NCBI RefSeq assembly: GCF_001650905.1
Contig: NZ_LXYG01000017.1
Coordinates: 1 to 64,000, forward strand
Length of the DNA stretch: 64,000 nt
Direction: 5' to 3'
Source of the DNA: Balneola sp. EhC07
GTDB lineage: Bacteria; Bacteroidota; Rhodothermia; Balneolales; Balneolaceae
Shown here: piece after piece, positions 1 through 64,000 of the stretch
Numbering within the stretch: the first letter of the stretch is position 1
Layout: each line of letters begins with the position of its first letter
Translations under genes and position numbers: made by a program
The notes under the pieces: generated by a model
Seen by the model: the letters and a program-made list of their open reading frames with translations, nothing else
Told to the model about the DNA's origin: nothing
Databases searched by the model: none

Positions 1-437
1 GCATCGTTATCTACATTAAAGACCGAAATGCTTTGTGCTACATTGGAGTTAGATGAAATAGGAGTGATTTGAAGCCCTGTCCCATCAGATTCTATATGAA
101 GCTTTGATTCCGGACTAATGGTTCCAATACCTACATTTCCATTATGTGTTAGTTTTAATAGAGACCCACTTGCATTCCCAAAATTGTAGCCACGTGAAAT
201 CGAATTATTGATAAAGTTTACTCCGTCATCATTAACACCGACATCTAATCTGTAGCCACTTGTATTTGAGCCGGTTAAAAACTTGAGGTTTTGACCTCCT
301 TTCACTAGATGAAGTCGCGAACTAGGACTAGCAGTTCCAATTCCCACGTTGCCCGAAGCAGGAAACGTATTGGTTTGTGCTTGCAATACCGTAGTACAAA
401 ATAATGCTGTAATTATTATTCCAAATATCTTCTTCAT
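1..437 (-). CDS. Secreted NVGIGT-repeat surface protein, partial (3' end outside window)
   Basis: The start codon is at 437-435 and the frame stays open to the left edge, so only about 145 N-terminal residues are seen. The protein opens with MKKIFGIIITALFCTTVLQAQ, a Sec signal peptide. It then carries repeats of the form GNVGIGT.SP.S.LH near residues 35 and 105. Such repeats are common in large secreted or fibre-like proteins of Bacteroidota. The start overlaps the stop of the preceding gene by 4 bases (ATGA) and has a GGAG ribosome site 8-11 bases upstream, so the pair is probably translationally coupled. Substrate or partner is unknown; a surface fibre or adhesin role is inferred. Confidence 0.75.
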   Translation of the reverse strand, partial: MKKIFGIIITALFCTTVLQAQTNTFPASGNVGIGTASPSSRLHLVKGGQNLKFLTGSNTSGYRLDVGVNDDGVNFINNSISRGYNFGNASGSLLKLTHNGNVGIGTISPESKLHIESDGTGLQITPISSNSNVAQSISVFNVDND

Positions 438-1501
438 CTTACTTCTCCTTTTTTTTCTAATTGTTCGATTCTTGTAATCAGTTCTTTATTTTTCTGCAGC
501 ACCCTCTCAATTAATTTCTGCTGAGATTGTAATTGCTGCTGTTGGATATTCAATGTTCCTTGTTGAATATTGTTACGTTCCTTCTCTTCCTCTAACACCT
601 TATGTCTTTCATCTAGCTTTTTTTCCTGTTCAATCGCATGTAAAGTCAACTCCTCAATCTTCTTCAATAGCAGCATGTTCATCTTGCCAAGAGTTATTCC
701 GTTCGCTTCCATTTCCTTAGCAGAAGGAATTTCAGGCAAGTGTTTGTTGACTTTAATGTAGGCTTCCAGATCTTTAAGAGTAGTGAGGTCATAATCTTCT
801 TCAAATACATAATCCGGACCAGGCACATTCAAATCCACAATTACTTCTTCCGAATGGATTTTGCCTTTGACGGTGAGTTTTTGATCTGGAGTTGAAGTAC
901 CAACCCCTATTTTACCATCTTTATTAACAGATAAACCGTTATTTAATCCCACACCAGCAGTTATCTGCAGAGTATTACTTGCATCATCAATCCAAATTCT
1001 CTTGGTAATATTTCCAGTTTCAGTCCAAAGAACTATCCCATTATTCCCTCCCTCATGCCTTATTTGTATTCTGCCCACACCTTTATTTGTAAAACTTCCT
1101 AGTAATAATCTACTATTTGAATAAATATTTCCTGTTACTGATAGTTTTTCGCTTGGGTTTGAGTTGCCCACCCCTACGTTACCTCCATTTCGGTTCAGAA
1201 TAATCTTGGTTGAAGTATCATATCCCAAATATAAATCCCCACCTCCAATGGCATCTATTATTCCCCCTTCAGTTCCATGCCAAATATTAATGTATCTAGA
1301 GCTTCCGTTACCATGACCATAAGTTCTAATTTGATTTCTACTCCCACCCGAAAAAATGTGAAGTTTGGAAAGTGGAGTAATAGTGCCAATCCCAACATTC
1401 CCTGTGGAATCGATTTTATTCGTCGCGGTTTGGGCTTGTATGTTAAGTGCCAAAAAAATGGAAAGTAAAAATACAATTATAATCTGGATTAGATTTTTCA
1501 T
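434..1501 (-). CDS. Secreted NVGIGT-repeat protein with C-terminal coiled coil
   Basis: 355 residues. Residues 1-24 form a signal peptide ending in QAQ. Repeats GNVGIGTITPLSKLHI, GNVGVGNSNPSEKLSV and GKIGVGTSTPDQKLTV follow. After them comes a conserved tail (YVFEEDYDLTTLKDLEAYI...NKHLPEIPSAKEME...GITLGKMN.LLLKKIEELT) and about 60 residues of Q/E/K-rich coiled coil. This tail resembles the trimerising C-termini of Bacteroidota proteins related to phage tail-fibre (peptidase S74-type) proteins. No S74 catalytic motif is recognised. It lies 115 bases downstream of the secretion operon on the same strand, so being a substrate of that machine is possible but is only inference. Confidence 0.8.
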   Translation of the reverse strand: MKNLIQIIIVFLLSIFLALNIQAQTATNKIDSTGNVGIGTITPLSKLHIFSGGSRNQIRTYGHGNGSSRYINIWHGTEGGIIDAIGGGDLYLGYDTSTKIILNRNGGNVGVGNSNPSEKLSVTGNIYSNSRLLLGSFTNKGVGRIQIRHEGGNNGIVLWTETGNITKRIWIDDASNTLQITAGVGLNNGLSVNKDGKIGVGTSTPDQKLTVKGKIHSEEVIVDLNVPGPDYVFEEDYDLTTLKDLEAYIKVNKHLPEIPSAKEMEANGITLGKMNMLLLKKIEELTLHAIEQEKKLDERHKVLEEEKERNNIQQGTLNIQQQQLQSQQKLIERVLQKNKELITRIEQLEKKGEVR

Positions 1502-1616
1502 GGTGGCGGTTTTTAATTTTGAAATAGCTATAAAAGTAAGATAGGCTGTTACCTATTCCTTACAGGAAACCAAGAAAGAATAAATCATCTTACTGAGAAC
1601 TCTTTTCTTAAAATTT

Positions 1617-2270
1617 CTAAAACGAAAGTAGTTGAAACAAATCAGAAAAAGAAATATCTGGCGCTAAATAATTGATAAATAATGCCAAGAAAACAAAAGG
1701 AGCGAAAGGAATTCTCGATTTTCGATTCAATTTTTTGAATAAAACCCCGATCAAAGCAAATACTCCTCCTAATACCACCGCTATGTAAAGTACCCACAAA
1801 AATTCCCATCCCAGAAACAAAGCGAGGAGCGAAATCAGCTTTAGATCCCCCAAACCGAATGCCTTTTTTCCTAAAACCTGTACCATTAAATAGTAGACCA
1901 AACCACCTAGTACAAGCACAGATAGCAAAGCGACAATTGGTTCGTATTCGCTTACAATCAGAACATTCAAAAGGGCAATTATTGAACCTACTACCAGCAA
2001 TTTGTTTGGAATAATGTAGCTGTATGTATCCACACAAGCGCCGAAGAAAAGAATTACCACAAAAATAAAATACAACCACTCTGTGCTAGACTCGGGAGTA
2101 AAAATAAAAGAGAGTACAAGAACTAAAATGATACACGTAATATTCCATGTCCATTTTGCTTTTTCGGAAGGTAGTTCATTTATATTTTTTGAAAGCCATG
2201 AAGGCTTAAAAAAGCAAAGATAACCTCCTAATAATCCTAAAAAAACCGCTATTAAACCTGTTAGTAGCAA
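1617..2270 (-). CDS. Type IV prepilin peptidase (A24 family)
   Basis: 217 residues, almost wholly hydrophobic. It is an inner-membrane aspartyl protease that would cleave the leader of the pseudopilin encoded just upstream. The two expected catalytic aspartates are visible: D81 in VDTYSYIIPN and D142 in the GLGD motif (residues 139-142) followed by LKL. The N-terminal cytoplasmic Cys-rich/methyltransferase domain of PilD is missing, giving the short form seen in many Bacteroidota and archaea. It is the last gene of the secretion operon, starting 6 bases after the pseudopilin stop. Confidence 0.88.
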   Translation of the reverse strand: MLLTGLIAVFLGLLGGYLCFFKPSWLSKNINELPSEKAKWTWNITCIILVLVLSFIFTPESSTEWLYFIFVVILFFGACVDTYSYIIPNKLLVVGSIIALLNVLIVSEYEPIVALLSVLVLGGLVYYLMVQVLGKKAFGLGDLKLISLLALFLGWEFLWVLYIAVVLGGVFALIGVLFKKLNRKSRIPFAPFVFLALFINYLAPDISFSDLFQLLSF

Positions 2271-2276
2271 TATGGA

Positions 2277-2696
2277 CTAGTCGGGAACCACTTGCTCAAC
2301 TTTACCTTCTTCATCAACTTGCCACTTGTTGTAGACACCATCTCCATCAAAATCAATGATAGAAGTAGCTGTTGCAATATAGCTTTGGGGGCCGGCTGAT
2401 TCCACTTCTATGGTATATCTTGCCTTGCCTCCTTCGGTAATCATTTTTTCTTGCTCAAAACCAAGAGCACTAAATTCTAACGAATACGTATCATTCTCTA
2501 AGTGGTATACCCTCTGCAGTGTATGAAGAAAGCTCAACTGCGTTTTTGCTTCTGTAGTTTTTGCTCGAGTAGTTACATTTTGATAAATAGGTACAGCAAT
2601 CATTATAAGTATCCCAATAATTGCCAGCACAATAAGCAGCTCGGTAAGTGAAAAACCGTCTTCGTCTCTTATAAATGGTTGTATGAATTTTCTCAT
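2277..2696 (-). CDS. gspG: Type II secretion major pseudopilin (GspG-like)
   Basis: 139 residues. The leader ends in DEDG14 and is followed by F15-S-L-T-E19 and a hydrophobic helix (LLIVLAIIGILIMIAVPIY), the class III signal of prepilins with the conserved Glu at +5. The globular part contains a DFDGDGVYNKW stretch like the calcium-binding loop near the C-terminus of GspG. Its start overlaps the stop of the upstream PilP/GspC-like gene by 4 bases. It would be processed by the adjacent A24 peptidase and polymerise in the periplasm. A minor type IV pilin is the alternative. Confidence 0.82.
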   Translation of the reverse strand: MRKFIQPFIRDEDGFSLTELLIVLAIIGILIMIAVPIYQNVTTRAKTTEAKTQLSFLHTLQRVYHLENDTYSLEFSALGFEQEKMITEGGKARYTIEVESAGPQSYIATATSIIDFDGDGVYNKWQVDEEGKVEQVVPD

Positions 2697-3166
2697 TGAT
2701 CTGTACTATTTAATGTTAAAATGAATCTTCTGTTTTGGCTTGATAATATCACAGAGTCGCGAGTAACTTGAATAATATATGAACTCAATAAACTATCTCC
2801 CTTTGCTACAAAATAACTTTCGCCTCCGGAATCTGTAATTATTGCGGTTTCACCAATGATTCCATTTAGCGACAACTGCGGTAATTGAAATGGTTTTTCT
2901 TCTTGTTTACTTACTTCTTTTTTGATAGGAGTTTCAACTACTCTTCTATTTGGATTAAAAGGATCTCTGGATGTTTCTTTGTATTTATATGTGCTTGAAG
3001 TAGGCATCACTAAATCTTCAAGTGAAACTTCACGTATATCTCTATTCACTATTTCATTCGATGGGCTTAATATTTCAGAAAAGTTAATGAAATTTACTCC
3101 CCAAACTCCAAGAACTATTATTATGAGTAGGCCCTTACCTAATGTTGTTTCCAAAAACTCTTTCAT
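2693..3166 (-). CDS. GspC/PilP-like inner-membrane assembly protein
   Basis: 157 residues: a single N-terminal membrane helix (about 11-30), a low-complexity linker, then a small beta domain starting LSLNGIIGETAIIT and containing VAKGDSL. That pattern fits the HR domain of GspC or the PilP fold, which links the inner-membrane platform to the secretin. Family sequence conservation is weak, so the call leans on position (between the PilO-like and pseudopilin genes), topology and the G-x-I..A-I pattern. It overlaps both neighbours by 4 bases. Confidence 0.65.
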   Translation of the reverse strand: MKEFLETTLGKGLLIIIVLGVWGVNFINFSEILSPSNEIVNRDIREVSLEDLVMPTSSTYKYKETSRDPFNPNRRVVETPIKKEVSKQEEKPFQLPQLSLNGIIGETAIITDSGGESYFVAKGDSLLSSYIIQVTRDSVILSSQNRRFILTLNSTDQ

Positions 3167-3708
3167 TCTACTCCATTTTGCATGGTTAGCTCAAACGTTA
3201 TGGTGCTCTCTAACATTGAGCCCATAGCAGGATTACTTTCTATACTCATTCTCTGTAAGTTAATTAAGTAATCCCCTTGCTCAACCCGATTAATAAATCG
3301 AGCCAGATTGTGGTATTCTGACCGAAGCTCTAAAGAGAACTCCTTTTTTAACTGATTTCCAATTGAAATACTTTCTGAGGGTTCAATCTTGCTAATGCTA
3401 ACATTGGAAGATTTTGCTGTAGTAAACAAAGAACTTACTACAGATGAAAATTCCTGTTCTTTTGGTAAACCCACATAGATCGTTTGCATACTTGCATTGA
3501 GTACATGTTGTTTTTCGTTTAACTCCTCAAGCTGATCACCCCAGTCCCCAACTAACTCTAAGCTTTCTTTTTGAATGCTATAAACCTGATATTTTTCGAG
3601 TGTTAAAGCTACGTAAGGCAGTACTACATATATAATCAGCAGTATACAGGTAGTAAAAACTGCTATACTTGCTACTCTCCATAAATATATGTTTATGTTT
3701 TCGCTCAT
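3163..3708 (-). CDS. PilO/GspM-like assembly protein
   Basis: 181 residues with one membrane helix (about 12-35), a coiled-coil segment (about 40-75) and a small alpha/beta periplasmic domain. This is the layout of PilO and GspM, which pair with PilN/GspL in the inner membrane. The conserved pattern SV.....L...AK.SNVSIS.IEPSE resembles the start of the PilO ferredoxin-like domain. The 4-base ATGA overlaps with both neighbours show one tightly coupled operon. The function is assigned from fold-like pattern plus synteny. Confidence 0.65.
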   Translation of the reverse strand: MSENINIYLWRVASIAVFTTCILLIIYVVLPYVALTLEKYQVYSIQKESLELVGDWGDQLEELNEKQHVLNASMQTIYVGLPKEQEFSSVVSSLFTTAKSSNVSISKIEPSESISIGNQLKKEFSLELRSEYHNLARFINRVEQGDYLINLQRMSIESNPAMGSMLESTITFELTMQNGVE

Positions 3709-5135
3709 GATTCAAAAAAAGCTCTCAATTCAAAACTTAGAATTCCTACAGATTGATTATTTTGAGCCCGTGCCCCGTTTTCGATATTTCCGGAGGATAT
3801 CAAACGAACATCGCTAATTACATCACTAAGTTCCAGCTTGCGCATTAGCTCGGTAACAGCATTCGCTTGGTTTGCCTCACCTTCAATAACTATTTCGTAT
3901 CCAGATCCCTCTTTTTGGACTTCAATACTGGTTAACCAACTATTTGATGAAACTACTTTGTTTATCTCTCCAAAAATTCTTGCCGAATTTATTCTTTGCT
4001 CAATAAGTTTTTTTACCTGACTATAATCTTGATAGGTACTCATTAATTGTTCTCTTTTCTCTACTACCAATTCTAGATTATCGGAGATCTTCTCAGTAAT
4101 TTGATTAGTTTCCCTAAGTTGATATTCCAGATAAGAACTTACAGAATACAATATCAGCATGATCAAGATTAAAGGCACAGCCAATAAAATCGATGCCTTG
4201 ACAGCCCCCTTTTTTTCGAACTGTATTAATGACTTTTCTTGTTGATCATGTGAAATAAAATTAAAACTATCCAGACCATCATAGAAAGATTTGATACTTA
4301 TACCTAGAGATGTAATCTGTTCAGCATTAAGTTGTTCTTTCTTTAGATATTCCGGCTTAAAGAACACTACATTGCTTTCAGTGCCTTGTGCCAAAAAATC
4401 TTTCTTAGCATACTCAGGAACCCAAATGGAGTGAAGGGATTCCTCTTTATTAAGATTCATTTTTTCAGTTTGGGCAAAAGATTGAGTTTCTTTTATAATC
4501 CTCTCAACTCCATCATTTAAACCTACCTCAAGTACAAAAAAATTGCATATAAGACCGCTACTGAAACAACTCAAATAACTACGATTATCCTCAGGAAGGA
4601 TAACAAAAGAGAGATCTTCTACGAAATCTTTATTCTTAATTTGAGTGTACGCGGCTTCAAAACAACCCGTAAACACATAGTTAAGATAAAGCCCTGCTTC
4701 TAACAAAATCTGTTCAAGACGGTATATACTTTTTGTATCTACTACCTGAAACAAGCATCTTGAAAAGTCTTCGTCAATATTAAAAATGTGTGATTTTATA
4801 CTTACATGCTTTCCATAATCTATTAGGATTTCTTTTTCTCTATTTTTTACCCAGGTATTCTTTCTGTCTTCTTCGTCAAAAAAAGGGATCTCTTCTGAAC
4901 TTGAGTGTAGCAAAAAATTAGTATTCGATACTGCTATTTTAAAAACATCAGCGCTAAGATGGCTCTTTACTTCTTCTATACTATCCCTTAAACCAATATC
5001 CGAATTGTTATGAGTAAAAGAACCCGAAGACTTTATACTTATCGAGTTCCCAATTTTACTAGCCTCAACCCATCTGAGAGTTCTATCCGAGACTTCGATA
5101 CCTATAGTTGTATTGTTTAGGTAAGGAATGTTCAT
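3705..5135 (-). CDS. PilM-PilN fusion (GspL-like) platform protein
   Basis: 476 residues. The N-terminal 290 or so residues look like the actin-like PilM/GspL cytoplasmic domain (IGIEVSDRTLRWVEA near residues 11-25). A membrane helix at about 314-335 follows, then a coiled coil and a periplasmic PilN-type domain (NSARIFGEINKVVSSNSWLTSIEV). Type IV pili encode these as PilM and PilN, whereas GspL of type II systems is one chain, so the architecture favours a type II secretion-type machine. Nucleotide-binding motifs of PilM look eroded. It ends 4 bases into pilO and starts 4 bases after the secretin stop. Confidence 0.72.
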   Translation of the reverse strand: MNIPYLNNTTIGIEVSDRTLRWVEASKIGNSISIKSSGSFTHNNSDIGLRDSIEEVKSHLSADVFKIAVSNTNFLLHSSSEEIPFFDEEDRKNTWVKNREKEILIDYGKHVSIKSHIFNIDEDFSRCLFQVVDTKSIYRLEQILLEAGLYLNYVFTGCFEAAYTQIKNKDFVEDLSFVILPEDNRSYLSCFSSGLICNFFVLEVGLNDGVERIIKETQSFAQTEKMNLNKEESLHSIWVPEYAKKDFLAQGTESNVVFFKPEYLKKEQLNAEQITSLGISIKSFYDGLDSFNFISHDQQEKSLIQFEKKGAVKASILLAVPLILIMLILYSVSSYLEYQLRETNQITEKISDNLELVVEKREQLMSTYQDYSQVKKLIEQRINSARIFGEINKVVSSNSWLTSIEVQKEGSGYEIVIEGEANQANAVTELMRKLELSDVISDVRLISSGNIENGARAQNNQSVGILSFELRAFFES

Positions 5136-5139
5136 ATAG

Positions 5140-7158
5140 CTAGTTATCTTTATCTATGCTCAGGTCAAGATCTTTTCTTAGTTCTCTCCATCTGCTTTCA
5201 TCTGTTCCATCACCATAAAACACGTGGGGTGTAATAAATATTACAAGTTCAGATTTAACCAAACTGGTACTCTTATTTCTAAACAATCTTCCTAAAAGAG
5301 GTATACTTCCCAGAATAGGAACTTTGTTAATATTCTCAGTTTCAGATTCCTGTATTAATCCTCCTAAAATAATTGTTTCTCCATCTTTAAGCCTTACAGT
5401 CGAATCCAGAATTCTGCTATTAATAGTAGGTGGAACATCAGCATTAAATCCTCCAACAGGTGTATTAAACTCCGGATGGATTTCTGCTGTTACTTCACCT
5501 GAAGCACTAACATAAGGGGTAATTTCCAAAGATACATTAGCTTCAATTTCTTCAAATCTTTGCGTTTCTTGAGTTACAATTTGATTTGGAGATTGAAGTG
5601 GGGTAGTTGTTGTAAGTAAGAAGTATTGTGTAGTCCCCACCTCGATACTAGCTGTATATCCATTAAGGGTAGAAATTTGTGGTCTCGATCTAATATTTAC
5701 TATTCCATCCTGATCCAATGCTTGGATTCTAAAGAAGAAATCGCCTGGTAGTTTGCCAAGATTAGCTATCCCAAAAAGATTACCCCCCGATGAAAAAGCG
5801 TTGTTTACATCATCACCACTTCCTTGTGCTGAAAACCCACCTTGCTGATTGCTACCTTGACCAAAAAAAGCGGTGAATGGATTGTTAATATAACTAGAGT
5901 CAGGTGCCGCTCCCTGTGCAAGCGATAATCCTAATTGATACATATCAGAAGTTCGAACATCAACAACCAATGCTTCAATTAATATTTGAGGACTTGGGTA
6001 ATCAATCTGATCTATGAAATTTTCGAGCTCAAGAATTATATCATTTGTCCCGATTACCATTAAACCGTTTTGCTCTTTAACTACTTGTATTGATGCTCCT
6101 TGTTTTACCGATTCTGGTATCAATTCAATAACAACATCGGAACGGATATGCTTCAATCGAATTAATTTATTCGATGCAATTCCACTCGTAGCTTTATCAC
6201 CAATAATATAGATCTCTCCTTCTTTCCTATATGTAAATGAAGTTCCTCTAAATAAATAGTTAAGAGTCTGATCAATGGTTAGGTTATTTGTCTTAGCAGT
6301 AATTTGATTTTCCGGTAAACCATAGGTAATCATACTAGCATCTGTTTGATAACCAATTTCTCTAATAATATCTACGATACTGGCGTCCACTACATCCATA
6401 GATATATTGTTTTGTTCATCTATTGAAACCCAAAAAGTAGACGTTGTATTTCCGCCGACTTCGTTTGACCTAAAACCGATCCTGTCGACAATATAGACCC
6501 CATCTTTCTCCCTCAGGGAGAATCCATTGTTAGATAAAATTGTATTTAAACCAGTTTCAAATTCAATATTCTGCAAATATCCACTTACTGTTCCTCTTAC
6601 TCCATTTCGGACAATAATATTCTGCTTAGTTACTTGCGATAATCTCTTTGTAAATACCCCAAGATCAATATTGTTTAATTCGATATTCAGGATTCCGTTC
6701 TCAAATGATATTTCGGGTTCGTTTACTTCAGGAACTGGTTCCGATGCGACATACTCTCTTACCCGAAAAATTTGTCCTGACTGAACTAAGCTTAGATCAT
6801 TATCCTGACAAATTATTATTAATGCTTCAATTATTGCAACGTTACTCAAGCTTAGTGTAATTCTCTTACTAAGACGGTTATCTACAATAATATTTAATCC
6901 ATAAGCTCGTCCGAATCCTCTTAAGAAATCTCGGGCATCAATATTTTTAGTATCGATATCTTCAGTTTTTTCAAAAGAGTTAGTAGGGAGATAGTTAAAA
7001 TTGACTTGAACTTTATTTGTATCAATGATCGATTTTAAATATTCGATTTGTTTTAGTGAATCAACCGCAGAACTATCTACTCTGACTTCTTGTGCCTTTA
7101 TATCAAAACTTAAAATTATGAGAACAGCTAAAATTAACCCTTTTCTCGCTTGTTGCAT
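5140..7158 (-). CDS. gspD: Type II/IV secretin (GspD/PilQ-like)
   Basis: 672 residues forming the outer-membrane gated channel. There is a signal peptide (1-22, ending DIKA). A short STN/N0-like domain follows (about 70-145, DFLRGFGRAYGLNIIVDNRL), then N1/N2-type domains with two more secretin-like repeats (about 160-390). The C-terminal secretin domain runs from about 390 to 650 and has VRLKDGETIILGGLI and the hallmark VPILGSIPLLGRLF (613-626). The Ser/Gly/Gln-rich loop near 440-475 would lie in the channel. No lipobox is visible, so any pilotin is unknown. It is second in the operon after the ATPase. Confidence 0.9.
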   Translation of the reverse strand: MQQARKGLILAVLIILSFDIKAQEVRVDSSAVDSLKQIEYLKSIIDTNKVQVNFNYLPTNSFEKTEDIDTKNIDARDFLRGFGRAYGLNIIVDNRLSKRITLSLSNVAIIEALIIICQDNDLSLVQSGQIFRVREYVASEPVPEVNEPEISFENGILNIELNNIDLGVFTKRLSQVTKQNIIVRNGVRGTVSGYLQNIEFETGLNTILSNNGFSLREKDGVYIVDRIGFRSNEVGGNTTSTFWVSIDEQNNISMDVVDASIVDIIREIGYQTDASMITYGLPENQITAKTNNLTIDQTLNYLFRGTSFTYRKEGEIYIIGDKATSGIASNKLIRLKHIRSDVVIELIPESVKQGASIQVVKEQNGLMVIGTNDIILELENFIDQIDYPSPQILIEALVVDVRTSDMYQLGLSLAQGAAPDSSYINNPFTAFFGQGSNQQGGFSAQGSGDDVNNAFSSGGNLFGIANLGKLPGDFFFRIQALDQDGIVNIRSRPQISTLNGYTASIEVGTTQYFLLTTTTPLQSPNQIVTQETQRFEEIEANVSLEITPYVSASGEVTAEIHPEFNTPVGGFNADVPPTINSRILDSTVRLKDGETIILGGLIQESETENINKVPILGSIPLLGRLFRNKSTSLVKSELVIFITPHVFYGDGTDESRWRELRKDLDLSIDKDN

Positions 7159-7216
7159 ATTATTTACTTTTTTCTTTCACAGAATAGAAAATTTTTATTG
7201 AACTTACACATATAGT

Positions 7217-8383
7217 TTAAAGTGAAGTCTCCCTATATACTTCTTCAATTGTGGTAAGCCCCTTCGTCATTTTTTCAATTCCCATCTCATGTAATGTTTT
7301 CATTCCAGAAGAAATACCTTTTGCTTTAATATCAGAGTAGTCAGCGTTTTTTGAAATTTTATCCGCAATCCCATCATCAATCATTAACAATTCTATAAGT
7401 GCTGTTCTCCCTTTATATCCTGTTCCGTTACACTTTTCACACCCTTTTCCTTTGTAAAAGGTAAAACCCTCTTCTAGCTCTAAATCTTTTATCATACTAC
7501 TTACGGGGGTATACGAAATTTTACAATTTTGGCAAATTTTACGAACAAGGCGCTGAGCAATAACCATTCGTACTGAAGAAGAAACCAAAAAGGGCTCCAT
7601 ACCCATTTCAACGAGTCTTGATACTGCAGAAGAGGCATCATTGGTATGTAATGTTGAAAATACTAAGTGACCTGTAAGAGCTGCTCTTATCGCAATTTCT
7701 GCTGTTTCTTTGTCTCTTATCTCTCCGACCATTATTATATTTGGATCTTGCCGTAGTATTGATCGGAGGATGTTTACAAAGGACAGGTCAATTTCTTCAT
7801 GTACCTGCGTTTGGTTAATGCCTTCTAGGTTATACTCAATAGGGTCCTCAATGGTAGTAATATTTACCTGCTCGGAATTGATTTCATTTAGCGCAGAATA
7901 TAAAGTAGTTGTCTTTCCCGATCCTGTAGGACCTGTTACCAAAATCATTCCGTAAGGTTTGTGAATTTCACTTCTAAAAGCGGATAATTCGTCGTTGGAA
8001 AACCCAAGTGACTCCAAGCTCAACTCCAGAGTCCCTTTGTCTAAAATTCTTAACACAACTTTTTCTCCATATTGAGTAGGAAGCGTAGACACTCGCAGAT
8101 CAATATCCTGTCCTTGTTTTGCTCTTATTTTAATACGTCCATCCTGAGGGCGGCGCTTTTCTGCAATATCTAACTCAGCCATAATCTTCAGCCGTGAAGT
8201 AACCGCATCTTTCTGGGATAACTGCAGCTCTGTAATCTCTTGAAGAACACCATCAATTCGAAATCGCAATCGATACTTCTTTTCAAAAGGCTCCAGATGA
8301 ATATCACTTGCACCCGCTTCAATAGCAGCTTGAATGATTTGATCTACCTGTGTTATAACTGAGCCTGAGAATTGTGTTTGCAT
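7217..8383 (-). CDS. gspE: Secretion/pilus assembly ATPase (GspE/PilB family)
   Basis: 388 residues. This cytoplasmic hexameric ATPase powers pseudopilus extension. Seen: the N2E domain start (ASDIHLEP.....LRFRIDG, 25-45), Walker A GPTGSGKTT (151-159), the Asp box TTIEDPIEY, Walker B IIMVGEIRD, the His box LHTNDA, and a zinc site with C284, C287, C315 and C318. The usual N-terminal N1E domain (about 100 or more residues) that contacts GspL is missing, so the enzyme is a short version. It is the first gene of the seven-gene operon; the promoter must lie in the 375-base gap to its right. Confidence 0.92.
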   Translation of the reverse strand: MQTQFSGSVITQVDQIIQAAIEAGASDIHLEPFEKKYRLRFRIDGVLQEITELQLSQKDAVTSRLKIMAELDIAEKRRPQDGRIKIRAKQGQDIDLRVSTLPTQYGEKVVLRILDKGTLELSLESLGFSNDELSAFRSEIHKPYGMILVTGPTGSGKTTTLYSALNEINSEQVNITTIEDPIEYNLEGINQTQVHEEIDLSFVNILRSILRQDPNIIMVGEIRDKETAEIAIRAALTGHLVFSTLHTNDASSAVSRLVEMGMEPFLVSSSVRMVIAQRLVRKICQNCKISYTPVSSMIKDLELEEGFTFYKGKGCEKCNGTGYKGRTALIELLMIDDGIADKISKNADYSDIKAKGISSGMKTLHEMGIEKMTKGLTTIEEVYRETSL

Positions 8384-8758
8384 AGCTGTTATTAATATTG
8401 AATCGAACTATACTACAAATTAATAATTATATAAAGATAAAAATTTATGCTTTGCATTCTGTAAGTAACTTAAATTGTATTCTTATTTTGCTAGTTGTTT
8501 ATTTCCTCAAAGAAAAAAGCTCATATCCAACCTAACTAAGCAAATAATACTCTTTCAAGGGCATATATTGCATTGTAAAATATTTACGCAACACTTCCAT
8601 ACCAATGATTCCCCATTGATATCAAATCTATTCACTGATTTTTTATTTAGTCAAATCTTCAATACCAAAATCATTTGATCTTATAGAAAAATAATAAACT
8701 TGATATTCTAGGATATTTAGTTTTAATTCACTAAAAAGCAAGGATTTGGATGGGTTAA
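8384..8758. other. AT-rich divergent intergenic region
   Basis: This 375-base gap separates the leftward secretion operon from the rightward LpxR-like gene and must hold both promoters. I see no RNA gene or strong hairpin. The 67-codon open frame at 8475-8678 has no recognisable composition or ribosome site and is not counted as a gene. Confidence 0.5.
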
Positions 8759-9907
8759 ATGAAAGCAATTATACTGTTTATATGTTTTGCAATAACAGCA
8801 GTGACAGTTAAGGCACAAACCTGTACCGATCAATATAGATTACTTAGTGATTGGTCCTTTACTATGGATAATGACACTTTTACTCATTTTATTGGGCTGG
8901 GTTTTCTCAATGAAGATCGTAACTATACTCAGGGAGGAGAGATCGCATTAAACTCACCCAGATTGGGTTGCTCTATACGTAATCTTATTGAAAGATGGAA
9001 TTGGCACACAAAAATACATAATCATCGATCTTCTTTGTCCTTTCAAGAGCCTACAAAAATTTTTCTTAGATACTCTGCCTTCACACCAGACGACCTTAGG
9101 AAAATGAACCCAGTCATTGGAGACCGTCCTTACTCTTCTGTGGTATGGCTCGGATTGAATTTCAACTGGCTGGATCAAAAGCTATATACTAAACAATCTT
9201 GGGAATTCAACATTGGGGCAATCGGAATTCCAAAAATTGCTGAAAGCATTCAAACCGCCATTCATAAACCTCAGAATGAACATAATACCAAACCACCTTA
9301 CAACCCAGAGGGATGGGATAATCAAATCTCTCATGGAGGTGAATTAACTGTTCTATTATCTTATTCAAGAAAAAAGCTTATTACTAAAAATGCTATAGAA
9401 ACAGAGGCTCTTAATAATGATCTTAATAAAGGAAAATTTAAAAGCCAATTAGTCCGAACAATCCATCTTGATGTTGGCCATATTCTACAAGGTGGTTTTG
9501 GTCTTGAGTTCCGGCTTGGAAAACTGGATCTACGGAATTGGCATTTCAATCCTTCCAGAAATACTGACGCAATAACAGTCGCACCCGGTTCATTTGGAAA
9601 AAAAATTAAATATTTCAATCGAAAGAGAATTCGTGAAATTTATTTTTATGGTGACCTCAGAGCCTCTGTACTTCTATATAACGGATCACTTCATGGTCAA
9701 TTCCGTAGCTCCAACTACACATTGCCATGGAGAGAAACTGGCTTTGTTTATGGCTCATCGAGAATAGGATTTATGCTTAAAGGAAAAGATTTTCTTTTTA
9801 GTCCATATGTTGCAATGAAATCCCCAGAATTCTGGAATAAAAACTCAAGAGTTCACACTTGGGCAGGCTTTACTATCAATCGTACATTTTGTTTATCAAA
9901 GGAGTAA
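8759..9907 (+). CDS. LpxR-like lipid A deacylase (DUF2219 family)
   Basis: 382 residues with a signal peptide ending VKAQ. The family is an outer-membrane beta-barrel that removes the 3'-acyloxyacyl group of lipid A. Diagnostic blocks are present: MDNDTF (the N-D pair of the active site), EDRNYTQGGEIAL, AFTPDDL...DRPYSSVVWLGLNF, and late barrel strands ending near WAGFTIN. LpxR itself is about 300 residues, and the extra length lies in the middle (about 170-230). The catalytic His was not located with certainty. The stop is 3 bases before the protease gene, so the two are co-transcribed. Confidence 0.72.
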   Translation: MKAIILFICFAITAVTVKAQTCTDQYRLLSDWSFTMDNDTFTHFIGLGFLNEDRNYTQGGEIALNSPRLGCSIRNLIERWNWHTKIHNHRSSLSFQEPTKIFLRYSAFTPDDLRKMNPVIGDRPYSSVVWLGLNFNWLDQKLYTKQSWEFNIGAIGIPKIAESIQTAIHKPQNEHNTKPPYNPEGWDNQISHGGELTVLLSYSRKKLITKNAIETEALNNDLNKGKFKSQLVRTIHLDVGHILQGGFGLEFRLGKLDLRNWHFNPSRNTDAITVAPGSFGKKIKYFNRKRIREIYFYGDLRASVLLYNGSLHGQFRSSNYTLPWRETGFVYGSSRIGFMLKGKDFLFSPYVAMKSPEFWNKNSRVHTWAGFTINRTFCLSKE

Positions 9908-9910
9908 CCT

Positions 9911-10771
9911 ATGAGTATACTTAAGCTTAATTCTGAAGAATCAATTACTCTATTGAACGCTGAAAATGAAGCTGCATTTCTTGCAAAATACATTCAAAAC
10001 AAAGAACAATGGAATACAGAAATTGACACCTCTGAAATTCCTAAATTTAAAGATTTAAAAACTTTAGCTCCGGCAACTTCATCAGGAAATATTCCATCTA
10101 CCGTTCCTTCAAACTGGATCTTAAGAGCACCATATAGATTTATTTGTAAGCTAATCATACATTACCCAGGCTATTCTTTTGGAGGCAGTGGAGTTTTGAT
10201 CTCACCACAACATATCCTCACCGCTGCTCATTGTATTCTGCCACAGTATGAAGATAGATATCCCAATCATATCAATGTTTACCCAGCTCTAAGTGGTACA
10301 ACTGCTCATGTAGGCAGCCAATCATCGACACACTATTTTGTTCCTGACACCTGGGAAGACCATAGGGGGACTAATTTTGGTCGTGAGTATGACTTTGGAC
10401 TGATAGAGTTACCTGATACTCATTTATATCAACGGTTACGAGGTCATTTTCATCTATATGAACTGGATGACCATGATGATGTAAGCCGGTTAAGTGTTTT
10501 TTCAGGGGGGTATAAAGATTTAGAAGCTGACTACTCTGAATCTCCTTTTGGCAACCAATTTATGAGCCAAGGAAGAATTATTAAAGTGTACAACAAGAGT
10601 ATTTCTTTTACTAATCAACTTGTGTTTGGGTTAAGTGGCAGTCCCTTATTTTTTATCGATAATGATGAATATTACACGATAGCAGTTTGTGCGTATGGAT
10701 ATAGTGAAAACTTTGGTCCAAAAGTACGACACGAAATGTACGAGCTTATAAAGCGATGGATTGAAAAATAG
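9911..10771 (+). CDS. Trypsin-fold serine protease (S1, V8/glutamyl endopeptidase-like)
   Basis: 286 residues. The catalytic triad can be read directly: H107 in LTAAHC, D161 in YDFGLIEL and S242 in GLSGSP, a variant of GDSGGP. A 65-residue N-terminal extension without a signal peptide precedes the domain and might be a propeptide; the protein is predicted cytoplasmic unless secreted another way. A strong AAGGAG ribosome site lies inside the end of the LpxR-like gene, showing coupling. Substrate is unknown. Joint expression with a lipid A deacylase suggests an envelope role, by inference only. Confidence 0.78.
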   Translation: MSILKLNSEESITLLNAENEAAFLAKYIQNKEQWNTEIDTSEIPKFKDLKTLAPATSSGNIPSTVPSNWILRAPYRFICKLIIHYPGYSFGGSGVLISPQHILTAAHCILPQYEDRYPNHINVYPALSGTTAHVGSQSSTHYFVPDTWEDHRGTNFGREYDFGLIELPDTHLYQRLRGHFHLYELDDHDDVSRLSVFSGGYKDLEADYSESPFGNQFMSQGRIIKVYNKSISFTNQLVFGLSGSPLFFIDNDEYYTIAVCAYGYSENFGPKVRHEMYELIKRWIEK

Positions 10772-10852
10772 CTAAAGATTAGAGGCTTTAACCTTTTTGA
10801 TTTAGTAGTACACTTTATTATATCATTAGATATGATAATTGCTAATTGCCTT

Positions 10853-11058
10853 AGCACTACTTCATCCAGCTTCTACTGATTCTAAACCAGATAGTGAAGT
10901 GTGTAATAAGGTCCTTGTGTCCCATTACAAACTGTTGCAATTATATCATTTCCTTAAGATCGGCACACCTTTTCACAGAATGTATTCCGGAATTAATGAG
11001 TAGATACATTTTCATAAATACCATTTTCACTGAAAGCCTTTTTAAGGATTATCCCTGC
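10853..11058 (-). pseudogene. Decayed 3' fragment of a tyrosine recombinase
   Basis: This stretch aligns base by base with 15495-15705, the 3' third of the intact recombinase at 15485-16075. Shared runs include ACTTCATCCA, GTCCCAT.ACAAACTG, ATATCATTTCC, TTTTCACA.AATGT and AATGAGTAGA, with scattered indels. The orientation is the same (minus). Reading frames are broken, so it is a relic of an older copy of this integrase family. It suggests a previous insertion, or duplication of the integrase at the left end of this block. Confidence 0.75.
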
Positions 11059-11214
11059 CAAAGAAAATAAAGCCAATCGTACGCATTATGTTCCGCTGTC
11101 TTCTTTTACTTTATCTAGTATTGAATATTGAACGAATGAAAAGTATTAATGTAGAAATTGATTTTGTATTTGAATCGACAGCTAAGAAGGGGAGACCTAT
11201 TAAGTGTCTTCAGC

Positions 11215-11497
11215 ATGCCGCTAAAAGAGTTCGGGAATCATCAGAAGTATACCGACTACCGCATCCATGATTTACGCCGAACCGCAGCAAATTTTATGGC
11301 AAAGGATTGAGTCAATAGAACTGTATTAGGACAAAGTTATAAATCATAAAGGTCTTGCCGGGGACAGTAAAATCACATCCATTTACGACCGTCATGATTA
11401 TATGGTTGAAAAGCAAAATGCTTTTGAAAGATGGAGGCTAACAATCCAAAGAGTTCTTGACAAGAACTCCACGATTGCAAAAAATATTATTTTTTAA
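11215..11497 (+). pseudogene. Relic of a second, unrelated-type phage integrase (C-terminal part)
   Basis: Frame 1 (11215-11310) gives YTDYRIHDLRRTAANFMAKD, with the HxLRRT box of tyrosine recombinases, and ends in TGA. A shifted frame continues with VNRTVLGQ, then NHKGLAG and ITSIYDRHDYMVEKQNAFERW up to a stop at 11495-11497. This is the catalytic C-terminus (including the nucleophile-containing IYDRHDY segment) of phage/P4-type integrases. The N-terminus is absent and at least one frameshift is needed. It lies on the opposite strand to the neighbouring relic, so two different integrases have decayed here. Confidence 0.75.
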
Positions 11498-11521
11498 TTA
11501 GTACTAAATATTTTTCGGCAC

Positions 11522-12319
11522 TTAATTCTTCAGAGCCTTAGGTACACTTATCAGTTGTATAATACTATGTCTTTTCGACTCAATTTTCCCAGCTATGAAA
11601 TCAAAAATAAAAGCAAGTAAGATTATCCCGATGGCTGCAGCTAAAGCTTTCGGAACATTGTATAATCCCGTTGCCCTTAATATTAGTCTTCCCAGTCCAT
11701 TTTCTGAACTTATAAATTCTCCAATAAAAGCACCTAAAAGTGCAAAACCGATATTCAATCTCAATGAATTTAACACCCATTCAATTGAACCTGGAAGTAC
11801 TACTTTAAAGAATTTACTTCTTTTGTCAGCTCCATATATTTCTAATAAGTCTAAGAATTGATTCGATACTAATGTAGCTCCTTTATGAGCATTTGTTAAT
11901 GCAATAAAGAAAGTTGATAAGAAGGCAAGTACAACCTTCATCCAAAACCCTATACCAAACCATACAACTAATAATGGTGCAAAAGCAAAAACAGGAATTG
12001 ATCCCATTACTATTATGAAGGGTTTCATCACTTTTGAAGTAAATTCGGAATACCACAACAAAAGCCCACATGTTGTTCCTAAACTTGTGCCTATAAGGAA
12101 CCCTACTAGGGCCTCAGACCCTGTCAAAAAAAAATGATAGAAAAAATTTTCATTTATGATTAATGCAACCAATTCTTGGCCCACGGAGGATGGTGAACCT
12201 AACAAAAACTTAAATTGATTAAATTGAGATGCCAATATTTCCCATAAGACACCTACTAGAACTATCAAAAGAACCTGCATCGAGAAAACCCTTTTCCCTT
12301 TAGTGAAATCCATTTTCAA
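11522..12319 (-). CDS. ABC transporter permease (NitT/TauT/SsuC type)
   Basis: 265 residues with about six membrane helices, matching the binding-protein-dependent permease family of nitrate, taurine and sulfonate importers. The cytoplasmic EAA-type loop is seen around FLDLLEIYGADKRSKFFKVVLPGS, with the conserved G and PGS ending. Its start overlaps the ATPase gene by 20 bases. Gene order (binding protein, membrane-anchored homologue, ATPase, permease) is an import operon. The substrate cannot be read from sequence. Confidence 0.88.
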   Translation of the reverse strand: MKMDFTKGKRVFSMQVLLIVLVGVLWEILASQFNQFKFLLGSPSSVGQELVALIINENFFYHFFLTGSEALVGFLIGTSLGTTCGLLLWYSEFTSKVMKPFIIVMGSIPVFAFAPLLVVWFGIGFWMKVVLAFLSTFFIALTNAHKGATLVSNQFLDLLEIYGADKRSKFFKVVLPGSIEWVLNSLRLNIGFALLGAFIGEFISSENGLGRLILRATGLYNVPKALAAAIGIILLAFIFDFIAGKIESKRHSIIQLISVPKALKN

Positions 12320-13073
12320 GTATCTCCCATATCTTGCTAAATAATTTATTAAATTCAGGAGCTTGTCGACATTTTACTGCATCTTCTGCTCCTTCAGATA
12401 AACTTGAATCAATTATATCTACTATCTCACCTGGTTTTTTTGACATTACAGCTACCCTATCACCCAAAAAGATTGCTTCCTCAATATTATGAGTTACAAA
12501 AATTGTAGTTACCCCTTGTACTTTAGCCTTGTTTTTGAATTTTGTGTTAAGATCCAACCTTGTAACAAAATCTATTGAAGAGAATGGTTCATCACATAAT
12601 AAAATCCTTGGTGAACTTGCCAAAGCCCTTATTACCGATGCTCTTTGAGCTTCTCCCCCTGATACCTGATTAGGTAGTTTATCTTGAAGGCCATTTAATT
12701 TAAAGCTGCTAATCAAGTCAGAGATTAAACCTTTTGTTGAGGGGGTTATCGATTTTTTTATTTCGAGGCCTAATGCCATATTCTGATACAAAGTTCGCCA
12801 TGGAATCAATAATGACTCTTGAGGTATATAAGCTATACCTGAGCTCCTTCTTTCCTCATTTATGTGATAAGTGCCTTGGTAATCCTTAATTTTGTTAACG
12901 AGAATTTTTAATAGTGTGCTCTTTCCACATCCACTTGGTCCTACAATACAGAAAAACTCTCCCCTCTTAACCTGAAAGTTCAACTCGTTTAAAACTACAA
13001 TATCTTCATTTCTTCCTTTATATGATTTTGATAACCCTGCAATTGTAATATCGTATTCATTTTTCATTGACAT
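12300..13073 (-). CDS. ABC transporter ATPase (SsuB/TauB type)
   Basis: 257 residues. Walker A GPSGCGKST (45-53), the Q-loop near YIPQESLLIPW, signature VSGGEAQRASVIRALA, Walker B RILLCDEP and the H-loop FVTHNIEEA are all present, so it should be active. The PQE..LIPW region is characteristic of the nitrate/taurine/sulfonate subfamily. The start overlaps the upstream gene by 17 bases. It energises the adjacent permease. Confidence 0.92.
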   Translation of the reverse strand: MSMKNEYDITIAGLSKSYKGRNEDIVVLNELNFQVKRGEFFCIVGPSGCGKSTLLKILVNKIKDYQGTYHINEERRSSGIAYIPQESLLIPWRTLYQNMALGLEIKKSITPSTKGLISDLISSFKLNGLQDKLPNQVSGGEAQRASVIRALASSPRILLCDEPFSSIDFVTRLDLNTKFKNKAKVQGVTTIFVTHNIEEAIFLGDRVAVMSKKPGEIVDIIDSSLSEGAEDAVKCRQAPEFNKLFSKIWEILENGFH

Positions 13074-14415
13074 GCCTGCTTAGATTTAAGACAAATAATT
13101 CTGAAGCAAAGCTAATCGAAAGAACGGTTACCAATAATTGACTGAAACTTTCTGAAAACGGGAACAGTGAAATAATCAGAATAGATGCTATTACACTAAA
13201 TAAACTATAATGGATATAACAAAAAGTTAAGTTTTGCCTTAAATCGAAATAGTCTATAATCTTCTCTGATATATATATTCCAGCTCCTATAACAGCTGGC
13301 ACAAATGTGAAAACCTTTAGATACGCCTTGTTAATTGAGACTGATACCAACAGCCCAATTAATGCTAAAGCAATACTACCTGTTAGTACGCCTAACAATA
13401 ATTTCTCTTTTTTATTACTAATGATCGATCCATCTGTATTTACACCTCTTTTAAAAGCATTATCCAGACGAATGCTTATAGGCTTTATTTTCTCTTCATA
13501 AAAAGCTTCAAATTGTAAAATCTGATCGTTGGTTACCTTTTTATTTCTTGCGTCAGAACTTACTATGCATTTTTTTACCCATTGAGCTTTTGTAATTTTT
13601 GCTGAGGCTGGAAATAAACTACTTTCATTTGCTCTTTGCAATGCACTCGAAGCCAACTCCTCATGAGTATTTTCAAATCTTCTTGAAGCAACCTTTACTA
13701 CTCTTTCATCATCAAATACACATAGAGTTATTGCTTTTTGAAGTGCGGCCACTATTGCCTCAATAATATCGAAATCTTGTTCAATTACATCACTTCTTGT
13801 TAGTAGAGCTGTAGTCAAAATATTGTGATATTCTGGAGTGTTACTAATGTCCAAATCAATTCTGAATTCTTGATCTTTATTTTCTTTAACAAGTGCATCA
13901 ATCCATACTATATCGTTTGAAAGAACTAATACAGAATCATCATCACTATGTTCTCTTAATGCTACTAACTCTTGTTTCGAGCCAACTGACTTTATATTAG
14001 GTTTTTTATTTGCTGATGTATAAATACGATTTGCAATCTCATAAGAAGTTGTCCCTTTCTTAAATGCTATTATCTTATCATACCTTGCTAAATCTTGTAA
14101 TGTTCGACTATTATATTTTCCATGATTAACAGCCCAAAAAGCGGTGTTATTAACTAATGCCATTATCGGAATTGGACGGAATGAAGCCTTATTATTATCA
14201 TAAAGAACTCCGCTTGGATCACAGACAGCGAACTTAACTTTTTCAGGGTTACTCATCAAATCATCTAACGCCCCTTCATCAGTCCTTTCCACAGAGGATC
14301 TTACGTTAACCTTTACATTAGGAGGAAGTAGGTCAAAAAAATTATATTCCTGACAAACATATAAAGGGAGATACAGAAAATGTGATGCCATTTGAACGAT
14401 TTCTATTTCTCTCAT
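13057..14415 (-). CDS. NMT1/SsuA-like domain fused to four membrane helices
   Basis: 452 residues. The N-terminal 270 or so residues follow the periplasmic binding protein pattern of NMT1/SsuA proteins (IEIVQMASHFLYLPLYVCQEYNFFD, then KVKFAVCDPSG). There is no signal peptide or lipobox. The C-terminal third has four hydrophobic segments (starting LLLGVLTGSIALALIGLL, VFTFVPAVIGAGIYI, FCYIHYSLFSVIASILII and SFSQLLVTVLSISFA). Unless the topology is unusual, the binding domain faces the cytoplasm, making it more like a sensor or regulator than a scavenger. It sits inside the transporter operon, after the classical binding protein. No close named family is recognised. Confidence 0.6.
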   Translation of the reverse strand: MREIEIVQMASHFLYLPLYVCQEYNFFDLLPPNVKVNVRSSVERTDEGALDDLMSNPEKVKFAVCDPSGVLYDNNKASFRPIPIMALVNNTAFWAVNHGKYNSRTLQDLARYDKIIAFKKGTTSYEIANRIYTSANKKPNIKSVGSKQELVALREHSDDDSVLVLSNDIVWIDALVKENKDQEFRIDLDISNTPEYHNILTTALLTRSDVIEQDFDIIEAIVAALQKAITLCVFDDERVVKVASRRFENTHEELASSALQRANESSLFPASAKITKAQWVKKCIVSSDARNKKVTNDQILQFEAFYEEKIKPISIRLDNAFKRGVNTDGSIISNKKEKLLLGVLTGSIALALIGLLVSVSINKAYLKVFTFVPAVIGAGIYISEKIIDYFDLRQNLTFCYIHYSLFSVIASILIISLFPFSESFSQLLVTVLSISFASELFVLNLSRHVNEK

Positions 14416-14434
14416 TTTACTCAGTTTTAAAAGA

Positions 14435-15406
14435 TTACTCTTTGCATTCAGAAATAGCTACTTCTGAAAAAGAGTTGTCAATCAGTTCTAAGTAATTTTT
14501 TCCCCTCGGCAAGTCACCAACATCTTGCCTCAGATCTATAGCACTTACCCACGCAGAGTCAGATATCACACCGGTTTTAGGTATAATTTCTTCTTCTAAA
14601 ATGCGCGCCAATGCTAACTTTGATACTGTAGTATCAAGCTCTGTGAAACGTTTGTTCAAAATTAATACGGTACTATCAGGATTACTATATATGAAATCCA
14701 TACTCTGTTGAAGTGAACAAGTAATCCTTTTTACTAAATCTGGATTATCTGAAGCTGTTTTAGGTAATGTTGTCAATCCAGTAATCGCAAATTCACCATA
14801 TAACTCTTTCATTGAATATATTACATGAGCTCCATTTGCGGTTGCTTGAGAAACATTTGGCTCCAACTCTAAAGCAATGTCAACCTGATTCGCATTTAGC
14901 ATGGCTAATAAAGTACCTGGAGTTCCCTCTCTGATTTTTGGCTCTAATCCCGACTCAAGAAACATATCCTTCTGAAGCGTATATGCTGTTGAAGGAGACG
15001 GGAAAGTAGCTATCGTGTAGTCTTTTAAATCAGCTGGATCATGTATTTCTGGTATCTCGTCAGAATACGATACACCCCAAAACGGAACCCCATTTACTAT
15101 ATTTGCTACAACTAATCCCTCTTGACCCCTTTCCTTGGCAATAGCAATAAATGTTGGGTCTGCAATACCAAATTGTGCTTGTCCACTTAGGACCGCCGAC
15201 CATGTAAGCTCATCCCCTCCCGTGTTTACAATACTTACGTCAATATTATTTTTCTCAAAGTATCCCTTATCAATCGCTATATATAATGGAGCGTATAGAT
15301 AAAAGTCACCAAACTGTGCAATTACAATTTTATCTTTATCACTTATTGATTTGCAAGACAAACTCGTAAGTAATGTAAGGCCCAGTAATACCCTTAATCC
15401 CTTCAT
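14435..15406 (-). CDS. ABC transporter substrate-binding lipoprotein (NitT/TauT type)
   Basis: 323 residues. The leader MKGLRVLLGLTLLTSLSC has a lipobox (LTSLSC, C18). The mature part matches NMT1-like binding proteins: DFYLYAPLYIAIDKGYFEKNNIDVSIVNTGG, then LSGQAQFGIADPTF and LLAMLNANQVDIALELEP. It delivers a small substrate to the permease/ATPase downstream. It is first in the four-gene operon, 19 bases before the fusion gene. Thiamine precursor, nitrate, taurine or sulfonate are all possible ligands. Confidence 0.87.
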   Translation of the reverse strand: MKGLRVLLGLTLLTSLSCKSISDKDKIVIAQFGDFYLYAPLYIAIDKGYFEKNNIDVSIVNTGGDELTWSAVLSGQAQFGIADPTFIAIAKERGQEGLVVANIVNGVPFWGVSYSDEIPEIHDPADLKDYTIATFPSPSTAYTLQKDMFLESGLEPKIREGTPGTLLAMLNANQVDIALELEPNVSQATANGAHVIYSMKELYGEFAITGLTTLPKTASDNPDLVKRITCSLQQSMDFIYSNPDSTVLILNKRFTELDTTVSKLALARILEEEIIPKTGVISDSAWVSAIDLRQDVGDLPRGKNYLELIDNSFSEVAISECKE

Positions 15407-15484
15407 ATCCCTAATTTTTTTTTGTATAGGCTTAAAAAGAATAATTTTTATTTAAAATTCAAATTAATTTTTGAATCTATACCT

Positions 15485-16075
15485 CTATATGATATTTAGT
15501 ACGACTTCATCCAACCTCTCCTGATTCTGCGCCAAATAATGAAGGGTAGTCACTGGGTCTTTATGTCCCATAACAAACTGAGTAGCCACAATATCATTTC
15601 CGGAGGAACGATACACTTTTTCACAAAATGTCTTTCTCAATGAGTGAGTAGAAACGTTTTCATAGATTCCATTTTCGATAAAGGCATTCTTAAGAATTCT
15701 CCAAGCTTGAACAGATGAGATAGGATTATTTACCCCCTTCCTGGATTGAAAAGCGTAACAAGTTAGATTGAAGTGACCCTTTGATAATAATACTTCCCTA
15801 TAACTTTCAAGCACCTCTTTCAATTTAGGATGTATAGGAATTGCTCTTGGATTTTTGCCACCCTTCATATTTTTTGGCTTGATGTAAATTCTTTCATTTA
15901 CCTCGCCATTCGGCGCATAAAGATCTGACAGCTTCAAGCTGAGCACCTCCCTGATACGATATCCCGCCCACCTCTGAATGGAAAACATTGCTAAGTTTCG
16001 AAGTTTCTTCCTTTTTGAGAAGTAAGATTCTATCAATTCATACTCTTCATCAGTTAACTTTCTCATACCTGCCAT
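15485..16075 (-). CDS. Short tyrosine recombinase (phage integrase family)
   Basis: 196 residues, essentially only the catalytic domain. The active-site set is complete: R40 (AGYRIREVLSL), a Lys in the beta-hairpin near 68-74, H144 and R147 (HSLR), H171 (GHKD) and Y180 (LHYL). The N-terminal core-binding domain of full integrases (about 100 residues) is absent, so it may act with a partner or on short sites. A decayed copy lies at 10853-11058, on the other side of the ABC operon. It may have moved the 10.8-16.1 kb block or the defence island to its right. Confidence 0.85.
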   Translation of the reverse strand: MAGMRKLTDEEYELIESYFSKRKKLRNLAMFSIQRWAGYRIREVLSLKLSDLYAPNGEVNERIYIKPKNMKGGKNPRAIPIHPKLKEVLESYREVLLSKGHFNLTCYAFQSRKGVNNPISSVQAWRILKNAFIENGIYENVSTHSLRKTFCEKVYRSSGNDIVATQFVMGHKDPVTTLHYLAQNQERLDEVVLNII

Positions 16076-16686
16076 GATTTCTCCTATATTTTTTTGAAGG
16101 GTTTTTAAATTACCTCAAGCGGACTTACCCTCACCATTGGATGATTACAAATCCGGGAGTCCCACTTTTTGGGTTATACCCCATTTCAAATAACCGAATG
16201 GGGCCCCCTTTTTGAATCCTTAGAATACTATGGGTTTCTATTAATTTCTACACGAATGTAAACTTTTACTTAAAAGCTTACATTCAAACCTCCATTTTGA
16301 GCTCTTTAGGATACTTTATGCTTTAACTGGAAAAACCTTATGTGATTTCAGGTCTTGAGCCATAAATAACCTCTTAAAAACATCGAATCCAGTTATGGAT
16401 TTGTGGGTTTTGTTCTTACTACTCGGTTTCAGTCGTACTGGCTGAAATATTGAATACTGTTATATCAGCTTGCTTACCAAAAAGGTTATTCTACGAGGTC
16501 GAAAGACGTATAAATGGCTGGATTCCAGAACCTCAATTTTTGCAAACGTGTTTACTTTCGTGATCTTTAAAAGTGACCTTTTTGAGATCGTAAGAGATAC
16601 GGATTTTCCAAAAAACTCCAGTTTCTTGTTTTATTGCAAACCGGAAACTCATAAAGCATAATCTCTATATACTAAACTCTTCCTAT
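16076..16686. other. Gene-free gap beside the integrase
   Basis: 611 bases without a convincing gene; the 63-codon frame at 16470-16661 has no supporting feature. It contains a 7-bp inverted repeat CCCCATT/AATGGGG (16179-16185 and 16197-16203, 11-base loop) and a TCCGGGAGTCCCAC stretch at 16152-16165 that looks like a tRNA 3' end. Its place directly upstream of a tyrosine recombinase makes it the natural spot for an attachment site, but no direct repeat partner was found. Confidence 0.4.
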
Positions 16687-17721
16687 CTAAGGTATTTTTA
16701 CTCCTATCTCTCCTAAAAGAGTCTCTACTCTATCTTGGTTAATTACTAGCCAATCATGCTTATCTTTATTTAACCTTTTTTTCATAAGGGATATCAGATA
16801 TCTCCTTTGCTCTGCATGTTTCCTCATTGAATACAAAATTGAATCACTTTGATTAATTGAATTCTTAAATACTAAGCTCTGACCTTTTATAATATTCGAT
16901 CGTTTATGTGAATAAACTAAAGAACTATTTTTCTTTGATTCACTGCTACTGTGAATAATGTGCTTTGCAAGCTCAACCTCAATGTCGTCTAGGTCATCTC
17001 TAAAAATTCTCACCTTCTCAATTAACTCATTCTGGCTTCTAACTTTTCTATAGTTAAAGCCTTCAAATAATTCCTCAAAATAATCTTTTGTGACTGTCTT
17101 CATTTCGTGGGATATATCTGAAAGTGAGTCCTTTAAAAGAATAACTGCCGGGTTGTACTCTATATCAAAATATATCATATCATAGTATACAGAGTGAACT
17201 TTATCACATCTCATACACTTTGATCTAAAGAATCTACCTTCGTTTAGGCCTGATTTTAAGTTCGCGTCTGAGGTTCCGTTAAGAACATGCCAAGCAGCAA
17301 AAGACATACTTGATTTACAAAAAGGGCAGTTGGTCTTATAGTGCTTAACCATTGTCGCATACTTGTCATCAATATTGCTCAGTATTGGACCATCTTCTAT
17401 AATGATGTTATCTAAAACCAGTTCTTTGACAAGTTCTTTTGAAGACTCGGTATAGGTAGGAGGTATGTCTGATATACCAAATTCTGGGTAATAAGTGTTT
17501 ATTATATAATAAAAAGCCCACTCTGCTACACTTTTATCAATTGCTGAATCTTGCAATTTGGATATAAGAGCTCCAAAATCTCGAATAGTTATTTCACTTA
17601 TATAGTGATCTGTAAACAAGAGTTCAAAATCACTATTCCTTGACCCAATTCCACAATTATCACAAGGTACTAATAGTCCCTTCTTTATATTTCCACATTT
17701 TGTACACAGAGCAACCGTCAT
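16687..17721 (-). CDS. Unknown protein with two zinc-ribbon motifs
   Basis: 344 residues, not recognised. The N-terminus has C6-x2-C9 and C20-x2-C23, a classic zinc ribbon. A second pair of knuckles (NCPFCKS and KCMRCDK, about 40 residues apart) lies near the middle. The C-terminal third is charged and helical. Zinc ribbons of this kind bind nucleic acid or serve as structural domains. It is transcribed away from the XRE regulator at 17800, so a shared 78-base promoter region may be controlled by that regulator. Membership of the defence island is by position. Confidence 0.7.
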   Translation of the reverse strand: MTVALCTKCGNIKKGLLVPCDNCGIGSRNSDFELLFTDHYISEITIRDFGALISKLQDSAIDKSVAEWAFYYIINTYYPEFGISDIPPTYTESSKELVKELVLDNIIIEDGPILSNIDDKYATMVKHYKTNCPFCKSSMSFAAWHVLNGTSDANLKSGLNEGRFFRSKCMRCDKVHSVYYDMIYFDIEYNPAVILLKDSLSDISHEMKTVTKDYFEELFEGFNYRKVRSQNELIEKVRIFRDDLDDIEVELAKHIIHSSSESKKNSSLVYSHKRSNIIKGQSLVFKNSINQSDSILYSMRKHAEQRRYLISLMKKRLNKDKHDWLVINQDRVETLLGEIGVKIP

Positions 17722-17787
17722 AATTATTTATCAATCTTGTTTGTCCTTGTTCTCTCGATCAAGTAGGAGTAAAATATACACAATTTT

Positions 17788-17798
17788 GTATGGCATAC
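17788..17798. promoter_or_regulatory. Operator-like dyad in the divergent promoter of the XRE gene
   Basis: GTATG-G-CATAC is a perfect 5+5 dyad around one base, ending 2 bases before the ATG at 17800 and lying in the short divergent promoter region with the zinc-ribbon gene. XRE controllers commonly bind such a site to repress themselves. The assignment is by position and symmetry only. Confidence 0.4.
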
Positions 17799-17799
17799 C

Positions 17800-18081
17800 A
17801 TGTCGTTTTGGATTGGTAATAAGCTTTACTTCTCCTCAATGTTGGGAGATAAAGAACAAATAGAAAAAGCATTTGGACAGGTAATCAAAGAATTACGGAA
17901 GTCTCAAAACCTGTCTCAGGCAATGCTTGCTGAATTAGGGGACTTTCAGCGTACTTTTATTTCTGATCTGGAGAGGGGGGTGTATCAACCTACTTTGTAT
18001 TCAATTTTTCGGTTAGGAGGTGCACTAGGGATTTCACCTCATGAGATTCTTAAGAGGGTAGAGGAAAAAATAAGAGATTAG
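17800..18081 (+). CDS. XRE-family HTH regulator
   Basis: 93 residues. The helix-turn-helix domain covers about 23-80: IKELRKSQNLSQAMLAELGDFQRTFISDLERG followed by PTLYSIFRLGGALGISPHEIL, as in SinR/C-protein-like regulators. A second ATG at 17839 would give an 80-residue protein that starts closer to the domain, and neither start has a good ribosome site. It heads an apparent two-gene unit with the HEPN gene 39 bases downstream. It probably controls island genes in the manner of restriction-system controller proteins. Confidence 0.82.
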   Translation: MSFWIGNKLYFSSMLGDKEQIEKAFGQVIKELRKSQNLSQAMLAELGDFQRTFISDLERGVYQPTLYSIFRLGGALGISPHEILKRVEEKIRD

Positions 18082-18120
18082 CTTATACTTTTATCAACAA
18101 TTAATTTCACTAAGGGAGAG

Positions 18121-18582
18121 ATGAGTAAACTAATTCTTGATATGGATCCCCGATGGGAGGGTTATATAAATGAGTACACCCAAGAAGCTTTTGAAAAGCT
18201 TTCAAGAGATCTTACGAATACACACGATAAAGTTCCTAAGCCTGTAAAAAGACACCTAAAAAGAGTGGAGAGTTTGCTTTTCCTTAAATCTGTAAACTAT
18301 GAACTTCAAGATGTTGCAGAATTCTATTGTTATACTATTCTCGAATGGTCTTTAAGAGATTTACATCGCAAAACAGAAGGAAAAAACAAACAGAATTTAC
18401 GCCCTTTGTTAATATGGGCCACAGAAAAAAAGTTAGTTAGTTTAGATACAAATAAAATTGAGTTTATCTGTGACTGTAGAAATGGCTTCGCTCATTTAAA
18501 TTCGGAAGAAGATCTTCAGGGAATTTTAGCGACTGATATGATCCAATTTGTAGTTGGATTAATTAATGAGATGTATCAATAA
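18121..18582 (+). CDS. HEPN-like protein with RxxxxH motif
   Basis: 153 residues, all-helical by appearance, with CRNGFAHL giving R120-N-G-F-A-H125. This is the Rx4xH signature of HEPN ribonuclease or toxin domains, at the usual C-terminal third. HEPN proteins act in toxin-antitoxin, abortive infection and CRISPR contexts. No MNT nucleotidyltransferase partner is encoded beside it; its co-directional neighbour is the XRE regulator. Toxic RNase activity is inferred from the motif. An alternative is a non-catalytic DUF4145-like HEPN protein. Confidence 0.6.
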   Translation: MSKLILDMDPRWEGYINEYTQEAFEKLSRDLTNTHDKVPKPVKRHLKRVESLLFLKSVNYELQDVAEFYCYTILEWSLRDLHRKTEGKNKQNLRPLLIWATEKKLVSLDTNKIEFICDCRNGFAHLNSEEDLQGILATDMIQFVVGLINEMYQ

Positions 18583-18590
18583 GTTTTAAG

Positions 18591-19490
18591 TTAGCTCATA
18601 TTATAACTCATAAGAATCAGGTCTTCAGCTTTTCGAAGATCATCGTGCGAACGAATTGTTATTTCTAAATCACCAGTACCCAAGTGACCTATATTTCGAA
18701 CATCCCTGGTAAACCCCTCTTCTAATTCAATGTCATCCGGACTTACTTTCACATTTAATAAAAGCTTGTTGCTTTGAGTATATATTTCAACACAGGCAAA
18801 GTTTTTTATTCGCTTGAAAGCAAAGTAATATTTAAGGGTTTTCTCCTGAACATCATCTCCTAGAGATAACATGTAGCTACGTAAGTCTGCATAAAGATTT
18901 GTTAGTTCCTCGCTCGCATCTTCCAAATAACTTGATACTGTTTTATAATTAGCTTTTGTTGATGACGGAGAGGCTGATGATTTCGCTTCAGCTATATTTA
19001 CAAGTTCTAAAAGCAGCAGATTGTCTTCAAACTTGATGTATCTAATTAATTCAATATTTCGGTTCATTTGCTTTACAGCATGTTCATCAAATTTTGTGAA
19101 CGCACCTGCAATGCATAACAACCGCGGGTTATTCCAGTCAATACTGTCAGAGTGATCCTTACCAAATTTCTTTAAAACAAGGAGTTCAAACTCTGCCTGA
19201 TGATCCATTAGCCAATCCAAATAAAATAGCCCCTGATTGATTACATTTTCATCTCTGTGGCGTTTGTACTCTATAATTACCGGACTGCCATTCTCATCAA
19301 TCCCTAAAGTATCTATTCTACCACCGTGATTAACACCGGTTGAATATTCTGTTTCCAGAAATCTTACACCTAGGTAATCTTCTAAATTTAATTCAATTTG
19401 AGACTGAAGACTTTTTTCAATGTTTGCAGTACCACCTGTGAGCTCAGTTACTTTGTTATCGTTTATACGAAAAAGTTTTATGTCTGACAT
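18591..19490 (-). CDS. NucS-like PD-(D/E)XK nuclease with C-terminal DUF5655-like domain
   Basis: 299 residues. The nuclease core is visible: GRID60 followed by VIIE74-Y-K76, with a Q shortly after (VINQGLFYLDWL), as in the NucS/EndoMS fold. The C-terminal 100 residues (VQEKTLKYYFAFKRIKNFACVEI, then DDIELEEGFTRDVRNIGHLGTGDLEI) resemble DUF5655, often found with such nucleases. A role in cleaving mismatched or foreign DNA is inferred. It converges with the HEPN gene (8 bases between stops). NucS of actinobacteria lacks this C-terminal domain. Confidence 0.7.
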   Translation of the reverse strand: MSDIKLFRINDNKVTELTGGTANIEKSLQSQIELNLEDYLGVRFLETEYSTGVNHGGRIDTLGIDENGSPVIIEYKRHRDENVINQGLFYLDWLMDHQAEFELLVLKKFGKDHSDSIDWNNPRLLCIAGAFTKFDEHAVKQMNRNIELIRYIKFEDNLLLLELVNIAEAKSSASPSSTKANYKTVSSYLEDASEELTNLYADLRSYMLSLGDDVQEKTLKYYFAFKRIKNFACVEIYTQSNKLLLNVKVSPDDIELEEGFTRDVRNIGHLGTGDLEITIRSHDDLRKAEDLILMSYNMS

Positions 19491-19565
19491 AAATAGTTAT
19501 TCTTTACTATTATCCATGCTAATGTAATTGTTTTATTTGAATTAATTCGTAATGTTCATTTTTAA

Positions 19566-20510
19566 ATGATTGATTCTATACTTAGCATATTTTCGGATTA
19601 TATTGGCTCTTTTCTAAAAGGTGCTGTGAATCGTATTAGATTCTATTCGAATAAATTATTGAATCGCTCTGAACCTTACACCAAAGATGAAGCTTTGGAA
19701 TATGCCTATGCAGTGATTTCCGGAAACATAGTTCAAGTAAGTTCATTCAGAAATTTTTCTACTGGTAATATCTACATTGCTGTAAAAGCTAAAGAGAAGA
19801 AAGGCGAGTATTTTTTCAAATTAATCCTTCTTAAAAAAGTTGGAAGTACATTTATAAGAGATTGGGAGCACGAACTAATAAGCTTTACTGAAGACTTTGA
19901 AGTCATTGACCTGCAAAAATCTGGAGAATATTTTATACTGTTTATAGAAAACTCGTTTGGCTCAGGCGCTGGAACAAAGACCCTATACGCTTTTAGCTCT
20001 TCTACTAAAAAATTATTTAAAATCATTGAACATCACGATTGGTCGGATATGACTCGAGTATATACCCCGTCTATTGAACTGAGTCCACGGGATGTCGATC
20101 AAAAACTACTGAAAAATTTGGAGCAGTATGCTTCAATGAATGACATGTTAAAAGAAATGCGCGTCGACTTCTCCAACCCTAAACATGCCGTACGAAATTG
20201 GCATAGATTAAATGGTTCAATTACAGAAGGCGATGTAGAGCTTTGCTTTTACGATGGCCGTCCAACTTATGGGAGCTCTCCAACTGAAGTAGTACATTAT
20301 GATGACATTGAATGGATTGGGTATTTCAAAGGGCCACTCTGTGGTTATCTAAAAAAGAGGGATGAGCACTTTATCGCCTATTCTCCAGGCTGGACTTATG
20401 ATTGGCCACAGGACCTAAAAATGAAAGGTAATGGCATTCAATTTACTTCCGGTAAACATACACTATCTTTTGAATTGAACGGAAATAAAGGAAACTTAAA
20501 TAATATCTAG
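19566..20510 (+). CDS. Unknown protein translationally linked to patatin gene
   Basis: 314 residues, not recognised. It has an amphipathic N-terminus (MIDSILSIFSDYIGSFLKGAVN), a beta-rich middle with NSFGSGAGTKTLYAF, and a C-terminal part rich in aromatic residues (GYFKGPLCGYLKKRDEHF). It lacks the GS...DxD pattern of CD-NTases and the cyclase and TIR motifs, so no known signal-producing enzyme is seen. Its stop is one base before the TTG start of the patatin gene. That suggests obligate co-expression, for instance as sensor or inhibitor of the phospholipase. Confidence 0.7.
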   Translation: MIDSILSIFSDYIGSFLKGAVNRIRFYSNKLLNRSEPYTKDEALEYAYAVISGNIVQVSSFRNFSTGNIYIAVKAKEKKGEYFFKLILLKKVGSTFIRDWEHELISFTEDFEVIDLQKSGEYFILFIENSFGSGAGTKTLYAFSSSTKKLFKIIEHHDWSDMTRVYTPSIELSPRDVDQKLLKNLEQYASMNDMLKEMRVDFSNPKHAVRNWHRLNGSITEGDVELCFYDGRPTYGSSPTEVVHYDDIEWIGYFKGPLCGYLKKRDEHFIAYSPGWTYDWPQDLKMKGNGIQFTSGKHTLSFELNGNKGNLNNI

Positions 20511-20511
20511 T

Positions 20512-22026
20512 TTGTCTTTCTTCAAAAATATCGCATTATCCCTTTCGGGCGGTGGGTATAGAGCCGCCACCTATCATTTTGGTGTTCTATCTTGTCTTCA
20601 TAAAGTTGGTTTATTGGATAAAGTCTCAATGATATCGTCTGTATCTGGAGGAAGCATTACTACATTAAAATATGCAAGTACCTTAGCAGAAGGTTTGGAT
20701 TTCGAAAGCTTTTCAAAGGAATTAGAAGAGTTTTTAACTGAACGTAATTTAGTGAATGATGCAATTGGATTATTAGGAACTCCTACTTCTAAACGAATGC
20801 TCCAAAAGCATACGTTAATCAGTGCGTTTAGCGAGCTATACCATCGATATTTATTTAGCAAAGGATCAAAAAAGTTCAATGTTTTTTGGAATAGCAATTT
20901 TAAAAACTGCCATGTAAAAGAATTAGCTATCAATGCTACTGAATTTTATAGTGGTAATAGTTTTCGTTTTACTAAGAGTCAAAGCAAGGGTGCAATAATC
21001 GGTAATAAACACCTCAGAATTTATTATTCAGATGCTCAAAAACTTAGACTTGGCGATATATTAGCTGCATCCTCTTGTTTCCCAGCAGGTTTTGAACCCA
21101 TTGACCTTTTGAACGATTTTGTGATTTCAAAACCCTTAGATAGAGACTATAAAAATCTATGGCAGGTTGAATCACTATACCTTATGGACGGGGGTATTTA
21201 TGACAACCAAGGACTTGAAGCCATAAAACTTTCAATTGATCGGGGAAACTGGTATGACATGATTATTATTTCGGATACTGACAGGGATAAAGAATATCCG
21301 TTATATGCACCTTCAAATAACTCTATTAAATTTCCAAAATGGACTCTTAAAAAAACTCTCTCAATTATATTGCGGCTTCTGGTACTAATCTATTTTCTAA
21401 TTGTAATAGGTGCTTCAACAATTTTAAATTTGTTACTCCCACTTGATCTCATTATTGGATCTTTTTTATTAATCTCTATCGGACTTTTCTCAGGTTTAAA
21501 ACAAACCAAAAAAATCATTAAACAGCATATTAATAGGAAATTAACAAAGCAATTTAGTCAACCTTTAGATTTAGAGAAGCTTTCATTACTAAAGGTTTTC
21601 AGTATAATTGATTCTATTTATATAAGAGCTCACTCCTTAGTCTCCCTTACGAATACCATTTTTATGAAGCGTATTCGGTCTTTAGTATATACTAGCACCT
21701 ACGAAGCGCCGGGGCTTGGGAGAAGAACTGTTGATAATTTAATCTATAGCATTAATGACACTGCAATAATTGATGGTTTTCATATCACCGATTTAATGTT
21801 AAAAAAGGTTGATACAGCCAAGTCAATGTCTACAACTCTCTGGTTTACTGATGATGATCAAACTCAATACAACGCACTAAAAGATACTGGTGAATTTACT
21901 ACTGCATATAAACTAATAAAACATATCGATAAAATATCAATTAGACTTGGTAAGTCTAAAAAAAAGGAGTTAGATCAAATTAGAAATAAACTTTTCACAA
22001 TCTGGCTTTCACATTGCAAACAATAA
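20512..22026 (+). CDS. Patatin-like phospholipase with internal membrane hairpin
   Basis: 504 residues, TTG start (no ATG fits before the first motif). Patatin motifs: oxyanion loop SGGGYRAA (12-19), nucleophile elbow S-V-S45-G-G-S, AASSCFPAGFEP, and the dyad aspartate D226 in MDGGIYDNQG. Two hydrophobic helices (about 283-305 and 309-328) follow the catalytic part and would anchor it in the membrane. A C-terminal region of about 150 residues follows. Bacterial patatins such as CapV are effectors of abortive-infection systems that destroy the inner membrane. The location in a defence island fits, but no CD-NTase is nearby. Confidence 0.8.
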   Translation: MSFFKNIALSLSGGGYRAATYHFGVLSCLHKVGLLDKVSMISSVSGGSITTLKYASTLAEGLDFESFSKELEEFLTERNLVNDAIGLLGTPTSKRMLQKHTLISAFSELYHRYLFSKGSKKFNVFWNSNFKNCHVKELAINATEFYSGNSFRFTKSQSKGAIIGNKHLRIYYSDAQKLRLGDILAASSCFPAGFEPIDLLNDFVISKPLDRDYKNLWQVESLYLMDGGIYDNQGLEAIKLSIDRGNWYDMIIISDTDRDKEYPLYAPSNNSIKFPKWTLKKTLSIILRLLVLIYFLIVIGASTILNLLLPLDLIIGSFLLISIGLFSGLKQTKKIIKQHINRKLTKQFSQPLDLEKLSLLKVFSIIDSIYIRAHSLVSLTNTIFMKRIRSLVYTSTYEAPGLGRRTVDNLIYSINDTAIIDGFHITDLMLKKVDTAKSMSTTLWFTDDDQTQYNALKDTGEFTTAYKLIKHIDKISIRLGKSKKKELDQIRNKLFTIWLSHCKQ

Positions 22027-22030
22027 GATC

Positions 22031-23125
22031 TTAATTATTGCTTTGTCTTAAAAAGTTTTGATATAATGAAGTTAAATATGCATCCGAAGCATCATTGATC
22101 AAGTAATTAATGAAAGCTACATAAACTACGGCTCCTGGGCTTTTCTTTAATTTAAACATTGTGTCCCTCCAATCTTCCAAATTTACTCTTAATTCAGTAA
22201 TTGATTGTGCATGAGTTCGGAGCCTATCATTGTCTATATAACTTCTATAATAATCTTCCCATAAATCATTTAGTATTAATTGTTCTAGATAGTCTTTGTA
22301 CCTCACTTTCAGATTTAGAACTGAAAGCCAGTTGATTACAAGATCCTTTTGAGTCGGATCTTTTGGAATAACATTAAAATTCCAATCCTCTTCTTTTATC
22401 CGAACCTTTAGGTTTGGCTCATTTACATAAGAAAAGGATATATCTACTCCTGAATGAATTTGAAAAGGATAAAATGCCTTAACTCTTAATTGTGAACTAT
22501 CTATTAAAATATTCTTCTCCCCCTTTGCTGGACTATTATTACATGATGGACAAATAGGGACAAGGTTATTAAAATTTACGGCAGCCATTGGAAAGTCCTT
22601 TTTACACAACCAATGATCCAAAGGAAGTCGTGCTTGCCCTCTTAAATTGTTGATAGTTTCAATACCGCAAAATGGACAGACCTCAATACCATTTTCTTTT
22701 TTAAAGCGGTTTATTAAATCAAATACGTTTTCTTCTACTAGATCATTAAAACGGTCATAATTAATTGCACTTTTATAAAGGTACAAAAATAGGGTTTTTA
22801 TTGGCTCTTGAATTCTTTTAGGCAAATCATCTATGGAAACAATCTTTGAAGCAGGGTCATTGTCACACAATTTTTCAATCTGATTATTATATAGGAAGGT
22901 TTCTCGGATTAGCTTCCTAGTGGTGACAGACTTATAGGTCTTATACTTGTCATAAACGGTCTCAAACTTATTTTTTAAATCAGTAGGTGCAAAAACTGTA
23001 TTAGCCCATGTTGGGAATAAATGATCACCAAATTGAGCCGAATTTTCAATATTTCTAAAAAAGATCTTCGGTATCTGATTTATTACTGAAATCCGGGTTT
23101 TAGTTTTCTGAAGCTGTACTATCAT
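22031..23125 (-). CDS. HNH endonuclease (PtuB-like)
   Basis: 364 residues. The HNH core has zinc knuckles C150-P-F-C153 and C192-P-S-C195 around LPLDH171W, then N residues in VNFNNLVPICPSC and the K-G-E-K-N end. That is the layout of HNH nucleases coupled to ATPases in Septu and retron systems. It is longer than typical PtuB (about 200-250 residues), with an extra 140 residues on each side. The start overlaps the AAA ATPase gene by 26 bases. It is the last gene of the hsdM-hsdS-AAA-HNH operon and converges with the patatin gene. Confidence 0.8.
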   Translation of the reverse strand: MIVQLQKTKTRISVINQIPKIFFRNIENSAQFGDHLFPTWANTVFAPTDLKNKFETVYDKYKTYKSVTTRKLIRETFLYNNQIEKLCDNDPASKIVSIDDLPKRIQEPIKTLFLYLYKSAINYDRFNDLVEENVFDLINRFKKENGIEVCPFCGIETINNLRGQARLPLDHWLCKKDFPMAAVNFNNLVPICPSCNNSPAKGEKNILIDSSQLRVKAFYPFQIHSGVDISFSYVNEPNLKVRIKEEDWNFNVIPKDPTQKDLVINWLSVLNLKVRYKDYLEQLILNDLWEDYYRSYIDNDRLRTHAQSITELRVNLEDWRDTMFKLKKSPGAVVYVAFINYLINDASDAYLTSLYQNFLRQSNN

Positions 23126-24854
23126 TATCCATTTCTTCAGTTAATTCATAAATTCTTCTAAACAAAAATTGCTTCTCACTAGATTCTCCAAAGTACTCAA
23201 CAGCTTCCCTTAGTTCTTCCAAGCTTCCATTTTCTATAAGGTCAATAAGCTCATCTTTTGATTTTTTAGGAATAAGGTCAGTATTAAAGAAATTTTTCAA
23301 TATATAATTGATACTCGAGCCAAACGTTTTTAAACCCAACTCGCTTGCGGATTTCGCTACACTGAACTTTGAATCATCCTTTTTGTCAAAGAAGATCACA
23401 TTATTAGGTAAACAGTCAGATATAATAAAAGGTGAATGAGAAGTAAGAAGAATATCCTTCATCAAATGATCTGCACCACTTTCTTCTAGACTATTCTCAA
23501 GCATATCTATAAACCTACTTCTCCAATCTGGATTAAAATGTGTTTCGGGTTCATCTAATAAAATTAAAGACCGCTTATCTTTCAGGATCAAACAAATACC
23601 CATCGTATGGAGAAATTGGTGCTCTCCATCTGAGAATTGTTTTAAAAGCAGCTCAAAAGTCTCCTCAGAGTTAATTTTCCTTTTCTCAATGTAGAAATCT
23701 TCAAAAAAGAATACTTTATCAGCTGGCCCCGGAATAGGTAATTTACCGTCAGTATAATAGCCTGCCGATTTATATACCTCTTCCTTTATTCCTCCCCTAA
23801 TATTTGCTACCTCGATAAAATTATTATTCAGCTCGTAAAGCAACTGGAAAAACTGAAACATATCTAATGAGGATTTAAATACATTTCTGAAAGCAGCTTT
23901 CATTTGATTATCAAGAAAGAAGTCCAGCGTGAGTTTGTAATACTCTCTTGATTCTTCCATCTCTTCATCTTTCTCAAATTTATGAAAGAAGTGAGCTGTT
24001 GAAATCTTCTTTAGAGCTTCAATTTTATTATTTAATTGATGGATTACTGGATATTTCTTGACTTGGTTTTTCTCTAAAACCTTAAGTATGTGGTTTTGAA
24101 GAGTTATTCGAAAGCTTCGAAGTCGAACGATATTAAGCTCTTCTTTAAGACTTTTTAGTGTCTGATCACTTTCGAAAATAAGACTTGAAAGAAGTACCGC
24201 TTGACTCATTTCATTATCAATATACACCAAACTACTTTCTGGCTTTTCAAAGCGTTCGTTTCTTACAGTTGATTGTGCATATTCGTCATAATGAATTAAC
24301 CTCGATTTTATAAAGGGAATACTTAGGGTTTCATTCTCTCCAGATGAGTACCCTACAATAACATCTGGCAAATAAATTTTACCTGGAGCCGCTTTATCAA
24401 AACTAGTTGCTACAATTTGAATTTCTTGATCTATAGCATCGGGAGAAAATAAGTCCCTTTTAAGATACATCTTAGGTTCTTTACCTTCTTTCTTAACAAT
24501 CCGAATAATATTTAACCCATCTAATACATCCTTCAAATCTTCTTTGAAGATGATATATTCTAATTCAAAAGCATGCGGTCCATTTATATTCGTACCGGGA
24601 GAGAAAAATTCAAATGCATCGGGTTTAAATCTATTTGCGCATAGTTCCAGATGGTAAAAAATATTTGCTAAGGCCTCTAACACATTAGACTTTCCACTCC
24701 CATTCAACCCAGCAAAACAGAATGGTTCAAACTTTTTTAACGTTCTGATTTCGTTTAAAAACTCCTCTTTTAAAAATGTTGGCCGAAAGTTTAATTCAAA
24801 ACCAGTTTTTAAGCTTCTGAAGTCTGAGTTTATTTTGAGTCGAAGAAGTTTCAT
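23100..24854 (-). CDS. Restriction-system-associated AAA/ABC-type ATPase (PtuA-like)
   Basis: 584 residues. Walker A GLNGSGKS (49-56), ABC-like signature FSDGEHQF (407-414), Walker B LILLDEPETHF (430-440) and the H-loop TSHSP (471-475) define an SMC/OLD-like ATPase. The middle (about 230-345) is helical. Such ATPases pair with an HNH nuclease as PtuA does with PtuB in Septu, and relatives are known beside type I modification genes. It overlaps hsdS by 4 bases (ATGA) and the HNH gene by 26. It lacks a TOPRIM domain, so it is not an OLD nuclease. Confidence 0.82.
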   Translation of the reverse strand: MKLLRLKINSDFRSLKTGFELNFRPTFLKEEFLNEIRTLKKFEPFCFAGLNGSGKSNVLEALANIFYHLELCANRFKPDAFEFFSPGTNINGPHAFELEYIIFKEDLKDVLDGLNIIRIVKKEGKEPKMYLKRDLFSPDAIDQEIQIVATSFDKAAPGKIYLPDVIVGYSSGENETLSIPFIKSRLIHYDEYAQSTVRNERFEKPESSLVYIDNEMSQAVLLSSLIFESDQTLKSLKEELNIVRLRSFRITLQNHILKVLEKNQVKKYPVIHQLNNKIEALKKISTAHFFHKFEKDEEMEESREYYKLTLDFFLDNQMKAAFRNVFKSSLDMFQFFQLLYELNNNFIEVANIRGGIKEEVYKSAGYYTDGKLPIPGPADKVFFFEDFYIEKRKINSEETFELLLKQFSDGEHQFLHTMGICLILKDKRSLILLDEPETHFNPDWRSRFIDMLENSLEESGADHLMKDILLTSHSPFIISDCLPNNVIFFDKKDDSKFSVAKSASELGLKTFGSSINYILKNFFNTDLIPKKSKDELIDLIENGSLEELREAVEYFGESSEKQFLFRRIYELTEEMDNDSTASEN

Positions 24855-26314
24855 TTCATTTGTAGGATCGTTTGTTTGTTTTCCTCATCGTATTTCTGTT
24901 CTACCTTTTCAGCTTTCATTAACTTGAATAAAATTTCTTTCGCTTCTTCATATTCTTCAAAGGTGCCGAACGAGAAAGAGTCTCCTTCATCATTCATAAA
25001 CTCTTCTTTCTGATTGTGCTGATTAAATCGATCAACCAATTTTTGAATGAGTGATACATCATCATTAATAGCTTCCACATCATTATTCTCAATAAGTGCG
25101 TCTAGCTGTAGTTCGGATTGAAAAGATAGATCTCCATGAAAGGCTCTTTGAAGAAGAGAATTAAAAAGGTTTTCAGCATTAGCTAAAGAAGAGTTAAGTT
25201 TTAATCTTGTTTTCTCAACTTTATATACTAGAGTATCAAACTCTTTTTGAGCATTCAATTCTGGTAATGGGATTTCAAGTTCACGGAGTCTTGACTTAGA
25301 GATATTTGGCATTGAACCGGCTGCACCTCCTCGAAGATTTTGCACTTCTTTTCTAAAATTTGAATCATTAAACAAATAATATAGATAGAGGCCCGTGACT
25401 TTGGATGGGTTGAAAACTAATTTAAAAATCGTATCTGGCAATATTAACTTTTTATGATCATTGAAAACATATGCTGTTGTACCAACTAATTCTGGGGTAT
25501 TTTTTCTAGAAAAAAGTACATCACCTTTAGTAGCTGTAACATCTTTTTGGATACTTTTTCCCTCTGGTAATTTTTTGTTTTCTTCAGCAATAAACTTTCG
25601 TTTTGAGACAGCTCCTTGCTTAAGTACAGCCCATTCATTTTCATTATTTCGAGAATATTTTTCGCATCTAGGACTCCAACCAGATTCAATTTCATCAAGC
25701 ACTGAACTCAACGGAACTTTTACCCACCCCTTACTTTCAAATACAGGATCCCCAAACATATTCAAAAAAGTGTCTCGAAGTAGCTTATTCAACAACTCAA
25801 TACTTTCCTTCCGTTTATCAATTAGAGATTGAGCTCGATCTAAAGCTTCTACAATTTGTTGTTGTGTTTGAAGATCTGGAAGCTCTACCTCTTGTTTTTT
25901 GACAATAGTTGCTGAAATATTATTGAGCGTAACTCCTCTTCCTTGATTAACTAACTTTTCTTTATTGAACTCAAACCAATACCTAAGATACTCTAAGTTT
26001 AATAAGTCTTCTTTTTTGGCTGTTATACCAAGTATAGCTTGGTTCGAAGATAATTCAGTTCCCGCAAAAGCTGTTTTCCCAACAGAACCATACATTGCTA
26101 ACAACAATGTGCCTTTTTTAAAAAGTCGATTATTTATTGAATTTAGTCCCTTCTCAGTCAAATATTCTTCTGTTTTATGAATAATTGACCCTTTTGTTCG
26201 ATCAAAATCGCCAATTTTCACCCAAGGGATAGTACCTCCATAGAATGATGGCTCACTTCTTCTTGGAGTTCCACCACTTTTCATTTCACAAATTTCTGAG
26301 AGAAGGTATTTCAT
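24851..26314 (-). CDS. hsdS: Type I restriction-modification specificity subunit
   Basis: 487 residues. Two target recognition domains are visible. The first starts MKYLLSEICEMKSGGTPRR and includes IPWVKIGD and LLLAMYGSVGKTA; the second starts WVKVPLSSVLDEIESG and includes DVLFSRKNTPELVG and PNISKSRLRELEIPLP. Each is followed by a spacer helix (QQQIVEALDRAQSLIDKRKE and QKEFDTLVYKVEKTR). A charged tail of about 70 residues extends beyond the usual end. It would give HsdM its two-part DNA target. It overlaps hsdM and the ATPase gene by 4 bases each. Confidence 0.92.
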   Translation of the reverse strand: MKYLLSEICEMKSGGTPRRSEPSFYGGTIPWVKIGDFDRTKGSIIHKTEEYLTEKGLNSINNRLFKKGTLLLAMYGSVGKTAFAGTELSSNQAILGITAKKEDLLNLEYLRYWFEFNKEKLVNQGRGVTLNNISATIVKKQEVELPDLQTQQQIVEALDRAQSLIDKRKESIELLNKLLRDTFLNMFGDPVFESKGWVKVPLSSVLDEIESGWSPRCEKYSRNNENEWAVLKQGAVSKRKFIAEENKKLPEGKSIQKDVTATKGDVLFSRKNTPELVGTTAYVFNDHKKLILPDTIFKLVFNPSKVTGLYLYYLFNDSNFRKEVQNLRGGAAGSMPNISKSRLRELEIPLPELNAQKEFDTLVYKVEKTRLKLNSSLANAENLFNSLLQRAFHGDLSFQSELQLDALIENNDVEAINDDVSLIQKLVDRFNQHNQKEEFMNDEGDSFSFGTFEEYEEAKEILFKLMKAEKVEQKYDEENKQTILQMK

Positions 26315-27894
26315 CCTACCAAATTCCTTAATTCTTCCATTTCTTTTAGAATTTGATTTTCTAGAGCCATCAACGACTCTAAAATCTCTTTAGGTGAATC
26401 ATAATCTTGCTCCTCATATACAAATTCTTTGTATCGATTAAAACTTAAGTCGTAATCATTCTTTTGAATTTCTTCTAATCGTACAAAAAAGTGTTGCCCC
26501 TTTCTTTCGTTCTCCGAACTTTTTTCTTCTCTTTCTTCCCAATCAGTTACAGCTTGAGGTAATGGGCTATCTTTCAATCTTCGCCTGTTATCATCAAGCG
26601 AATAACCGTCACTTTTTAGCTCATAAAACCACACCTTCTCTGTATGAAACTCATTTGAATCCTGCTGAGCTTTTGTAAAGACCAATATAGCCGTTTTAAC
26701 ACCTGTATATGGTTTAAATACGCCACTTGGAAGAGAAATAACTGCTTCCAATTGACAGTCTTTGGCCATAATTTCACGAAGCTGTCTATTTGCTTTCGAT
26801 GAACCAAAAAGTACCCCTTCAGGAATTATTACTCCCCCTTTTCCTCCAGGTTGGAGCATTTTAATAATTCGTTCAAGAAAAAGTAATTCCGTAGAATTCG
26901 AAGAAATACGAAATTCATCACTTTTATCATTCTTCGAAATCTTCCCGGTAAAAGGAGGATTCGCTAATACCATAGAGAACTCACCTTCCTTATGATCGTC
27001 ATCGTACTTCTTTGAAAGTGTGTCCTGATTTTCAATATGTGGGTATGAAATACCATGAAGCATTAGGTTCATAAGTCCAATACGTACCATCCCCGAATCG
27101 ATATCATATCCATAAAAAGTTTCTTTCTTTAGTTGATTCCAGTGCTTTTCATCTTTGATTTTATTCCCTAATCCATTATAAAACCCATCATCATCTTTTA
27201 TTTTTTTCTTCTCCGAAGATTTTTTAGCTAAAATATACTGATACGCGGCAACCAAAAACCCTCCCGTTCCTGCAGCTGGATCACATATTTTATCGCCAAT
27301 ATCCGGATCTAATATCTCTACCAAAAAACGTATTAAATGTCTTGGTGTTCTGAATTGACCATTCTTTCCTGCATTCTTTAGTTCGCTGAGTAAATATTCA
27401 TACACATCTCCCTGTGTATCCTGAAAAGCTTGTCCAGCTTTTTTGTCATTCTCGATGTAATCAAATATTTCATCGATTGCTCGCATGGCATCTTCTAATA
27501 ACAATGCACTGGGCATAAAAAAGTTCGCAGATTGCATATGTCTTGCGTACGGAGAATTTTCCTCCTTTAAATCTTTGAGAAAAGGGAATACATATTGAGA
27601 AACATGGGTTAGCCTTTCCTCGGTTTCAAAGTCTTTAAACACTGTCCATCGCAACATCCTCTTTTCAACGGTAATAGAATCCCCCTCACTATCTTTTTTT
27701 CCCGTATCCCATGTACCTTCAAAAATTGACTTATAAGATGATCGTTTTGATTCTTCAGCATCCATTTGTTCTAACCTTCTCATAAACAATAGGTAAGAAA
27801 TGTGCTCTATTGCTTGTAAAGGATTTGCCATACCGCGTGACCAAAATTTATCCCACAAGTTGTCAATCTTTGATTTTAATTCTTTTGATAACAT
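26311..27894 (-). CDS. hsdM: Type I restriction-modification methyltransferase subunit
   Basis: 527 residues. The N-terminal HsdM_N helical domain (about 7-165) is followed by the N6-adenine methyltransferase core: motif I DPAAGTGGF (205-213) and motif IV NPPF (312-315). It methylates adenine within the target set by HsdS. It is the first gene of the operon, with a 237-base leader gap to the next gene on the right. No hsdR-like helicase/nuclease gene exists anywhere in the window, which is unusual unless the partner is encoded elsewhere. Confidence 0.95.
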   Translation of the reverse strand: MLSKELKSKIDNLWDKFWSRGMANPLQAIEHISYLLFMRRLEQMDAEESKRSSYKSIFEGTWDTGKKDSEGDSITVEKRMLRWTVFKDFETEERLTHVSQYVFPFLKDLKEENSPYARHMQSANFFMPSALLLEDAMRAIDEIFDYIENDKKAGQAFQDTQGDVYEYLLSELKNAGKNGQFRTPRHLIRFLVEILDPDIGDKICDPAAGTGGFLVAAYQYILAKKSSEKKKIKDDDGFYNGLGNKIKDEKHWNQLKKETFYGYDIDSGMVRIGLMNLMLHGISYPHIENQDTLSKKYDDDHKEGEFSMVLANPPFTGKISKNDKSDEFRISSNSTELLFLERIIKMLQPGGKGGVIIPEGVLFGSSKANRQLREIMAKDCQLEAVISLPSGVFKPYTGVKTAILVFTKAQQDSNEFHTEKVWFYELKSDGYSLDDNRRRLKDSPLPQAVTDWEEREEKSSENERKGQHFFVRLEEIQKNDYDLSFNRYKEFVYEEQDYDSPKEILESLMALENQILKEMEELRNLVG

Positions 27895-28132
27895 ATATTA
27901 ATAACTCTTTAGAGGAGGAGGTTCTCCTTATTCTTATTTACAAGTTCTTTTTTCTACTCTAGATTAGAGTGACTAAATAATTTATATCGTACTTAGCTGT
28001 TTCAATTGAAAATTTAGCTAATTATTTGTTAAATCATATATTCTTTGATTCTAGTCTAACTATATCACACAAGTAATTCAATTACAACAATTATCATACC
28101 CCTCTGCAAGAGGGTATTGTTCGAGATTTGTC

Positions 28133-28888
28133 CTAAATGAAATTACATGATTTTTTAAATATCATTCTCGATTTAATCAGATCTGATTCTACCGAATATG
28201 CTTTTCCATCCTGTATTACAATTTGACTGTATTCCGGATAATTGACAATAAATTCCTTTTTTGACTCTATATCCAAATCAATATGATAATTCCCAATTAT
28301 TATAGGCCTTTTATTCTTCTTTAGAATGATATACTGATGCCTAAATGCTTTACTCTTTAACTTGTGTGCAGTTGAAACTGCTATTTCACAAATCTCAGCA
28401 AAAGCTCGGTTAGACAATTCTCTATAAACAAACTCATTTCGGCCGGTTAATACTCCTGCATGTCTTTTTTGAGTAAGGCCACTGAGTCGTTTGTAATTTT
28501 GTCTGCTTTCATTCACAAGCCTGCCTATGACTGCTCCAGCACAGAAAGCTTGTGCATCCTCAATCTTTAGTGGATTAATCAGTACTCCCGTCTCGTGTTT
28601 GGCACCGATTGTATCCAAAATATCTGACCAGGATTTTATAAACATTAATTTCGTTTTATGATCTAATGAAATAAAATTGAGATCTATTAGACGCTTTAAG
28701 TCCCTAGAAATCGTTTTAGTACTATTGTCTCGAATTCCTGAAAGTTGATTCTTTAGGTCTGTGTTGTTCTTTAAAATGCCTGGCTTCAGCTTTTTAAGAA
28801 GGAGAAAGGTAAATAACGGATCCTCAATATGATTTGTAATAGCATACTTACAAAGCTCTACCGGAATCAACAAATATCCTGATGACAT
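28133..28888 (-). CDS. Unknown protein with winged-helix-like N-terminus (mobile element)
   Basis: 251 residues, not recognised with certainty. The first 110 residues look like a winged helix (NNTDLKNQLSGIRDNSTKTISRDLKRLIDLNFISLDHK). A second helix-rich region near 160-215 (AFAEICEIAVSTAHKLKSKAFRHQYIILKK) looks like another HTH. Proteins of this build near AlpA-like genes usually handle replication or regulation of an integrated element. It starts 8 bases after the AlpA-like stop, so the two form an operon. Confidence 0.55.
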   Translation of the reverse strand: MSSGYLLIPVELCKYAITNHIEDPLFTFLLLKKLKPGILKNNTDLKNQLSGIRDNSTKTISRDLKRLIDLNFISLDHKTKLMFIKSWSDILDTIGAKHETGVLINPLKIEDAQAFCAGAVIGRLVNESRQNYKRLSGLTQKRHAGVLTGRNEFVYRELSNRAFAEICEIAVSTAHKLKSKAFRHQYIILKKNKRPIIIGNYHIDLDIESKKEFIVNYPEYSQIVIQDGKAYSVESDLIKSRMIFKKSCNFI

Positions 28889-28896
28889 AACTTAAC

Positions 28897-29076
28897 CTAC
28901 TCACCAGAGTTTTGTTTTTCTTCAAGCCATTCTTCTATATCAGACTCTTTCCATCCGACGATTCTCTCTGATATGGTAATTCGTTTGGGTAGCTCTCCTG
29001 ATTTCTCAAGCCTCCAAAGGGTGCTTTTTGATACTCCAAGTTGGTTAGCTAATTGGGTTGGTCTAAGAATTTTCAT
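28897..29076 (-). CDS. AlpA-family excisionase/regulator, 59 residues
   Basis: A short gene of 59 codons (ATG at 29076-29074, TAG at 28899-28897). The product starts MKILRPTQLANQLGVSKSTL and continues with LEKSGELPKRI and VGWKESDIEEWLEEK, a full match to the AlpA/MerR-like HTH pattern (xLR...LA..LGVSKSTLWRLE...FP, GW...DI..WL). AlpA proteins regulate integrase and excision in CP4-57-type islands. Its presence next to the right island edge supports an integrative element. It is 8 bases upstream of the 251-residue gene. Confidence 0.82.
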   Translation of the reverse strand: MKILRPTQLANQLGVSKSTLWRLEKSGELPKRITISERIVGWKESDIEEWLEEKQNSGE

Positions 29077-29207
29077 AGTACAAATAGGTTTCGTTGCGGT
29101 TTAATGCAACTTCTTGCAACTATGACTCAGGGAAAATACTTTCAGATGTTTTCGAAATCTCTTTTTAACAATTAATTTTATTAGTGATAGGCTTTAAAGT
29201 GTTTCCC

Positions 29208-30023
29208 CTATTTTTCTTCTATCCAATCAGCTATTGTGTCTGATGGTATATGGTCGATACATCCATCCATCTGGGTTTTTAATTCTTCTATTATCTTATT
29301 TCTACTTGGGTATCCGTTTATACTACTATGGAGATGTTCTTTTTTCTCTTTATAGAATTTCCGGGTTATTTCTCTTCTTACCGGATACTTTGTAGGTCTA
29401 CCTGGTTTTTCTTTATAGCCAGTCTCATAATCAATCAAATTATATAACGACCTTTTAAAAGGGAAAATCTCAATAATGGCATCAATGAGAAGCATCTTTC
29501 TATTCAAGAAGAGTTCAAAGTATTCCTTTCTAAACCTTTGCGGTATCGAGTGAATAATACTTGGAACCTCATAATTGACTGTTGAATTTTCATCATTTTT
29601 TATGGGATATTTTTGAGACTCTAATTTTTCATTTGTCCGGACAAAATCTATCTCTTCGTTCGCTTCTAAAAATTTGATGTAATTTTCTATCCCAAGAAAC
29701 TTACCATAAACACTTAATGCTTTAGAGAATGTTTTTGCCCTTTTAATGTCAAAATCAGGTTGCTCAATCACTTCACACTCTCCCTCACCAAAATCCTCAA
29801 TAAGATTTCTTTTTAATACTTTGATATCTTCATCATTGATTAAGTCTTCATTCTTTAAACAGAATAGTTTAAATCTTTTAAGCCAGATTAGTTTTTGATC
29901 TAATGTTTCAAAGGTATTAAGCCGCCTATTAAAAGCTGGAAAATCTCTTTCAGACATACAATCAATGATCTCAGAATAGATCTTCTGCTTTTCTTTCTGT
30001 GATAAATTTTCAATTGTCTTCAT
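29208..30023 (-). CDS. Unknown island protein
   Basis: 271 residues, highly charged, no signal peptide or membrane segment. Residues about 150-200 contain IHSIPQRFRKEYFELFLNRKMLLIDAI. The C-terminus has EKPGRPTKYPVRREITRKFY, reminiscent of DNA-binding basic segments, and ends in IADWIEEK. No known family is recognised. It is the last gene before tRNA-Phe and reads the same way as the AlpA-like unit 131 bases downstream, so it probably belongs to the integrated element. Confidence 0.6.
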   Translation of the reverse strand: MKTIENLSQKEKQKIYSEIIDCMSERDFPAFNRRLNTFETLDQKLIWLKRFKLFCLKNEDLINDEDIKVLKRNLIEDFGEGECEVIEQPDFDIKRAKTFSKALSVYGKFLGIENYIKFLEANEEIDFVRTNEKLESQKYPIKNDENSTVNYEVPSIIHSIPQRFRKEYFELFLNRKMLLIDAIIEIFPFKRSLYNLIDYETGYKEKPGRPTKYPVRREITRKFYKEKKEHLHSSINGYPSRNKIIEELKTQMDGCIDHIPSDTIADWIEEK

Positions 30024-30174
30024 CCAATAGTCTCCATGAAAGCATATTTGATCTTATTCAAACTACTGATACTCTCAGAAATCTCTTGAATCTAAAAACT
30101 TTTTTTGAATAGTAATAGAATATTTCTGTGTCCCCGGCGTGTCCCAAATCGAATTTTTGGGTATATAATTAGAT

Positions 30175-30222
30175 AAAATAAAAAAGCCTTGAACCGCTTT
30201 AAATTATTGCGGCTCAAGGCTT
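30175..30222 (-). terminator. Rho-independent terminator after tRNA-Phe
   Basis: Arms AAGCCTTGAACCGC (30184-30197) and GCGGCTCAAGGCTT (30209-30222) form a 14-bp stem with one mismatch and an 11-base loop. On the minus strand it is followed by a T-rich run (30183-30175). It ends the tRNA-Phe transcript. Because it directly follows the tRNA, the island edge must lie left of about 30175 unless the element brought its own terminator. Confidence 0.85.
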
Positions 30223-30231
30223 AAGAATCTG

Positions 30232-30304
<73 letters not shown>

Positions 30305-31086
30305 GGTAGATTTTCCTTTAAGCTGATAGCTTGAAGGGCGACAAAGATATCAGGATTATTATCTAACAGCAATACCAAATTGAAAGTAGTTCTGTTTTTG
30401 TTGGTCTTGAAATACTTCCGCTCTTTCTGTGACAAGAGAGGCGAACTACTCAGAGCCCAAGAATCTGTTTCGTGGCCGGGAAGGTCTGGTTCCGACGCAG
30501 AGCATCGGAACCGGATTAAAATGTAAATGAATCAATTTGTGATGGCATAGTAATGTTGAATCATATTCATGCCATAATCCAAATTATTAATATAAAATCC
30601 TTTGTAGGGGCGATTCATGAATCGCCCCTACAAAGGATTGCAAACGCGGAATTTTATCGTGATCAACGTCACAGAATGTTGATTCCCGGATTTATTGGTT
30701 GACATAAAATAAACACAACGCGCCGGCCCTGAAGGACCCGCTGGTTTAAAATCACACACCAAAATTTGAGCTAGTAGGACGTTCACGCCCGGCGGATGGT
30801 TTCAGGTTCTGTTGGTGTGTGCATGAATTAAATCTAGAGCTAATTCTTTAATCGTGCAGATCTTTCGTCCCGAAACTTCGGGATCAAGATGACTTTACTT
30901 TTGAAAATCATTTCTAGCTCATCTGACTCTTGTCGCTCCTAAAGAGCTCCCCTCCTTAATCTTAGGGAGGGGACGGGGGTGGGTTAGAAAACAGAGCCGA
31001 GAAATCTGATTAAACTAACAGCCTTCACAAAGATCCCGAAACAAGTTCGGGATGACCCTAAATGAGTTTTGAAATTTATCTCATCG
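30305..31086. other. Gene-free patch of dispersed palindromic repeats
   Basis: 782 bases between tRNA-Phe and the 3' end of recJ with no convincing gene. It holds hairpin GGTTCCGA/TCGGAACC (30488-30495, 30505-30512), the 44-bp REP palindrome (30596-30639), a distant 10-bp inverted pair CACACACCAA/TTGGTGTGTG (30753-30762, 30812-30821), TCCCGAAACTTCGGGA (30868-30883), a CCCTCC..GGGAGG element near 30950-30974, and TCCCGAA/TTCGGGA (31034-31052). The CCCGAA-type elements look like the short dispersed repeats common between genes in Bacteroidota. Confidence 0.7.
30596..30639. repeat. REP-like perfect palindrome, 44 bp
   Basis: Each 22-base half carries TTTGTAGGGGCGATTCA or its complement, with no spacer. 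The core TAGGGGCGA..TCGCCCCTA recurs at 61538-61567 and 61940-61981. One of those copies lies within a REP-associated transposase relic, so this is a dispersed member of that REP family. Confidence 0.9.
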
Positions 31087-32787
31087 TTAATTCTGATGAA
31101 TATCTTTAATTCTTATCTGAAGAGTTCTGCGTCCATTCCAATGATTTTCTTCAACTACATAGGCCATATCAAAGGTTTCTTTGCGGACAAATGGTAAATA
31201 CTCATGCATATTAAACCCGATCGCATCAAAAACTCCTGAATTACCTTGTTTAACTTTCATCTTTAAATGTCCGTTTCCTACAATAGTTGGCACACCAACC
31301 GCCTCTACTTTACGGCTGGCAAAAATTGGTCTTAAATTATGTGGTCCGAATGGTTCGAATTGATTCAGCAACTTCCAGAATTTCATGTCAATATCTTCCA
31401 GGGGTAACTCTGTATCAATTTGAAGCTCTGGTTCAAAAGAGCTTTCTGAAAGATCTAAATAAGCGATCTCATTCATCCGTCTTTTAAACTCTGAAAGTTT
31501 TCCATCTTTTATGGTAAGACCAGCTGCAAATTCATGTCCCCCGAATTGCTCTAACAAGTCTTCACATTTTTTCATGGCGTTGTAAATATTAAAGCCTTTT
31601 ATGCTTCTGCCTGAACCTTTTATTACTCCTTCAACACTGCTTAACATAATTGCAGGCCGATGATACAGATCCACCAATCGTGAAGCCACAATCCCGATTA
31701 CACCCAAATGCCAATCCTCTTTGTACAGAACCATAATAGAAGTTTCGTCAAGATCCATTACATCATCTATCATTGCCAAAGCTTCTTCCATTGTTTTGCT
31801 GTCTTTGTCGCGCCGACGCATATTTACAGATTCCAACTCATGGGCAAATGCCTTTCCTTTAGCTTCACTTTCAGCAATCATCAATTTAACAGCTGTTGTA
31901 GCGTCGCCCATACGTCCCGCAGCATTGATCCTTGGACCTATAGAAAAAACAATCTTCGTAGTATTAATGTCTTCTCTTGGCATCTTGATAAGGTCCAGCA
32001 ACGCCTTAATTCCCACTCTTGGTTTCTTGCGGATCATGGTGAGTCCTTCCTTCATAAGGATCCGGTTTTCATCCACAATAGGAACTATATCTGATGCGAT
32101 TGAAATCGCCACAAGATCTAAAAACTGATATGCCACGTTTTTGGGCAACCCAAGCCTTGAGATAGTACCCTGAATAAGTTTGAAACCGACTCCTGCACCT
32201 GAAAGCCCATCAAAAGGATAAGTACAATCCGGTCTTTTCGGGTCTAAAACAGCTAATGCATCCGGAATCTCATCACCAACATTATGATGATCACATATGA
32301 TAAGATCGATTCCTTTTTCTTTGGCAACCAGCGCCTCTTTTATAGCAGTGATACCGCAATCCACAGATACGATAAGATGAGAGCCCGTATCTTCGGCGTA
32401 TTTTATTCCGTCAGGATTGATACCATAGCCTTCTTTAAACCGGTGCGGAATATAATAGTCCACATCCACACCAAACTTTTTTAAAAAAATGTATAGACAT
32501 GACGTAGCTGTGGTTCCGTCTACGTCGTAATCACCATAAACGAGTACCCTTTCGCCATCGCGAATAGCCAGTGCTAGCCGGTCGGCCGCCTGATCCATGT
32601 CCTTCATCAGGAATGGATCATGAATTCTGTCTATTGTAGGTCTGAAAAAGAGCTTTGCATCATCATATGTTTCTATACCGCGGATAGCCAATAATTCGGC
32701 TATTTTGGCCGGGACTCCGAGCTTCTGCTTTAACGCAGACGTACGGGTGTCCTCGTCCTGCTGCGCGAATACCCAGCGGAATGACAT
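31087..32787 (-). CDS. recJ: Single-stranded-DNA-specific exonuclease RecJ
   Basis: 566 residues, a usual length. DHH-family motifs are clear: YGDYDVDGTTATSCLYIF (near 80-97), HRFKEGYGIN, VDCGITA, and DHHNVGDEIPDALAVLDPKR with the DHH triad. A DHHA1 domain (IKGSGRSIKGFNI..., GGHEFAAGLTI) and a C-terminal OB-like domain follow. It degrades single-stranded DNA 5' to 3' in recombination and mismatch repair. It stands alone, transcribed away from the leucine dehydrogenase gene. Four shorter antisense frames here are shadows. Confidence 0.96.
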   Translation of the reverse strand: MSFRWVFAQQDEDTRTSALKQKLGVPAKIAELLAIRGIETYDDAKLFFRPTIDRIHDPFLMKDMDQAADRLALAIRDGERVLVYGDYDVDGTTATSCLYIFLKKFGVDVDYYIPHRFKEGYGINPDGIKYAEDTGSHLIVSVDCGITAIKEALVAKEKGIDLIICDHHNVGDEIPDALAVLDPKRPDCTYPFDGLSGAGVGFKLIQGTISRLGLPKNVAYQFLDLVAISIASDIVPIVDENRILMKEGLTMIRKKPRVGIKALLDLIKMPREDINTTKIVFSIGPRINAAGRMGDATTAVKLMIAESEAKGKAFAHELESVNMRRRDKDSKTMEEALAMIDDVMDLDETSIMVLYKEDWHLGVIGIVASRLVDLYHRPAIMLSSVEGVIKGSGRSIKGFNIYNAMKKCEDLLEQFGGHEFAAGLTIKDGKLSEFKRRMNEIAYLDLSESSFEPELQIDTELPLEDIDMKFWKLLNQFEPFGPHNLRPIFASRKVEAVGVPTIVGNGHLKMKVKQGNSGVFDAIGFNMHEYLPFVRKETFDMAYVVEENHWNGRRTLQIRIKDIHQN

Positions 32788-33151
32788 GGTTTACCTTATT
32801 TATTTTTTTATTCATAAAAGGCTGCGAGGTGGTCAAACCTAAGCGCCAAAGCATCTATGCTTATTTCTTATAAAATACAATATCGTAGCTAAAAAACTTA
32901 ATCTGTTACAAGATTAAATAATTTTTTAAACCCTTGTAATATGCAATTAAACTCCTTGACTTCCCTTTCAGCACCATCATTTATAAAATTATGCCTTTAA
33001 AACCCCCATATATAGTTGATGTTTTCTTATATTTGGAGGCTTAATTGAATTTGGCAGATCAGAAGTAAATGTAAAAAAGTGCGCCGATTTACAAAGCCTT
33101 TGGAAGCGTTTCCATAAAATCGAATTTAGAACTTAGTAAGAGAATTTTAGA
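32788..33151. other. Divergent promoter region of recJ and leucine dehydrogenase
   Basis: 364 AT-rich bases with no gene. It must contain the promoters for recJ (leftward) and the leucine dehydrogenase gene (rightward). The one distinctive element is the LacI/cre-like dyad at 33101-33114. Confidence 0.6.
33101..33114. promoter_or_regulatory. LacI-family (cre-like) operator upstream of leucine dehydrogenase
   Basis: TGGAAGCGTTTCCA fits the cre-type consensus TGNAARCGNWWNCA of LacI-family regulators at every position. It sits 37 bases before the ATG at 33152, where a repressor or activator could act on the promoter. No LacI-family gene is in the window, so the regulator is unidentified. A chance match is possible. 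Confidence 0.45.
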
Positions 33152-34327
33152 ATGACTGAAGCAACCATCCAAAACACCATGAATAAAAAAGAACTTGATC
33201 CGAATTTTCCAATATTCAACGCTCTTCAAACAAAAGGGCATGAACAAATTGTAATGTGTTCAGATCCTGAATCCGGATTACGTGCCATTATTGCGATTCA
33301 TGATACAACTCTTGGTCCGGCTCTTGGTGGTACCCGAATGTGGAATTATGAAAACGAAGCAGCCGCTCTTAAAGATGTTCTTAGATTATCTCGTGGCATG
33401 ACTTATAAAGCAGCTATTTCAGGTTTAAATCTGGGTGGCGGTAAAGCTGTCATCATCGGAGATCCGCATAAAGACAAAACAGAAATGTTATTTCGTGCTT
33501 TTGGTCGTTTTGTGGATGGGCTTGGCGGCCGTTACATAACGGCAGAAGATGTTGGAATGGAAGAAGAGAATATGGAATGGGTTTATTCCGAAACCAAGTT
33601 TGTGACCGGGATTCCTAAGTCTATGGGCGGAAGTGGTAATCCATCTCCTGTTACTGCTTATGGAGTTTATATGGGTGTTAAAGCATGTGCTAAAAAAGCG
33701 TATGGAAGCGACTCATTAGAAGGAAAGAAAATCGCACTTCAGGGCGCCGGAAATGTGGCTTCCACTTTTGCTCGCCACGCAGCTAAAGAAGGTGCTAAGC
33801 TTTTTATCTCGGATATTTATGAAGAAAAAGCAAAAGCTCTTGCCGAAGAAGTAAATGGTACTTTGGTTAGTCCGGACGAGATCTACGGCCTTAATGTAGA
33901 TATTTTTACTCCCTGTGCTTTGGGCGGAGTGATCAACGATGACACCATGGGGCAGTTCAAATGTGATATTATTGCAGGTGGCGCGAATAATGTACTCGAT
34001 ATTGAAGATCAACACGGTCTGGAGTTAATGAATAAAGGTATCGTTTATGCTCCTGATTATGTGATCAATGCAGGTGGCCTGATCAATGTTGCAGGAGAGT
34101 TGGAAGGCTATAACGAAGAACGTTGCTTGCAAAAAGCCGGGAAAATCTACGACACTATTTTAGATATTCTGAATTTCTCTGAAGAGAATGAAATTCCAAC
34201 TCATGTTGCTTCTAACAAACTTGCCGAAAGAAGAATTGCTCAAGTGGGTAAAACTCATAAGATCTACTCTTCGAAAGGTCATTTTTCCGGAAGAATGGGC
34301 GAAATGTATATGACTGACCGGAAGTGA
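33152..34327 (+). CDS. Leucine (branched-chain amino acid) dehydrogenase
   Basis: 391 residues of the Glu/Leu/Phe/Val dehydrogenase family, catalysing reversible NAD-dependent deamination of branched-chain amino acids. Seen: ALGGTRMW, the lysines in MTYKAAISGLNLGGGKAVI (substrate and catalytic sites), AEDVGM, and the NAD-binding GAGNVAS. IIAGGANNVL and APDYVINAGGLI complete the family fingerprint. Length is slightly above that of Bacillus enzymes because of N- and C-terminal extensions. It supplies or removes amino groups for branched-chain amino acid and fatty acid metabolism. A cre-like operator precedes it. Confidence 0.9.
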   Translation: MTEATIQNTMNKKELDPNFPIFNALQTKGHEQIVMCSDPESGLRAIIAIHDTTLGPALGGTRMWNYENEAAALKDVLRLSRGMTYKAAISGLNLGGGKAVIIGDPHKDKTEMLFRAFGRFVDGLGGRYITAEDVGMEEENMEWVYSETKFVTGIPKSMGGSGNPSPVTAYGVYMGVKACAKKAYGSDSLEGKKIALQGAGNVASTFARHAAKEGAKLFISDIYEEKAKALAEEVNGTLVSPDEIYGLNVDIFTPCALGGVINDDTMGQFKCDIIAGGANNVLDIEDQHGLELMNKGIVYAPDYVINAGGLINVAGELEGYNEERCLQKAGKIYDTILDILNFSEENEIPTHVASNKLAERRIAQVGKTHKIYSSKGHFSGRMGEMYMTDRK

Positions 34328-34525
34328 GTTAGTAGTGATGAGTTACTAGTGTTTAGTTAATAGTGATTAGTTTTGAGTGGGGAGTTTTCAAACTCGACTC
34401 GGCTATTAAGAAACGATTCTCTATCCCTCTGATAGAAACTCTCTCTGTGGTCATTCGTTTATTCTCGCTCAAATATCCTTATCTTTATGGATTCAATAGA
34501 TCCTATTCATTAAGAAGTTACATTC

Positions 34526-35428
34526 ATGAACAAGAAGGAATTCGAGTTTAAAGATCGCCTTATTAAGGGGATATCTAAAGACGTCCATTTTAAAATCTCT
34601 GTAGTAAAAACAACTGAGCTTGTAAAAGAAGCAAGGGAAAGACATGACCTTTCGCTTTTGAATACTGTTATTCTGGGAAGAGCACTTACAGCCACCATGT
34701 TAATGGCTTCCGAACTTAAAGGAGAGGAGCGTATAAGACTCCGAATGGAAGGCAATGGTCCGATCGGTTCTCTGGTGGCCGAAGCAAATAGTCTCGGTGA
34801 AGTACGCGGTTACGTTGCTAACCCTTCTGCAGAACTGGATTATACTGATTCATCCACAACATTCGGGCAGGGACTTGGACTTGGAGTACTTACATTTTCC
34901 AAAACACTATATAATGAAGCGGAGCCAAGAACGAGTACCATTCAATCGATAAACGGTGACGTGACTTCTGACATCGCTCACTACCTAACTCAATCTGAAC
35001 AGGTTGATTCCGCACTTATTTTGGACGTCGGGATGGATGAAAACGGAGAGGTAACCGAAGCGGGAGGTCTGTTGATCCAGAAACTACCCGATGCACCGGA
35101 TGGGCAAATTGATATGCTTCAGGAACGACTTAGTTCCTTTCCCGCGGTTCATAAATTCTTCGAAGACGGACAGTACATCGACGACGTGATGCAGAAAGTA
35201 ATGTCGCCGATCAAGGTAAAAGAACTATCTCGCCAGCTTGTTGATTTCTTTTGCCGCTGCAGTAAAGATCGTTTTCTGAATGCACTGTCAATGCTGAATT
35301 ATGATGACCTTAAAGAAATGAAGGGAGAGTCTCAGGAAATTGTCTGCCAGTATTGCAACAATAGAGAGGAAATCTCGAAAGAAGAGATCGCTGAATTAAT
35401 AACTTCCGCGAAAGCAAAAATGAACTAG
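34526..35428 (+). CDS. hslO: Redox-regulated chaperonin Hsp33
   Basis: 300 residues. The C-terminal zinc switch is complete: C243-R-C245 and C274-Q-Y-C277. Family blocks GRALTATMLMASELKGEERI, GPIGSLVAEANSLGEVRGYV and GGLLIQKLPDAP are present. Oxidation of the four cysteines releases zinc and turns on holdase activity. It lies 198 bases after the leucine dehydrogenase gene and 18 bases before the next gene on the same strand. Confidence 0.96.
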   Translation: MNKKEFEFKDRLIKGISKDVHFKISVVKTTELVKEARERHDLSLLNTVILGRALTATMLMASELKGEERIRLRMEGNGPIGSLVAEANSLGEVRGYVANPSAELDYTDSSTTFGQGLGLGVLTFSKTLYNEAEPRTSTIQSINGDVTSDIAHYLTQSEQVDSALILDVGMDENGEVTEAGGLLIQKLPDAPDGQIDMLQERLSSFPAVHKFFEDGQYIDDVMQKVMSPIKVKELSRQLVDFFCRCSKDRFLNALSMLNYDDLKEMKGESQEIVCQYCNNREEISKEEIAELITSAKAKMN

Positions 35429-35446
35429 CTAACAAACAAATAGATT

Positions 35447-36262
35447 ATGGCTGATCTAAAGGATGATGAGATAAGACGGATCGTAAACCGGGCTACGATG
35501 TTCCAAAAATTCTATGGCTCATCTTCTCAAGTTCCTTTAGCTGATCTGGAGGAAGAGTACCCGGCTCTTTTCGAAATTACTGACTCTCTTAAATTGAACC
35601 GTGCTTTTGTTTGCGAGGCTTTACTGGAGCATCAGGGAATTCCGGTTGATGAACCCATGATTTTAGATGCCGGCTTTTCTAATGCAGAAGTGATAGGTTT
35701 TTCTTCTTCAAGTTTGAACCCTGAAACGCTTAAAGAACTCAAGGGACAAATTGAATATCATTTCAATACGGTTGGCGAACTAAAGCATCGCAAGAATAAA
35801 ACGCTTTGGAAAGCACGCCCCAAAGGACTTTCAAGATTCCTGTCTTCTCAAAATTCTACTCAGGTTCTGTTCGAAGAATCCAGAGGCGCTTTAAAGATCT
35901 CTGTAAAGCAGAGTATGAAAACCTTCAACAAACTTTATCTGCCTGTAGTGGCAGGATTATTTGCTTCGATCATGATGTTTGCCGGTGCCGTTTTTGGCGC
36001 GATGGGTAACGACGAAGGAGTTGGAATAATCATGTTCGGTATTTTCGGACTTGTATCTTTTCTGTATGCCCGCTTTATGAATAAAAGAAAACGACTTAAA
36101 AAAGAACGTCTGGTAGATCTGGTGGATCGCCTTCAACAAATTCTTGAGCGTCGCCAAAAAGTTAGTACTGCTTCTTCATCAGAAACTATTTCTATTCCGG
36201 AGAATGAGTATGACGGTTTTGATGAAATAGAAATAAAAGACACAAAAAAAGTGTCTAACTAA
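35447..36262 (+). CDS. Unknown protein with two C-terminal membrane helices
   Basis: 271 residues, not recognised. The N-terminal two thirds are soluble, with FVCEALLEHQGIPVDEPMILD. Two hydrophobic helices follow (LYLPVVAGLFASIMMFAGAVFGAMG and GVGIIMFGIFGLVSFLYARFM), then a basic coiled segment. It probably sits in the inner membrane with both ends in the cytoplasm. It is co-directional with hslO (18-base gap) and is followed by a strong terminator, so the two form a short operon. Confidence 0.75.
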   Translation: MADLKDDEIRRIVNRATMFQKFYGSSSQVPLADLEEEYPALFEITDSLKLNRAFVCEALLEHQGIPVDEPMILDAGFSNAEVIGFSSSSLNPETLKELKGQIEYHFNTVGELKHRKNKTLWKARPKGLSRFLSSQNSTQVLFEESRGALKISVKQSMKTFNKLYLPVVAGLFASIMMFAGAVFGAMGNDEGVGIIMFGIFGLVSFLYARFMNKRKRLKKERLVDLVDRLQQILERRQKVSTASSSETISIPENEYDGFDEIEIKDTKKVSN

Positions 36263-36281
36263 TTAAAGCTGACACTTTTTT
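36245..36281. terminator. Bidirectional terminator
   Basis: AAAAAAGTGTC (36245-36255) pairs with GACACTTTTTT (36271-36281) across a 15-base loop. T-runs on both strands let it end the hslO operon from the left and the sugar dehydrogenase operon from the right. It overlaps the last codons of the 35447-36262 gene. Confidence 0.85.
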
Positions 36282-36307
36282 ATAATACTTAACTCTCTTT
36301 TTTCGGT

Positions 36308-37465
36308 TTAGCTCTCAGGAACGATCTTATATATTCCTGCTCCATCCACAGCTACATAAATATAACCGTCCGGACCTTGTTTTACGTTTCTAACTCTTCC
36401 GATGTCTTCTAAAACGATCGTTCTATTTTTCACTTCTGTACCATCCAATTCAACTATAACCAGATAATTGAATTTCAAAGAGCCAACAATGGCTTTTCCC
36501 TGCCACCCCGGATATAAATCACTGGTTACAAAATCTAGTCCGGAAGGTGCAATAGATGGATCCCAATAAGTTTTAGGTTGCTCCATTCCTTCTTTTTCGG
36601 TCATGTCTGTAAACGACGTTCCGTTATAATTTATACCATAACTGATTACCGGCCATCCGTAATTTTTTCCGGCTTCAATATAGTTCAATTCGTCACCTCC
36701 ACGTGGTCCGTGCTCATGAGCCCAGATTCTACCTGTTTCGGGATGAGTACTCATTCCCTGCGGATTTCTGTGACCATATGAAAATACAGCGTCAATGGCG
36801 CCATCTTCAGTTACAAAAGGATTATCAGAAGGAACTGATCCATCATCATTCAGCCTGTAAATTTTCCCGCCATCTTTAGATAGATCCTGAGGAAGAACAT
36901 CTCTGTTACCCCGATCACCGATCGAAAAGTAAAGATATCCATCACCATCAAAAGCAATACGACTTCCATAATGCTGACCTCTGCTTGTATTCGGCGTTGC
37001 TTTGTATAGTACTTCCGATTCAACAAGAGCATTATTTTCAAGCTTAGCCCTCATAATGGCTGTGTTTGCTCCATCTCCTTCGCCTTCAGTTGAAGAATAG
37101 GTTATGTAGATCCACCCGTTAGACTCGTAGTCAGGATGCATTTCTATATCCAACAAACCACCCTGACTCCGGGCAAGTACTTCCGGAACACCTGAAATTT
37201 CTGCTACTAAATTTCCATTTTTCACTCTAAGCAGTTTTCCTGAACGGTCTGTGATTAACATGTCTCCATCAGGAAGCCAGGTCATTCCCCAGGGAATAGA
37301 TACACCACTAAAGTACAGTTCGGGAGATACTTTTAATACCTCGACAGTATTTTCTCCTTCATCTGTTCCGTTTGTATTTGGTTTTTCTGCACAAGCAATG
37401 ATCAACAAGGCTATTGTTAAAATGCTTAGTGCTGATTGTAGTTTTTTATTCATAATTATATCCAT
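36308..37465 (-). CDS. PQQ-dependent sugar dehydrogenase family lipoprotein
   Basis: 385 residues. The leader ends LLIIAC, a lipobox; an internal ATG four codons later is an equally good start. The six-bladed propeller of the soluble glucose/aldose dehydrogenase (GSDH, YliI) family is evident: IPWGMTWLPDGDMLITDRSGKL, GGLLDIEMHPDY, YSYGHRNPQGM-type block (VFSYGHRNPQGM), EHGPRGGDELNYIEAGKNYGWP and the closing RVRNVKQGPDGYIYV. It would oxidise sugars in the periplasm if PQQ is available. It follows the thioredoxin-like gene by 15 bases. Confidence 0.88.
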   Translation of the reverse strand: MDIIMNKKLQSALSILTIALLIIACAEKPNTNGTDEGENTVEVLKVSPELYFSGVSIPWGMTWLPDGDMLITDRSGKLLRVKNGNLVAEISGVPEVLARSQGGLLDIEMHPDYESNGWIYITYSSTEGEGDGANTAIMRAKLENNALVESEVLYKATPNTSRGQHYGSRIAFDGDGYLYFSIGDRGNRDVLPQDLSKDGGKIYRLNDDGSVPSDNPFVTEDGAIDAVFSYGHRNPQGMSTHPETGRIWAHEHGPRGGDELNYIEAGKNYGWPVISYGINYNGTSFTDMTEKEGMEQPKTYWDPSIAPSGLDFVTSDLYPGWQGKAIVGSLKFNYLVIVELDGTEVKNRTIVLEDIGRVRNVKQGPDGYIYVAVDGAGIYKIVPES

Positions 37466-37480
37466 TTTGAGCTCTTTTGA

Positions 37481-37948
37481 TCAGGAGCCCGGGTTATAAA
37501 GAAATTGTCTTAATTCATCAACATTCATAAAGCCTGTTCTTTTCTTAACAACTTTTCCATCAGCTGTTAATACCAAAACAGTAGGAAAAGCATATGCACC
37601 TTTACTTTGTGCAAAATCTCTGGCAGCAATTTCTTCTCCATTAAATCGGATTAGCTCTTCAGAGTTCCCGTCAAGCTTAACCGGTATATAACCTTGATCT
37701 ATTACAATTCTAACTGTGGTGTCGGGATAAACCTCTCTTTCCATCGCTCTGCAATATTTACAGCCTACTTCGTAAACATCAACCATAATAAGCTTATCAT
37801 TTTCTATGGCTTCTTTTTGAGCTGCTTCCAGCGAGATCCAGTTTGGAGCGTTTTCGATCTTTTGCGGTTCAACACTTTTTAAGGATGAATAAAGAAATAT
37901 CCCTAAAAAAATACCTACGGCTATTAAAATTGTTAGTCTTTTATTCAC
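37481..37948 (-). CDS. Membrane-anchored thioredoxin-like protein
   Basis: 155 residues. An N-terminal anchor (MNKRLTILIAVGIFLGIFLYSSL) precedes a thioredoxin fold with VDVYEVGCKYCRAM (CxxC) and the cis-Pro region AYAFPTVLVL. It belongs with the thioredoxin_7/DsbD C-terminal-like group acting in the periplasm. It lies in an operon with the sugar dehydrogenase lipoprotein (15-base gap), but no functional link is known. Confidence 0.85.
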   Translation of the reverse strand: MNKRLTILIAVGIFLGIFLYSSLKSVEPQKIENAPNWISLEAAQKEAIENDKLIMVDVYEVGCKYCRAMEREVYPDTTVRIVIDQGYIPVKLDGNSEELIRFNGEEIAARDFAQSKGAYAFPTVLVLTADGKVVKKRTGFMNVDELRQFLYNPGS

Positions 37949-38048
37949 TTATTTGAAAAGTCTGTTTCATTTGGTTTTTTTAAAATACGGAACTGAAAGC
38001 GGTTTTATTCCATTAAAGTAATATCAATACTAACAAACGGATTAAAAA

Positions 38049-38489
38049 ATGAAAAAATTCATATTCTCAGTATTAACTATAGCTTTTGTTGGACTTGTGT
38101 CTCCCATAAATGCGCAATCAAGCGCTGATGCAGAAACAATGTTCAAAAAACACATCAACAAAATGGTTGAAAGTGTAGAAAAAGCAGAGACTCCGGAGAA
38201 AAAAAGAGAGCTTTTAAATGACTCGTTTGACGATTTGATCACTTCTATTGAGAAAGTTGAGTCTATGAGTGCTGTTCCTGCTTCTGAAAAAGAAGGCTTG
38301 GCGATATTCAAAAATGATATTCAGGATAAAAAGAGTGAGCTTAATGGGATTAATGGTTTTAATAAAGTTCCTAACAACAACCTGAATAACTTTGCTAATT
38401 TTGTTCAACAAGATCTGGAACAAGCTGATACAGTTACTATCGGAGTAACCACCTTGTTACTGATCATTATCATTTTGCTTCTGCTTTGA
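38049..38489 (+). CDS. Small secreted protein with C-terminal hydrophobic tail
   Basis: 146 residues. There is a signal peptide (ending INAQ), a helical, charged middle with no cysteines, and a C-terminal TIGVTTLLLIIIILLLL membrane tail reaching the last residue. Function is unknown. The stop (TGA) overlaps the TTG start of the next gene as TTGA, indicating translational coupling with the lipoprotein there. Confidence 0.78.
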   Translation: MKKFIFSVLTIAFVGLVSPINAQSSADAETMFKKHINKMVESVEKAETPEKKRELLNDSFDDLITSIEKVESMSAVPASEKEGLAIFKNDIQDKKSELNGINGFNKVPNNNLNNFANFVQQDLEQADTVTIGVTTLLLIIIILLLL

Positions 38490-39544
38490 TAAAAAAACCA
38501 GTACAAACTATACTTAAAAAAAGACCGCATTCTCATAATGTGGTCTTTTTACTTATTGCGATTTTTCTCGCGATTGGATGTTCCGGCTCCAAGACGATTT
38601 CCCAAAAACAAGACCCCGGCGAAGTTAATTATCGTATCGTATCTTTGATTCATGCCGATGCCAATTACCTATACCATGATCAGGGAGAAGCTAAAAAGGC
38701 AAACGAAGAAGCTCTTAAGGAATCTATTGAAACTGCCCGGAATGCTAAAAAAGGTGAGGTTTTTATATTTCACCAGAAACCTGAACGGAAAGCTTTCCTT
38801 TTCTTCCCCAAAAAAGATCGGGTTTTCTATCATTACAGAAACGGAAAACTGCTAAATAAAGGAAATTACTCCCCCATAGATGGCGGACTTACTACAGAAG
38901 CTCAGATCTATCAATCCTATTCCTCAAAAAAAGACACTAAAGAATATTTGATCTACTTTGGTCATGAGATTCCCACTTTCAAAGATCGAAACTATCATCG
39001 ATCAATGTCTGACATGAATTTTGATACTGAGATATTTACGAACGACTTAAAGAAATTCTCTTCACATTTCGATGTAACTATTCTCTCAACCTGTAATAAC
39101 GGCAATCCATATATGATGGAGAAATTAAAAGCGGTAACAGATGTTGCTGTAGCTTCTCCTCAAAATTTACACCTGTCTTATATGTCGATGGAAAAGTTTG
39201 ACCTTTTAGAGAAAAACGACTCTATCCCCAATGGAATTTTTGCTGACTTTTTTGCTCATCATGCATATGATAAACTCAGTTCAAACCTTTCTACGATGGT
39301 AACTATTTCTGTGTACTGGTTAACTGCATTTGATGATAACTTAGAGGAGTTGTCAAACAGCTATTCAGAACACCTCCAAAAGACTTCTAAAAAACCACTT
39401 TTTACTGATAATGCTGATTGCAAGGATCTAAATATCTATTCTGAACCCCTTCACTTTTATGGAATGACTGTTTTTTATAAAGCTCCTGAGTTTGGCAAAA
39501 AAGCTAATCAAAAGAAACATTCCGGCTGGGGCTGCAAAGAATAG
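38486..39544 (+). CDS. Lipoprotein with caspase-like (clan CD) peptidase features
   Basis: 352 residues. TTG is the only start that keeps the leader, which ends FLAIGCSGSK (lipobox). The body has LIYFGHEIPTF, then DVTILSTCNNGNP: a His after a hydrophobic strand and a Cys after a second strand, the spacing seen in C11/caspase-fold peptidases. The remaining family motifs are too weak for a firm assignment, and a catalytically dead homologue is possible. It is coupled to the small membrane-tail protein upstream, perhaps a partner or substrate. Confidence 0.5.
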   Translation: MIKKPVQTILKKRPHSHNVVFLLIAIFLAIGCSGSKTISQKQDPGEVNYRIVSLIHADANYLYHDQGEAKKANEEALKESIETARNAKKGEVFIFHQKPERKAFLFFPKKDRVFYHYRNGKLLNKGNYSPIDGGLTTEAQIYQSYSSKKDTKEYLIYFGHEIPTFKDRNYHRSMSDMNFDTEIFTNDLKKFSSHFDVTILSTCNNGNPYMMEKLKAVTDVAVASPQNLHLSYMSMEKFDLLEKNDSIPNGIFADFFAHHAYDKLSSNLSTMVTISVYWLTAFDDNLEELSNSYSEHLQKTSKKPLFTDNADCKDLNIYSEPLHFYGMTVFYKAPEFGKKANQKKHSGWGCKE

Positions 39545-39595
39545 GTTCTCCATTTAAGTTCGATCTGCCTATCTTTAGCAAAACGAAATGCATTT

Positions 39596-39799
39596 ATGAA
39601 AGAAATAGAATCATACAAACTTGGAAAAGTCCAGGTTACCATCTCGGAAACAGAAAAAGAAAACAAGTTACTTGTTGAGTGTTTTGATGGCGAGTATAAA
39701 TCCGACTTTATGGTTAGTAAGTATGAATATGAAAATTATCGCCGCCTTATGAATCAACGTATTACAAGAGCATTTTCGGGCGAATCTGACGGCGACTGA
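39596..39799 (+). CDS. Small unknown protein
   Basis: 67 residues, acidic and hydrophilic (YKLGKVQVTISETEKENKLLV at the N-terminus, then ECFDGEYKSDFMVSKYEYENYRRL). No domain is recognised. It is co-directional with the clan CD-like gene, 51 bases after it, and its stop abuts the stop of the DUF5706 gene on the other strand. Confidence 0.6.
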   Translation: MKEIESYKLGKVQVTISETEKENKLLVECFDGEYKSDFMVSKYEYENYRRLMNQRITRAFSGESDGD

Positions 39800-40378
39800 T
39801 TATCCTGATATCTGAAAGAAAACAAATATAAAACTGATCACTGATAGTGCCAGACCTGCCATAAAGATGTTGTAAGCAATTCGTAACAGCTTGTACTTTT
39901 TTGCGAGTACCAGCCCTAATCCGTGAAGATCTCTTGCCATGGTATCATACAGTCGCTCACTATCCTGCATCAACTCTTCCAGGCCTTCTACATAATCTGC
40001 TCTCGGCAGTGTATAGAAGTTTCCAAAGAATAAGATATTGGCTTTGTTTTCACGCACGTCTTCTAACGTTACTTTTTCTTTGCTGACTCTTGGACGAGCA
40101 GAAAGAACTGCATAAATCAGCGCAACCAAACATGTAACTAAAAGAATCGAAGTTGGCAGTAACAGCCATGGATTGGAATCGATCTTTGGAGAAATGGAAG
40201 CTATTATTATAGAAATAATAATTCCATTTATACTGATCATGATGTTGGATTTGTTGTCCGCAATCGCACTTAGTTCGATGTGTGTTCGGTAAGAGGTCCG
40301 AAACATATCGGACACCCCGCGTTTTCTGGATCCTAATTTCTTTTTTGAATCTGAGTCTGAATCTGATGACATTTTCAA
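39800..40378 (-). CDS. Pycsar-type transmembrane effector homologue (DUF5706)
   Basis: 192 residues. The family core is clear: MFRTSYRTHIELSAIADNKS, then NIMISINGIIISIIIASI (helix 1), LLPTSILLVTCLVALIYAVLSARP (helix 2), NILFFGNFYTLP, and a last helix near the C-terminus (IAYNIFMAGLALSVISFIFVFF). DUF5706 proteins include PycTM effectors, which are gated by cyclic pyrimidine nucleotides and damage the inner membrane. It lies 55 bases downstream of a class III nucleotide cyclase on the same strand, the order cyclase-effector of Pycsar. A non-defence role is possible because many Bacteroidota carry such genes. Confidence 0.82.
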   Translation of the reverse strand: MKMSSDSDSDSKKKLGSRKRGVSDMFRTSYRTHIELSAIADNKSNIMISINGIIISIIIASISPKIDSNPWLLLPTSILLVTCLVALIYAVLSARPRVSKEKVTLEDVRENKANILFFGNFYTLPRADYVEGLEELMQDSERLYDTMARDLHGLGLVLAKKYKLLRIAYNIFMAGLALSVISFIFVFFQISG

Positions 40379-40433
40379 TCTTTTAAGTTGCCCGAATATA
40401 GAAAATTAACAGCTAAACTCGATGCGTTATGGA

Positions 40434-42374
40434 TTATGGTGTTAGTCCAATTTTTTCAAGTAACTCAGAATATCGTTTATCAGTCTTTAATTTGTTTAGC
40501 GGAAACATTGTTTTGATAAGCAGAATAGCGCCTAATTTTTCGTCCACCGCCTTATTCAGATAAAAGAATGCCTCATCACTTTCTCCCAACGCTGCATGAA
40601 TGACTGCATAATCTAAACTAAGATTAAGATTGGGATTAGCTTCCTCTCTTTTCTTGATTATTTCTAAGTTCTCTTGTGCTAATTTTTTATTCCCTTTTAA
40701 AGCTGCAATATAGCCTAACTGCGTTCCTCCTTTGAACTCCGAATCAACAAGGTCTAAATATTTCCTGACCGTTTTTATTGCTTTATCATATTTTCCTTCA
40801 GTAACATACACCAGAGCCATTCCTTCTAGTGCCGACCTGAATAAAGGGTCTAATTCTAATATCTTTTTAAAGATTTCAATTGCTTTTTCATGGTTATCCA
40901 ACAGGCAAAATGAGAAGCCATGCTGAAGTAATACCGGCAATGATACCGGAGCTATTTTACTTGCTGCTTTAGTATGATGAAACATCCGGTCTATATCCCC
41001 AATAATCCGGTAATACATCGCGAGAGCCAATCTTGCTTCTTCATTGTTTGGCTCCATAGTAATTGCTTTTCTGAAATTGGCTTCAGCATTACCGAAATCC
41101 CATCTAGAGAAAAGATGTACATAACCCAGAGCCACAAAAGAACCTCCCCGGAAGTCGTTTAGCTCCAGCGCCTTTAATGCATAGCTTTCTGCTTTCGTAA
41201 AAGCTTTCTTTCCTTTCAGGTGTCCTATTACCCCTAAAAAACTATAACAATTTGCCAGTCCGGAATACGCTTTGGTATATGTAGCACATTTCTTTATTGC
41301 TTTTTCGTAGCATTTAATTGCTTTTTGGACAGCCTCAGGAGTTCGTTTATTCCAATAATACAGACCTTGTAAATAGTGATTATATGCCACAACACTGTCT
41401 GTCGACGCTTCGTAAAGATTGCTGGCCGGGCTGAACTCAAAATTCTCTTGCAACTTCTCAGCGATCTTTTGAGAAATCTCATCCTGTACTTTAAATATAT
41501 CTTTCAGCTCACCATCATAGTTTTCTGACCATACATGAAAACCATCATCGGTATTTATCAACTGTGCGGTTACTCGAATTTTATTCCCCGCCTGCCTGAC
41601 ACTCCCCTCTAAAACTGTGGCAACGTTTAACTCTTTGCCGATCTCACGGATATCTTTTTTTGTGTTTTTATAAGCAAAAACTGACGTTCTGGATGGAACC
41701 TGAAGCCCGTCTAATTTTACAAGGGCATTGATGATCTCTTCCGTAATCCCATCACTAAAATATTCGTTTTCCGGATTGGGACTGAAATTCGCGAACGGTA
41801 AAACTGCTACACTGTTCTTATGACTTCCGGTAATTTCCTGTATATAAGATTGCTCAGGAACAACAATTCCTTTGTTAGCCAAGGCAAATATGCTGATCGG
41901 GTTGAATACATTTTTGAGTTCATGCTCTCCAAACGCTTCTACTTTTATTCCCGGATGGTTCTTGATCTCATCAAAGACTTTTCCTGACATCATTACACCT
42001 CCGGGAACTGACAGCGATTGAACTCTTGCTGCTACATTTACAGCGTCACCAAAAACTCCTTCAGAATCATGGACTACATCTCCAATATGAATTCCAATCC
42101 GGAGAGGAACAGGGGGATCTTGTTGTAGTTGCTCTTGAATTTCCTGAGCCGCCTCAACGGCATTAATAGCACTCGAGAACATGCTTAATGTCCCATCGCC
42201 GTAATATTGCATTACCTTGCCATTGTTCGTGGTAATAACCTTATCTACTACATTTCTTTGGCGATCTCTTAAAAGCTTTGCCCTTGATTCATCTTCCTGC
42301 ATCAACCTGGTATAACCTACCATATCAGCAAACATAATTGCTGCTAGTGATCTATAATTACTTGGCTCTGGCAT
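40434..42374 (-). CDS. Class III nucleotidyl cyclase with TolB/FlgO-like and TPR domains
   Basis: 646 residues. The cyclase domain (1-170) keeps both metal aspartates (D17 in FADMVGYT, D60 in YYGDGTL) and the transition-state pair N113/R117 (VNVAAR). The two adenine-specifying positions of adenylate cyclases are altered: Q56 in place of Lys and G106 in place of Asp/Thr. A FlgO/TolB-like segment (185-310: NSVAVLPFANFSPN, YFSDGITEEI) and about eight TPR-like repeats follow. The product could be a cyclic nucleotide other than cAMP. The DUF5706 effector homologue lies immediately downstream. Confidence 0.88.
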   Translation of the reverse strand: MPEPSNYRSLAAIMFADMVGYTRLMQEDESRAKLLRDRQRNVVDKVITTNNGKVMQYYGDGTLSMFSSAINAVEAAQEIQEQLQQDPPVPLRIGIHIGDVVHDSEGVFGDAVNVAARVQSLSVPGGVMMSGKVFDEIKNHPGIKVEAFGEHELKNVFNPISIFALANKGIVVPEQSYIQEITGSHKNSVAVLPFANFSPNPENEYFSDGITEEIINALVKLDGLQVPSRTSVFAYKNTKKDIREIGKELNVATVLEGSVRQAGNKIRVTAQLINTDDGFHVWSENYDGELKDIFKVQDEISQKIAEKLQENFEFSPASNLYEASTDSVVAYNHYLQGLYYWNKRTPEAVQKAIKCYEKAIKKCATYTKAYSGLANCYSFLGVIGHLKGKKAFTKAESYALKALELNDFRGGSFVALGYVHLFSRWDFGNAEANFRKAITMEPNNEEARLALAMYYRIIGDIDRMFHHTKAASKIAPVSLPVLLQHGFSFCLLDNHEKAIEIFKKILELDPLFRSALEGMALVYVTEGKYDKAIKTVRKYLDLVDSEFKGGTQLGYIAALKGNKKLAQENLEIIKKREEANPNLNLSLDYAVIHAALGESDEAFFYLNKAVDEKLGAILLIKTMFPLNKLKTDKRYSELLEKIGLTP

Positions 42375-42442
42375 TCTGGCTAATTATTACTTTTTGATGC
42401 ATTTATGTTCAATATATCAATAATCGAGCCACAGTTGAATAA

Positions 42443-45400
42443 CTAGAAGAAAAATCCTGCTTTAATTTCTATTAATGTTCCCTCATCAGAAATACCAATT
42501 GTGGAATTAAGTAAGACGGAATCAAAAGCATTGAACCAAACTCCACCGCCATATCCTTTATGTAAAAGTGAAGAAGTTTCACCGTCCGTCCACACTCTGC
42601 CTATATCAAAGAAACCTGTTACTCCAAGTTTTCCGCCAAGCAGATATTTATAGAAATCTAAAAGTTCTATTCTTACCTCTGTATTGTTATAAAAAGTACT
42701 TCTCCCTGCGAATCTGTTTCCTTTAAACCCTCTCAGGTTTGTTGTTCCGCCAATAGAATTAGATTCATAGAAAGGAAAGGGGCCGATGTTATGAGATCCA
42801 CCCACACGGTTTGCTACAACAATTTGAGGGCTGAATCGAAGCGGATAGAATATACTCAGTTGTGTTTTGAGCGTCGAAAACGTTTGTGACGTGTTTACAA
42901 GTCCTATGTTCAGATCTGAAGAGTATGAAAATTTATATCCCTGTTTAGGATTTACCATATCATCCACGTCATTGAGTGAGATTTCTGTGAAAATAGTATT
43001 AAACCATTGATCTTCGAATGTACTTTCACTTACACCAATTCCGGGTTGTGTTATAACATTAGGGCCATCGTCATCGTCGCCTTCTACTTCTGTAATACTT
43101 AAGCTGTTTCCGAATTCCAGTGAAAATATTTGATTTATTTTCCTGTATAAACTACCTCTGAATGTGTATCTGGATAATCTGGCACGGTAGTATTTATTAC
43201 CCAGATCCAGTTCCACTGTTTCATTTCCCAGTCCAAAAAAGTTCTGATAACTTTTAGGAAATAAGAACTCGGTATTTGAGCGGATGTCCCATTCTCCTGC
43301 TCTTCTGTACCAAATTCCTTCGTATTTGAGGTTAGAAGCTCCCGTTTTGGGCGCATAGTTTATCCTTAGATCATGACTCACTTTGGGCTCTCTTCTGAAT
43401 CCGTTACGCACAATTCTTGGCCCGCCGCCTATGAAAACACCATCGAAGCTATTATATGCGAAAAAATATCCCGGAAATGATCGGTTAAAACTGAAGTCTT
43501 TTTCGTAATTGTAATCGTTTAAAGTAAAATCATCTGTTAAATGACGATGTGTTTTTGCGGGAATATTGTTGTACTCATTTTGGGTTTCTGTATCATAAAC
43601 CTCGATGTTTTTGGCTGTCTTTTTGGTCAGGTCTTCAAAAGTATATACGTCATTACCTGAACCGCCAGAAACTGTGATGAGCATTGAATTCGATCCATTG
43701 CCCCGGAAATGCAGTTCATCATTATCTCCCATTGCGAATAAGCGAATTTCGTCTGTTTCTTTATCGCTAAATACCCGGTCAAAGTATTTATCTCTCAATT
43801 TTCCTTTTCCTGATAGTTTGTATACCCTAACCCTCGTTCTTTCATCATCAATAAAATCGACTTCGTAGCGCTCTCTTTTATCACTTCCGGATACAGAAAC
43901 TACTCTGTTCAACATCTCAAAATAAGTTTCAGAAACCTCTATCAATTTGTCTCTTCTTGCCTTCAGGTGACCAATAGTTTCACTGCCGTACTTCTTAAAC
44001 ACTTCGTCAGGATACTCCCTTACCGCCGCTACTATTACACTATCAGTAAATGAGTTCTGAACATTTTTGGTGATTTCCATCCATTGCTCTCTTGTGAGTT
44101 GGTTGGTAAAACGCCTCGTCAGATCTAAAGAATTGTCGTTAAGTCCGATCAGATTTCCGTAATTATCTCCAAAATTTTGATACTGATAATAAGGGCCAAA
44201 CTTTGCCAGCGTAGGAATCAGCCCATTCATTACCATGAGTGCAACATCTCTATCCCGGGGAATCGGACGATAGATTTTTCCTTGATTATCATCCGGTTCA
44301 AACGTTGCCCATCGCCACTGATCACTGTGTCGGTCCCAATCTCCCAGAAACATATCCAGCAAACGCGCTCTCAACATCATTTCCTGATCTACTCGGTGAT
44401 CAATATCTCCGTTTACTTCCCGAATCATATCGCGATATGCTACAACTTCTTCAGAGCGCCCAACACTTTCTGAATGACTCATATCATTATCATACTTCTC
44501 TTCAAAAAGAGCTAATTCACCACCGATTTGATCTGCATAATCTCCTAGTAAAGGATCTTTTGGTACATAATAAATCTTTGGGTTGGTATGATATACTTCT
44601 GCGGCATCAGATAATTTTGTGGCTATAACTGCACTATATGGGTTTATGAATGAGAACTGATCCTGAGCAACATCAAGAGCGATAGTTTTTTTTAGATTTT
44701 CGTCCCAAATTTTTCCGGCTTGCTTATCCAACGACCTGAGAACAAACTCATTTCCCTCTGCATCTTCTAGATGTAATGTGTTAGTCTGACCTTTTCCTCC
44801 CATTCTAACCGGAGTCAAACCACCTCTTATTTCCGAAACATCGAAATAAGGGAATTCAGATTTCACTGACCAATACTTTCTGTTGTGTGATCCCGCAATA
44901 GCCTCAAAAAGCCAGTTCTTATTATCGTAGGATGGATTAGCGGCCATCACTATTGTGCTATCTGAATAATCAATATTTGGTAATTCTTCAGGGTCTTTCT
45001 CAACAGGATCACTATATGGCCCCTTCATTTGTGTTTTATACATAAGCTCACCTTCAGCTCCATCTCCAACCGGAGCCCAGGCTTCCAGCCATACCGAGCC
45101 ATCTCCCATATACTTTACTTTGGTAAATCCCTTGCCCTGATAACTAAATTCTGAACCTCTGCCACTTGCAGCATAATTGTCTTTGGTTCCGGCTCCGGTT
45201 ACTACAAAATGCCTGGTTTCTCTTTTTCCTTTTTCTCTGAAATACTGCAGACTATGAGAATGTCCTGACGCGTAAATAAGATGATCATTGCCGGCAAATA
45301 AGCTTCTTAAATTAGTTGCCATTCTGTTATACTTATAGTGATTTACATCTTGCTCAAGACCAAATACCCGTCTGTATAAAGCATAAAATGTGCCTATAAC

Positions 45401-46177
45401 CGGCGGTCTTATATGTGTGGAAGGAGGAAGGTAGCCACCATGCGGACCTTTGGTTATCAATGGATGGTGAGCGGCAACCAACAGAAAGTCTTTTTGTCGC
45501 TTTATAAGAATATCTTCAAACTCATTGAGGAAATCTCCTCCGTCAACGAGCTCATATTCTCCAGTATCTCCATAAGATTTATCATATTTGTGCAACCACC
45601 ATTGGGTATCCAGAATGATCAACCTGATATCGTCTCTAAGTAATGGATGAGCATCATCATCCATTAGTTCTATATCTACCGGTCCGGGAAATCCATCATC
45701 CGGTAAAAATGTGTTCCCTCTGTTTAAATATGCCTCAACAAACTCTTCTTGTCTCTTAACTGCTTTTAGTCCGTCTTTGCCGCCATCATCCCAATCATGA
45801 TTTCCCGGAATTATAAAAACACGCCCTTTGAAATTCTTTACCGTCTTCATTTGCTCAATGATCCTGGCCTCATAAAAACCTCTTTCCGGATGGGTTGAAT
45901 CAGGCAGACCTTTGGTATAAATATTGTCTCCCAGAAAAACGACCGCACTTCTTTCTGAGCTTTCTTCGAGTTTGTTTTGAAGCAACTTTAAATTTGGCTC
46001 CTGAACATCCAGAGTTGCAGAACCCGCATCACCAATTAAGTAAACTTCATAGATAAGCTCTTCTTGATCCAACGAGTTTGCCTTCCAGTCTTCTGCATCA
46101 GAAGAATAATATAGTTTGGAACTGGTACAGGATAGCAGCGCTAAGGTAAGAATTGAAATAGTATATGCTCTTTTCAT
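42443..46177 (-). CDS. Metallophosphoesterase fused to an outer-membrane beta-barrel
   Basis: About 1244 residues if started at the ATG at 46177, which begins MKRAYTISILTLALLSC, a lipobox; an upstream ATG at 46279 would add 34 unlikely residues. The N-terminal 400 residues are a calcineurin-type phosphoesterase (IGDAG, FLGDNIY, PGNHDW, AAHHPLI, SGHSH). A long middle follows, with RPIPRDRDVALM near residue 660. The C-terminal 350 residues are a surface-antigen/Omp85-like barrel (GGTTNLRGFKGNRFAG, ending IKAGFFF). The enzyme would be exposed at the outer membrane. No partner gene is evident. Confidence 0.85.
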   Translation of the reverse strand: MKRAYTISILTLALLSCTSSKLYYSSDAEDWKANSLDQEELIYEVYLIGDAGSATLDVQEPNLKLLQNKLEESSERSAVVFLGDNIYTKGLPDSTHPERGFYEARIIEQMKTVKNFKGRVFIIPGNHDWDDGGKDGLKAVKRQEEFVEAYLNRGNTFLPDDGFPGPVDIELMDDDAHPLLRDDIRLIILDTQWWLHKYDKSYGDTGEYELVDGGDFLNEFEDILIKRQKDFLLVAAHHPLITKGPHGGYLPPSTHIRPPVIGTFYALYRRVFGLEQDVNHYKYNRMATNLRSLFAGNDHLIYASGHSHSLQYFREKGKRETRHFVVTGAGTKDNYAASGRGSEFSYQGKGFTKVKYMGDGSVWLEAWAPVGDGAEGELMYKTQMKGPYSDPVEKDPEELPNIDYSDSTIVMAANPSYDNKNWLFEAIAGSHNRKYWSVKSEFPYFDVSEIRGGLTPVRMGGKGQTNTLHLEDAEGNEFVLRSLDKQAGKIWDENLKKTIALDVAQDQFSFINPYSAVIATKLSDAAEVYHTNPKIYYVPKDPLLGDYADQIGGELALFEEKYDNDMSHSESVGRSEEVVAYRDMIREVNGDIDHRVDQEMMLRARLLDMFLGDWDRHSDQWRWATFEPDDNQGKIYRPIPRDRDVALMVMNGLIPTLAKFGPYYQYQNFGDNYGNLIGLNDNSLDLTRRFTNQLTREQWMEITKNVQNSFTDSVIVAAVREYPDEVFKKYGSETIGHLKARRDKLIEVSETYFEMLNRVVSVSGSDKRERYEVDFIDDERTRVRVYKLSGKGKLRDKYFDRVFSDKETDEIRLFAMGDNDELHFRGNGSNSMLITVSGGSGNDVYTFEDLTKKTAKNIEVYDTETQNEYNNIPAKTHRHLTDDFTLNDYNYEKDFSFNRSFPGYFFAYNSFDGVFIGGGPRIVRNGFRREPKVSHDLRINYAPKTGASNLKYEGIWYRRAGEWDIRSNTEFLFPKSYQNFFGLGNETVELDLGNKYYRARLSRYTFRGSLYRKINQIFSLEFGNSLSITEVEGDDDDGPNVITQPGIGVSESTFEDQWFNTIFTEISLNDVDDMVNPKQGYKFSYSSDLNIGLVNTSQTFSTLKTQLSIFYPLRFSPQIVVANRVGGSHNIGPFPFYESNSIGGTTNLRGFKGNRFAGRSTFYNNTEVRIELLDFYKYLLGGKLGVTGFFDIGRVWTDGETSSLLHKGYGGGVWFNAFDSVLLNSTIGISDEGTLIEIKAGFFF

Positions 46178-46235
46178 GCTCTGAAGATAGAAATAAGTTG
46201 AGTATGAATGCAGAGGAAAAAGCGTAACAGATGGG

Positions 46236-46266
46236 CATAAAAAAACCCTGCCTTTCAGCTGGGTTG
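46236..46266 (-). terminator. Weak terminator-like hairpin in the leader of the phosphoesterase gene
   Basis: AACCC (46244-46248) and GGGTT (46261-46265) form a short stem, followed on the minus strand by a run of seven T (46243-46237). It lies 59 bases upstream of the preferred start at 46177, inside the longer alternative frame. That argues for the later start and leaves room for leader attenuation. Confidence 0.35.
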
Positions 46267-46420
46267 CTTTGTTTTTCAATCAACTGTCACCAATATACGA
46301 CGGGAACACCCCGCTGACCAAATCTTTTTTGTAATGTATAAGTAATGTTAGTTAATAATTATTTAAACTTATATATTAGACAACTAATTATGCATTAATA
46401 GATAAATATTTTTCTAACCC

Positions 46421-46831
46421 ATGCCTCGTAAAATTGGTTCTTTAACGCTTTATTCCATTGATGATCTGCATGAAATGCTTGGCATATCAAAAATGACGCT
46501 TCGGGCTTACCTAAGAGAAGGCCGATTGAAAGGCCGCAAGCTCGGTGTAAGTTGGTTTGTTACAGAGAATGCTATCAGGGAATATTTTGAAGAAACGGAT
46601 AAGAGCGTAGCACAGCCTAAAAAGAAACGCTCTTATCGGTATATTGTTCAGGGTGTGAATGATCTGGTTAGTGAAACAGAGTATTGTGAAACTATACAAG
46701 ATGTGATTCAGACATTGAACGAACAAGCCATCATCAGTTTATTTCAAGTACAGAAAATTGATAATGAGACTGAAGAAATTATAGAAATTATTAAAGCCAG
46801 AGATTTTTTAGACAATCATGATTCCAATTGA
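46421..46831 (+). CDS. Helix-turn-helix DNA-binding protein (MerR/excisionase-type HTH)
   Basis: 136 residues. The N-terminal HTH_17-like domain (about 8-56) reads LTLYSIDDLHEMLGISKMTLRAYLREGRLKGRKLG followed by WFVTENAIREYF. A Lys-rich linker and a C-terminal domain of about 65 residues of unknown type follow. It overlaps the start of the next gene by 14 bases, so the two are co-translated. The target is unknown. Confidence 0.75.
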   Translation: MPRKIGSLTLYSIDDLHEMLGISKMTLRAYLREGRLKGRKLGVSWFVTENAIREYFEETDKSVAQPKKKRSYRYIVQGVNDLVSETEYCETIQDVIQTLNEQAIISLFQVQKIDNETEEIIEIIKARDFLDNHDSN

Positions 46832-47102
46832 ACAAACCGGTATTGAAGAATTAAGTTTCGGAGACTCCAAAGAAGACATCTTTCACATTTTAGTAAACAA
46901 ACAGGTTTCACCTAACGGTATAGATCTTGATAAGCTCAGACTCGCAGACCCAAGAAACTTCGATGCAGCACTAACTTCAGCAGGGTGTATTATTATGCTT
47001 AATGAAATTGAGATCGAGGAGTTAGCCAGAAGGGGAGAATTGAACCCCAAAAAACTACATCAGAGTTTATACGAGCTTGCAGAACAAGAAGGCTTGCTCT
47101 AG
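46818..47102 (+). CDS. Unknown small protein coupled to HTH gene
   Basis: 94 residues with no recognised domain. It is acidic, with KLRLADPRNFDAALTSAGCIIM in the middle and EIEIEELARRGELNPKKLHQSLYELAEQEGLL at the end. The start lies inside the HTH gene and its stop overlaps the stop of the Nudix gene on the other strand by 4 bases. It could be a partner of the HTH protein. Confidence 0.65.
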   Translation: MIPIEQTGIEELSFGDSKEDIFHILVNKQVSPNGIDLDKLRLADPRNFDAALTSAGCIIMLNEIEIEELARRGELNPKKLHQSLYELAEQEGLL

Positions 47103-47659
47103 ATTCTGTCCAACTTTTTTAAATACCCTTCTGCTCTTAATAAGCAGCAGACCGTTTTTCCGTCGTTGATTTCGCCTGAGTGAATCATTTGTACAGCCTC
47201 TTTAAACGGCACCCGTTCTTTCTGTACAAACTCATCGTCATCCGTTGCGTCTTCATTGAACTTGAGATCCATAGCAATGTAGATATGGATCACCTCGTCC
47301 GCATATCCAATGGCGGGAAAAAAATGCCCTACATAATGAAGCTCTTTTGCTTCAATACCTGTTTCTTCTCTTAACTCCCTAACTGCTGTTTGATGAGGGT
47401 TTTCTCCTTTATCAATTTTACCGGCCGGAACCTCCAGGAATATTTGTTTAGCCGGATAGCGGTATTGATTGATCAACATTACATCCCCATTATCGAAAAC
47501 CGGAACTACAGCAGAGGCTCCCGGATGTTTGATCCATTCTCTGGAAGAAGTTGTATTGTCCGGAAGTGTCACTTCATCGTAGTACACATGCAAAAGCTTG
47601 CCGTTAAAAACTTGTTTGGAAAAATTTTTCTTTTCAACTAGTTCTTTAGAATCTGTCAT
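47099..47659 (-). CDS. Nudix hydrolase, ADP-ribose pyrophosphatase type
   Basis: 186 residues. The Nudix box is complete: G-K-I-D-K-G-E..., then AVRELREETGIEA (GX5EX7REUXEEXGU). The upstream EVPAGKIDKGE and the N-terminal FNGKLLHVYYDEVTLPDN pattern match the NudF/ADP-ribose pyrophosphatase group. It would hydrolyse ADP-ribose to AMP and ribose 5-phosphate. It stands alone. Confidence 0.88.
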   Translation of the reverse strand: MTDSKELVEKKNFSKQVFNGKLLHVYYDEVTLPDNTTSSREWIKHPGASAVVPVFDNGDVMLINQYRYPAKQIFLEVPAGKIDKGENPHQTAVRELREETGIEAKELHYVGHFFPAIGYADEVIHIYIAMDLKFNEDATDDDEFVQKERVPFKEAVQMIHSGEINDGKTVCCLLRAEGYLKKLDRI

Positions 47660-47721
47660 TAGTATTAGGTCTTTAATATTCTTTATAATATAATGGGTTA
47701 TGAGGAATTAAAGTCCTGTTT

Positions 47722-48099
47722 ATGAAAGAATATAAACTTGAAATAAAACAGATAGGAGATTATCTATACGCTTACTATGAAGCTGAAAAAGACAGCGTTG
47801 CGCTATCAAATGAACTCTGGGGAAAAATTTCATCGACAATGTCGAGCTGCAATCTTTCCAAGCTTCTAGTTGTTGAGAACATCAAAATAAACCCCGGCTC
47901 TGTTTTGGATGTCTATAATATTGTTAATGCTGTTATCAAGCTTGACTTTCGTGGAAAGGCTATCGCATTTGTTGATTTGATTGAGGATCATTACAGTTCA
48001 AATAAATTCGGGGAAACACTGGCGGTTAATCTTGGCGTTAATGGTAAAATTTTTAAAACAATTGAAGAAGCTGAAGAGTGGTTGAAAACACAGCTATAA
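47722..48099 (+). CDS. SpoIIAA/STAS-like protein
   Basis: 125 residues, alternating strands and helices (YLYAYYEAEKD, LLVVENIKINPGSVLDVYNIVNAVIKLDFRGKAIAFVDL). It ends in GVNGKIFKTIEEAEEWLKTQL. The last segment, F.t.eEAeeWL, is typical of SpoIIAA-like STAS domain proteins. Role unknown. It is 103 bases upstream of the phosphatidyltransferase gene, in the same direction. Confidence 0.6.
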   Translation: MKEYKLEIKQIGDYLYAYYEAEKDSVALSNELWGKISSTMSSCNLSKLLVVENIKINPGSVLDVYNIVNAVIKLDFRGKAIAFVDLIEDHYSSNKFGETLAVNLGVNGKIFKTIEEAEEWLKTQL

Positions 48100-48202
48100 C
48101 TTTTCTTGTGTTTTGAATTCCTTTTTTTACTTCATTTTATTTGTTTTGGCTTTGTGTGGTTAATGAGCGTACCTTTCAATATTAACAGATAATACGTACT
48201 AC

Positions 48203-48793
48203 TTGGTTGATCAAAAAAACATAGATGGCAAAACAGTTCAAGTTTCCGGAAGGGTTTTCACACTTTCGAATCTGATTTCTTTTTCCCGCTTTTTGGTAGC
48301 GATTCCGGTTATTTATCTGCACATCCAAAATGATTACCAATATGATGCTACCATCATTGTTTTAATTTTATATGCCGGTATTTCTGATTACCTAGACGGA
48401 CTTGTAGCACGTAAAACCAATACCGTTTCTGAAGTTGGCAAAATGATCGATCCTATTTCGGATAAATTATGCGCCGCTGCTCTGTTTATTTATACTGTTT
48501 GGTTAGGATGGGTTCCGCCTTGGTTTCTTATTCTGAATGTGTTCAGAGATTCTTTTATTATGATCGGCTCTTCTTTTATCAAGATAAAGTATGGAAAAGT
48601 TGCCATGTCCATTTTGTCCGGTAAAATTGCCGTTAATGTTCTTGCCCTTTATTGGCTTGCTGTTTTCTTTTTCAGAGATGCAGAACAGGTTCATAATTGG
48701 CTACTTTATATCTGTACATTTATCATGATATATTCATTTTTTGACTATTTTAATCGCTATCGCAAAATAATGCGGGGAGCAAAATTTAACTGA
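48203..48793 (+). CDS. pgsA: CDP-alcohol phosphatidyltransferase (PgsA-like)
   Basis: 196 residues, TTG start because no ATG precedes the first helix. The signature DxxDGxxARxxxxxxxxGxxxDxxxD is intact: SDYLDGLVAR then EVGKMIDPISDK. Five or six membrane helices. It most likely makes phosphatidylglycerol phosphate from CDP-diacylglycerol and glycerol 3-phosphate. Other CDP-alcohol transferases share the motif. Four bases separate it from ftsY, so the two are co-transcribed. Confidence 0.82.
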   Translation: MVDQKNIDGKTVQVSGRVFTLSNLISFSRFLVAIPVIYLHIQNDYQYDATIIVLILYAGISDYLDGLVARKTNTVSEVGKMIDPISDKLCAAALFIYTVWLGWVPPWFLILNVFRDSFIMIGSSFIKIKYGKVAMSILSGKIAVNVLALYWLAVFFFRDAEQVHNWLLYICTFIMIYSFFDYFNRYRKIMRGAKFN

Positions 48794-48796
48794 TCT

Positions 48797-49750
48797 ATGG
48801 GATTACTTGATAAACTTGGTTTTAAGAAAAAAGAAACTTTAGACAAAGGTGTTGAAAAAAGCAGGGAGGGGATTCTTAATAAACTTGGGCGTGCTTTTGT
48901 TGGGAAAGACCAAGTTGATGACGAAACACTCGACGACCTTGAAGAAATTCTGATCACTTCTGATGTCGGGGTGCATACTACCTTGGAGATCATTAAAAGA
49001 ATTGAGGCTCGCGTAGCTAAAGACAAATTTGTAACGCAGGCAGAGCTTCAGACAATGCTCCGCGAAGAAATTGTAAACCTGCTAAAAGACAATGATTCGG
49101 ACAAGCCTGCTGAGTTCGATGCAAACTTCCCGGTTAAACCACATGTTGTTTTAGTAGTTGGTGTGAACGGTGTTGGTAAAACTACTACCATTGGAAAACT
49201 TGCAAATCTGTATAAAAAAGCCGGCAAAAAAGTTCTTCTTGGCGCAGCTGATACTTTCCGTGCTGCTGCCGTAGATCAACTCATTATTTGGAGCGAACGA
49301 GCGGATGTGCCCATAGTTCAACAAGGTCAGGATGCGGACCCTGCTTCCGTTGCTTTTGATACCGTTTCCTCCGGCAAATCCCGTGGCTCTGATATTGTTT
49401 TGGTTGACACCGCAGGCCGGCTGCATAACAAAAAGGCGTTAATGGATGAGCTCACCAAAATTAAAAGGGTGATGGGCAAAGTTGTTGATGGAGCTCCACA
49501 TGAAGTAATTCTTGTACTGGATGCTTCCACTGGTCAAAATGCCATGCAACAAGCTAAAGCTTTTACAGAAGCAGTAGATATAACGGGACTGGCTTTAACA
49601 AAACTTGATGGCACTGCAAAGGGTGGAATTGTAATCGGTATTTCCAATGAGTTGAGTGTACCTGTTAAGTACATCGGGCTTGGCGAAAAAATTGAAGATC
49701 TTCAGGTTTTTGACCGGGCTAATTTCGTAAATGCACTATTTGGAGAATAA
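48797..49750 (+). CDS. ftsY: Signal recognition particle receptor FtsY
   Basis: 317 residues. The NG domain is complete: G1 GVNGVGKTTTIGKLA, DTFRAAAVDQL, G3 DTAGRLHNK, G4 TKLDGTAKGG and the closing KIEDLQVFDRANFVNALF. The acidic A domain of E. coli FtsY is nearly absent, normal for this group. It docks the ribosome-nascent chain-SRP complex at the inner membrane. A terminator follows directly. Confidence 0.96.
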   Translation: MGLLDKLGFKKKETLDKGVEKSREGILNKLGRAFVGKDQVDDETLDDLEEILITSDVGVHTTLEIIKRIEARVAKDKFVTQAELQTMLREEIVNLLKDNDSDKPAEFDANFPVKPHVVLVVGVNGVGKTTTIGKLANLYKKAGKKVLLGAADTFRAAAVDQLIIWSERADVPIVQQGQDADPASVAFDTVSSGKSRGSDIVLVDTAGRLHNKKALMDELTKIKRVMGKVVDGAPHEVILVLDASTGQNAMQQAKAFTEAVDITGLALTKLDGTAKGGIVIGISNELSVPVKYIGLGEKIEDLQVFDRANFVNALFGE

Positions 49751-49777
49751 AGAGCCCGCCAAACTAACAGGCTCTTT
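49749..49777. terminator. Terminator after ftsY
   Basis: AAAGAGCC (49749-49756) pairs with GGCTCTTT (49770-49777) over a 13-base loop, followed by a T-rich stretch on the plus strand. An A-run on the left makes it usable for the short minus-strand gene too. Confidence 0.82.
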
Positions 49778-49790
49778 ATTTGTATTTAAC

Positions 49791-49895
49791 TTACTTTTCA
49801 TCGCCGGTTCCGGACTCCGGATTAGATGGTCCTTCTGGTTTGCCATCACCATCAGGCATGTTGAATTTTTCTTTGGTTGATATTCTGTAATTCAT
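49791..49895 (-). CDS. 34-residue small protein
   Basis: ATG at 49895-49893 with GGAG seven to ten bases upstream. The product begins MNYRISTKEKFNMPDGDGKP and ends PSNPESGTGDEK, a hydrophilic Gly/Pro/Asp-rich peptide without cysteines. It runs against the CHAT-TPR gene, whose first ATG (49921) is only 26 bases away. Evidence for expression is the ribosome site and the terminator just beyond its stop. It could still be a chance frame. Confidence 0.4.
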   Translation of the reverse strand: MNYRISTKEKFNMPDGDGKPEGPSNPESGTGDEK

Positions 49896-49920
49896 TGTAC
49901 TCCGTTTATTTTTTGGTTGT

Positions 49921-52881
49921 ATGGAAACAACAAAATATATTCGATGTATGCTACAACCTCTTGTAAATAACCTAAAAAAGAAGTGCTTTTTAATTGCCCT
50001 GATATCTGTGCTTTTTTTTCCTTCTGTTTCCATTTCGCAGTACGCAAATGTTGAGAATGACTCGCTGTTGATTTTAGGAAATGAAGTATATAGAAAGGGA
50101 AATTACCCCGGGGCAGAAGATATTTACAGAAAGGCATTAGACAAATATCAAAACAATAAGGATAATAAAGAATGGATTATTTCTGCGGTTGGTTATGGAG
50201 CGTCCTTACTTGATCAGGGGGATAATAGAAAAGGGTCGGAATGGATTTTTAAAGCAGACTCCGTATTAAACAACAAAATCCCGTTTGAGCTTAAAGCTTA
50301 TGTTAAAAGCAATGTTGGCTGGGCGTATAAGCGTTTAAGAAACTTTGATAAATCCAGCTTGAATTATAAAGCCGCTCTTGATTTTGCTGCGGAGTCCGGT
50401 GATCAATACAGAATTGCACAAGTAAGCAATTCTCTTTCACTGCTACAATATCAGCTGGGCTATTATGATGATGCCATTAAATATGGCAGGGTAGCCGTTC
50501 AGAGTTTTGAACAAATTGACGATCCCTTTTTATTATCTATTTCTTACAGAAACCTTGCTTCTGCTTATGAAGCTTTGGGCTTTACTGAGGAGGCGGAAGA
50601 AAGCCTCATCAAATCTTACAATACAACGCTAAGAACTCAGAATGCTGATCTTACATCAACAGTTCATTACTATTTAGGATCATTTTATCACAGGACAGGA
50701 AGTTATGATAAAGCCTTAGCTAATTATTCAAAATATCTTACCTATGTAAAAGAAGTTGGCGATGTGCCATTTATTACTCCTGCATATACATTTGTTGCTT
50801 CCGTTTATCAATCGCTTGGTGAATTTGAAAATGCATTGGAGTATTACAACGAAAGCGTAAGGCTAGCCAATCTAAATAATATTGGTACTTCAGTCAAAAC
50901 CAGATTAAACATTGCCTTTTGCTATCAAAAGCTTGAGGAGCTTGATTTAGCGAGATCACTTTACAACAAGATTTTATCAGAGCAAATCAAGAATGACAAT
51001 ACTTTTGATGCTATAGAAATTTATCTAAGGTTTGCTGAGCTTGAGCATGAAACAGGAAACTTTACAGAAGCTCTTTCCTATGCAGAAAAAGCTTCTGATC
51101 TTTCGCAAGGAACAGAGTCAAAGCAATTAAAAGCCAAGTCTTACGCTTCACTTTCCAAAGCTCATCTTGCATTAAATAATACCGATCTTGCTCTGGATTA
51201 TTCTAAAAGAGCTTATCAAATCGCCTCTGTATTTAAAGGATACAGATTGGCTTCTTATACCGCTTCGTTAGCAAAAGCGTTTTATCAAGCCCAAAGTGAC
51301 AGCGCTTTTTATTATACTGATTTAGCTTTTGCCGAAATAGAAAGGGAGCAAAGTTCCGTTTATGGAGAAAATCTTGAATCAGGTGTTTTTAGTAATTATG
51401 CTGACTTTTATGACGAGATTGCATATTGGTATTTAGAACAAAAGAACGACATATATAAAGCTTTTGAAATAACTGAACGTGGCAGGGCGCGCGTGCTGCT
51501 GGAACGGCTTTCTTTTTCTGAATCAGATCTCCAAAATGTAGTTGAAGACACTACCCTGATTGCATTAAGACAAAAAGAAAAAAATATAGACAAGCTCTAT
51601 CGGCAAATTGAAAATTCGAAAGATGAACTATCAGTATCAAAGCTGAAAAGTGAACTTAGTGAATTGGAATTTCAGTATCAGTCTTTCACAAACGAACTTC
51701 ATTTAAAGTATCCGAAGCTTCGCGCCTTTAATGAACTTGAAACTATCAAAATTCCAGAAATTCAAAATTCACTCTCTGCCGAAGACGCTTTGATTGAGTA
51801 TATGTTTACTGATCATCGATTAATAATATTCAGGATTACGAAAGATGATGCAGATTACACTTCAGTTGAAATAGATTCCGGATCTCCCAAAAACCATCTC
51901 TCCGGATTGGTTTCAGATTTTAGAACTGCAATTCAGGAAAAGTCAGCTTTAGACCTTATCGGCAAAAGATCGCAATCTCTTTTTGATCTTCTTCTGAAAC
52001 CCCTATCAGATAAGCTGGATGGAATTAATAACCTTCTGATCGTCCCTTCAAAATCACTTTCTCTTTTACCGTTTGATGCGTTATATATCAATAATTCTTT
52101 TTTAATTGAAAAATTTAGCATCAAGTATCTTCCTTCTTCTACCATCTATAAATACATCGAACCTCCTCACAGAACAACTTCTCGAGAGCTCTTTGCTGTA
52201 GCCGGTTCCGGACTAAATGGCTCAACATCTCAAACTAAAAATTACTCTTCCTTGCCTTCAACCATTCTGGAAGTAGATGCCATTTCAAAAGAATTTATTG
52301 ATGTTCTGACATTAAAAGATCAGGAAGTCAGCGAATCAAAAATTAAGAGTTCGCCTTTAAATGAATTCCGTTATCTCCATTTCGCAACTCATGGAAATGT
52401 TAATGAGTTAAATCCCCAGCAAAGCGGATTAATAATTTCTGAATTAGTTGAGTCTGAAGGGGCTTTTCAAGAGGATGGCTATCTGAACAGTAAGGAAATT
52501 TCTTCGTTAACTTTCAATGCAGATCTGGTGGTTTTAAGTGCTTGTAATACCGCTGTTGGAAAGATTATCAGCGGTGAAGGTCTTCATGGATTACAGCGGT
52601 CTTTTTTCAAAGCCGGTGCCTCTTCTGTTGTTGTTAGTCTATGGAGTGTTTATGACAATAGCACGGCGTCTTTTATGGGGTCTTTTTATAAAAATTTAAG
52701 TCGCCTTGAGAAAGAAGAAATCGGGTTATGGAACAAATTTAAATTGTTCTTTGATCTGTACGAGCCTCCAATGTTTGGCTATAAAGAAAATGCTCTTCAT
52801 ATGGCTAAAAAAGAATTGCTAGATCACCCTTATTATAATCACCCGGTATATTGGGCTCCCTTCATAATGATCGGTAAATAA
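49921..52881 (+). CDS. TPR-CHAT protein, exported
   Basis: 986 residues. The ATG at 49948 (MLQPLVNNLKKKCFLIALIS...) gives a cleaner signal peptide (ending VSISQ) than the first ATG and leaves room for the divergent promoter. About ten TPR repeats (50-470) precede a CHAT domain (about 690-986) with the caspase-like dyad: His in FATHGN and Cys in LSACNTAVG, then GEGLHGLQRSFFKAGASSVVVSLWSV. CHAT domains cleave target proteins on activation. The TPRs would sense the trigger in the periplasm. It is monocistronic. Confidence 0.88.
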   Translation: METTKYIRCMLQPLVNNLKKKCFLIALISVLFFPSVSISQYANVENDSLLILGNEVYRKGNYPGAEDIYRKALDKYQNNKDNKEWIISAVGYGASLLDQGDNRKGSEWIFKADSVLNNKIPFELKAYVKSNVGWAYKRLRNFDKSSLNYKAALDFAAESGDQYRIAQVSNSLSLLQYQLGYYDDAIKYGRVAVQSFEQIDDPFLLSISYRNLASAYEALGFTEEAEESLIKSYNTTLRTQNADLTSTVHYYLGSFYHRTGSYDKALANYSKYLTYVKEVGDVPFITPAYTFVASVYQSLGEFENALEYYNESVRLANLNNIGTSVKTRLNIAFCYQKLEELDLARSLYNKILSEQIKNDNTFDAIEIYLRFAELEHETGNFTEALSYAEKASDLSQGTESKQLKAKSYASLSKAHLALNNTDLALDYSKRAYQIASVFKGYRLASYTASLAKAFYQAQSDSAFYYTDLAFAEIEREQSSVYGENLESGVFSNYADFYDEIAYWYLEQKNDIYKAFEITERGRARVLLERLSFSESDLQNVVEDTTLIALRQKEKNIDKLYRQIENSKDELSVSKLKSELSELEFQYQSFTNELHLKYPKLRAFNELETIKIPEIQNSLSAEDALIEYMFTDHRLIIFRITKDDADYTSVEIDSGSPKNHLSGLVSDFRTAIQEKSALDLIGKRSQSLFDLLLKPLSDKLDGINNLLIVPSKSLSLLPFDALYINNSFLIEKFSIKYLPSSTIYKYIEPPHRTTSRELFAVAGSGLNGSTSQTKNYSSLPSTILEVDAISKEFIDVLTLKDQEVSESKIKSSPLNEFRYLHFATHGNVNELNPQQSGLIISELVESEGAFQEDGYLNSKEISSLTFNADLVVLSACNTAVGKIISGEGLHGLQRSFFKAGASSVVVSLWSVYDNSTASFMGSFYKNLSRLEKEEIGLWNKFKLFFDLYEPPMFGYKENALHMAKKELLDHPYYNHPVYWAPFIMIGK

Positions 52882-52912
52882 AAAACCCTCAAAGTTTTTG
52901 TTTGAGGGTTTT
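52882..52912. terminator. Bidirectional terminator after the CHAT gene
   Basis: AAAACCCTCAAA (52882-52893) pairs perfectly with TTTGAGGGTTTT (52901-52912), loop GTTTTTG. It separates the CHAT gene from the convergent M28 peptidase gene. Confidence 0.9.
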
Positions 52913-52935
52913 AAAATTGCTTAAAAACGTACCGT

Positions 52936-54558
52936 TTAGTTGCGTGCCTGAGCTTGTGTTTTCTCAATAAAGGCCTGATTGTCAACTGCAGGTCTTTCGC
53001 TGGAATTGGCAATCATTGCGGTTGTAGTATAGATTAGTTGTGTTCTTTTTGTAAGAGCTTCCCATTCTATTTTTTCAATCGAATCTGATGGTCGGTGATA
53101 ATCAGCGTGCACTCCGTTAAAGAAGAAAATGAAAGGAATTCCCAATCTTCCAAAATTCCAATGATCGCTTCTTCTGTAAAACTGATTCGGGTCTTCAAGA
53201 TCATTGTATCTATTGCTCAGGTCAAGATTTACGGTAGCTTCATTTGCACTTCTGAGTAAGCTATCTAAACCTGATGAAATTATCTCGCCACCAATTACAT
53301 AGATGTAATCTTTATTTTCTTCATGTTCTTTATCCACACGACCGATCATATCCACATTTATGTTGGCAACGGTATTTTCGATCGGATAGATTGGATGATC
53401 TGAATAGTATCGTGAACCCAGTAATCCTTTTTCTTCTCCGGAAACATGTAAAAACAGCACGCTTCTTTTTGGACCGGCTCCGGCTTTTTTAGCAGCAACC
53501 ATTGCTTGTGCTGTGCTTAAAAGTCCAACAGTACCACTTCCGTCGTCATCAGCGCCGTTGTAAATGGTATCTCCGGTTGAATCCGGTCTTCCGATACCTA
53601 CGTGATCATGATGTGCACTCAATACAACCACTTCATCTTTCAATAATGGATCACTTCCTTCTAAAAAAGCGGCGATATTTGATGCAACAACTGTATTCTC
53701 ACTTATCGACACATCATGTGATAACGTGTATTCCAGTTCCATTGGCTTAAAGTCAGAAGCGTTTGCTTTGATCTCTTCACTCATGTCCACTAATTCACTT
53801 ACACTTGCTTTGCCCAACATTTTAGCTGCTAATTCAGGGTTTACTCTGTTCCAGGCAGCAGATCTTGAACTACTGTTGTTTTGCAAGTATGCTAATGATA
53901 ATCGACCGGCCGAGCCTATTCTGGATTGAGCTTGTTCAGCGTTCTGAATAAATCCTTCCGGATTGTTTTGATCCATGATCATTATCACACCGGCTGCCCC
54001 TTTGCCAGATAATGTTTGCAGAGCTCTTTGATTGGTAAGTTGTCGATCAAAAAATACCATCACCCATTTATCTGCTACAACTTCAGGAAGCTGGTTTGTT
54101 GCTTCATTACTGATCCCAAATCCAGCGAAAATTATTTCTCCACTTACATCATCAGAACCACCAAAAATAGTAACGAAATCGCCGGTAGCTTCTTTAGTTA
54201 CTGCGGTCTCGCTAATTAAACTTCCTTCATTATCTGTTACTGTATAATTATAACTATCAATAACCGGAGCGCTTAAATCGTAATTCTGCTCAAAGGTTCC
54301 GTTATCTCCAACAGGTGTAAGGCCGATTTCTTTATATCTTTCAGTAATATAGTTTGTGGCTTTTTTAATGCCTTCTTCTCCTGTCTCGCGACCTTCAAAT
54401 TCATCGCTGGCAATTATTGTTAGATCTGACTTTAAACCATCTACGGTTATGGTTTTATCAAAATCATGTATGCTGGCCGAGGGAAGGGTTGTTGTTTCTT
54501 TTGATCCGCTGCACCCGGCTACAGCAACGACCAATACTAAGTATATTATTTTCTTCAT
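52936..54558 (-). CDS. M28 zinc aminopeptidase lipoprotein with PA domain
   Basis: 540 residues. Lipobox VAVAGC16 gives an outer-membrane lipoprotein. A PA insert domain (about 130-220: EIIFAGFGI, VVADKWVMVFFDRQ) precedes the metallopeptidase core: SAHHDHVGIG (metal His), YNGADDDGSGT (metal Asp), HVSGEEKGLLGSRYY (catalytic and metal Glu) and the later metal ligands in NVDMIGR and SDHWNF. It removes N-terminal residues from peptides outside the cytoplasm. It follows scpA by 16 bases. Confidence 0.9.
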   Translation of the reverse strand: MKKIIYLVLVVAVAGCSGSKETTTLPSASIHDFDKTITVDGLKSDLTIIASDEFEGRETGEEGIKKATNYITERYKEIGLTPVGDNGTFEQNYDLSAPVIDSYNYTVTDNEGSLISETAVTKEATGDFVTIFGGSDDVSGEIIFAGFGISNEATNQLPEVVADKWVMVFFDRQLTNQRALQTLSGKGAAGVIMIMDQNNPEGFIQNAEQAQSRIGSAGRLSLAYLQNNSSSRSAAWNRVNPELAAKMLGKASVSELVDMSEEIKANASDFKPMELEYTLSHDVSISENTVVASNIAAFLEGSDPLLKDEVVVLSAHHDHVGIGRPDSTGDTIYNGADDDGSGTVGLLSTAQAMVAAKKAGAGPKRSVLFLHVSGEEKGLLGSRYYSDHPIYPIENTVANINVDMIGRVDKEHEENKDYIYVIGGEIISSGLDSLLRSANEATVNLDLSNRYNDLEDPNQFYRRSDHWNFGRLGIPFIFFFNGVHADYHRPSDSIEKIEWEALTKRTQLIYTTTAMIANSSERPAVDNQAFIEKTQAQARN

Positions 54559-54573
54559 CTTTATTTTTTGTTG

Positions 54574-55314
54574 TTATGCACTAATTATTTCATCAACCGG
54601 CTTCAAGTCTAAGTAAAAGTCGGTGGGGTCTTCTTCGATAAATAAATTTATTTGTTGCTCTTTTATCATTTCTAATATTGCAAGAAAGGTAACAACTATT
54701 ACTACCCTATTTGTTAACACTTTGCAAAGAGTTGCAAACGATTGTCTTCCTGACTTGGCAAGACTATTAAGTACAAATTCTGACTGCTCTTCAATCGTTG
54801 TTTCAACCTTATTTACTTTATGAACGATCCTTTGGCGCTCTAGATCTGTTAAAACTTTTCTGAATGCTGAAATAAGATCGAATAATGTAACATCTTTGAG
54901 CGCTTCACCAGACGCTTGTTGATCTACATCATCAACTTCAGGGTATCCTCGTTTATACCGCTTTCTGGTTTCTTCATCTATATCAGCCATTTTAACCGCC
55001 ATCTCTTTGTAGCGCTTATATTCCAGAAGTTTCTGAACTAATTCGTATCTGGGATCGGTTTCGTCTATCTCGTCGTTTTCATCCTCTTCTCTCGGTAGCA
55101 TCATTTTTGCCTTTATAGACATTAACATGCTTGCCATAAGAATGAATTCACTCGCTACATCAAGATCTAATTCTTCCATCAGGTTAACATACTCAAGGTA
55201 CTGTTGAGTGATATATGAGATCGGAATATCATAAATATCCAGCTCATCTCTCTTGATAAAAAAGAGCAACAGATCTAATGGCCCTTCAAAGTTATTTAGT
55301 TGTACTCTATACAC
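54574..55314 (-). CDS. scpA: Segregation and condensation protein A
   Basis: 246 residues. The N-terminal ScpA block FEGPLDLLLFFIKRDELDIYDIPISYITQQYLEYV and the C-terminal TFLAILEMIKEQQI are diagnostic. ScpA is the kleisin of the SMC-ScpAB condensin. scpB is not in the window. The downstream M28 gene on the same strand (16-base gap) is probably co-transcribed by accident of order. Confidence 0.95.
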   Translation of the reverse strand: MYRVQLNNFEGPLDLLLFFIKRDELDIYDIPISYITQQYLEYVNLMEELDLDVASEFILMASMLMSIKAKMMLPREEDENDEIDETDPRYELVQKLLEYKRYKEMAVKMADIDEETRKRYKRGYPEVDDVDQQASGEALKDVTLFDLISAFRKVLTDLERQRIVHKVNKVETTIEEQSEFVLNSLAKSGRQSFATLCKVLTNRVVIVVTFLAILEMIKEQQINLFIEEDPTDFYLDLKPVDEIISA

Positions 55315-55403
55315 AGTCGGAAACTAAGTGGTTATAAATTAAAATTCTCCATTTTCTTTTTCCAAATCTCGCTTATTTTATAGTAACCATTTGATACTAA
55401 CCC

Positions 55404-55949
55404 ATGAATTATTCAAACTTTGTAACTGCTGTCCAAAATGATGACCAAAAATCATTGAAGGAGCACTATGAAGTTCTCACAAAAGTTCTGTGCAAATTCT
55501 TATTGGTTAGAATGGATGCCGCGCCTGAAGATGCAAAGGATTCTGCTCAAAATGCCATTATGTTTGCGGTTGAAAAAATAAAAACAGATGAGCTGAACCA
55601 TCCCGATCGGATCATTAATTATCTTTTTGCAACAGCAAAGCACGACTACTTGAAGCATCAAAACAAACAAAAAGAAGTTAACTACGATCAAGTTCCTGAC
55701 TCTCATTCAGAGGAGCCCGATCAATTGGAAAACCTTTTAACTGAAGAGCGTCAGAGTATACTGGAACGCTGCTTTACGGAATTGAAAGCTAAACAAAAGT
55801 CCTTCATATCATACTGGTTTGACAACCCTGACAGCGAAGCTTCTGTTGTTGCAGATCATTTTGGAATAAGCATTAATAATGCATGGACAAAAAAACATCG
55901 TATCATTCAGGTGCTTAATGAGTGTTTTAAAAAAAATATTAACAAATAA
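55404..55949 (+). CDS. ECF-type sigma factor
   Basis: 181 residues. Region 2 covers about 10-75 (ITNYLF-like DRIINYLFATAKHDYLKHQNKQ) and region 4 about 110-175 (LEERQSILERCFTELKAKQKSFISYWF, then VVADHFGISINNAWTKKHRII with the HTH). The pattern is that of Bacteroidota ECF factors but region 2 is divergent. It is followed 84 bases later by a membrane protein with an anti-sigma-like N-terminus, the usual pair. Confidence 0.78.
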   Translation: MNYSNFVTAVQNDDQKSLKEHYEVLTKVLCKFLLVRMDAAPEDAKDSAQNAIMFAVEKIKTDELNHPDRIINYLFATAKHDYLKHQNKQKEVNYDQVPDSHSEEPDQLENLLTEERQSILERCFTELKAKQKSFISYWFDNPDSEASVVADHFGISINNAWTKKHRIIQVLNECFKKNINK

Positions 55950-56033
55950 TGTAAGGAATGCCCTCTGAAACTGTCTTACTGTTCAGAAGGTCCAATGTAT
56001 TAGAAATACATTGGTTAATAATTTAGGTTCATT

Positions 56034-56831
56034 ATGGAAAGTTCAAGAGATCAGGATATTTATAAAAAGATAGATGCTTATGTGAAAGGCACATTAAGCA
56101 ATAATGAGATTGATGCATTATGGGTGGAGTTTGCTAAAGATCCTGAATTATTAGATCGTTTAGAGCTAGAAGTCTCGTTAAAAAAAATTTTAGCTGAAAA
56201 GATCAAAACCAAAAAGAAGCCCGTTACGCCTAAACCGCTTCCAACTTGGATATGGCACGCTTCAGCGGCAGCAACTATTCTAATTGTAGCAATGGTGCAG
56301 CTTTTCAGAATTGAAACACCTACCGATCTGAATGAATTTATTGTCAATAGTATCCCGACCGACCAGATTGAAGTTGCCGATGGTCTTCGCTCTCAGGAGT
56401 TCGGTATAAGTAGCGCAGACTCTCTTCTTAATTTAGGTTTTGCTGCAATTTCTTCCGGAGATGATGAAAAGGCGTTAGAACTTTTTAGTAAGGTGATTTC
56501 CTCCTATGATGAAGAGCCATATGCCTCAAAAGCTTTCTTAAATCGTGGAATTATACATTACAATGATGGAAATTATCAGGCTTCCATAGAAAATTTTGAA
56601 GAAGCCGCTTCCCGTGCTGCTGATAACAGAATGATTGCTGAAAAAGCATTTTGGTATCTTGGCAATGCGTATGTAAACATTGGGGAGTTTGAAAAAGCAT
56701 TAACAGCTGTAGGTGAAGCTTATAACCGTGATGGCATATTCAGAAAATCTGCCTTTGTTCTCTATCGAAAGCTTAGTTACGATCTGGGCAAAGTTGATCT
56801 AGAAGATGAAGAGGGAACATCTTCTAATTAA
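56034..56831 (+). CDS. Membrane protein with anti-sigma-like N-terminus and TPRs
   Basis: 265 residues. The cytoplasmic part (1-70: DIYKKIDAYVKGTLSNNEIDALW) resembles zinc-less anti-sigma domains of Bacteroidota. One membrane helix (WIWHASAAATILIVAMVQLF, about 72-92) follows, then a periplasmic part with four TPR-like repeats. It would hold the sigma factor encoded just upstream until a periplasmic signal is sensed through the TPRs. Assignment as anti-sigma is by layout and neighbourhood. Confidence 0.65.
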   Translation: MESSRDQDIYKKIDAYVKGTLSNNEIDALWVEFAKDPELLDRLELEVSLKKILAEKIKTKKKPVTPKPLPTWIWHASAAATILIVAMVQLFRIETPTDLNEFIVNSIPTDQIEVADGLRSQEFGISSADSLLNLGFAAISSGDDEKALELFSKVISSYDEEPYASKAFLNRGIIHYNDGNYQASIENFEEAASRAADNRMIAEKAFWYLGNAYVNIGEFEKALTAVGEAYNRDGIFRKSAFVLYRKLSYDLGKVDLEDEEGTSSN

Positions 56832-56835
56832 CCTG

Positions 56836-59088
56836 TTAACCAACCATTGGTATCGGGCTTTCTGAATCCTGAGTATGATTCATTAGCACTTTATGCGTTG
56901 ATACTTTCCGCGTTCCCTTTGGTCTTGGAACCTTATCGTATGTTCCATCTTCATTTAACGTCCAGCGTTGCATATTGTCTCTCAAATATACACTGATAAT
57001 GAATTGAAGGTATTTTTTGAGTTTTGGTGCTTCAATAGGCGTTAAAGCTTCTACCCGTGCATCAAGATTTCTGTGCATCCAGTCTGCTGAGCCAATATAG
57101 TATAAATGCTCCTCAGCATGACTGAAGTAAAATATTCTGGAATGCTCCAGAAATCTTCCAATTACGGAATGAACCTTAATATTCTCACTCAATCCGGGTT
57201 TTCCCGGGATCAGTCTGCACACTCCACGTACTAACAGATCGATCTGTACACCGGCTTCAGATGCTTCATAAAGCTTCTGTATGATCATCGGGTCCTCCAT
57301 GCTGTTCATCTTTGCGATGATCCTGGCCGGGCGCCCTTCTTTTGCTTCCTTAGTTTCAAACTCAATAAGTTCTGTTACCTGCTTTCTCAGATGCTTGGGC
57401 GCTACCATCAATTTTTCGAATGTTTGATCCGGTGCATATCCCGTCAACAAATTAAAAATATCTGTTACATCAGACGCTATAACTTCATCGCAAGTAAATA
57501 AACCAAGATCTTCATAAAGCTGAGCCGTATCGGGGTGATAGTTTCCTGTTCCAAGATGACAATAGGTTCTTAATCCATCAGCTTCTTCCCGCACTACCAT
57601 AGTAACCTTGGTATGTATTTTTAAACCGGGAATTCCATAAGCAACATGAACTCCATAATTCTCAAGTTTCTGAGCCCACGTAATATTTCTTTCTTCATCA
57701 AACCGCGCTTTGATCTCAACTAACACTGCAACCTGTTTCCCTTCTTCGGCAGCATTCATTAACGAATGCATAAGCGGTGAATCTTTGGAGGTTCTGTATA
57801 GTGTTTGTTTTATTGCCAGAACCTTTGGGTCTTTTGCGGCTTCATCTATAAACCTTTGAGTAGTAAGAGCAAAACTATGGTAAGGATGATGAACCATAAA
57901 ATCCCCATCCCGAATGATCTTAAAAAAGCTGGGAGCTTCTTCATCCAATTCGTGCTTTAAGGCAGGATGTAAAACCGGCGTCCATGAACGACTTTTTAAT
58001 CTTGGGTATCCGGAAAGCATGGATATCTGCATAGCATCCACCAATCCAATAGTGCCTTTCATTTCATAGACATCATTCCAGTTTATATTCAAATTCTTGA
58101 GCAAGTACTTTTTAATATGCTTTGGCATATCTGCTTCCAGCTCCATCCTCACTATCTCTGAAAATTTCCTTTCTCTGAGCTCATCTTCAATAGTTTCCAA
58201 TAGGTCATCAGCTTCTTCTTCCTCTCGTTCAACAGATGCGTTTCTTGTAACCCTGAACATATGAGCTGAAATAACTTTCATACCCGGGAAAAACTGATCT
58301 ATCTTTACTCTTATCAGATCTTCAATAGGAACCAGAATTATTTTATTTCCCCTGCGATGAACTTGTATTAACCTCGGGCGGTTTGCCGGAATTTTAATTC
58401 GGGCGAAGTGTTTTTCTTTATTCCTTGGATTTTCAAGCTCTACTGCAAATGATAAACTCTGATTTGATATAAAAGGGAATGGGTGTGATTCATCCACCGC
58501 CAATGGTGTCACAATTGGATATATCTGCTTCTGGAAAAACCGATCGCTTACCTTCTTTTGGTAATTGGTAAGCTCAGAATATGCTTTGATCTTAATTCCT
58601 TTTTCTGCCATTGCAGGAACCAGATCATTGAAAAAGCACCCTCTGTAGGCTTCGATCATTTTCAGTACTTCTTGCCGAATCTCTTTTAACTGATCAGATG
58701 CCGACATTCCATCCACAGAAAGTGTTTTAACGCCTGCCAACTGTTGACGCTTTAGCCCACCAACTCTTTTCTGAAAAAACTCATCCAGGTTAGAACAGAC
58801 TATACCAATGAATTTTATTCTCTCGAGCAGTTTATTCTTAGGATTAAGAGCTTCTGCCAAAACCCTTTCATTGAATTTCAACCAACTTAACTCGTAATTA
58901 AAGAAATACTCCGAACCATAAATTTTCAAACTGCTTGAACTCAGATCTTTGTGCAATCCTTTCTCCTTCAGAATTTCATTCTTCTTTAAATTTGCCAATT
59001 TCTTACCGCGCTTCTTTTTTTGATTCTCAATTGGATCAAAATCGAGCTTATCCGGGGAGAAAGAATTGTATTTCATAGCTTCTTCCAA
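56836..59088 (-). CDS. ppk1: Polyphosphate kinase 1
   Basis: 750 residues. N domain: SWLKFNERVLAEALNPKNKLLERIKFIGI; head domain; C1/C2 catalytic domains: HHPYHSF, LYRTSKDSPL, VLVEIKARFDEERNITWA, and the phosphorylated His in LKIHTKV. LVRGVCRLIPGKPG and YIGSADWMHRNLDARVEAL near the end complete the family. It makes and breaks polyphosphate using ATP. The N-terminus carries a 55-residue Lys-rich extension not seen in E. coli PPK. Confidence 0.95.
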   Translation of the reverse strand: MEEAMKYNSFSPDKLDFDPIENQKKKRGKKLANLKKNEILKEKGLHKDLSSSSLKIYGSEYFFNYELSWLKFNERVLAEALNPKNKLLERIKFIGIVCSNLDEFFQKRVGGLKRQQLAGVKTLSVDGMSASDQLKEIRQEVLKMIEAYRGCFFNDLVPAMAEKGIKIKAYSELTNYQKKVSDRFFQKQIYPIVTPLAVDESHPFPFISNQSLSFAVELENPRNKEKHFARIKIPANRPRLIQVHRRGNKIILVPIEDLIRVKIDQFFPGMKVISAHMFRVTRNASVEREEEEADDLLETIEDELRERKFSEIVRMELEADMPKHIKKYLLKNLNINWNDVYEMKGTIGLVDAMQISMLSGYPRLKSRSWTPVLHPALKHELDEEAPSFFKIIRDGDFMVHHPYHSFALTTQRFIDEAAKDPKVLAIKQTLYRTSKDSPLMHSLMNAAEEGKQVAVLVEIKARFDEERNITWAQKLENYGVHVAYGIPGLKIHTKVTMVVREEADGLRTYCHLGTGNYHPDTAQLYEDLGLFTCDEVIASDVTDIFNLLTGYAPDQTFEKLMVAPKHLRKQVTELIEFETKEAKEGRPARIIAKMNSMEDPMIIQKLYEASEAGVQIDLLVRGVCRLIPGKPGLSENIKVHSVIGRFLEHSRIFYFSHAEEHLYYIGSADWMHRNLDARVEALTPIEAPKLKKYLQFIISVYLRDNMQRWTLNEDGTYDKVPRPKGTRKVSTHKVLMNHTQDSESPIPMVG

Positions 59089-59162
59089 AATTCAATGCGC
59101 ATTTCGATTATAAACTAAGTATAATTCTATTAAGTTAGTGTAAACATATTTACCGAAATTCT

Positions 59163-60179
59163 GTGCATAATCCTCTGCTAAATCCTGAGCAAAAAGAAGA
59201 CGTTTTCGAAAACTCTGTACGCCCGTCCAGTTTGGATGAGTTTATCGGCCAGAAGAAAATAATATCCAACCTTGAGGTATTTATAAAAGCTGCCAAACAA
59301 CGCGGCGACGCTCTAGATCATGTAATTCTTTCCGGTCCTCCGGGATTAGGAAAAACTACATTATCACATATTATCGCACAGGAAATGAATGTGAATATCC
59401 GACCAACAACGGGGCCTGTTCTCGAAAAACCGGGCGACCTGGCCGGAATGCTTACAAATTTAGAAGATGGAGATGTACTATTTATAGATGAGATCCATCG
59501 ACTAAATCCGGTTATTGAAGAATATCTCTATTCCGCTATGGAGGATTTTAAACTGGATATCGTAATTGATTCCGGTCCCAATGCGCGAAGCATTCAAATC
59601 GAATTGAGCCGGTTCACTTTAGTTGGCGCAACCACCAGAAAAGGTATGCTTACTGCTCCATTGCGAGCTCGTTTCGGAATTGATATGCGATTGGATTATT
59701 ACGAAGTGGAACTGTTACATAACATCGCGCTTCGCACAGCCGGTATTTTGAATTTCGGGATCACGGATGAAGGCGCTTACGAAATTGCCCGCAGAAGTCG
59801 GGGAACTCCACGGATCGTGAATAAGCTTTTACGCCGTACCCGTGATTTTGCGCAGGTTGAAAATCTCAAAGAGATCGACAAAAAGATCGCAGATAAAGCA
59901 CTTAACGCGCTTGATGTGGATGCAAACGGACTGGATGATATGGACATTAGAATGCTACGCGCCATAATTGAAAATTACAGCGGTGGTCCCGTAGGTTTGG
60001 GCACGCTTGGAGTTGCCGTTGGTGAAGACAAGGGAACCATTGAAGAAGTTTACGAACCTTTTTTAATTCAGGAAGGGTTTTTACAACGAACCCCGAAAGG
60101 CAGAGTCGCTACCGCAAAAGCTTATCAGTATTTAGGAATTGATAGAAAGGCCAGTGATAAGGATTTATTCGATTCTTAA
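59163..60179 (+). CDS. ruvB: Holliday junction branch migration helicase RuvB
   Basis: 338 residues, GTG start. [15 protein letters not shown], Walker [11 protein letters not shown], Walker [12 protein letters not shown], sensor [10 protein letters not shown] and the C-terminal winged-helix [16 protein letters not shown] are all typical. With RuvA it drives branch migration of recombination intermediates. ruvA and ruvC are not in the window. It reads toward metK, 76 bases ahead. Confidence 0.97.
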
Positions 60180-60255
60180 GCTTTATTAAAGAATAAATCT
60201 TCTTACCTTTTCTGCGCTTCGTAACCGAAAGAACCTTACTCAATAAAATACAAGA

Positions 60256-61380
60256 ATGAAGAATTTATTTACCTCAGAGTCAGTATCAGAAGGGCATCCG
60301 GATAAAGTTGCCGATCAAATTTCAGACGCCATTCTGGATGCCATGTTAGATCAGGATCCGGAATCAAGAGTAGCTGTTGAAACCCTTGTAACCACCGGTT
60401 TAGCTGTAGTTTCTGGAGAAGTTACTACTGATGCCTATGTTGATGTTCAGGAAATAGTAAGAGAAGTCATAAAAGAGATCGGGTATACGAAAGCATCCTA
60501 TCGTTTTGACTCTGAAAGTTGCGGAGTACTCTCCACCATCCATACACAAAGTCCTGATATTGCCCAGGGAGTAGACAGAGAAGGAGCCGGTGATCAGGGA
60601 ATGATGTTTGGTTACGCCAATAAAGAAACTCCGGAGTACATGCCGATGCCGCTTCAGTTTTCTCATGATCTTTTGAGAGAATTAGCTCGTATTCGTAAAA
60701 AAACAGACCTGATGCCGTATCTGGGACCGGATAATAAAAGTCAGGTTACCATTGAATACGATGATGCCGGAAAGCCAAAAAGAATCCATACCATCGTTCT
60801 TTCCACCCAACATGATGAAGGTGTTGAGCAGTCACAAATTCACGAAGACATAAAGAATATTCTTATCAAGAATGTGATTCCTTCCGAACTCATTGATGAT
60901 GAAACCATTTATCATGTAAATCCAACAGGCAAGTTTGTAATAGGCGGACCACATGGAGATACCGGATTAACCGGTCGCAAAATTATTGTAGACACTTATG
61001 GAGGATTCGGAGCACACGGTGGTGGAGCTTTTTCCGGAAAAGATCCTTCGAAAGTGGATAGAAGTGCCGCCTACGCATCCCGACATATTGCCAAAAATGT
61101 AGTAGCCGCAGGTTTGGCTGATGAGTGCCTTGTTCAATTGGCGTATGCCATTGGTGTTGCAGAACCTGTTTCCATTAATGTGAACAGTTACGGAACCGGA
61201 AAAATGAGTGATCCTGAATTGGCTAACTTGGTTGCGCAGACTTTTGATTGTACTCCGAAAGGAATTATCTCTCGTTTTGATCTGAAACGACCGATCTATA
61301 AACCAACCGCGGCTTATGGTCATTTCGGAAGAGAAGAATTCCCGTGGGAGAAACTAGATTTTGTAGATAAGTTGGGGTGA
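60256..61380 (+). CDS. metK: S-adenosylmethionine synthase
   Basis: 374 residues. [24 protein letters not shown] at the N-terminus, [12 protein letters not shown], the P-loop-like [20 protein letters not shown] and [19 protein letters not shown] are diagnostic. It makes S-adenosylmethionine from ATP and methionine, and so feeds the HsdM methyltransferase among others. Length matches the family. Confidence 0.98.
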
Positions 61381-61394
61381 TTTCCATACAGGAT

Positions 61395-61848
61395 TGGGTT
61401 ATCAATGACATCCCTCGTATTGTTCAAAGAACCGTTTGGTGACGGATGATTTGTATCCCCGAATGATTTACCCAATATTGTTTGATGGTGATTCAAATTT
61501 GGATTTATAAAATGAATTATTGATTCCAATTTTATTACGTAGGGGCGAATCGCGATTCGCCCCTACGATTGGGTTTTTATCAATAATTTCGATAATCTCA
61601 TGAACATGATTCGGCATAATCACAAATGCATCCAAATTTATATTGTCACGAATGGCTTCTGTTTTAAACCATTCATTCCTTACAACCACCCCGAAATCAT
61701 TCAGGTGCATTTTGCCATCAATTACATCGCCAAAAATACGTTGCATATTTTGAGTACAAATGGTGATGAAATAATATCCCGGGCTAGAATAATCATAACC
61801 CTGCAAACGCATGGATCGTCGGTTTGCCAATTTCTTCTGCTTCATCAT
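61395..61848 (-). pseudogene. REP-associated tyrosine transposase (RAYT/TnpA-REP), broken
   Basis: The readable frame from 61848 begins with RRSMRLQGYDYSSPGYYFITIC, which matches the Y1 transposase N-terminus. The HUH-type motif follows in FVIMPNHVHEIIEI. A REP palindrome (61538-61567) is read through in frame as IVGANRDSPLR. The frame ends at TAA just after ESPSNNIG. Past this stop the same frame continues IIRGYKSSVTKRFFEQYE, the normal family sequence, and then breaks off at 61395. So a premature stop and loss of the C-terminus inactivate it. RAYTs move or maintain REP elements. Confidence 0.82.
61538..61567. repeat. REP palindrome inside the RAYT frame, 30 bp
   Basis: Perfect palindrome with half-site CGTAGGGGCGAATCG. 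It shares the TAGGGGCGA core with 30596-30639 and 61940-61981 but has an AATCGCGATT centre. It adds whole codons without breaking the transposase frame. Confidence 0.88.
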
Positions 61849-61939
61849 ACACAGTTAGACAGATTGAGGCCGGATTCCTTACAAAAAATATCCCCGAGGT
61901 TTTTCCAGATGTGCTTTGCGGATGATTTATTGGGTTTGC

Positions 61940-61981
61940 ATTCCATGTAGGGGCGATTCATGAATCGCCCCTACATGGAAT
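61940..61981. repeat. REP-like perfect palindrome, 42 bp
   Basis: Half-site ATTCCATGTAGGGGCGATTCA, no spacer. The central 28 bases are identical to those of the element at 30596-30639; only the outer arms differ (CCATG versus CCTTT). It lies 92 bases upstream of the RAYT start. Confidence 0.88.
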
Positions 61982-62075
61982 ATGCAATGGCCACACTGAA
62001 TGTGTATAGAAATCCGGGCTCACTTTTTGTTTCCTGTTCATTGCCCGTATCTGGGGTTACCATCGACATCCCTCG

Positions 62076-62122
62076 GATTGTCCAAAGAACCCTTTGGACA
62101 ATCGTCTCCCTTCGAAGGGAGA
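62076..62122. repeat. Hairpin plus adjoining palindrome
   Basis: GATTGTCCAAAG (62076-62087) pairs perfectly with CTTTGGACAATC (62092-62103) across AACC. One base later TCTCCCTTCGAAGGGAGA (62105-62122) is an 18-bp perfect palindrome. The first hairpin lies in the second copy of the direct repeat that starts at 62054. Confidence 0.75.
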
Positions 62123-62224
62123 ATTTGTGCCGAATGTATTAGTCCCTGCTATCTGAACTCTCAGATGTGTATTTTTGATGTATTCAGGAATTACACACAA
62201 ATAAACTGTACGGATAATATTATG

Positions 62225-62787
62225 TTAGGTGGCTTAACAAAATGAAAGGTTTAAACAACGATATTACTTTTTCACAGTGCAAAGAAATCTTTCATATGTC
62301 TGGTCCATGGATGGGTACACTTAATTGGAAAAGAACATTTGAGATCAAATCTATAATGATGGATTCCGTTTTTACTGAAAGGAATACCGAACGGATTTAT
62401 TTCATCCGTTGCAATATGCCAACCAATAAACGTAATGACGTCTATTTTTCACTTTGTTTCATTGAAATCGAAACCGAAAAAGCATTTGAAGTCCAACAAA
62501 AACTCCCTTCTACTTCATTGCCAGAAATTACTACTATGTATAAAAATGATAATGTTGTTCTTGTCCAATTTCACAATAAAGAATTTGTCATCGATACTAC
62601 TGAAGCCTTGCTCAAACCCTTAATGAATGAAATTATCCAAAGTAAATCGAAATAAAATCGCTTCGCCACCTAACAAGCGTTTCAAGCGGACTCGGGAAGT
62701 GGCTCCGCATTTTTAACTTTCAGGTAACTGATTAATTCTGTTACTTTCAGAAAAACCGAAAACCCTCGCCGCTTAAACGCGGGGTCG
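62225..62787 (+). mobile_element. Integron gene cassette 1
   Basis: Runs from TTAGGTGGC (after the G at 62224) to the G of the next GTT site. Its own attC (62668-62793) opens with GCCACCTAAC (62665-62674), the exact reverse complement of GTTAGGTGGC (62224-62233) at the cassette start, as required for a circular cassette integrated at G|TT. It is 563 bases long and carries one gene in the usual orientation. Confidence 0.88.
62242..62655 (+). CDS. Unknown cassette-borne protein
   Basis: 137 residues. The ATG lies 17 bases into the cassette and the stop is 12 bases before the attC core. Soluble, mixed alpha/beta pattern; WMGTLNWKRTFEIKSIM near the start and VVLVQFHNKEFVIDTTEALLKPLM near the end. 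No family is recognised. This compact fit between cassette start and attC is typical of integron genes, most of which have no known function. Confidence 0.8.
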   Translation: MKGLNNDITFSQCKEIFHMSGPWMGTLNWKRTFEIKSIMMDSVFTERNTERIYFIRCNMPTNKRNDVYFSLCFIEIETEKAFEVQQKLPSTSLPEITTMYKNDNVVLVQFHNKEFVIDTTEALLKPLMNEIIQSKSK

Positions 62788-62793
62788 TTATGT
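62668..62793. other. attC recombination site 1
   Basis: R'' ACCTAAC (62668-62674) and R' GTTATGT (62787-62793) flank L'' GCGTTTCAAGCGG (62677-62689) and L' CCGCTTAAACGC (62769-62780). L'' and L' pair over 12 bp with one extra C at 62683, which leaves an extrahelical G on the bottom strand as in functional attC sites. The 79-base middle between the L boxes has only partial symmetry. Confidence 0.9.
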
Positions 62794-63322
62794 TACTTTA
62801 GAAATTACAGCTGTGATCATAGACTGGTATAAATCGCATGATGAAAAAGAGAAGAGCAATTTTGTTGCTGTTTCATGGGTCTTGATTGCAGTTTTAGGTT
62901 TGATGCTTATTGTTCTCTCAATTGGTCAAGAGCATGATGATTACTTCAAAGCCAACAACGGTCTTTTCTTAATGTGTATAATGACCTTAGTATTGATCCT
63001 AATTCGCAGAAAGACGTTTGATCAAATTTTTAAAAACAGTTTTAAACTACTGAGTAAAAAAAGACCTATTGAATTGCTCTTTCTCAGTGATTTTATATTT
63101 CTACTCTCGGTTCTGGCTGTACTAATTTCATTCTTGTTCGTTTTGGATCTTACATTTATTTCCAAAAATGGTTTGCAAATTGGTGGCGTTGTTGCAGTTT
63201 CTATAGCTAGTTTGTTAAACTCACTCAGAAAAACAGTAACATAACAAGCGTTTCAAACGGACTCGGTTAGGGTTCGAAACTTTAATAAATTAAACCAGGC
63301 TCGCCGCTTAAACGCGGGGTCG
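62788..63322 (+). mobile_element. Integron gene cassette 2
   Basis: Begins TTATGTTAC (G|TT at 62787) and ends at the G of 63322. Its attC opens with GTAACATAAC (63236-63245), the exact reverse complement of GTTATGTTAC (62787-62796). It is 535 bases long with one gene whose stop codon lies inside the R'' box. It follows cassette 1 directly, so the two form an array. Confidence 0.88.
62813..63244 (+). CDS. Unknown cassette-borne membrane protein
   Basis: 143 residues with a GTG start 25 bases into the cassette. Four hydrophobic segments are visible (FVAVSWVLIAVLGLMLIVLS; FLMCIMTLVLILI; FLSDFIFLLSVLAVLISFLF; IGGVVAVSIASLL). It is probably an inner-membrane protein; no family is recognised. The stop TAA (63242-63244) is part of the R'' box of its attC. 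Confidence 0.78.
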   Translation: MIIDWYKSHDEKEKSNFVAVSWVLIAVLGLMLIVLSIGQEHDDYFKANNGLFLMCIMTLVLILIRRKTFDQIFKNSFKLLSKKRPIELLFLSDFIFLLSVLAVLISFLFVLDLTFISKNGLQIGGVVAVSIASLLNSLRKTVT

Positions 63323-63328
63323 TTTGCC
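63239..63328. other. attC recombination site 2
   Basis: R'' ACATAAC (63239-63245) and R' GTTTGCC (63322-63328) flank L'' GCGTTTCAAACGG (63248-63260) and L' CCGCTTAAACGC (63304-63315). The L arms pair with one G-T-type mismatch and the same extra C (63254). L' and the GGGGTCG stretch are identical to site 1, so both cassettes belong to one integrase lineage. It is 36 bases shorter than site 1 in the middle. Confidence 0.88.
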
Positions 63329-63526
63329 TACCAGCTGATCATGGAATATCCCAGCATTCCCCGAGTATTGGGATTATTTGTAACCGAAATCAACAAAAGT
63401 GGACCTGCTTACGAATGCGGAATCATGCCGAGCGATGTGATCGTACAGATTGGAGAAGAGCGTGTAACCAGCGACATACATGCCCGGGCTTTATTTAGCG
63501 CTATTATTTGTCACTCCATTTTTTAA
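63323..63526 (+). pseudogene. PDZ-domain fragment (HtrA/trypsin-like protease relic)
   Basis: Reading from the cassette junction: FAYQLIMEYPSIPRVLGLFV, then TEINKSGPAYECGIMPSDVI and VQIGEERVTSDIHARALF. This joins the end of an HtrA protease domain to a PDZ domain, with a probable internal loss after EINKS, and homology stops at ARALF. The left side is cut by the integron cassette, and the right side runs into the serine hydrolase gene. It has no start of its own. Confidence 0.65.
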
Positions 63527-64000
63527 AATAAACATTCCTGGTTCTTCCGTTCGAAGCATTGAAACCGGTGATTTCTCCCGCCTCGTTACGCACAAAATCT
63601 ACCTCGGCAATTGGGTATCCTGCACTAAATGTGTCGACGCTTCCCGGCGACAATTTAATATCATCCGCCAACTGATAATTTTTAAGCATCAGGCTGCTGT
63701 CTTCAATGACAATATCATACACCGTTTCTATTTCTTCACTGAAGTATCGACCGGTAAACTCCTCCATTTCATCCACCGTCAGCTCAAATTTTATTTTCTT
63801 CGCGATATGATTTCCGTTTTGGTGCAGGGTAAGCGAATCAGCAGTATAATCTTCATTTCTGTGAAAGGTGACTGAGGCATTCACTCCAACCAAACTAAAG
63901 GTAGAGTCGGATGTGGCTGTAATATCAACTTCCGGCTGACCGGTAGCCTGTGTGTAAATCCTATCGTCATCTCTGGAAAAACTGAGGATAAAACCGGGCA
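63504..64000 (-). CDS. Serine hydrolase (beta-lactamase family) C-terminal region, partial
   Basis: The frame is open to the right edge, so the gene starts beyond 64000; 165 residues are seen. PGFILSFSRDDDRIYTQATG, then the FxLxxVNASVTF strand, and EFTGRYFSEEIETVYDIVIEDSSLMLK follow the C-terminal lipocalin-like domain that ends many beta-lactamase-fold serine hydrolases of Bacteroidota. The catalytic SxxK domain would lie outside the window. Its end overlaps the PDZ relic. Confidence 0.72.
   Translation of the reverse strand, partial: PGFILSFSRDDDRIYTQATGQPEVDITATSDSTFSLVGVNASVTFHRNEDYTADSLTLHQNGNHIAKKIKFELTVDEMEEFTGRYFSEEIETVYDIVIEDSSLMLKNYQLADDIKLSPGSVDTFSAGYPIAEVDFVRNEAGEITGFNASNGRTRNVYFKKWSDK

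Follow-up and report, generated by a model that had tools for sequence, protein, structure and literature searches.

An hsdR-less member of a type I restriction operon family in which HsdMS may gate a PtuAB-like ATPase/HNH pair

What a type I DNA methyltransferase and its specificity subunit do when they are joined to an ATPase and a nuclease, with no HsdR beside them, is the question raised by an operon of Balneola sp. EhC07. We analysed a stretch of 64,000 nucleotides (contig NZ_LXYG01000017.1, positions 1 to 64,000), herein termed the window, in which four overlapping minus-strand genes encode HsdM, HsdS, an ATPase and an HNH nuclease. The coordinates and family scans bear out the initial annotation, in that successive genes overlap by 4, 4 and 26 bases. 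The features are as follows.

26311..27894, minus strand: hsdM, type I N6-adenine methyltransferase, 527 aa, NPPF motif intact
24851..26314, minus strand: hsdS, specificity subunit, 487 aa, two target-recognition domains
24854..25096, minus strand: HsdS C-terminal extension, approximately residues 407-487, conserved only in ATPase/HNH-linked HsdS
23100..24854, minus strand: TIGR04435 ATPase, 584 aa, AAA_21/OLD-like ABC ATPase, PtuA-like
22031..23125, minus strand: HNH nuclease, 364 aa, CxxC / DH / N..NL / CxxCN motif
27895..28132, unstranded: upstream region, with a conserved 31-bp block at 28058-28088 and a palindrome at 28096-28117

HsdM matches N6_Mtase (227 bits) and HsdM_N, and HsdS contains two Methylase_S repeats, such that the motifs and the two target domains of a type I modification complex are all present. 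The identical gene order in some 80 relatives is far more than chance would be expected to produce, and the operon does not appear to be a fortuitous arrangement. The 31-bp block, which overlaps a putative promoter-like site, is kept in the 86% relative, Balneolaceae MAG ih13 (locus L026). The adjoining palindrome, ATACCCTCTTGCAGAGGGGTAT, is not conserved in L026 and may be a terminator or an operator.

The window had been described as lacking hsdR, and searches of the organism's own genome (3.62 Mb, 20 contigs) agree, placing hsdR only on contigs C14 and C16. The genome-wide search that the initial annotation had recommended thus did find two full-length hsdR genes, but each lies inside a complete hsdM-hsdS-hsdR operon and neither is of the cognate subtype. 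The HsdM proteins of C14 and C16 are only 25-28% identical to that of the window, versus about 50-83% for the HsdM of the closest ATPase/HNH operons elsewhere, and a cognate HsdR query (from locus L033) recovers only helicase-motif fragments of about 160-200 residues in this genome, the HsdR of C14 and C16 matching the cognate protein over no more than about 160-270 residues; hence we regard the matching subtype as absent. The HsdR that would complete a type I restriction system is therefore found neither in the locus nor, in cognate form, in the genome, and no hsdR relics were found in the window. A third helicase match, on contig C17 (L107:7152-10535), is of another helicase type, with no hsdM or hsdS among the surrounding open reading frames of at least 250 aa. 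Upstream of another restriction-modification operon of this genome (L005:961-4463) is a gene for a protein of 858 aa that matches an N6-methylase in part and, judged by eye, ends in a histidine-kinase-like ATPase; a gene for a 309-aa receiver-like protein adjoins it.

The ATPase family is sporadic: within the genus one genome in eight has it, and within the phylum seven of 394. Scanning 84,980 species genomes yielded more than 500 relatives, and the 80 best were retained; with four plasmid loci and other genomes added, 91 loci were tabulated and 86 entered a tree after repeats were removed. This is a sample of the closest relatives, biased to near kin, rather than a random one. The tabulation was another check that had been proposed: the order hsdM-hsdS-ATPase-HNH, with start/stop overlaps, is present in every intact locus with enough contig, and the form without hsdR recurs across phyla. 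Contig ends limit 18 loci. For the remaining 68 loci of the tree the presence of hsdR could be decided: it lies upstream in 48, always of a single subtype and in most cases directly, and is missing from the other 20, the window among them, over at least 3.5 kb read upstream. One clade that includes the window holds 16 loci without hsdR, three with it and three that are cut; outside it are 45 loci with hsdR and four without, two of these four on plasmids. The operons that lack hsdR span Bacteroidota, Balneolota, Ignavibacteriota and Campylobacterota, as well as plasmids of Priestia and Hymenobacter, and because they fill most of one multi-phylum clade, the four-gene form evidently persists without hsdR. 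Some relatives are broken: the Pectobacterium operon (L083) is fragmented and locus L062 lacks hsdM. Searches of viral contigs and phage records found no relative of the ATPase.

The pair had been proposed to stand in place of HsdR, and this part of the initial reading did not survive the comparison. Most relatives have hsdR as the first gene of the operon, and in locus L036 (5827-6940) a remnant of hsdR, its final 43 codons (88% identity to HsdR of locus L032), still lies just ahead of the four-gene unit; between this remnant and hsdM comes a YhcG (DUF1016, PDDEXK) nuclease gene that is unrelated; hsdR was therefore deleted there from a five-gene operon. The ATPase/HNH pair is hence a companion of HsdR and not its replacement. 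By gene order, the full form of the family is hsdR-hsdM-hsdS-ATPase-HNH, of which the window operon is an HsdR-less member, and the pair has, by the same comparison, outlived HsdR in some lineages. We also looked for a replacement gene where hsdR would lie, but the scanned upstream genes (SIR2, lectin-like, YhcG, Schlafen helicase, TonB receptor) bear no relation to one another. Among these neighborhoods, a SIR2-like gene abuts hsdM in one locus without hsdR (L055:3630-6782), and Schlafen group 3 helicase genes lie near two others (L017:3129-5012 and L064:5206-6978).

A physical link between the two halves of the operon is suggested by HsdS. In ATPase/HNH operons this subunit is longer than ordinary HsdS by a C-terminal extension of ~75 residues, with the pattern Y..AK..vF.LL..g...Q.fD.....I.L, which is present whether or not hsdR is and is absent from the HsdS of C14 and C16. 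A profile of this tail, searched against 394 genomes, gave seven matches at E≤5.1e-7 in the same seven genomes as the ATPase, each adjoining the ATPase gene, and three of these seven genomes had not contributed to the profile; four more matches at E 0.002-0.003 are at chance level. Since type I HsdS domains above cut-off occur in 280 of the 394 genomes and the tail in exactly those that bear the ATPase, the tail is the leading candidate for tethering HsdS to the ATPase or the HNH protein, one or other of which it would bind. In the predicted HsdS structure (pLDDT 87) the core matches solved HsdS structures, and the tail, predicted at lower confidence (49-85), consists of helices followed by a beta-hairpin that we read as a winged-helix-like fold. 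The conserved order and a tail found only with the pair uphold the earlier view that HsdMS and the ATPase/HNH proteins form one unit.

Comparison with L026 indicates how the operon has been maintained. Identities are 84% for HsdM, 86% for the ATPase, 78% for HNH and 45% for HsdS, and dN/dS is about 0.03, 0.05 and 0.12 for HsdM, the ATPase and HNH, respectively, the ratios for HsdM, HsdS and the ATPase being rough because dS is near saturation. On these values HsdM, the ATPase and HNH are under purifying selection. The divergence of HsdS is uneven, the first target domain falling to 15-22% identity in 40-residue blocks and the final 120 residues remaining at 72-77%. The target specificity has by this measure changed while the remainder of the operon was kept, a pattern that would fit selection on DNA specificity without HsdR and that neutral recombination without selection could also have caused.

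The ATPase has an AAA_21 match and belongs to NCBIfam TIGR04435 (530.6 bits against a cut-off of 300), with Walker A (GLNGSGKS), signature (FSDGEHQ) and Walker B (LLLDEPETHFN) motifs. The family name, 'restriction system-associated AAA family ATPase', carries no mechanism; NCBI annotates the family beside restriction genes. In E. coli the TIGR04435 operon has the five-gene R-M-S-ATPase-HNH form; 11 of 5,426 genomes carry it, and the copy examined sits on a conjugative element. In the window and most of its clade of relatives, by contrast, hsdR is missing. The nucleotide-binding part of the family profile matches the solved PtuA of retron Ec78 (E 1e-14) and of Septu (6e-10), and the window protein, which we count as PtuA-type, scores 177 bits with PADLOC PtuA1 but only 33 of 500 bits with NCBIfam PtuA. 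Two CxxC pairs, DH and N..NL are conserved in the HNH protein of nearly all relatives, and both this motif and the Walker motifs are retained with and without hsdR. The HNH protein has no Pfam match, its similarity to PtuB is confined to the HNH motif region (PADLOC E about 1e-5; NCBIfam PtuB 15.9 of 150 bits), and its model (pLDDT 91) matched nothing in the PDB at E≤0.001, in a library that may be without PtuB chains. The resemblance to PtuA/PtuB claimed at the outset therefore stands for the ATPase, and for the nuclease only around its motif.

Septu PtuA/PtuB and the PtuAB of retron Ec78/Eco7 are likewise encoded by neighboring ATPase and HNH genes, and from its sequences the window pair plausibly works like PtuAB. 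Septu is, however, a stand-alone two-gene system, whereas this pair always lies behind hsdM-hsdS in intact relatives and has a nuclease of 364 aa that is PtuB-like only near the motif; the pair is not Septu proper and the label holds only loosely. Both proteins match the A and B components of the two-gene PADLOC candidates PDC-M62 and PDC-M01 (HNH matching PDC-M62B/M01B), but these matches are weak and partial and the systems as listed lack hsdM and hsdS. PrrC/EcoPrrI and PARIS likewise tie an ABC-type ATPase and a nuclease to a restriction system or set them to guard it. They differ in having the PrrC anticodon nuclease or a TOPRIM nuclease where the window has HNH, and in that the window has no hsdR; here AAA_21 is the sole Pfam match of the ATPase above cut-off and the HNH protein is separate, unlike the ATPase with an anticodon-nuclease domain of PrrC/RloC. 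The methylation-associated defence system (MADS) we take to combine a methylase, a specificity subunit, an ATPase and effectors other than HsdR, as here, but scores against its curated cut-offs fall well short (MAD2 128/720, MAD5 48/400, MAD3 20/420).

The setting, at least in L026, is that of an integrated island. In L026 the operon travels with the same patatin gene, 314-aa gene and PDC-S18 as in the window, and the block adjoins tRNA-Phe and recJ. On the far side of the block (L026:761-20298) the 3' end of tRNA-Phe is repeated exactly over 51 bp, at 20236-20286, which marks an integrated island of about 19 kb. In the window a tRNA-Phe gene is next to the island (30231-30304); a second repeat was sought there and none was found. 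A short tyrosine integrase (196 aa, 15485-16075) lies near the far side. The patatin-like phospholipase gene adjoins the 314-aa gene (19566-22026), and both are kept beside the operon in L026 and have no PADLOC match; the patatin gene is much less diverged (dS 0.32) than its neighbors, as if exchanged later. PDC-S18 (18591-19490; 485 bits, NucS-like/DUF5655), a PADLOC candidate, is conserved in the L026 block.

We propose that HsdMS marks self DNA and gates the PtuAB-like effector without HsdR, the latter being a lost, separable arm, a reading to which we assign a probability of roughly 0.45. As their families suggest, HsdM and HsdS would together act as a type I methyltransferase and mark a bipartite site in host DNA, with the ATPase-HNH pair joined to this complex as effector, probably via the HsdS extension. 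On meeting, or being tied up on, unmodified foreign sites, HsdMS would cause the ATPase to release the HNH nuclease, which would cut either the DNA of the invader or, as the PtuAB studied do, tRNA of the host, and so stop the infection. HsdR would be a second, separable output arm, lost in the lineage of the window. The system would then probably tell self from foreign DNA by marks and strike with a weapon other than HsdR; in most relatives, where HsdR is present, the pair may be only a backup to it. The more specific proposal, that the HsdS C-terminal domain docks an OLD-type ATPase/HNH effector to give methylation-licensed immunity that needs no HsdR, we advance tentatively, at somewhat under even odds. 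For PtuAB of E. coli ATCC 25922, DNA cutting has been reported (cited in PMC11555353).

Two other explanations are improbable. HsdR sharing between type I loci is known from other bacteria, and the window HsdMS might work in trans with the full-length HsdR of C14 or C16, the pair being accessory. Two of the genomes with an HsdR-less operon carry an HsdR elsewhere, 34-35% identical, which counts against the gating proposal. We reject action in trans as a likely explanation because each HsdR here is encoded with an M and an S of its own and belongs to a different subtype, as the low HsdM identity and the short HsdR matches indicate, and consider it highly improbable. Scarcely more probable is a decaying locus, in which loss of hsdR left a lone methyltransferase beside an independent Septu-like toxin pair. 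The eroded hsdR of L036 and the broken loci L083 and L062 are what decay would produce, but in the window none of the four genes is disrupted and dN/dS is low, HsdR-less loci of several phyla retain the order and the overlaps, and the HsdS tail goes with the ATPase.

The main rival to gating by HsdMS is a guard arrangement of the PrrC or PARIS kind, which we consider rather unlikely but far stronger than the other two. Intact HsdMS(R) would hold the pair inactive and its inhibition or dismantling by a phage would release it, the cell being stopped by tRNA cutting, for example; the trigger would not involve methylation marks directly. The gene for PrrC lies within a type IC hsd locus, and inhibition of EcoPrrI activates the protein (PMC12707154), OLD-ABC/nuclease pairs are described as BREX backup effectors (PMC12839542), and PtuAB of Septu and retron-Eco7 cuts tRNA-Tyr (PMC13096335, PMC11555353). 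The co-occurrence of the pair with HsdR in most relatives and the dedicated tail of HsdS also accord with guarding. Without HsdR, however, a guard would have little left to protect, and many lineages nevertheless keep the operon; moreover, guarding does not require the turnover of target domains seen in two HsdR-less relatives.

The coupling of an ATPase/nuclease pair to a system of this sort is not in itself new, since work on BREX that notes OLD-ABC/HNH dyads refers to earlier reports of similar couplings in RM-like systems (PMC12839542); what is new in the present analysis is the HsdR-less form, its clade, the hsdR relic and the HsdS tail. If gating by HsdMS is correct, the type I recognition and marking complex would be a modular sensor able to drive an effector other than HsdR. 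The HsdS tail offers a concrete, testable interface, and the natural series of operons with and without hsdR allows the two outputs to be separated. Such a role would also account for the occurrence, in hundreds of restriction loci, of an ATPase family that has a name but no explanation.

Follow-up and report, generated by a model that had tools for sequence, protein, structure and literature searches.

The window discussed here, G000:C17:1-64000, is the 64,000-nucleotide stretch that begins one contig of a draft genome (3.62 Mb, 20 contigs, 98.56% complete) from the Balneolaceae, a family within the Balneolota. Near its right end, an attI leader and two integron gene cassettes are found between metK and a start-less PDZ fragment (Table 1). 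The cassette junctions are located at G62224|TT, G62787|TT and G63322|TT. Cassette 1 starts with G62224|TTAGGTGGC and cassette 2 with G62787|TTATGTTAC, both of which are present in the window, and each start is complementary to the R'' of the cassette's own attC. For cassette 1, the attC opens with the exact reverse complement of the start, with 0 mismatches in 9 positions; for cassette 2, the correspondence is visible on inspection of the sequence and when the rejoined ends are folded. With these boundaries, and with both attC found by an independent model (see below), the two cassettes recognised in the earlier note are real, and each carries a single open reading frame, as was stated there.

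Table 1. Features of the integron locus, with positions in the window.
Feature	Position	Strand	Remarks
metK (S-adenosylmethionine synthetase)	60256..61380	+	left border of the integron locus; Pfam S-AdoMet_synt N/M/C
deletion scar, 17 bp	62128..62144		blastn against G001 (L003); replaces 1,096 bp with intI
retained attI leader	62145..62227	+	core CGGATAATATTATG|TTA; cut after G62224; 89% identity to G001 L003
gene cassette 1, 563 bp	62225..62787	+	G|TT boundaries; start and R'' complementary at 9/9 nt
ORF of cassette 1, 137 aa	62242..62655	+	no known family
attC of cassette 1	62666..62797	+	R2 116.1 bits, R1 96.8 bits; R' end read across the junction
gene cassette 2, 535 bp	62788..63322	+	G|TT boundaries
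ORF of cassette 2, 143 aa	62813..63244	+	GTG start, true start may be later; likely membrane protein
attC of cassette 2	63237..63332	+	R2 83.6 bits, R1 81.1 bits; final attC before the right border
right border, start-less PDZ fragment	63323..63526	+	Pfam PDZ_6; common to G003
beta-lactamase-fold serine hydrolase gene, 3' part	63504..64000	-	Pfam PF00144, E 1.2e-65; 99% identity to G003; extends to C17:65495

Cassette gene 1 gives no family in Pfam, PADLOC or NCBIfam at E<=1. A 63% identical relative, located directly after an attC, was found in one of the 91 other family genomes (G006:C12). For cassette gene 2, Pfam and NCBIfam give weak sub-cut-off matches only, PADLOC gives no function, and no other match was obtained in the 92 family genomes searched. 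The stretch between metK and the integron also contains two GTAGGGGCGAATCGCGATTCGCCCCTAC-like palindromes (61538-61567 and 61946-61975) and a minus-strand ORF (61468-61848) that resembles a broken REP-type transposase; Pfam gives nothing for this ORF at E<=0.001, and its counterpart in the related genome G001 (L003) matches Y1_Tnp. At 15518-16057 on the minus strand, an open frame of 209 aa has a catalytic domain of the phage-integrase type; it is not an integron integrase.

The attC sites were examined with a covariance model, R2, constructed from 32 training sites, none of which comes from this genome. Applied to the 64-kb window, the model gives three matches, namely the two cassette attC, with E-values of 4.8e-32 (116.1 bits) and 2.2e-22 (83.6 bits), and an antisense shadow of the first one (23.7 bits). 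Single-sequence folds failed to separate the attC from shuffled sequences, as the minimum-energy folds of the two sites in place are unexceptional (z of -1.48 and +0.10), and we therefore rely on the covariance model. All site counts reported below are model-based and do not come from approximate motif searches. A search of 20 kb around the site against Rfam at gathering thresholds returned no family; Rfam may be without an attC family.

An alignment of 46 attC from the genus shows the features expected of such sites, with paired R''/R' and L''/L' arms, an extrahelical base and compensatory change. Standard pairs occupy 90.4% of the cells in the R and L arms, compared to 30.5-42.3% when the arms are slid by 1-3 columns. 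Seven of the 19 arm pairs have changed on both sides, against a mean of 3.4 in shuffled alignments, and none of 500 shuffles reaches seven; counted cell by cell, two-sided changes are unexceptional, their number being reached in 175 of the 500 shuffles. The earlier note described the L boxes of both window sites as paired with one unpaired C in L''. The unpaired C is indeed seen in the genus alignment, and the pairing has to be qualified for the second site, which has one L mismatch. In place, the R' of this second attC lies in the right flank, and its pairing with R'' is poor.

At E<=1e-3, a model search with R1 finds 122 attC in eight genomes of the genus. G000 has 21 of these, in several clusters, and the seven relatives have 26, 19, 17, 12, 0 (G005), 15 and 12. 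The window accounts for two of the 21, and the array region continues past its end.

Relatives have the integrase gene that is absent from the window at the corresponding position. In G001 (L003), intI is located at 1492-2457 on the minus strand, between metK and the first cassette. According to blastn, the window up to 62127 corresponds to L003 up to 1485, and window positions 62145-62227 correspond to L003 2582-2664, i.e. the window has 17 bp where G001 has 1,096 bp that include the complete intI. The alignment with G003 (L004) gives the same picture, with intI missing from the window and attI kept, and the deletion lies inside a single contig. The earlier note had stated that no intI lies nearby, and this holds for the assembly as a whole, where the best TIGR02249 match, at 80.7 bits, stays below the cut-off of 265, with the proviso that an intI could lie in a gap of this 20-contig draft. 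The IntI of G001, by comparison, scores 434 bits, and matches over the cut-off are present in six of the eight genus genomes, so that an integrase of this lineage, which the earlier note proposed to look for, does exist. At E<=1e-60, intI matches occur in 50 of 92 family genomes and in 12 of 21 genera.

The linkage to metK is also shared. The two genes adjoin in G001, G002, G003 and G006, four of the six intI-bearing genomes of the genus (in the other two, G004 and G007, intI is located elsewhere), and also in G035, which belongs to another genus. The remaining relative, G005, has no intI over the cut-off, no attC, and no site at E<=1e-3 with the attI model R3 described below. Compared to a complete chromosomal integron, the window lacks the integrase gene, deleted at the locus, and retains an attI beside the first cassette (47.9 bits with R3; 89% identity to G001) at a fixed, vertically kept position given by the metK linkage, to which G004 and G007 are the exceptions. 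Complete integrons at the same locus in relatives, the linkage to metK and the occurrence of intI across the family together mark this as an old integron site that has lost its enzyme here. The window locus is thus the metK-linked chromosomal integron of the genus after deletion of intI, with attI and two cassettes left. An integron locus without intI is as such of an ordinary, known kind, and it is well documented in the window.

Between its fixed borders, the locus varies in the way expected of an integron. Window 63241-64000 is 95.4% identical to positions 7248-6491 of L015 in G003, and the order at this right border is the same in both genomes: the last attC, the start-less PDZ fragment, and the beta-lactamase-fold gene on the minus strand. 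The interval from attI to the right border holds 10 attC over ~10.2 kb in G003 and two attC over 1.1 kb in G000. For the earlier note, an unvarying content flanked by the same core genes in every relative would have spoken against cassettes, and what we find in G003 is shared borders with different cassettes.

The earlier note assigned the cluster to the CALIN type. This is right in the sense of the software definition of IntegronFinder, as given in the accessible part of PMC9024848, since there are two attC (at least two being called for) and no integrase in the vicinity. The cluster differs from such a CALIN in that it keeps an attI and stands at its native metK integron locus; IntegronFinder, according to the same text, seeks attI only for class 1. 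An isolated or off-target insertion was considered for the window cluster and is ruled out by the retained attI and by the metK-linked locus with its deleted intI. Off-target insertion, intI loss and rearrangement are the CALIN origins proposed in the accessible part of PMC8618304, and intI loss is clearly what happened in the window. That such clusters are seldom described in this bacterial group, as the earlier note put it, agrees with our literature search, which gave no report pairing integron and Balneolaceae; the papers it gave that combine integron and Balneola have other subjects, as judged by title.

We now consider the attI leader. The model R3 was constructed from the six attI sites adjacent to intI, with the window not in the training set, and it matches the window at 62155-62227 with 47.9 bits. 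Of the three GGATTTATTC-like elements, the deletion has taken away the outer two, and the window retains the inner portion of attI. As a separate observation, attI leaders contain inverted GATTTATTC-like elements at about -101 to -25 from the cut. Their arms are exact or nearly exact in some leaders and co-vary between some (e.g. L030, L035 and L023), and several leaders are without the inverted repeat. The elements could be binding sites or could form a fold.

Sites of this kind are not confined to the integrase locus. At E<=1e-3, R3 finds 18 sites in the eight genus genomes, which are the six training sites, the window, and 11 orphans away from intI. All 11 orphans have a same-strand attC downstream, within 1 kb for 10 of them and at about 2.5-2.6 kb for one; only 36 of the 122 attC, picked by hand, were used for finding the nearest one, and the distances are therefore upper bounds. 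In G000, the orphan leaders are located at C17:65709, C17:400751 and C18:154373, and together with the window leader they head 15 of the 21 attC of the genome. The six others (C15:189639-191622, C2:16983, C1:6892 and C17:79347) lie outside these four arrays, and no attI-like leader was found for them with R3 at E<=1e-3.

Where a cassette has truly been captured, its first bases follow G| directly and pair with the R'' of its own attC. This was examined for 15 orphans, i.e. the 11 from R3 and four found by the core 16-mer; the orphan of G002 was found in this second way and not by R3. The start and R'' match exactly (9/9) at 14 of 21 sites, comprising all five of the intI-linked sites examined, the window, and eight of the 15 orphans, and three further orphans are one nucleotide off. 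In a mispaired control, where starts were compared with the downstream sequences of other sites, 9 of 418 comparisons are exact and 45 are one off. The remaining four orphans have two mismatches, which is frequent in the mispaired control too (119 of 418).

One of these sites, orphan locus 1, is orthologous in G000, G001, G003 and G006, with 87-92% identity over the nearest 1.6-3 kb upstream, and in G002, with about 71%. At this locus, the first cassette is a different one in each of the five genomes, always with an exact junction, and their downstream sequences have no shared match of at least 150 bp near the start. Orphan locus 2 is unrelated to orphan locus 1, and the leaders of the two are alike over only about 101 bp (80-86%). 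Upstream of the 15 orphans, no remnant of intI was found (best E 0.33) in flanks of up to 6 kb, the shortest being 587 bp.

Some further observations concern these regions. In the next array of G000, after the orphan attI at C17:65709, there are two toxin-antitoxin pairs, Phd/YefM with YoeB and Phd/YefM with ParE, at C17:66562-67064 and C17:68221-68789 (L009 6563-7065 and 8222-8790), and L009 also contains two adjoining similar ORFs (12053-12607 and 12573-13190) that look EF-hand-like by eye. In G006, two attI-like cores are located on the same strand 504 bp apart (C42:10686 and 11190; L048), and no attC half-site was found within 1.5 kb downstream of them.

Beyond the genus, the pattern is less pronounced. 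Four genomes of two other genera, picked because their intI-linked attI matched R3, were also searched. At E<=1e-3, they contain 12 R3 sites, of which four are intI-linked and eight are orphan (two of them adjacent), and an attC lies within about 1.5 kb downstream of three of the eight, as seen with a genus-specific attC model that may miss sites. In G029, of another genus, a 181-bp segment of the intI-linked attI, beginning some 30 bp outside intI, is copied elsewhere with 98.9% identity and without intI. No attC was found downstream of this copy, which may be an empty orphan attI. The copy is one of two attI-like leaders that stand side by side in G029 (C2:2943 and 3124; L212 and L220).

On the basis of these comparisons, we suggest the following scenario. 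As long as IntI was present, it would have brought cassettes in at G|TT through recombination of attC with attI. A single IntI may act in trans on several dispersed copies of attI, each heading its own cassettes, and these copies may have spread as short modules. The arrays of G000 would then have been frozen since the loss of intI, unless IntI was supplied again. We infer the trans service because the cassette junctions are precise and because different first cassettes occupy the orthologous orphan site. Taken as a whole, an intI-deleted, metK-linked integron combined with trans service of dispersed attI by one IntI is probably the correct description.

One alternative is that every orphan leader belonged to a complete integron that has lost its own intI, with no service in trans. 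The window displays exactly such a loss, which is also one of the CALIN origins proposed in PMC8618304 as far as its text is accessible, and many intI of Xanthomonas are inactivated according to the corresponding part of PMC12444791. This alternative has difficulty, however, with the upstream flanks searched, where none of the 15 orphans has an intI remnant, and with orphan locus 1, where four of the five genomes with different first cassettes have a single intI that is located elsewhere. The attI-only copy of 181 bp in G029 also argues against it, and we regard plain decay as unlikely.

The leaders might instead serve chiefly as conserved promoters of the cassettes (Pc), with expression and not recombination as the reason for their being copied, and other integrons are expected to have a promoter close to attI (PMC9024848, accessible part). 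The conserved block, however, stops at the G|TT cut and is followed by the bases of whichever cassette comes next, so that the cut has to be a recombination junction. The promoter and recombination roles are moreover compatible, and a mainly promoter-based origin of the leaders is improbable. The chance is smaller still that the cassettes were inserted into ordinary attG-like sites, the likeness of the leaders reflecting no more than a preferred target sequence. Off-target activity of IntI is known (accessible parts of PMC12444791 and PMC8618304), but the likeness extends well beyond a short core, over ~101 bp between orphan loci 1 and 2, 181 bp in G029 and, between the window's own site and intI-linked attI, 83 bp, and off-target sites were rejected as an explanation of the leaders on this length.

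Returning to service in trans, the wider proposal is that the Balneolaceae have polycentric integrons. A single integrase would act in trans on attI sites scattered over the chromosome, and an attI of about 100-180 bp, without intI, could duplicate and found capture loci with no new integrase. The window would then show such a system late in its history, after the integrase has disappeared and with the capture loci still in place. This general form may well be correct, and may just as easily turn out to be wrong.

Sedentary chromosomal integrons, such as those of Vibrio, have an attI, tandem cassettes and toxin-antitoxin cassettes. The present system has all of these, the toxin-antitoxin cassettes being located in the array region, and differs in that G000 is without an integrase and has several attI-like sites and not one. 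The closest parallel is Xanthomonas, for which the accessible text of PMC12444791 describes a chromosomal integron downstream of ilvD with an intI that is often inactivated or deleted, and CALINs at other conserved loci; the same text points out that draft assemblies inflate CALIN counts. As there, we find a fixed, lineage-specific locus beside a housekeeping gene, a vertically inherited intI, frequent loss of intI with the arrays kept, and more attC clusters elsewhere at conserved positions. The phylum and the neighbouring gene, here metK, are different, and the distant clusters are headed by attI-like leaders in our case, whereas the Xanthomonas CALINs are described in that text without attI. 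Delta-attI-type cassettes, i.e. resistance cassettes of mobile integrons that have attI as their downstream end (PMC12901181, accessible part), likewise have an attI sequence away from intI, but the attI sites discussed here head chromosomal arrays.

Dispersed attI sites would be new relative to the known integrons. Among the matches listed in our search, which left most of the subscription literature uncovered, no title reports dispersed, second, multiple or orphan attI. The textbook integron consists of one integrase, one attI and one array. Should a single integrase serve several attI, clusters classified as CALIN for want of a search for attI may still be capturing cassettes, and which cassettes come first, and so are probably expressed, would be decided at several places simultaneously. 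The genus constitutes a natural test set, as it includes genomes with intI and several attI-like sites, G000 without intI and with four attI-headed arrays, and G005 with neither intI nor detectable attC. The idea of dispersed attI is thus testable, and it would bear on how integrase-less clusters are to be read.
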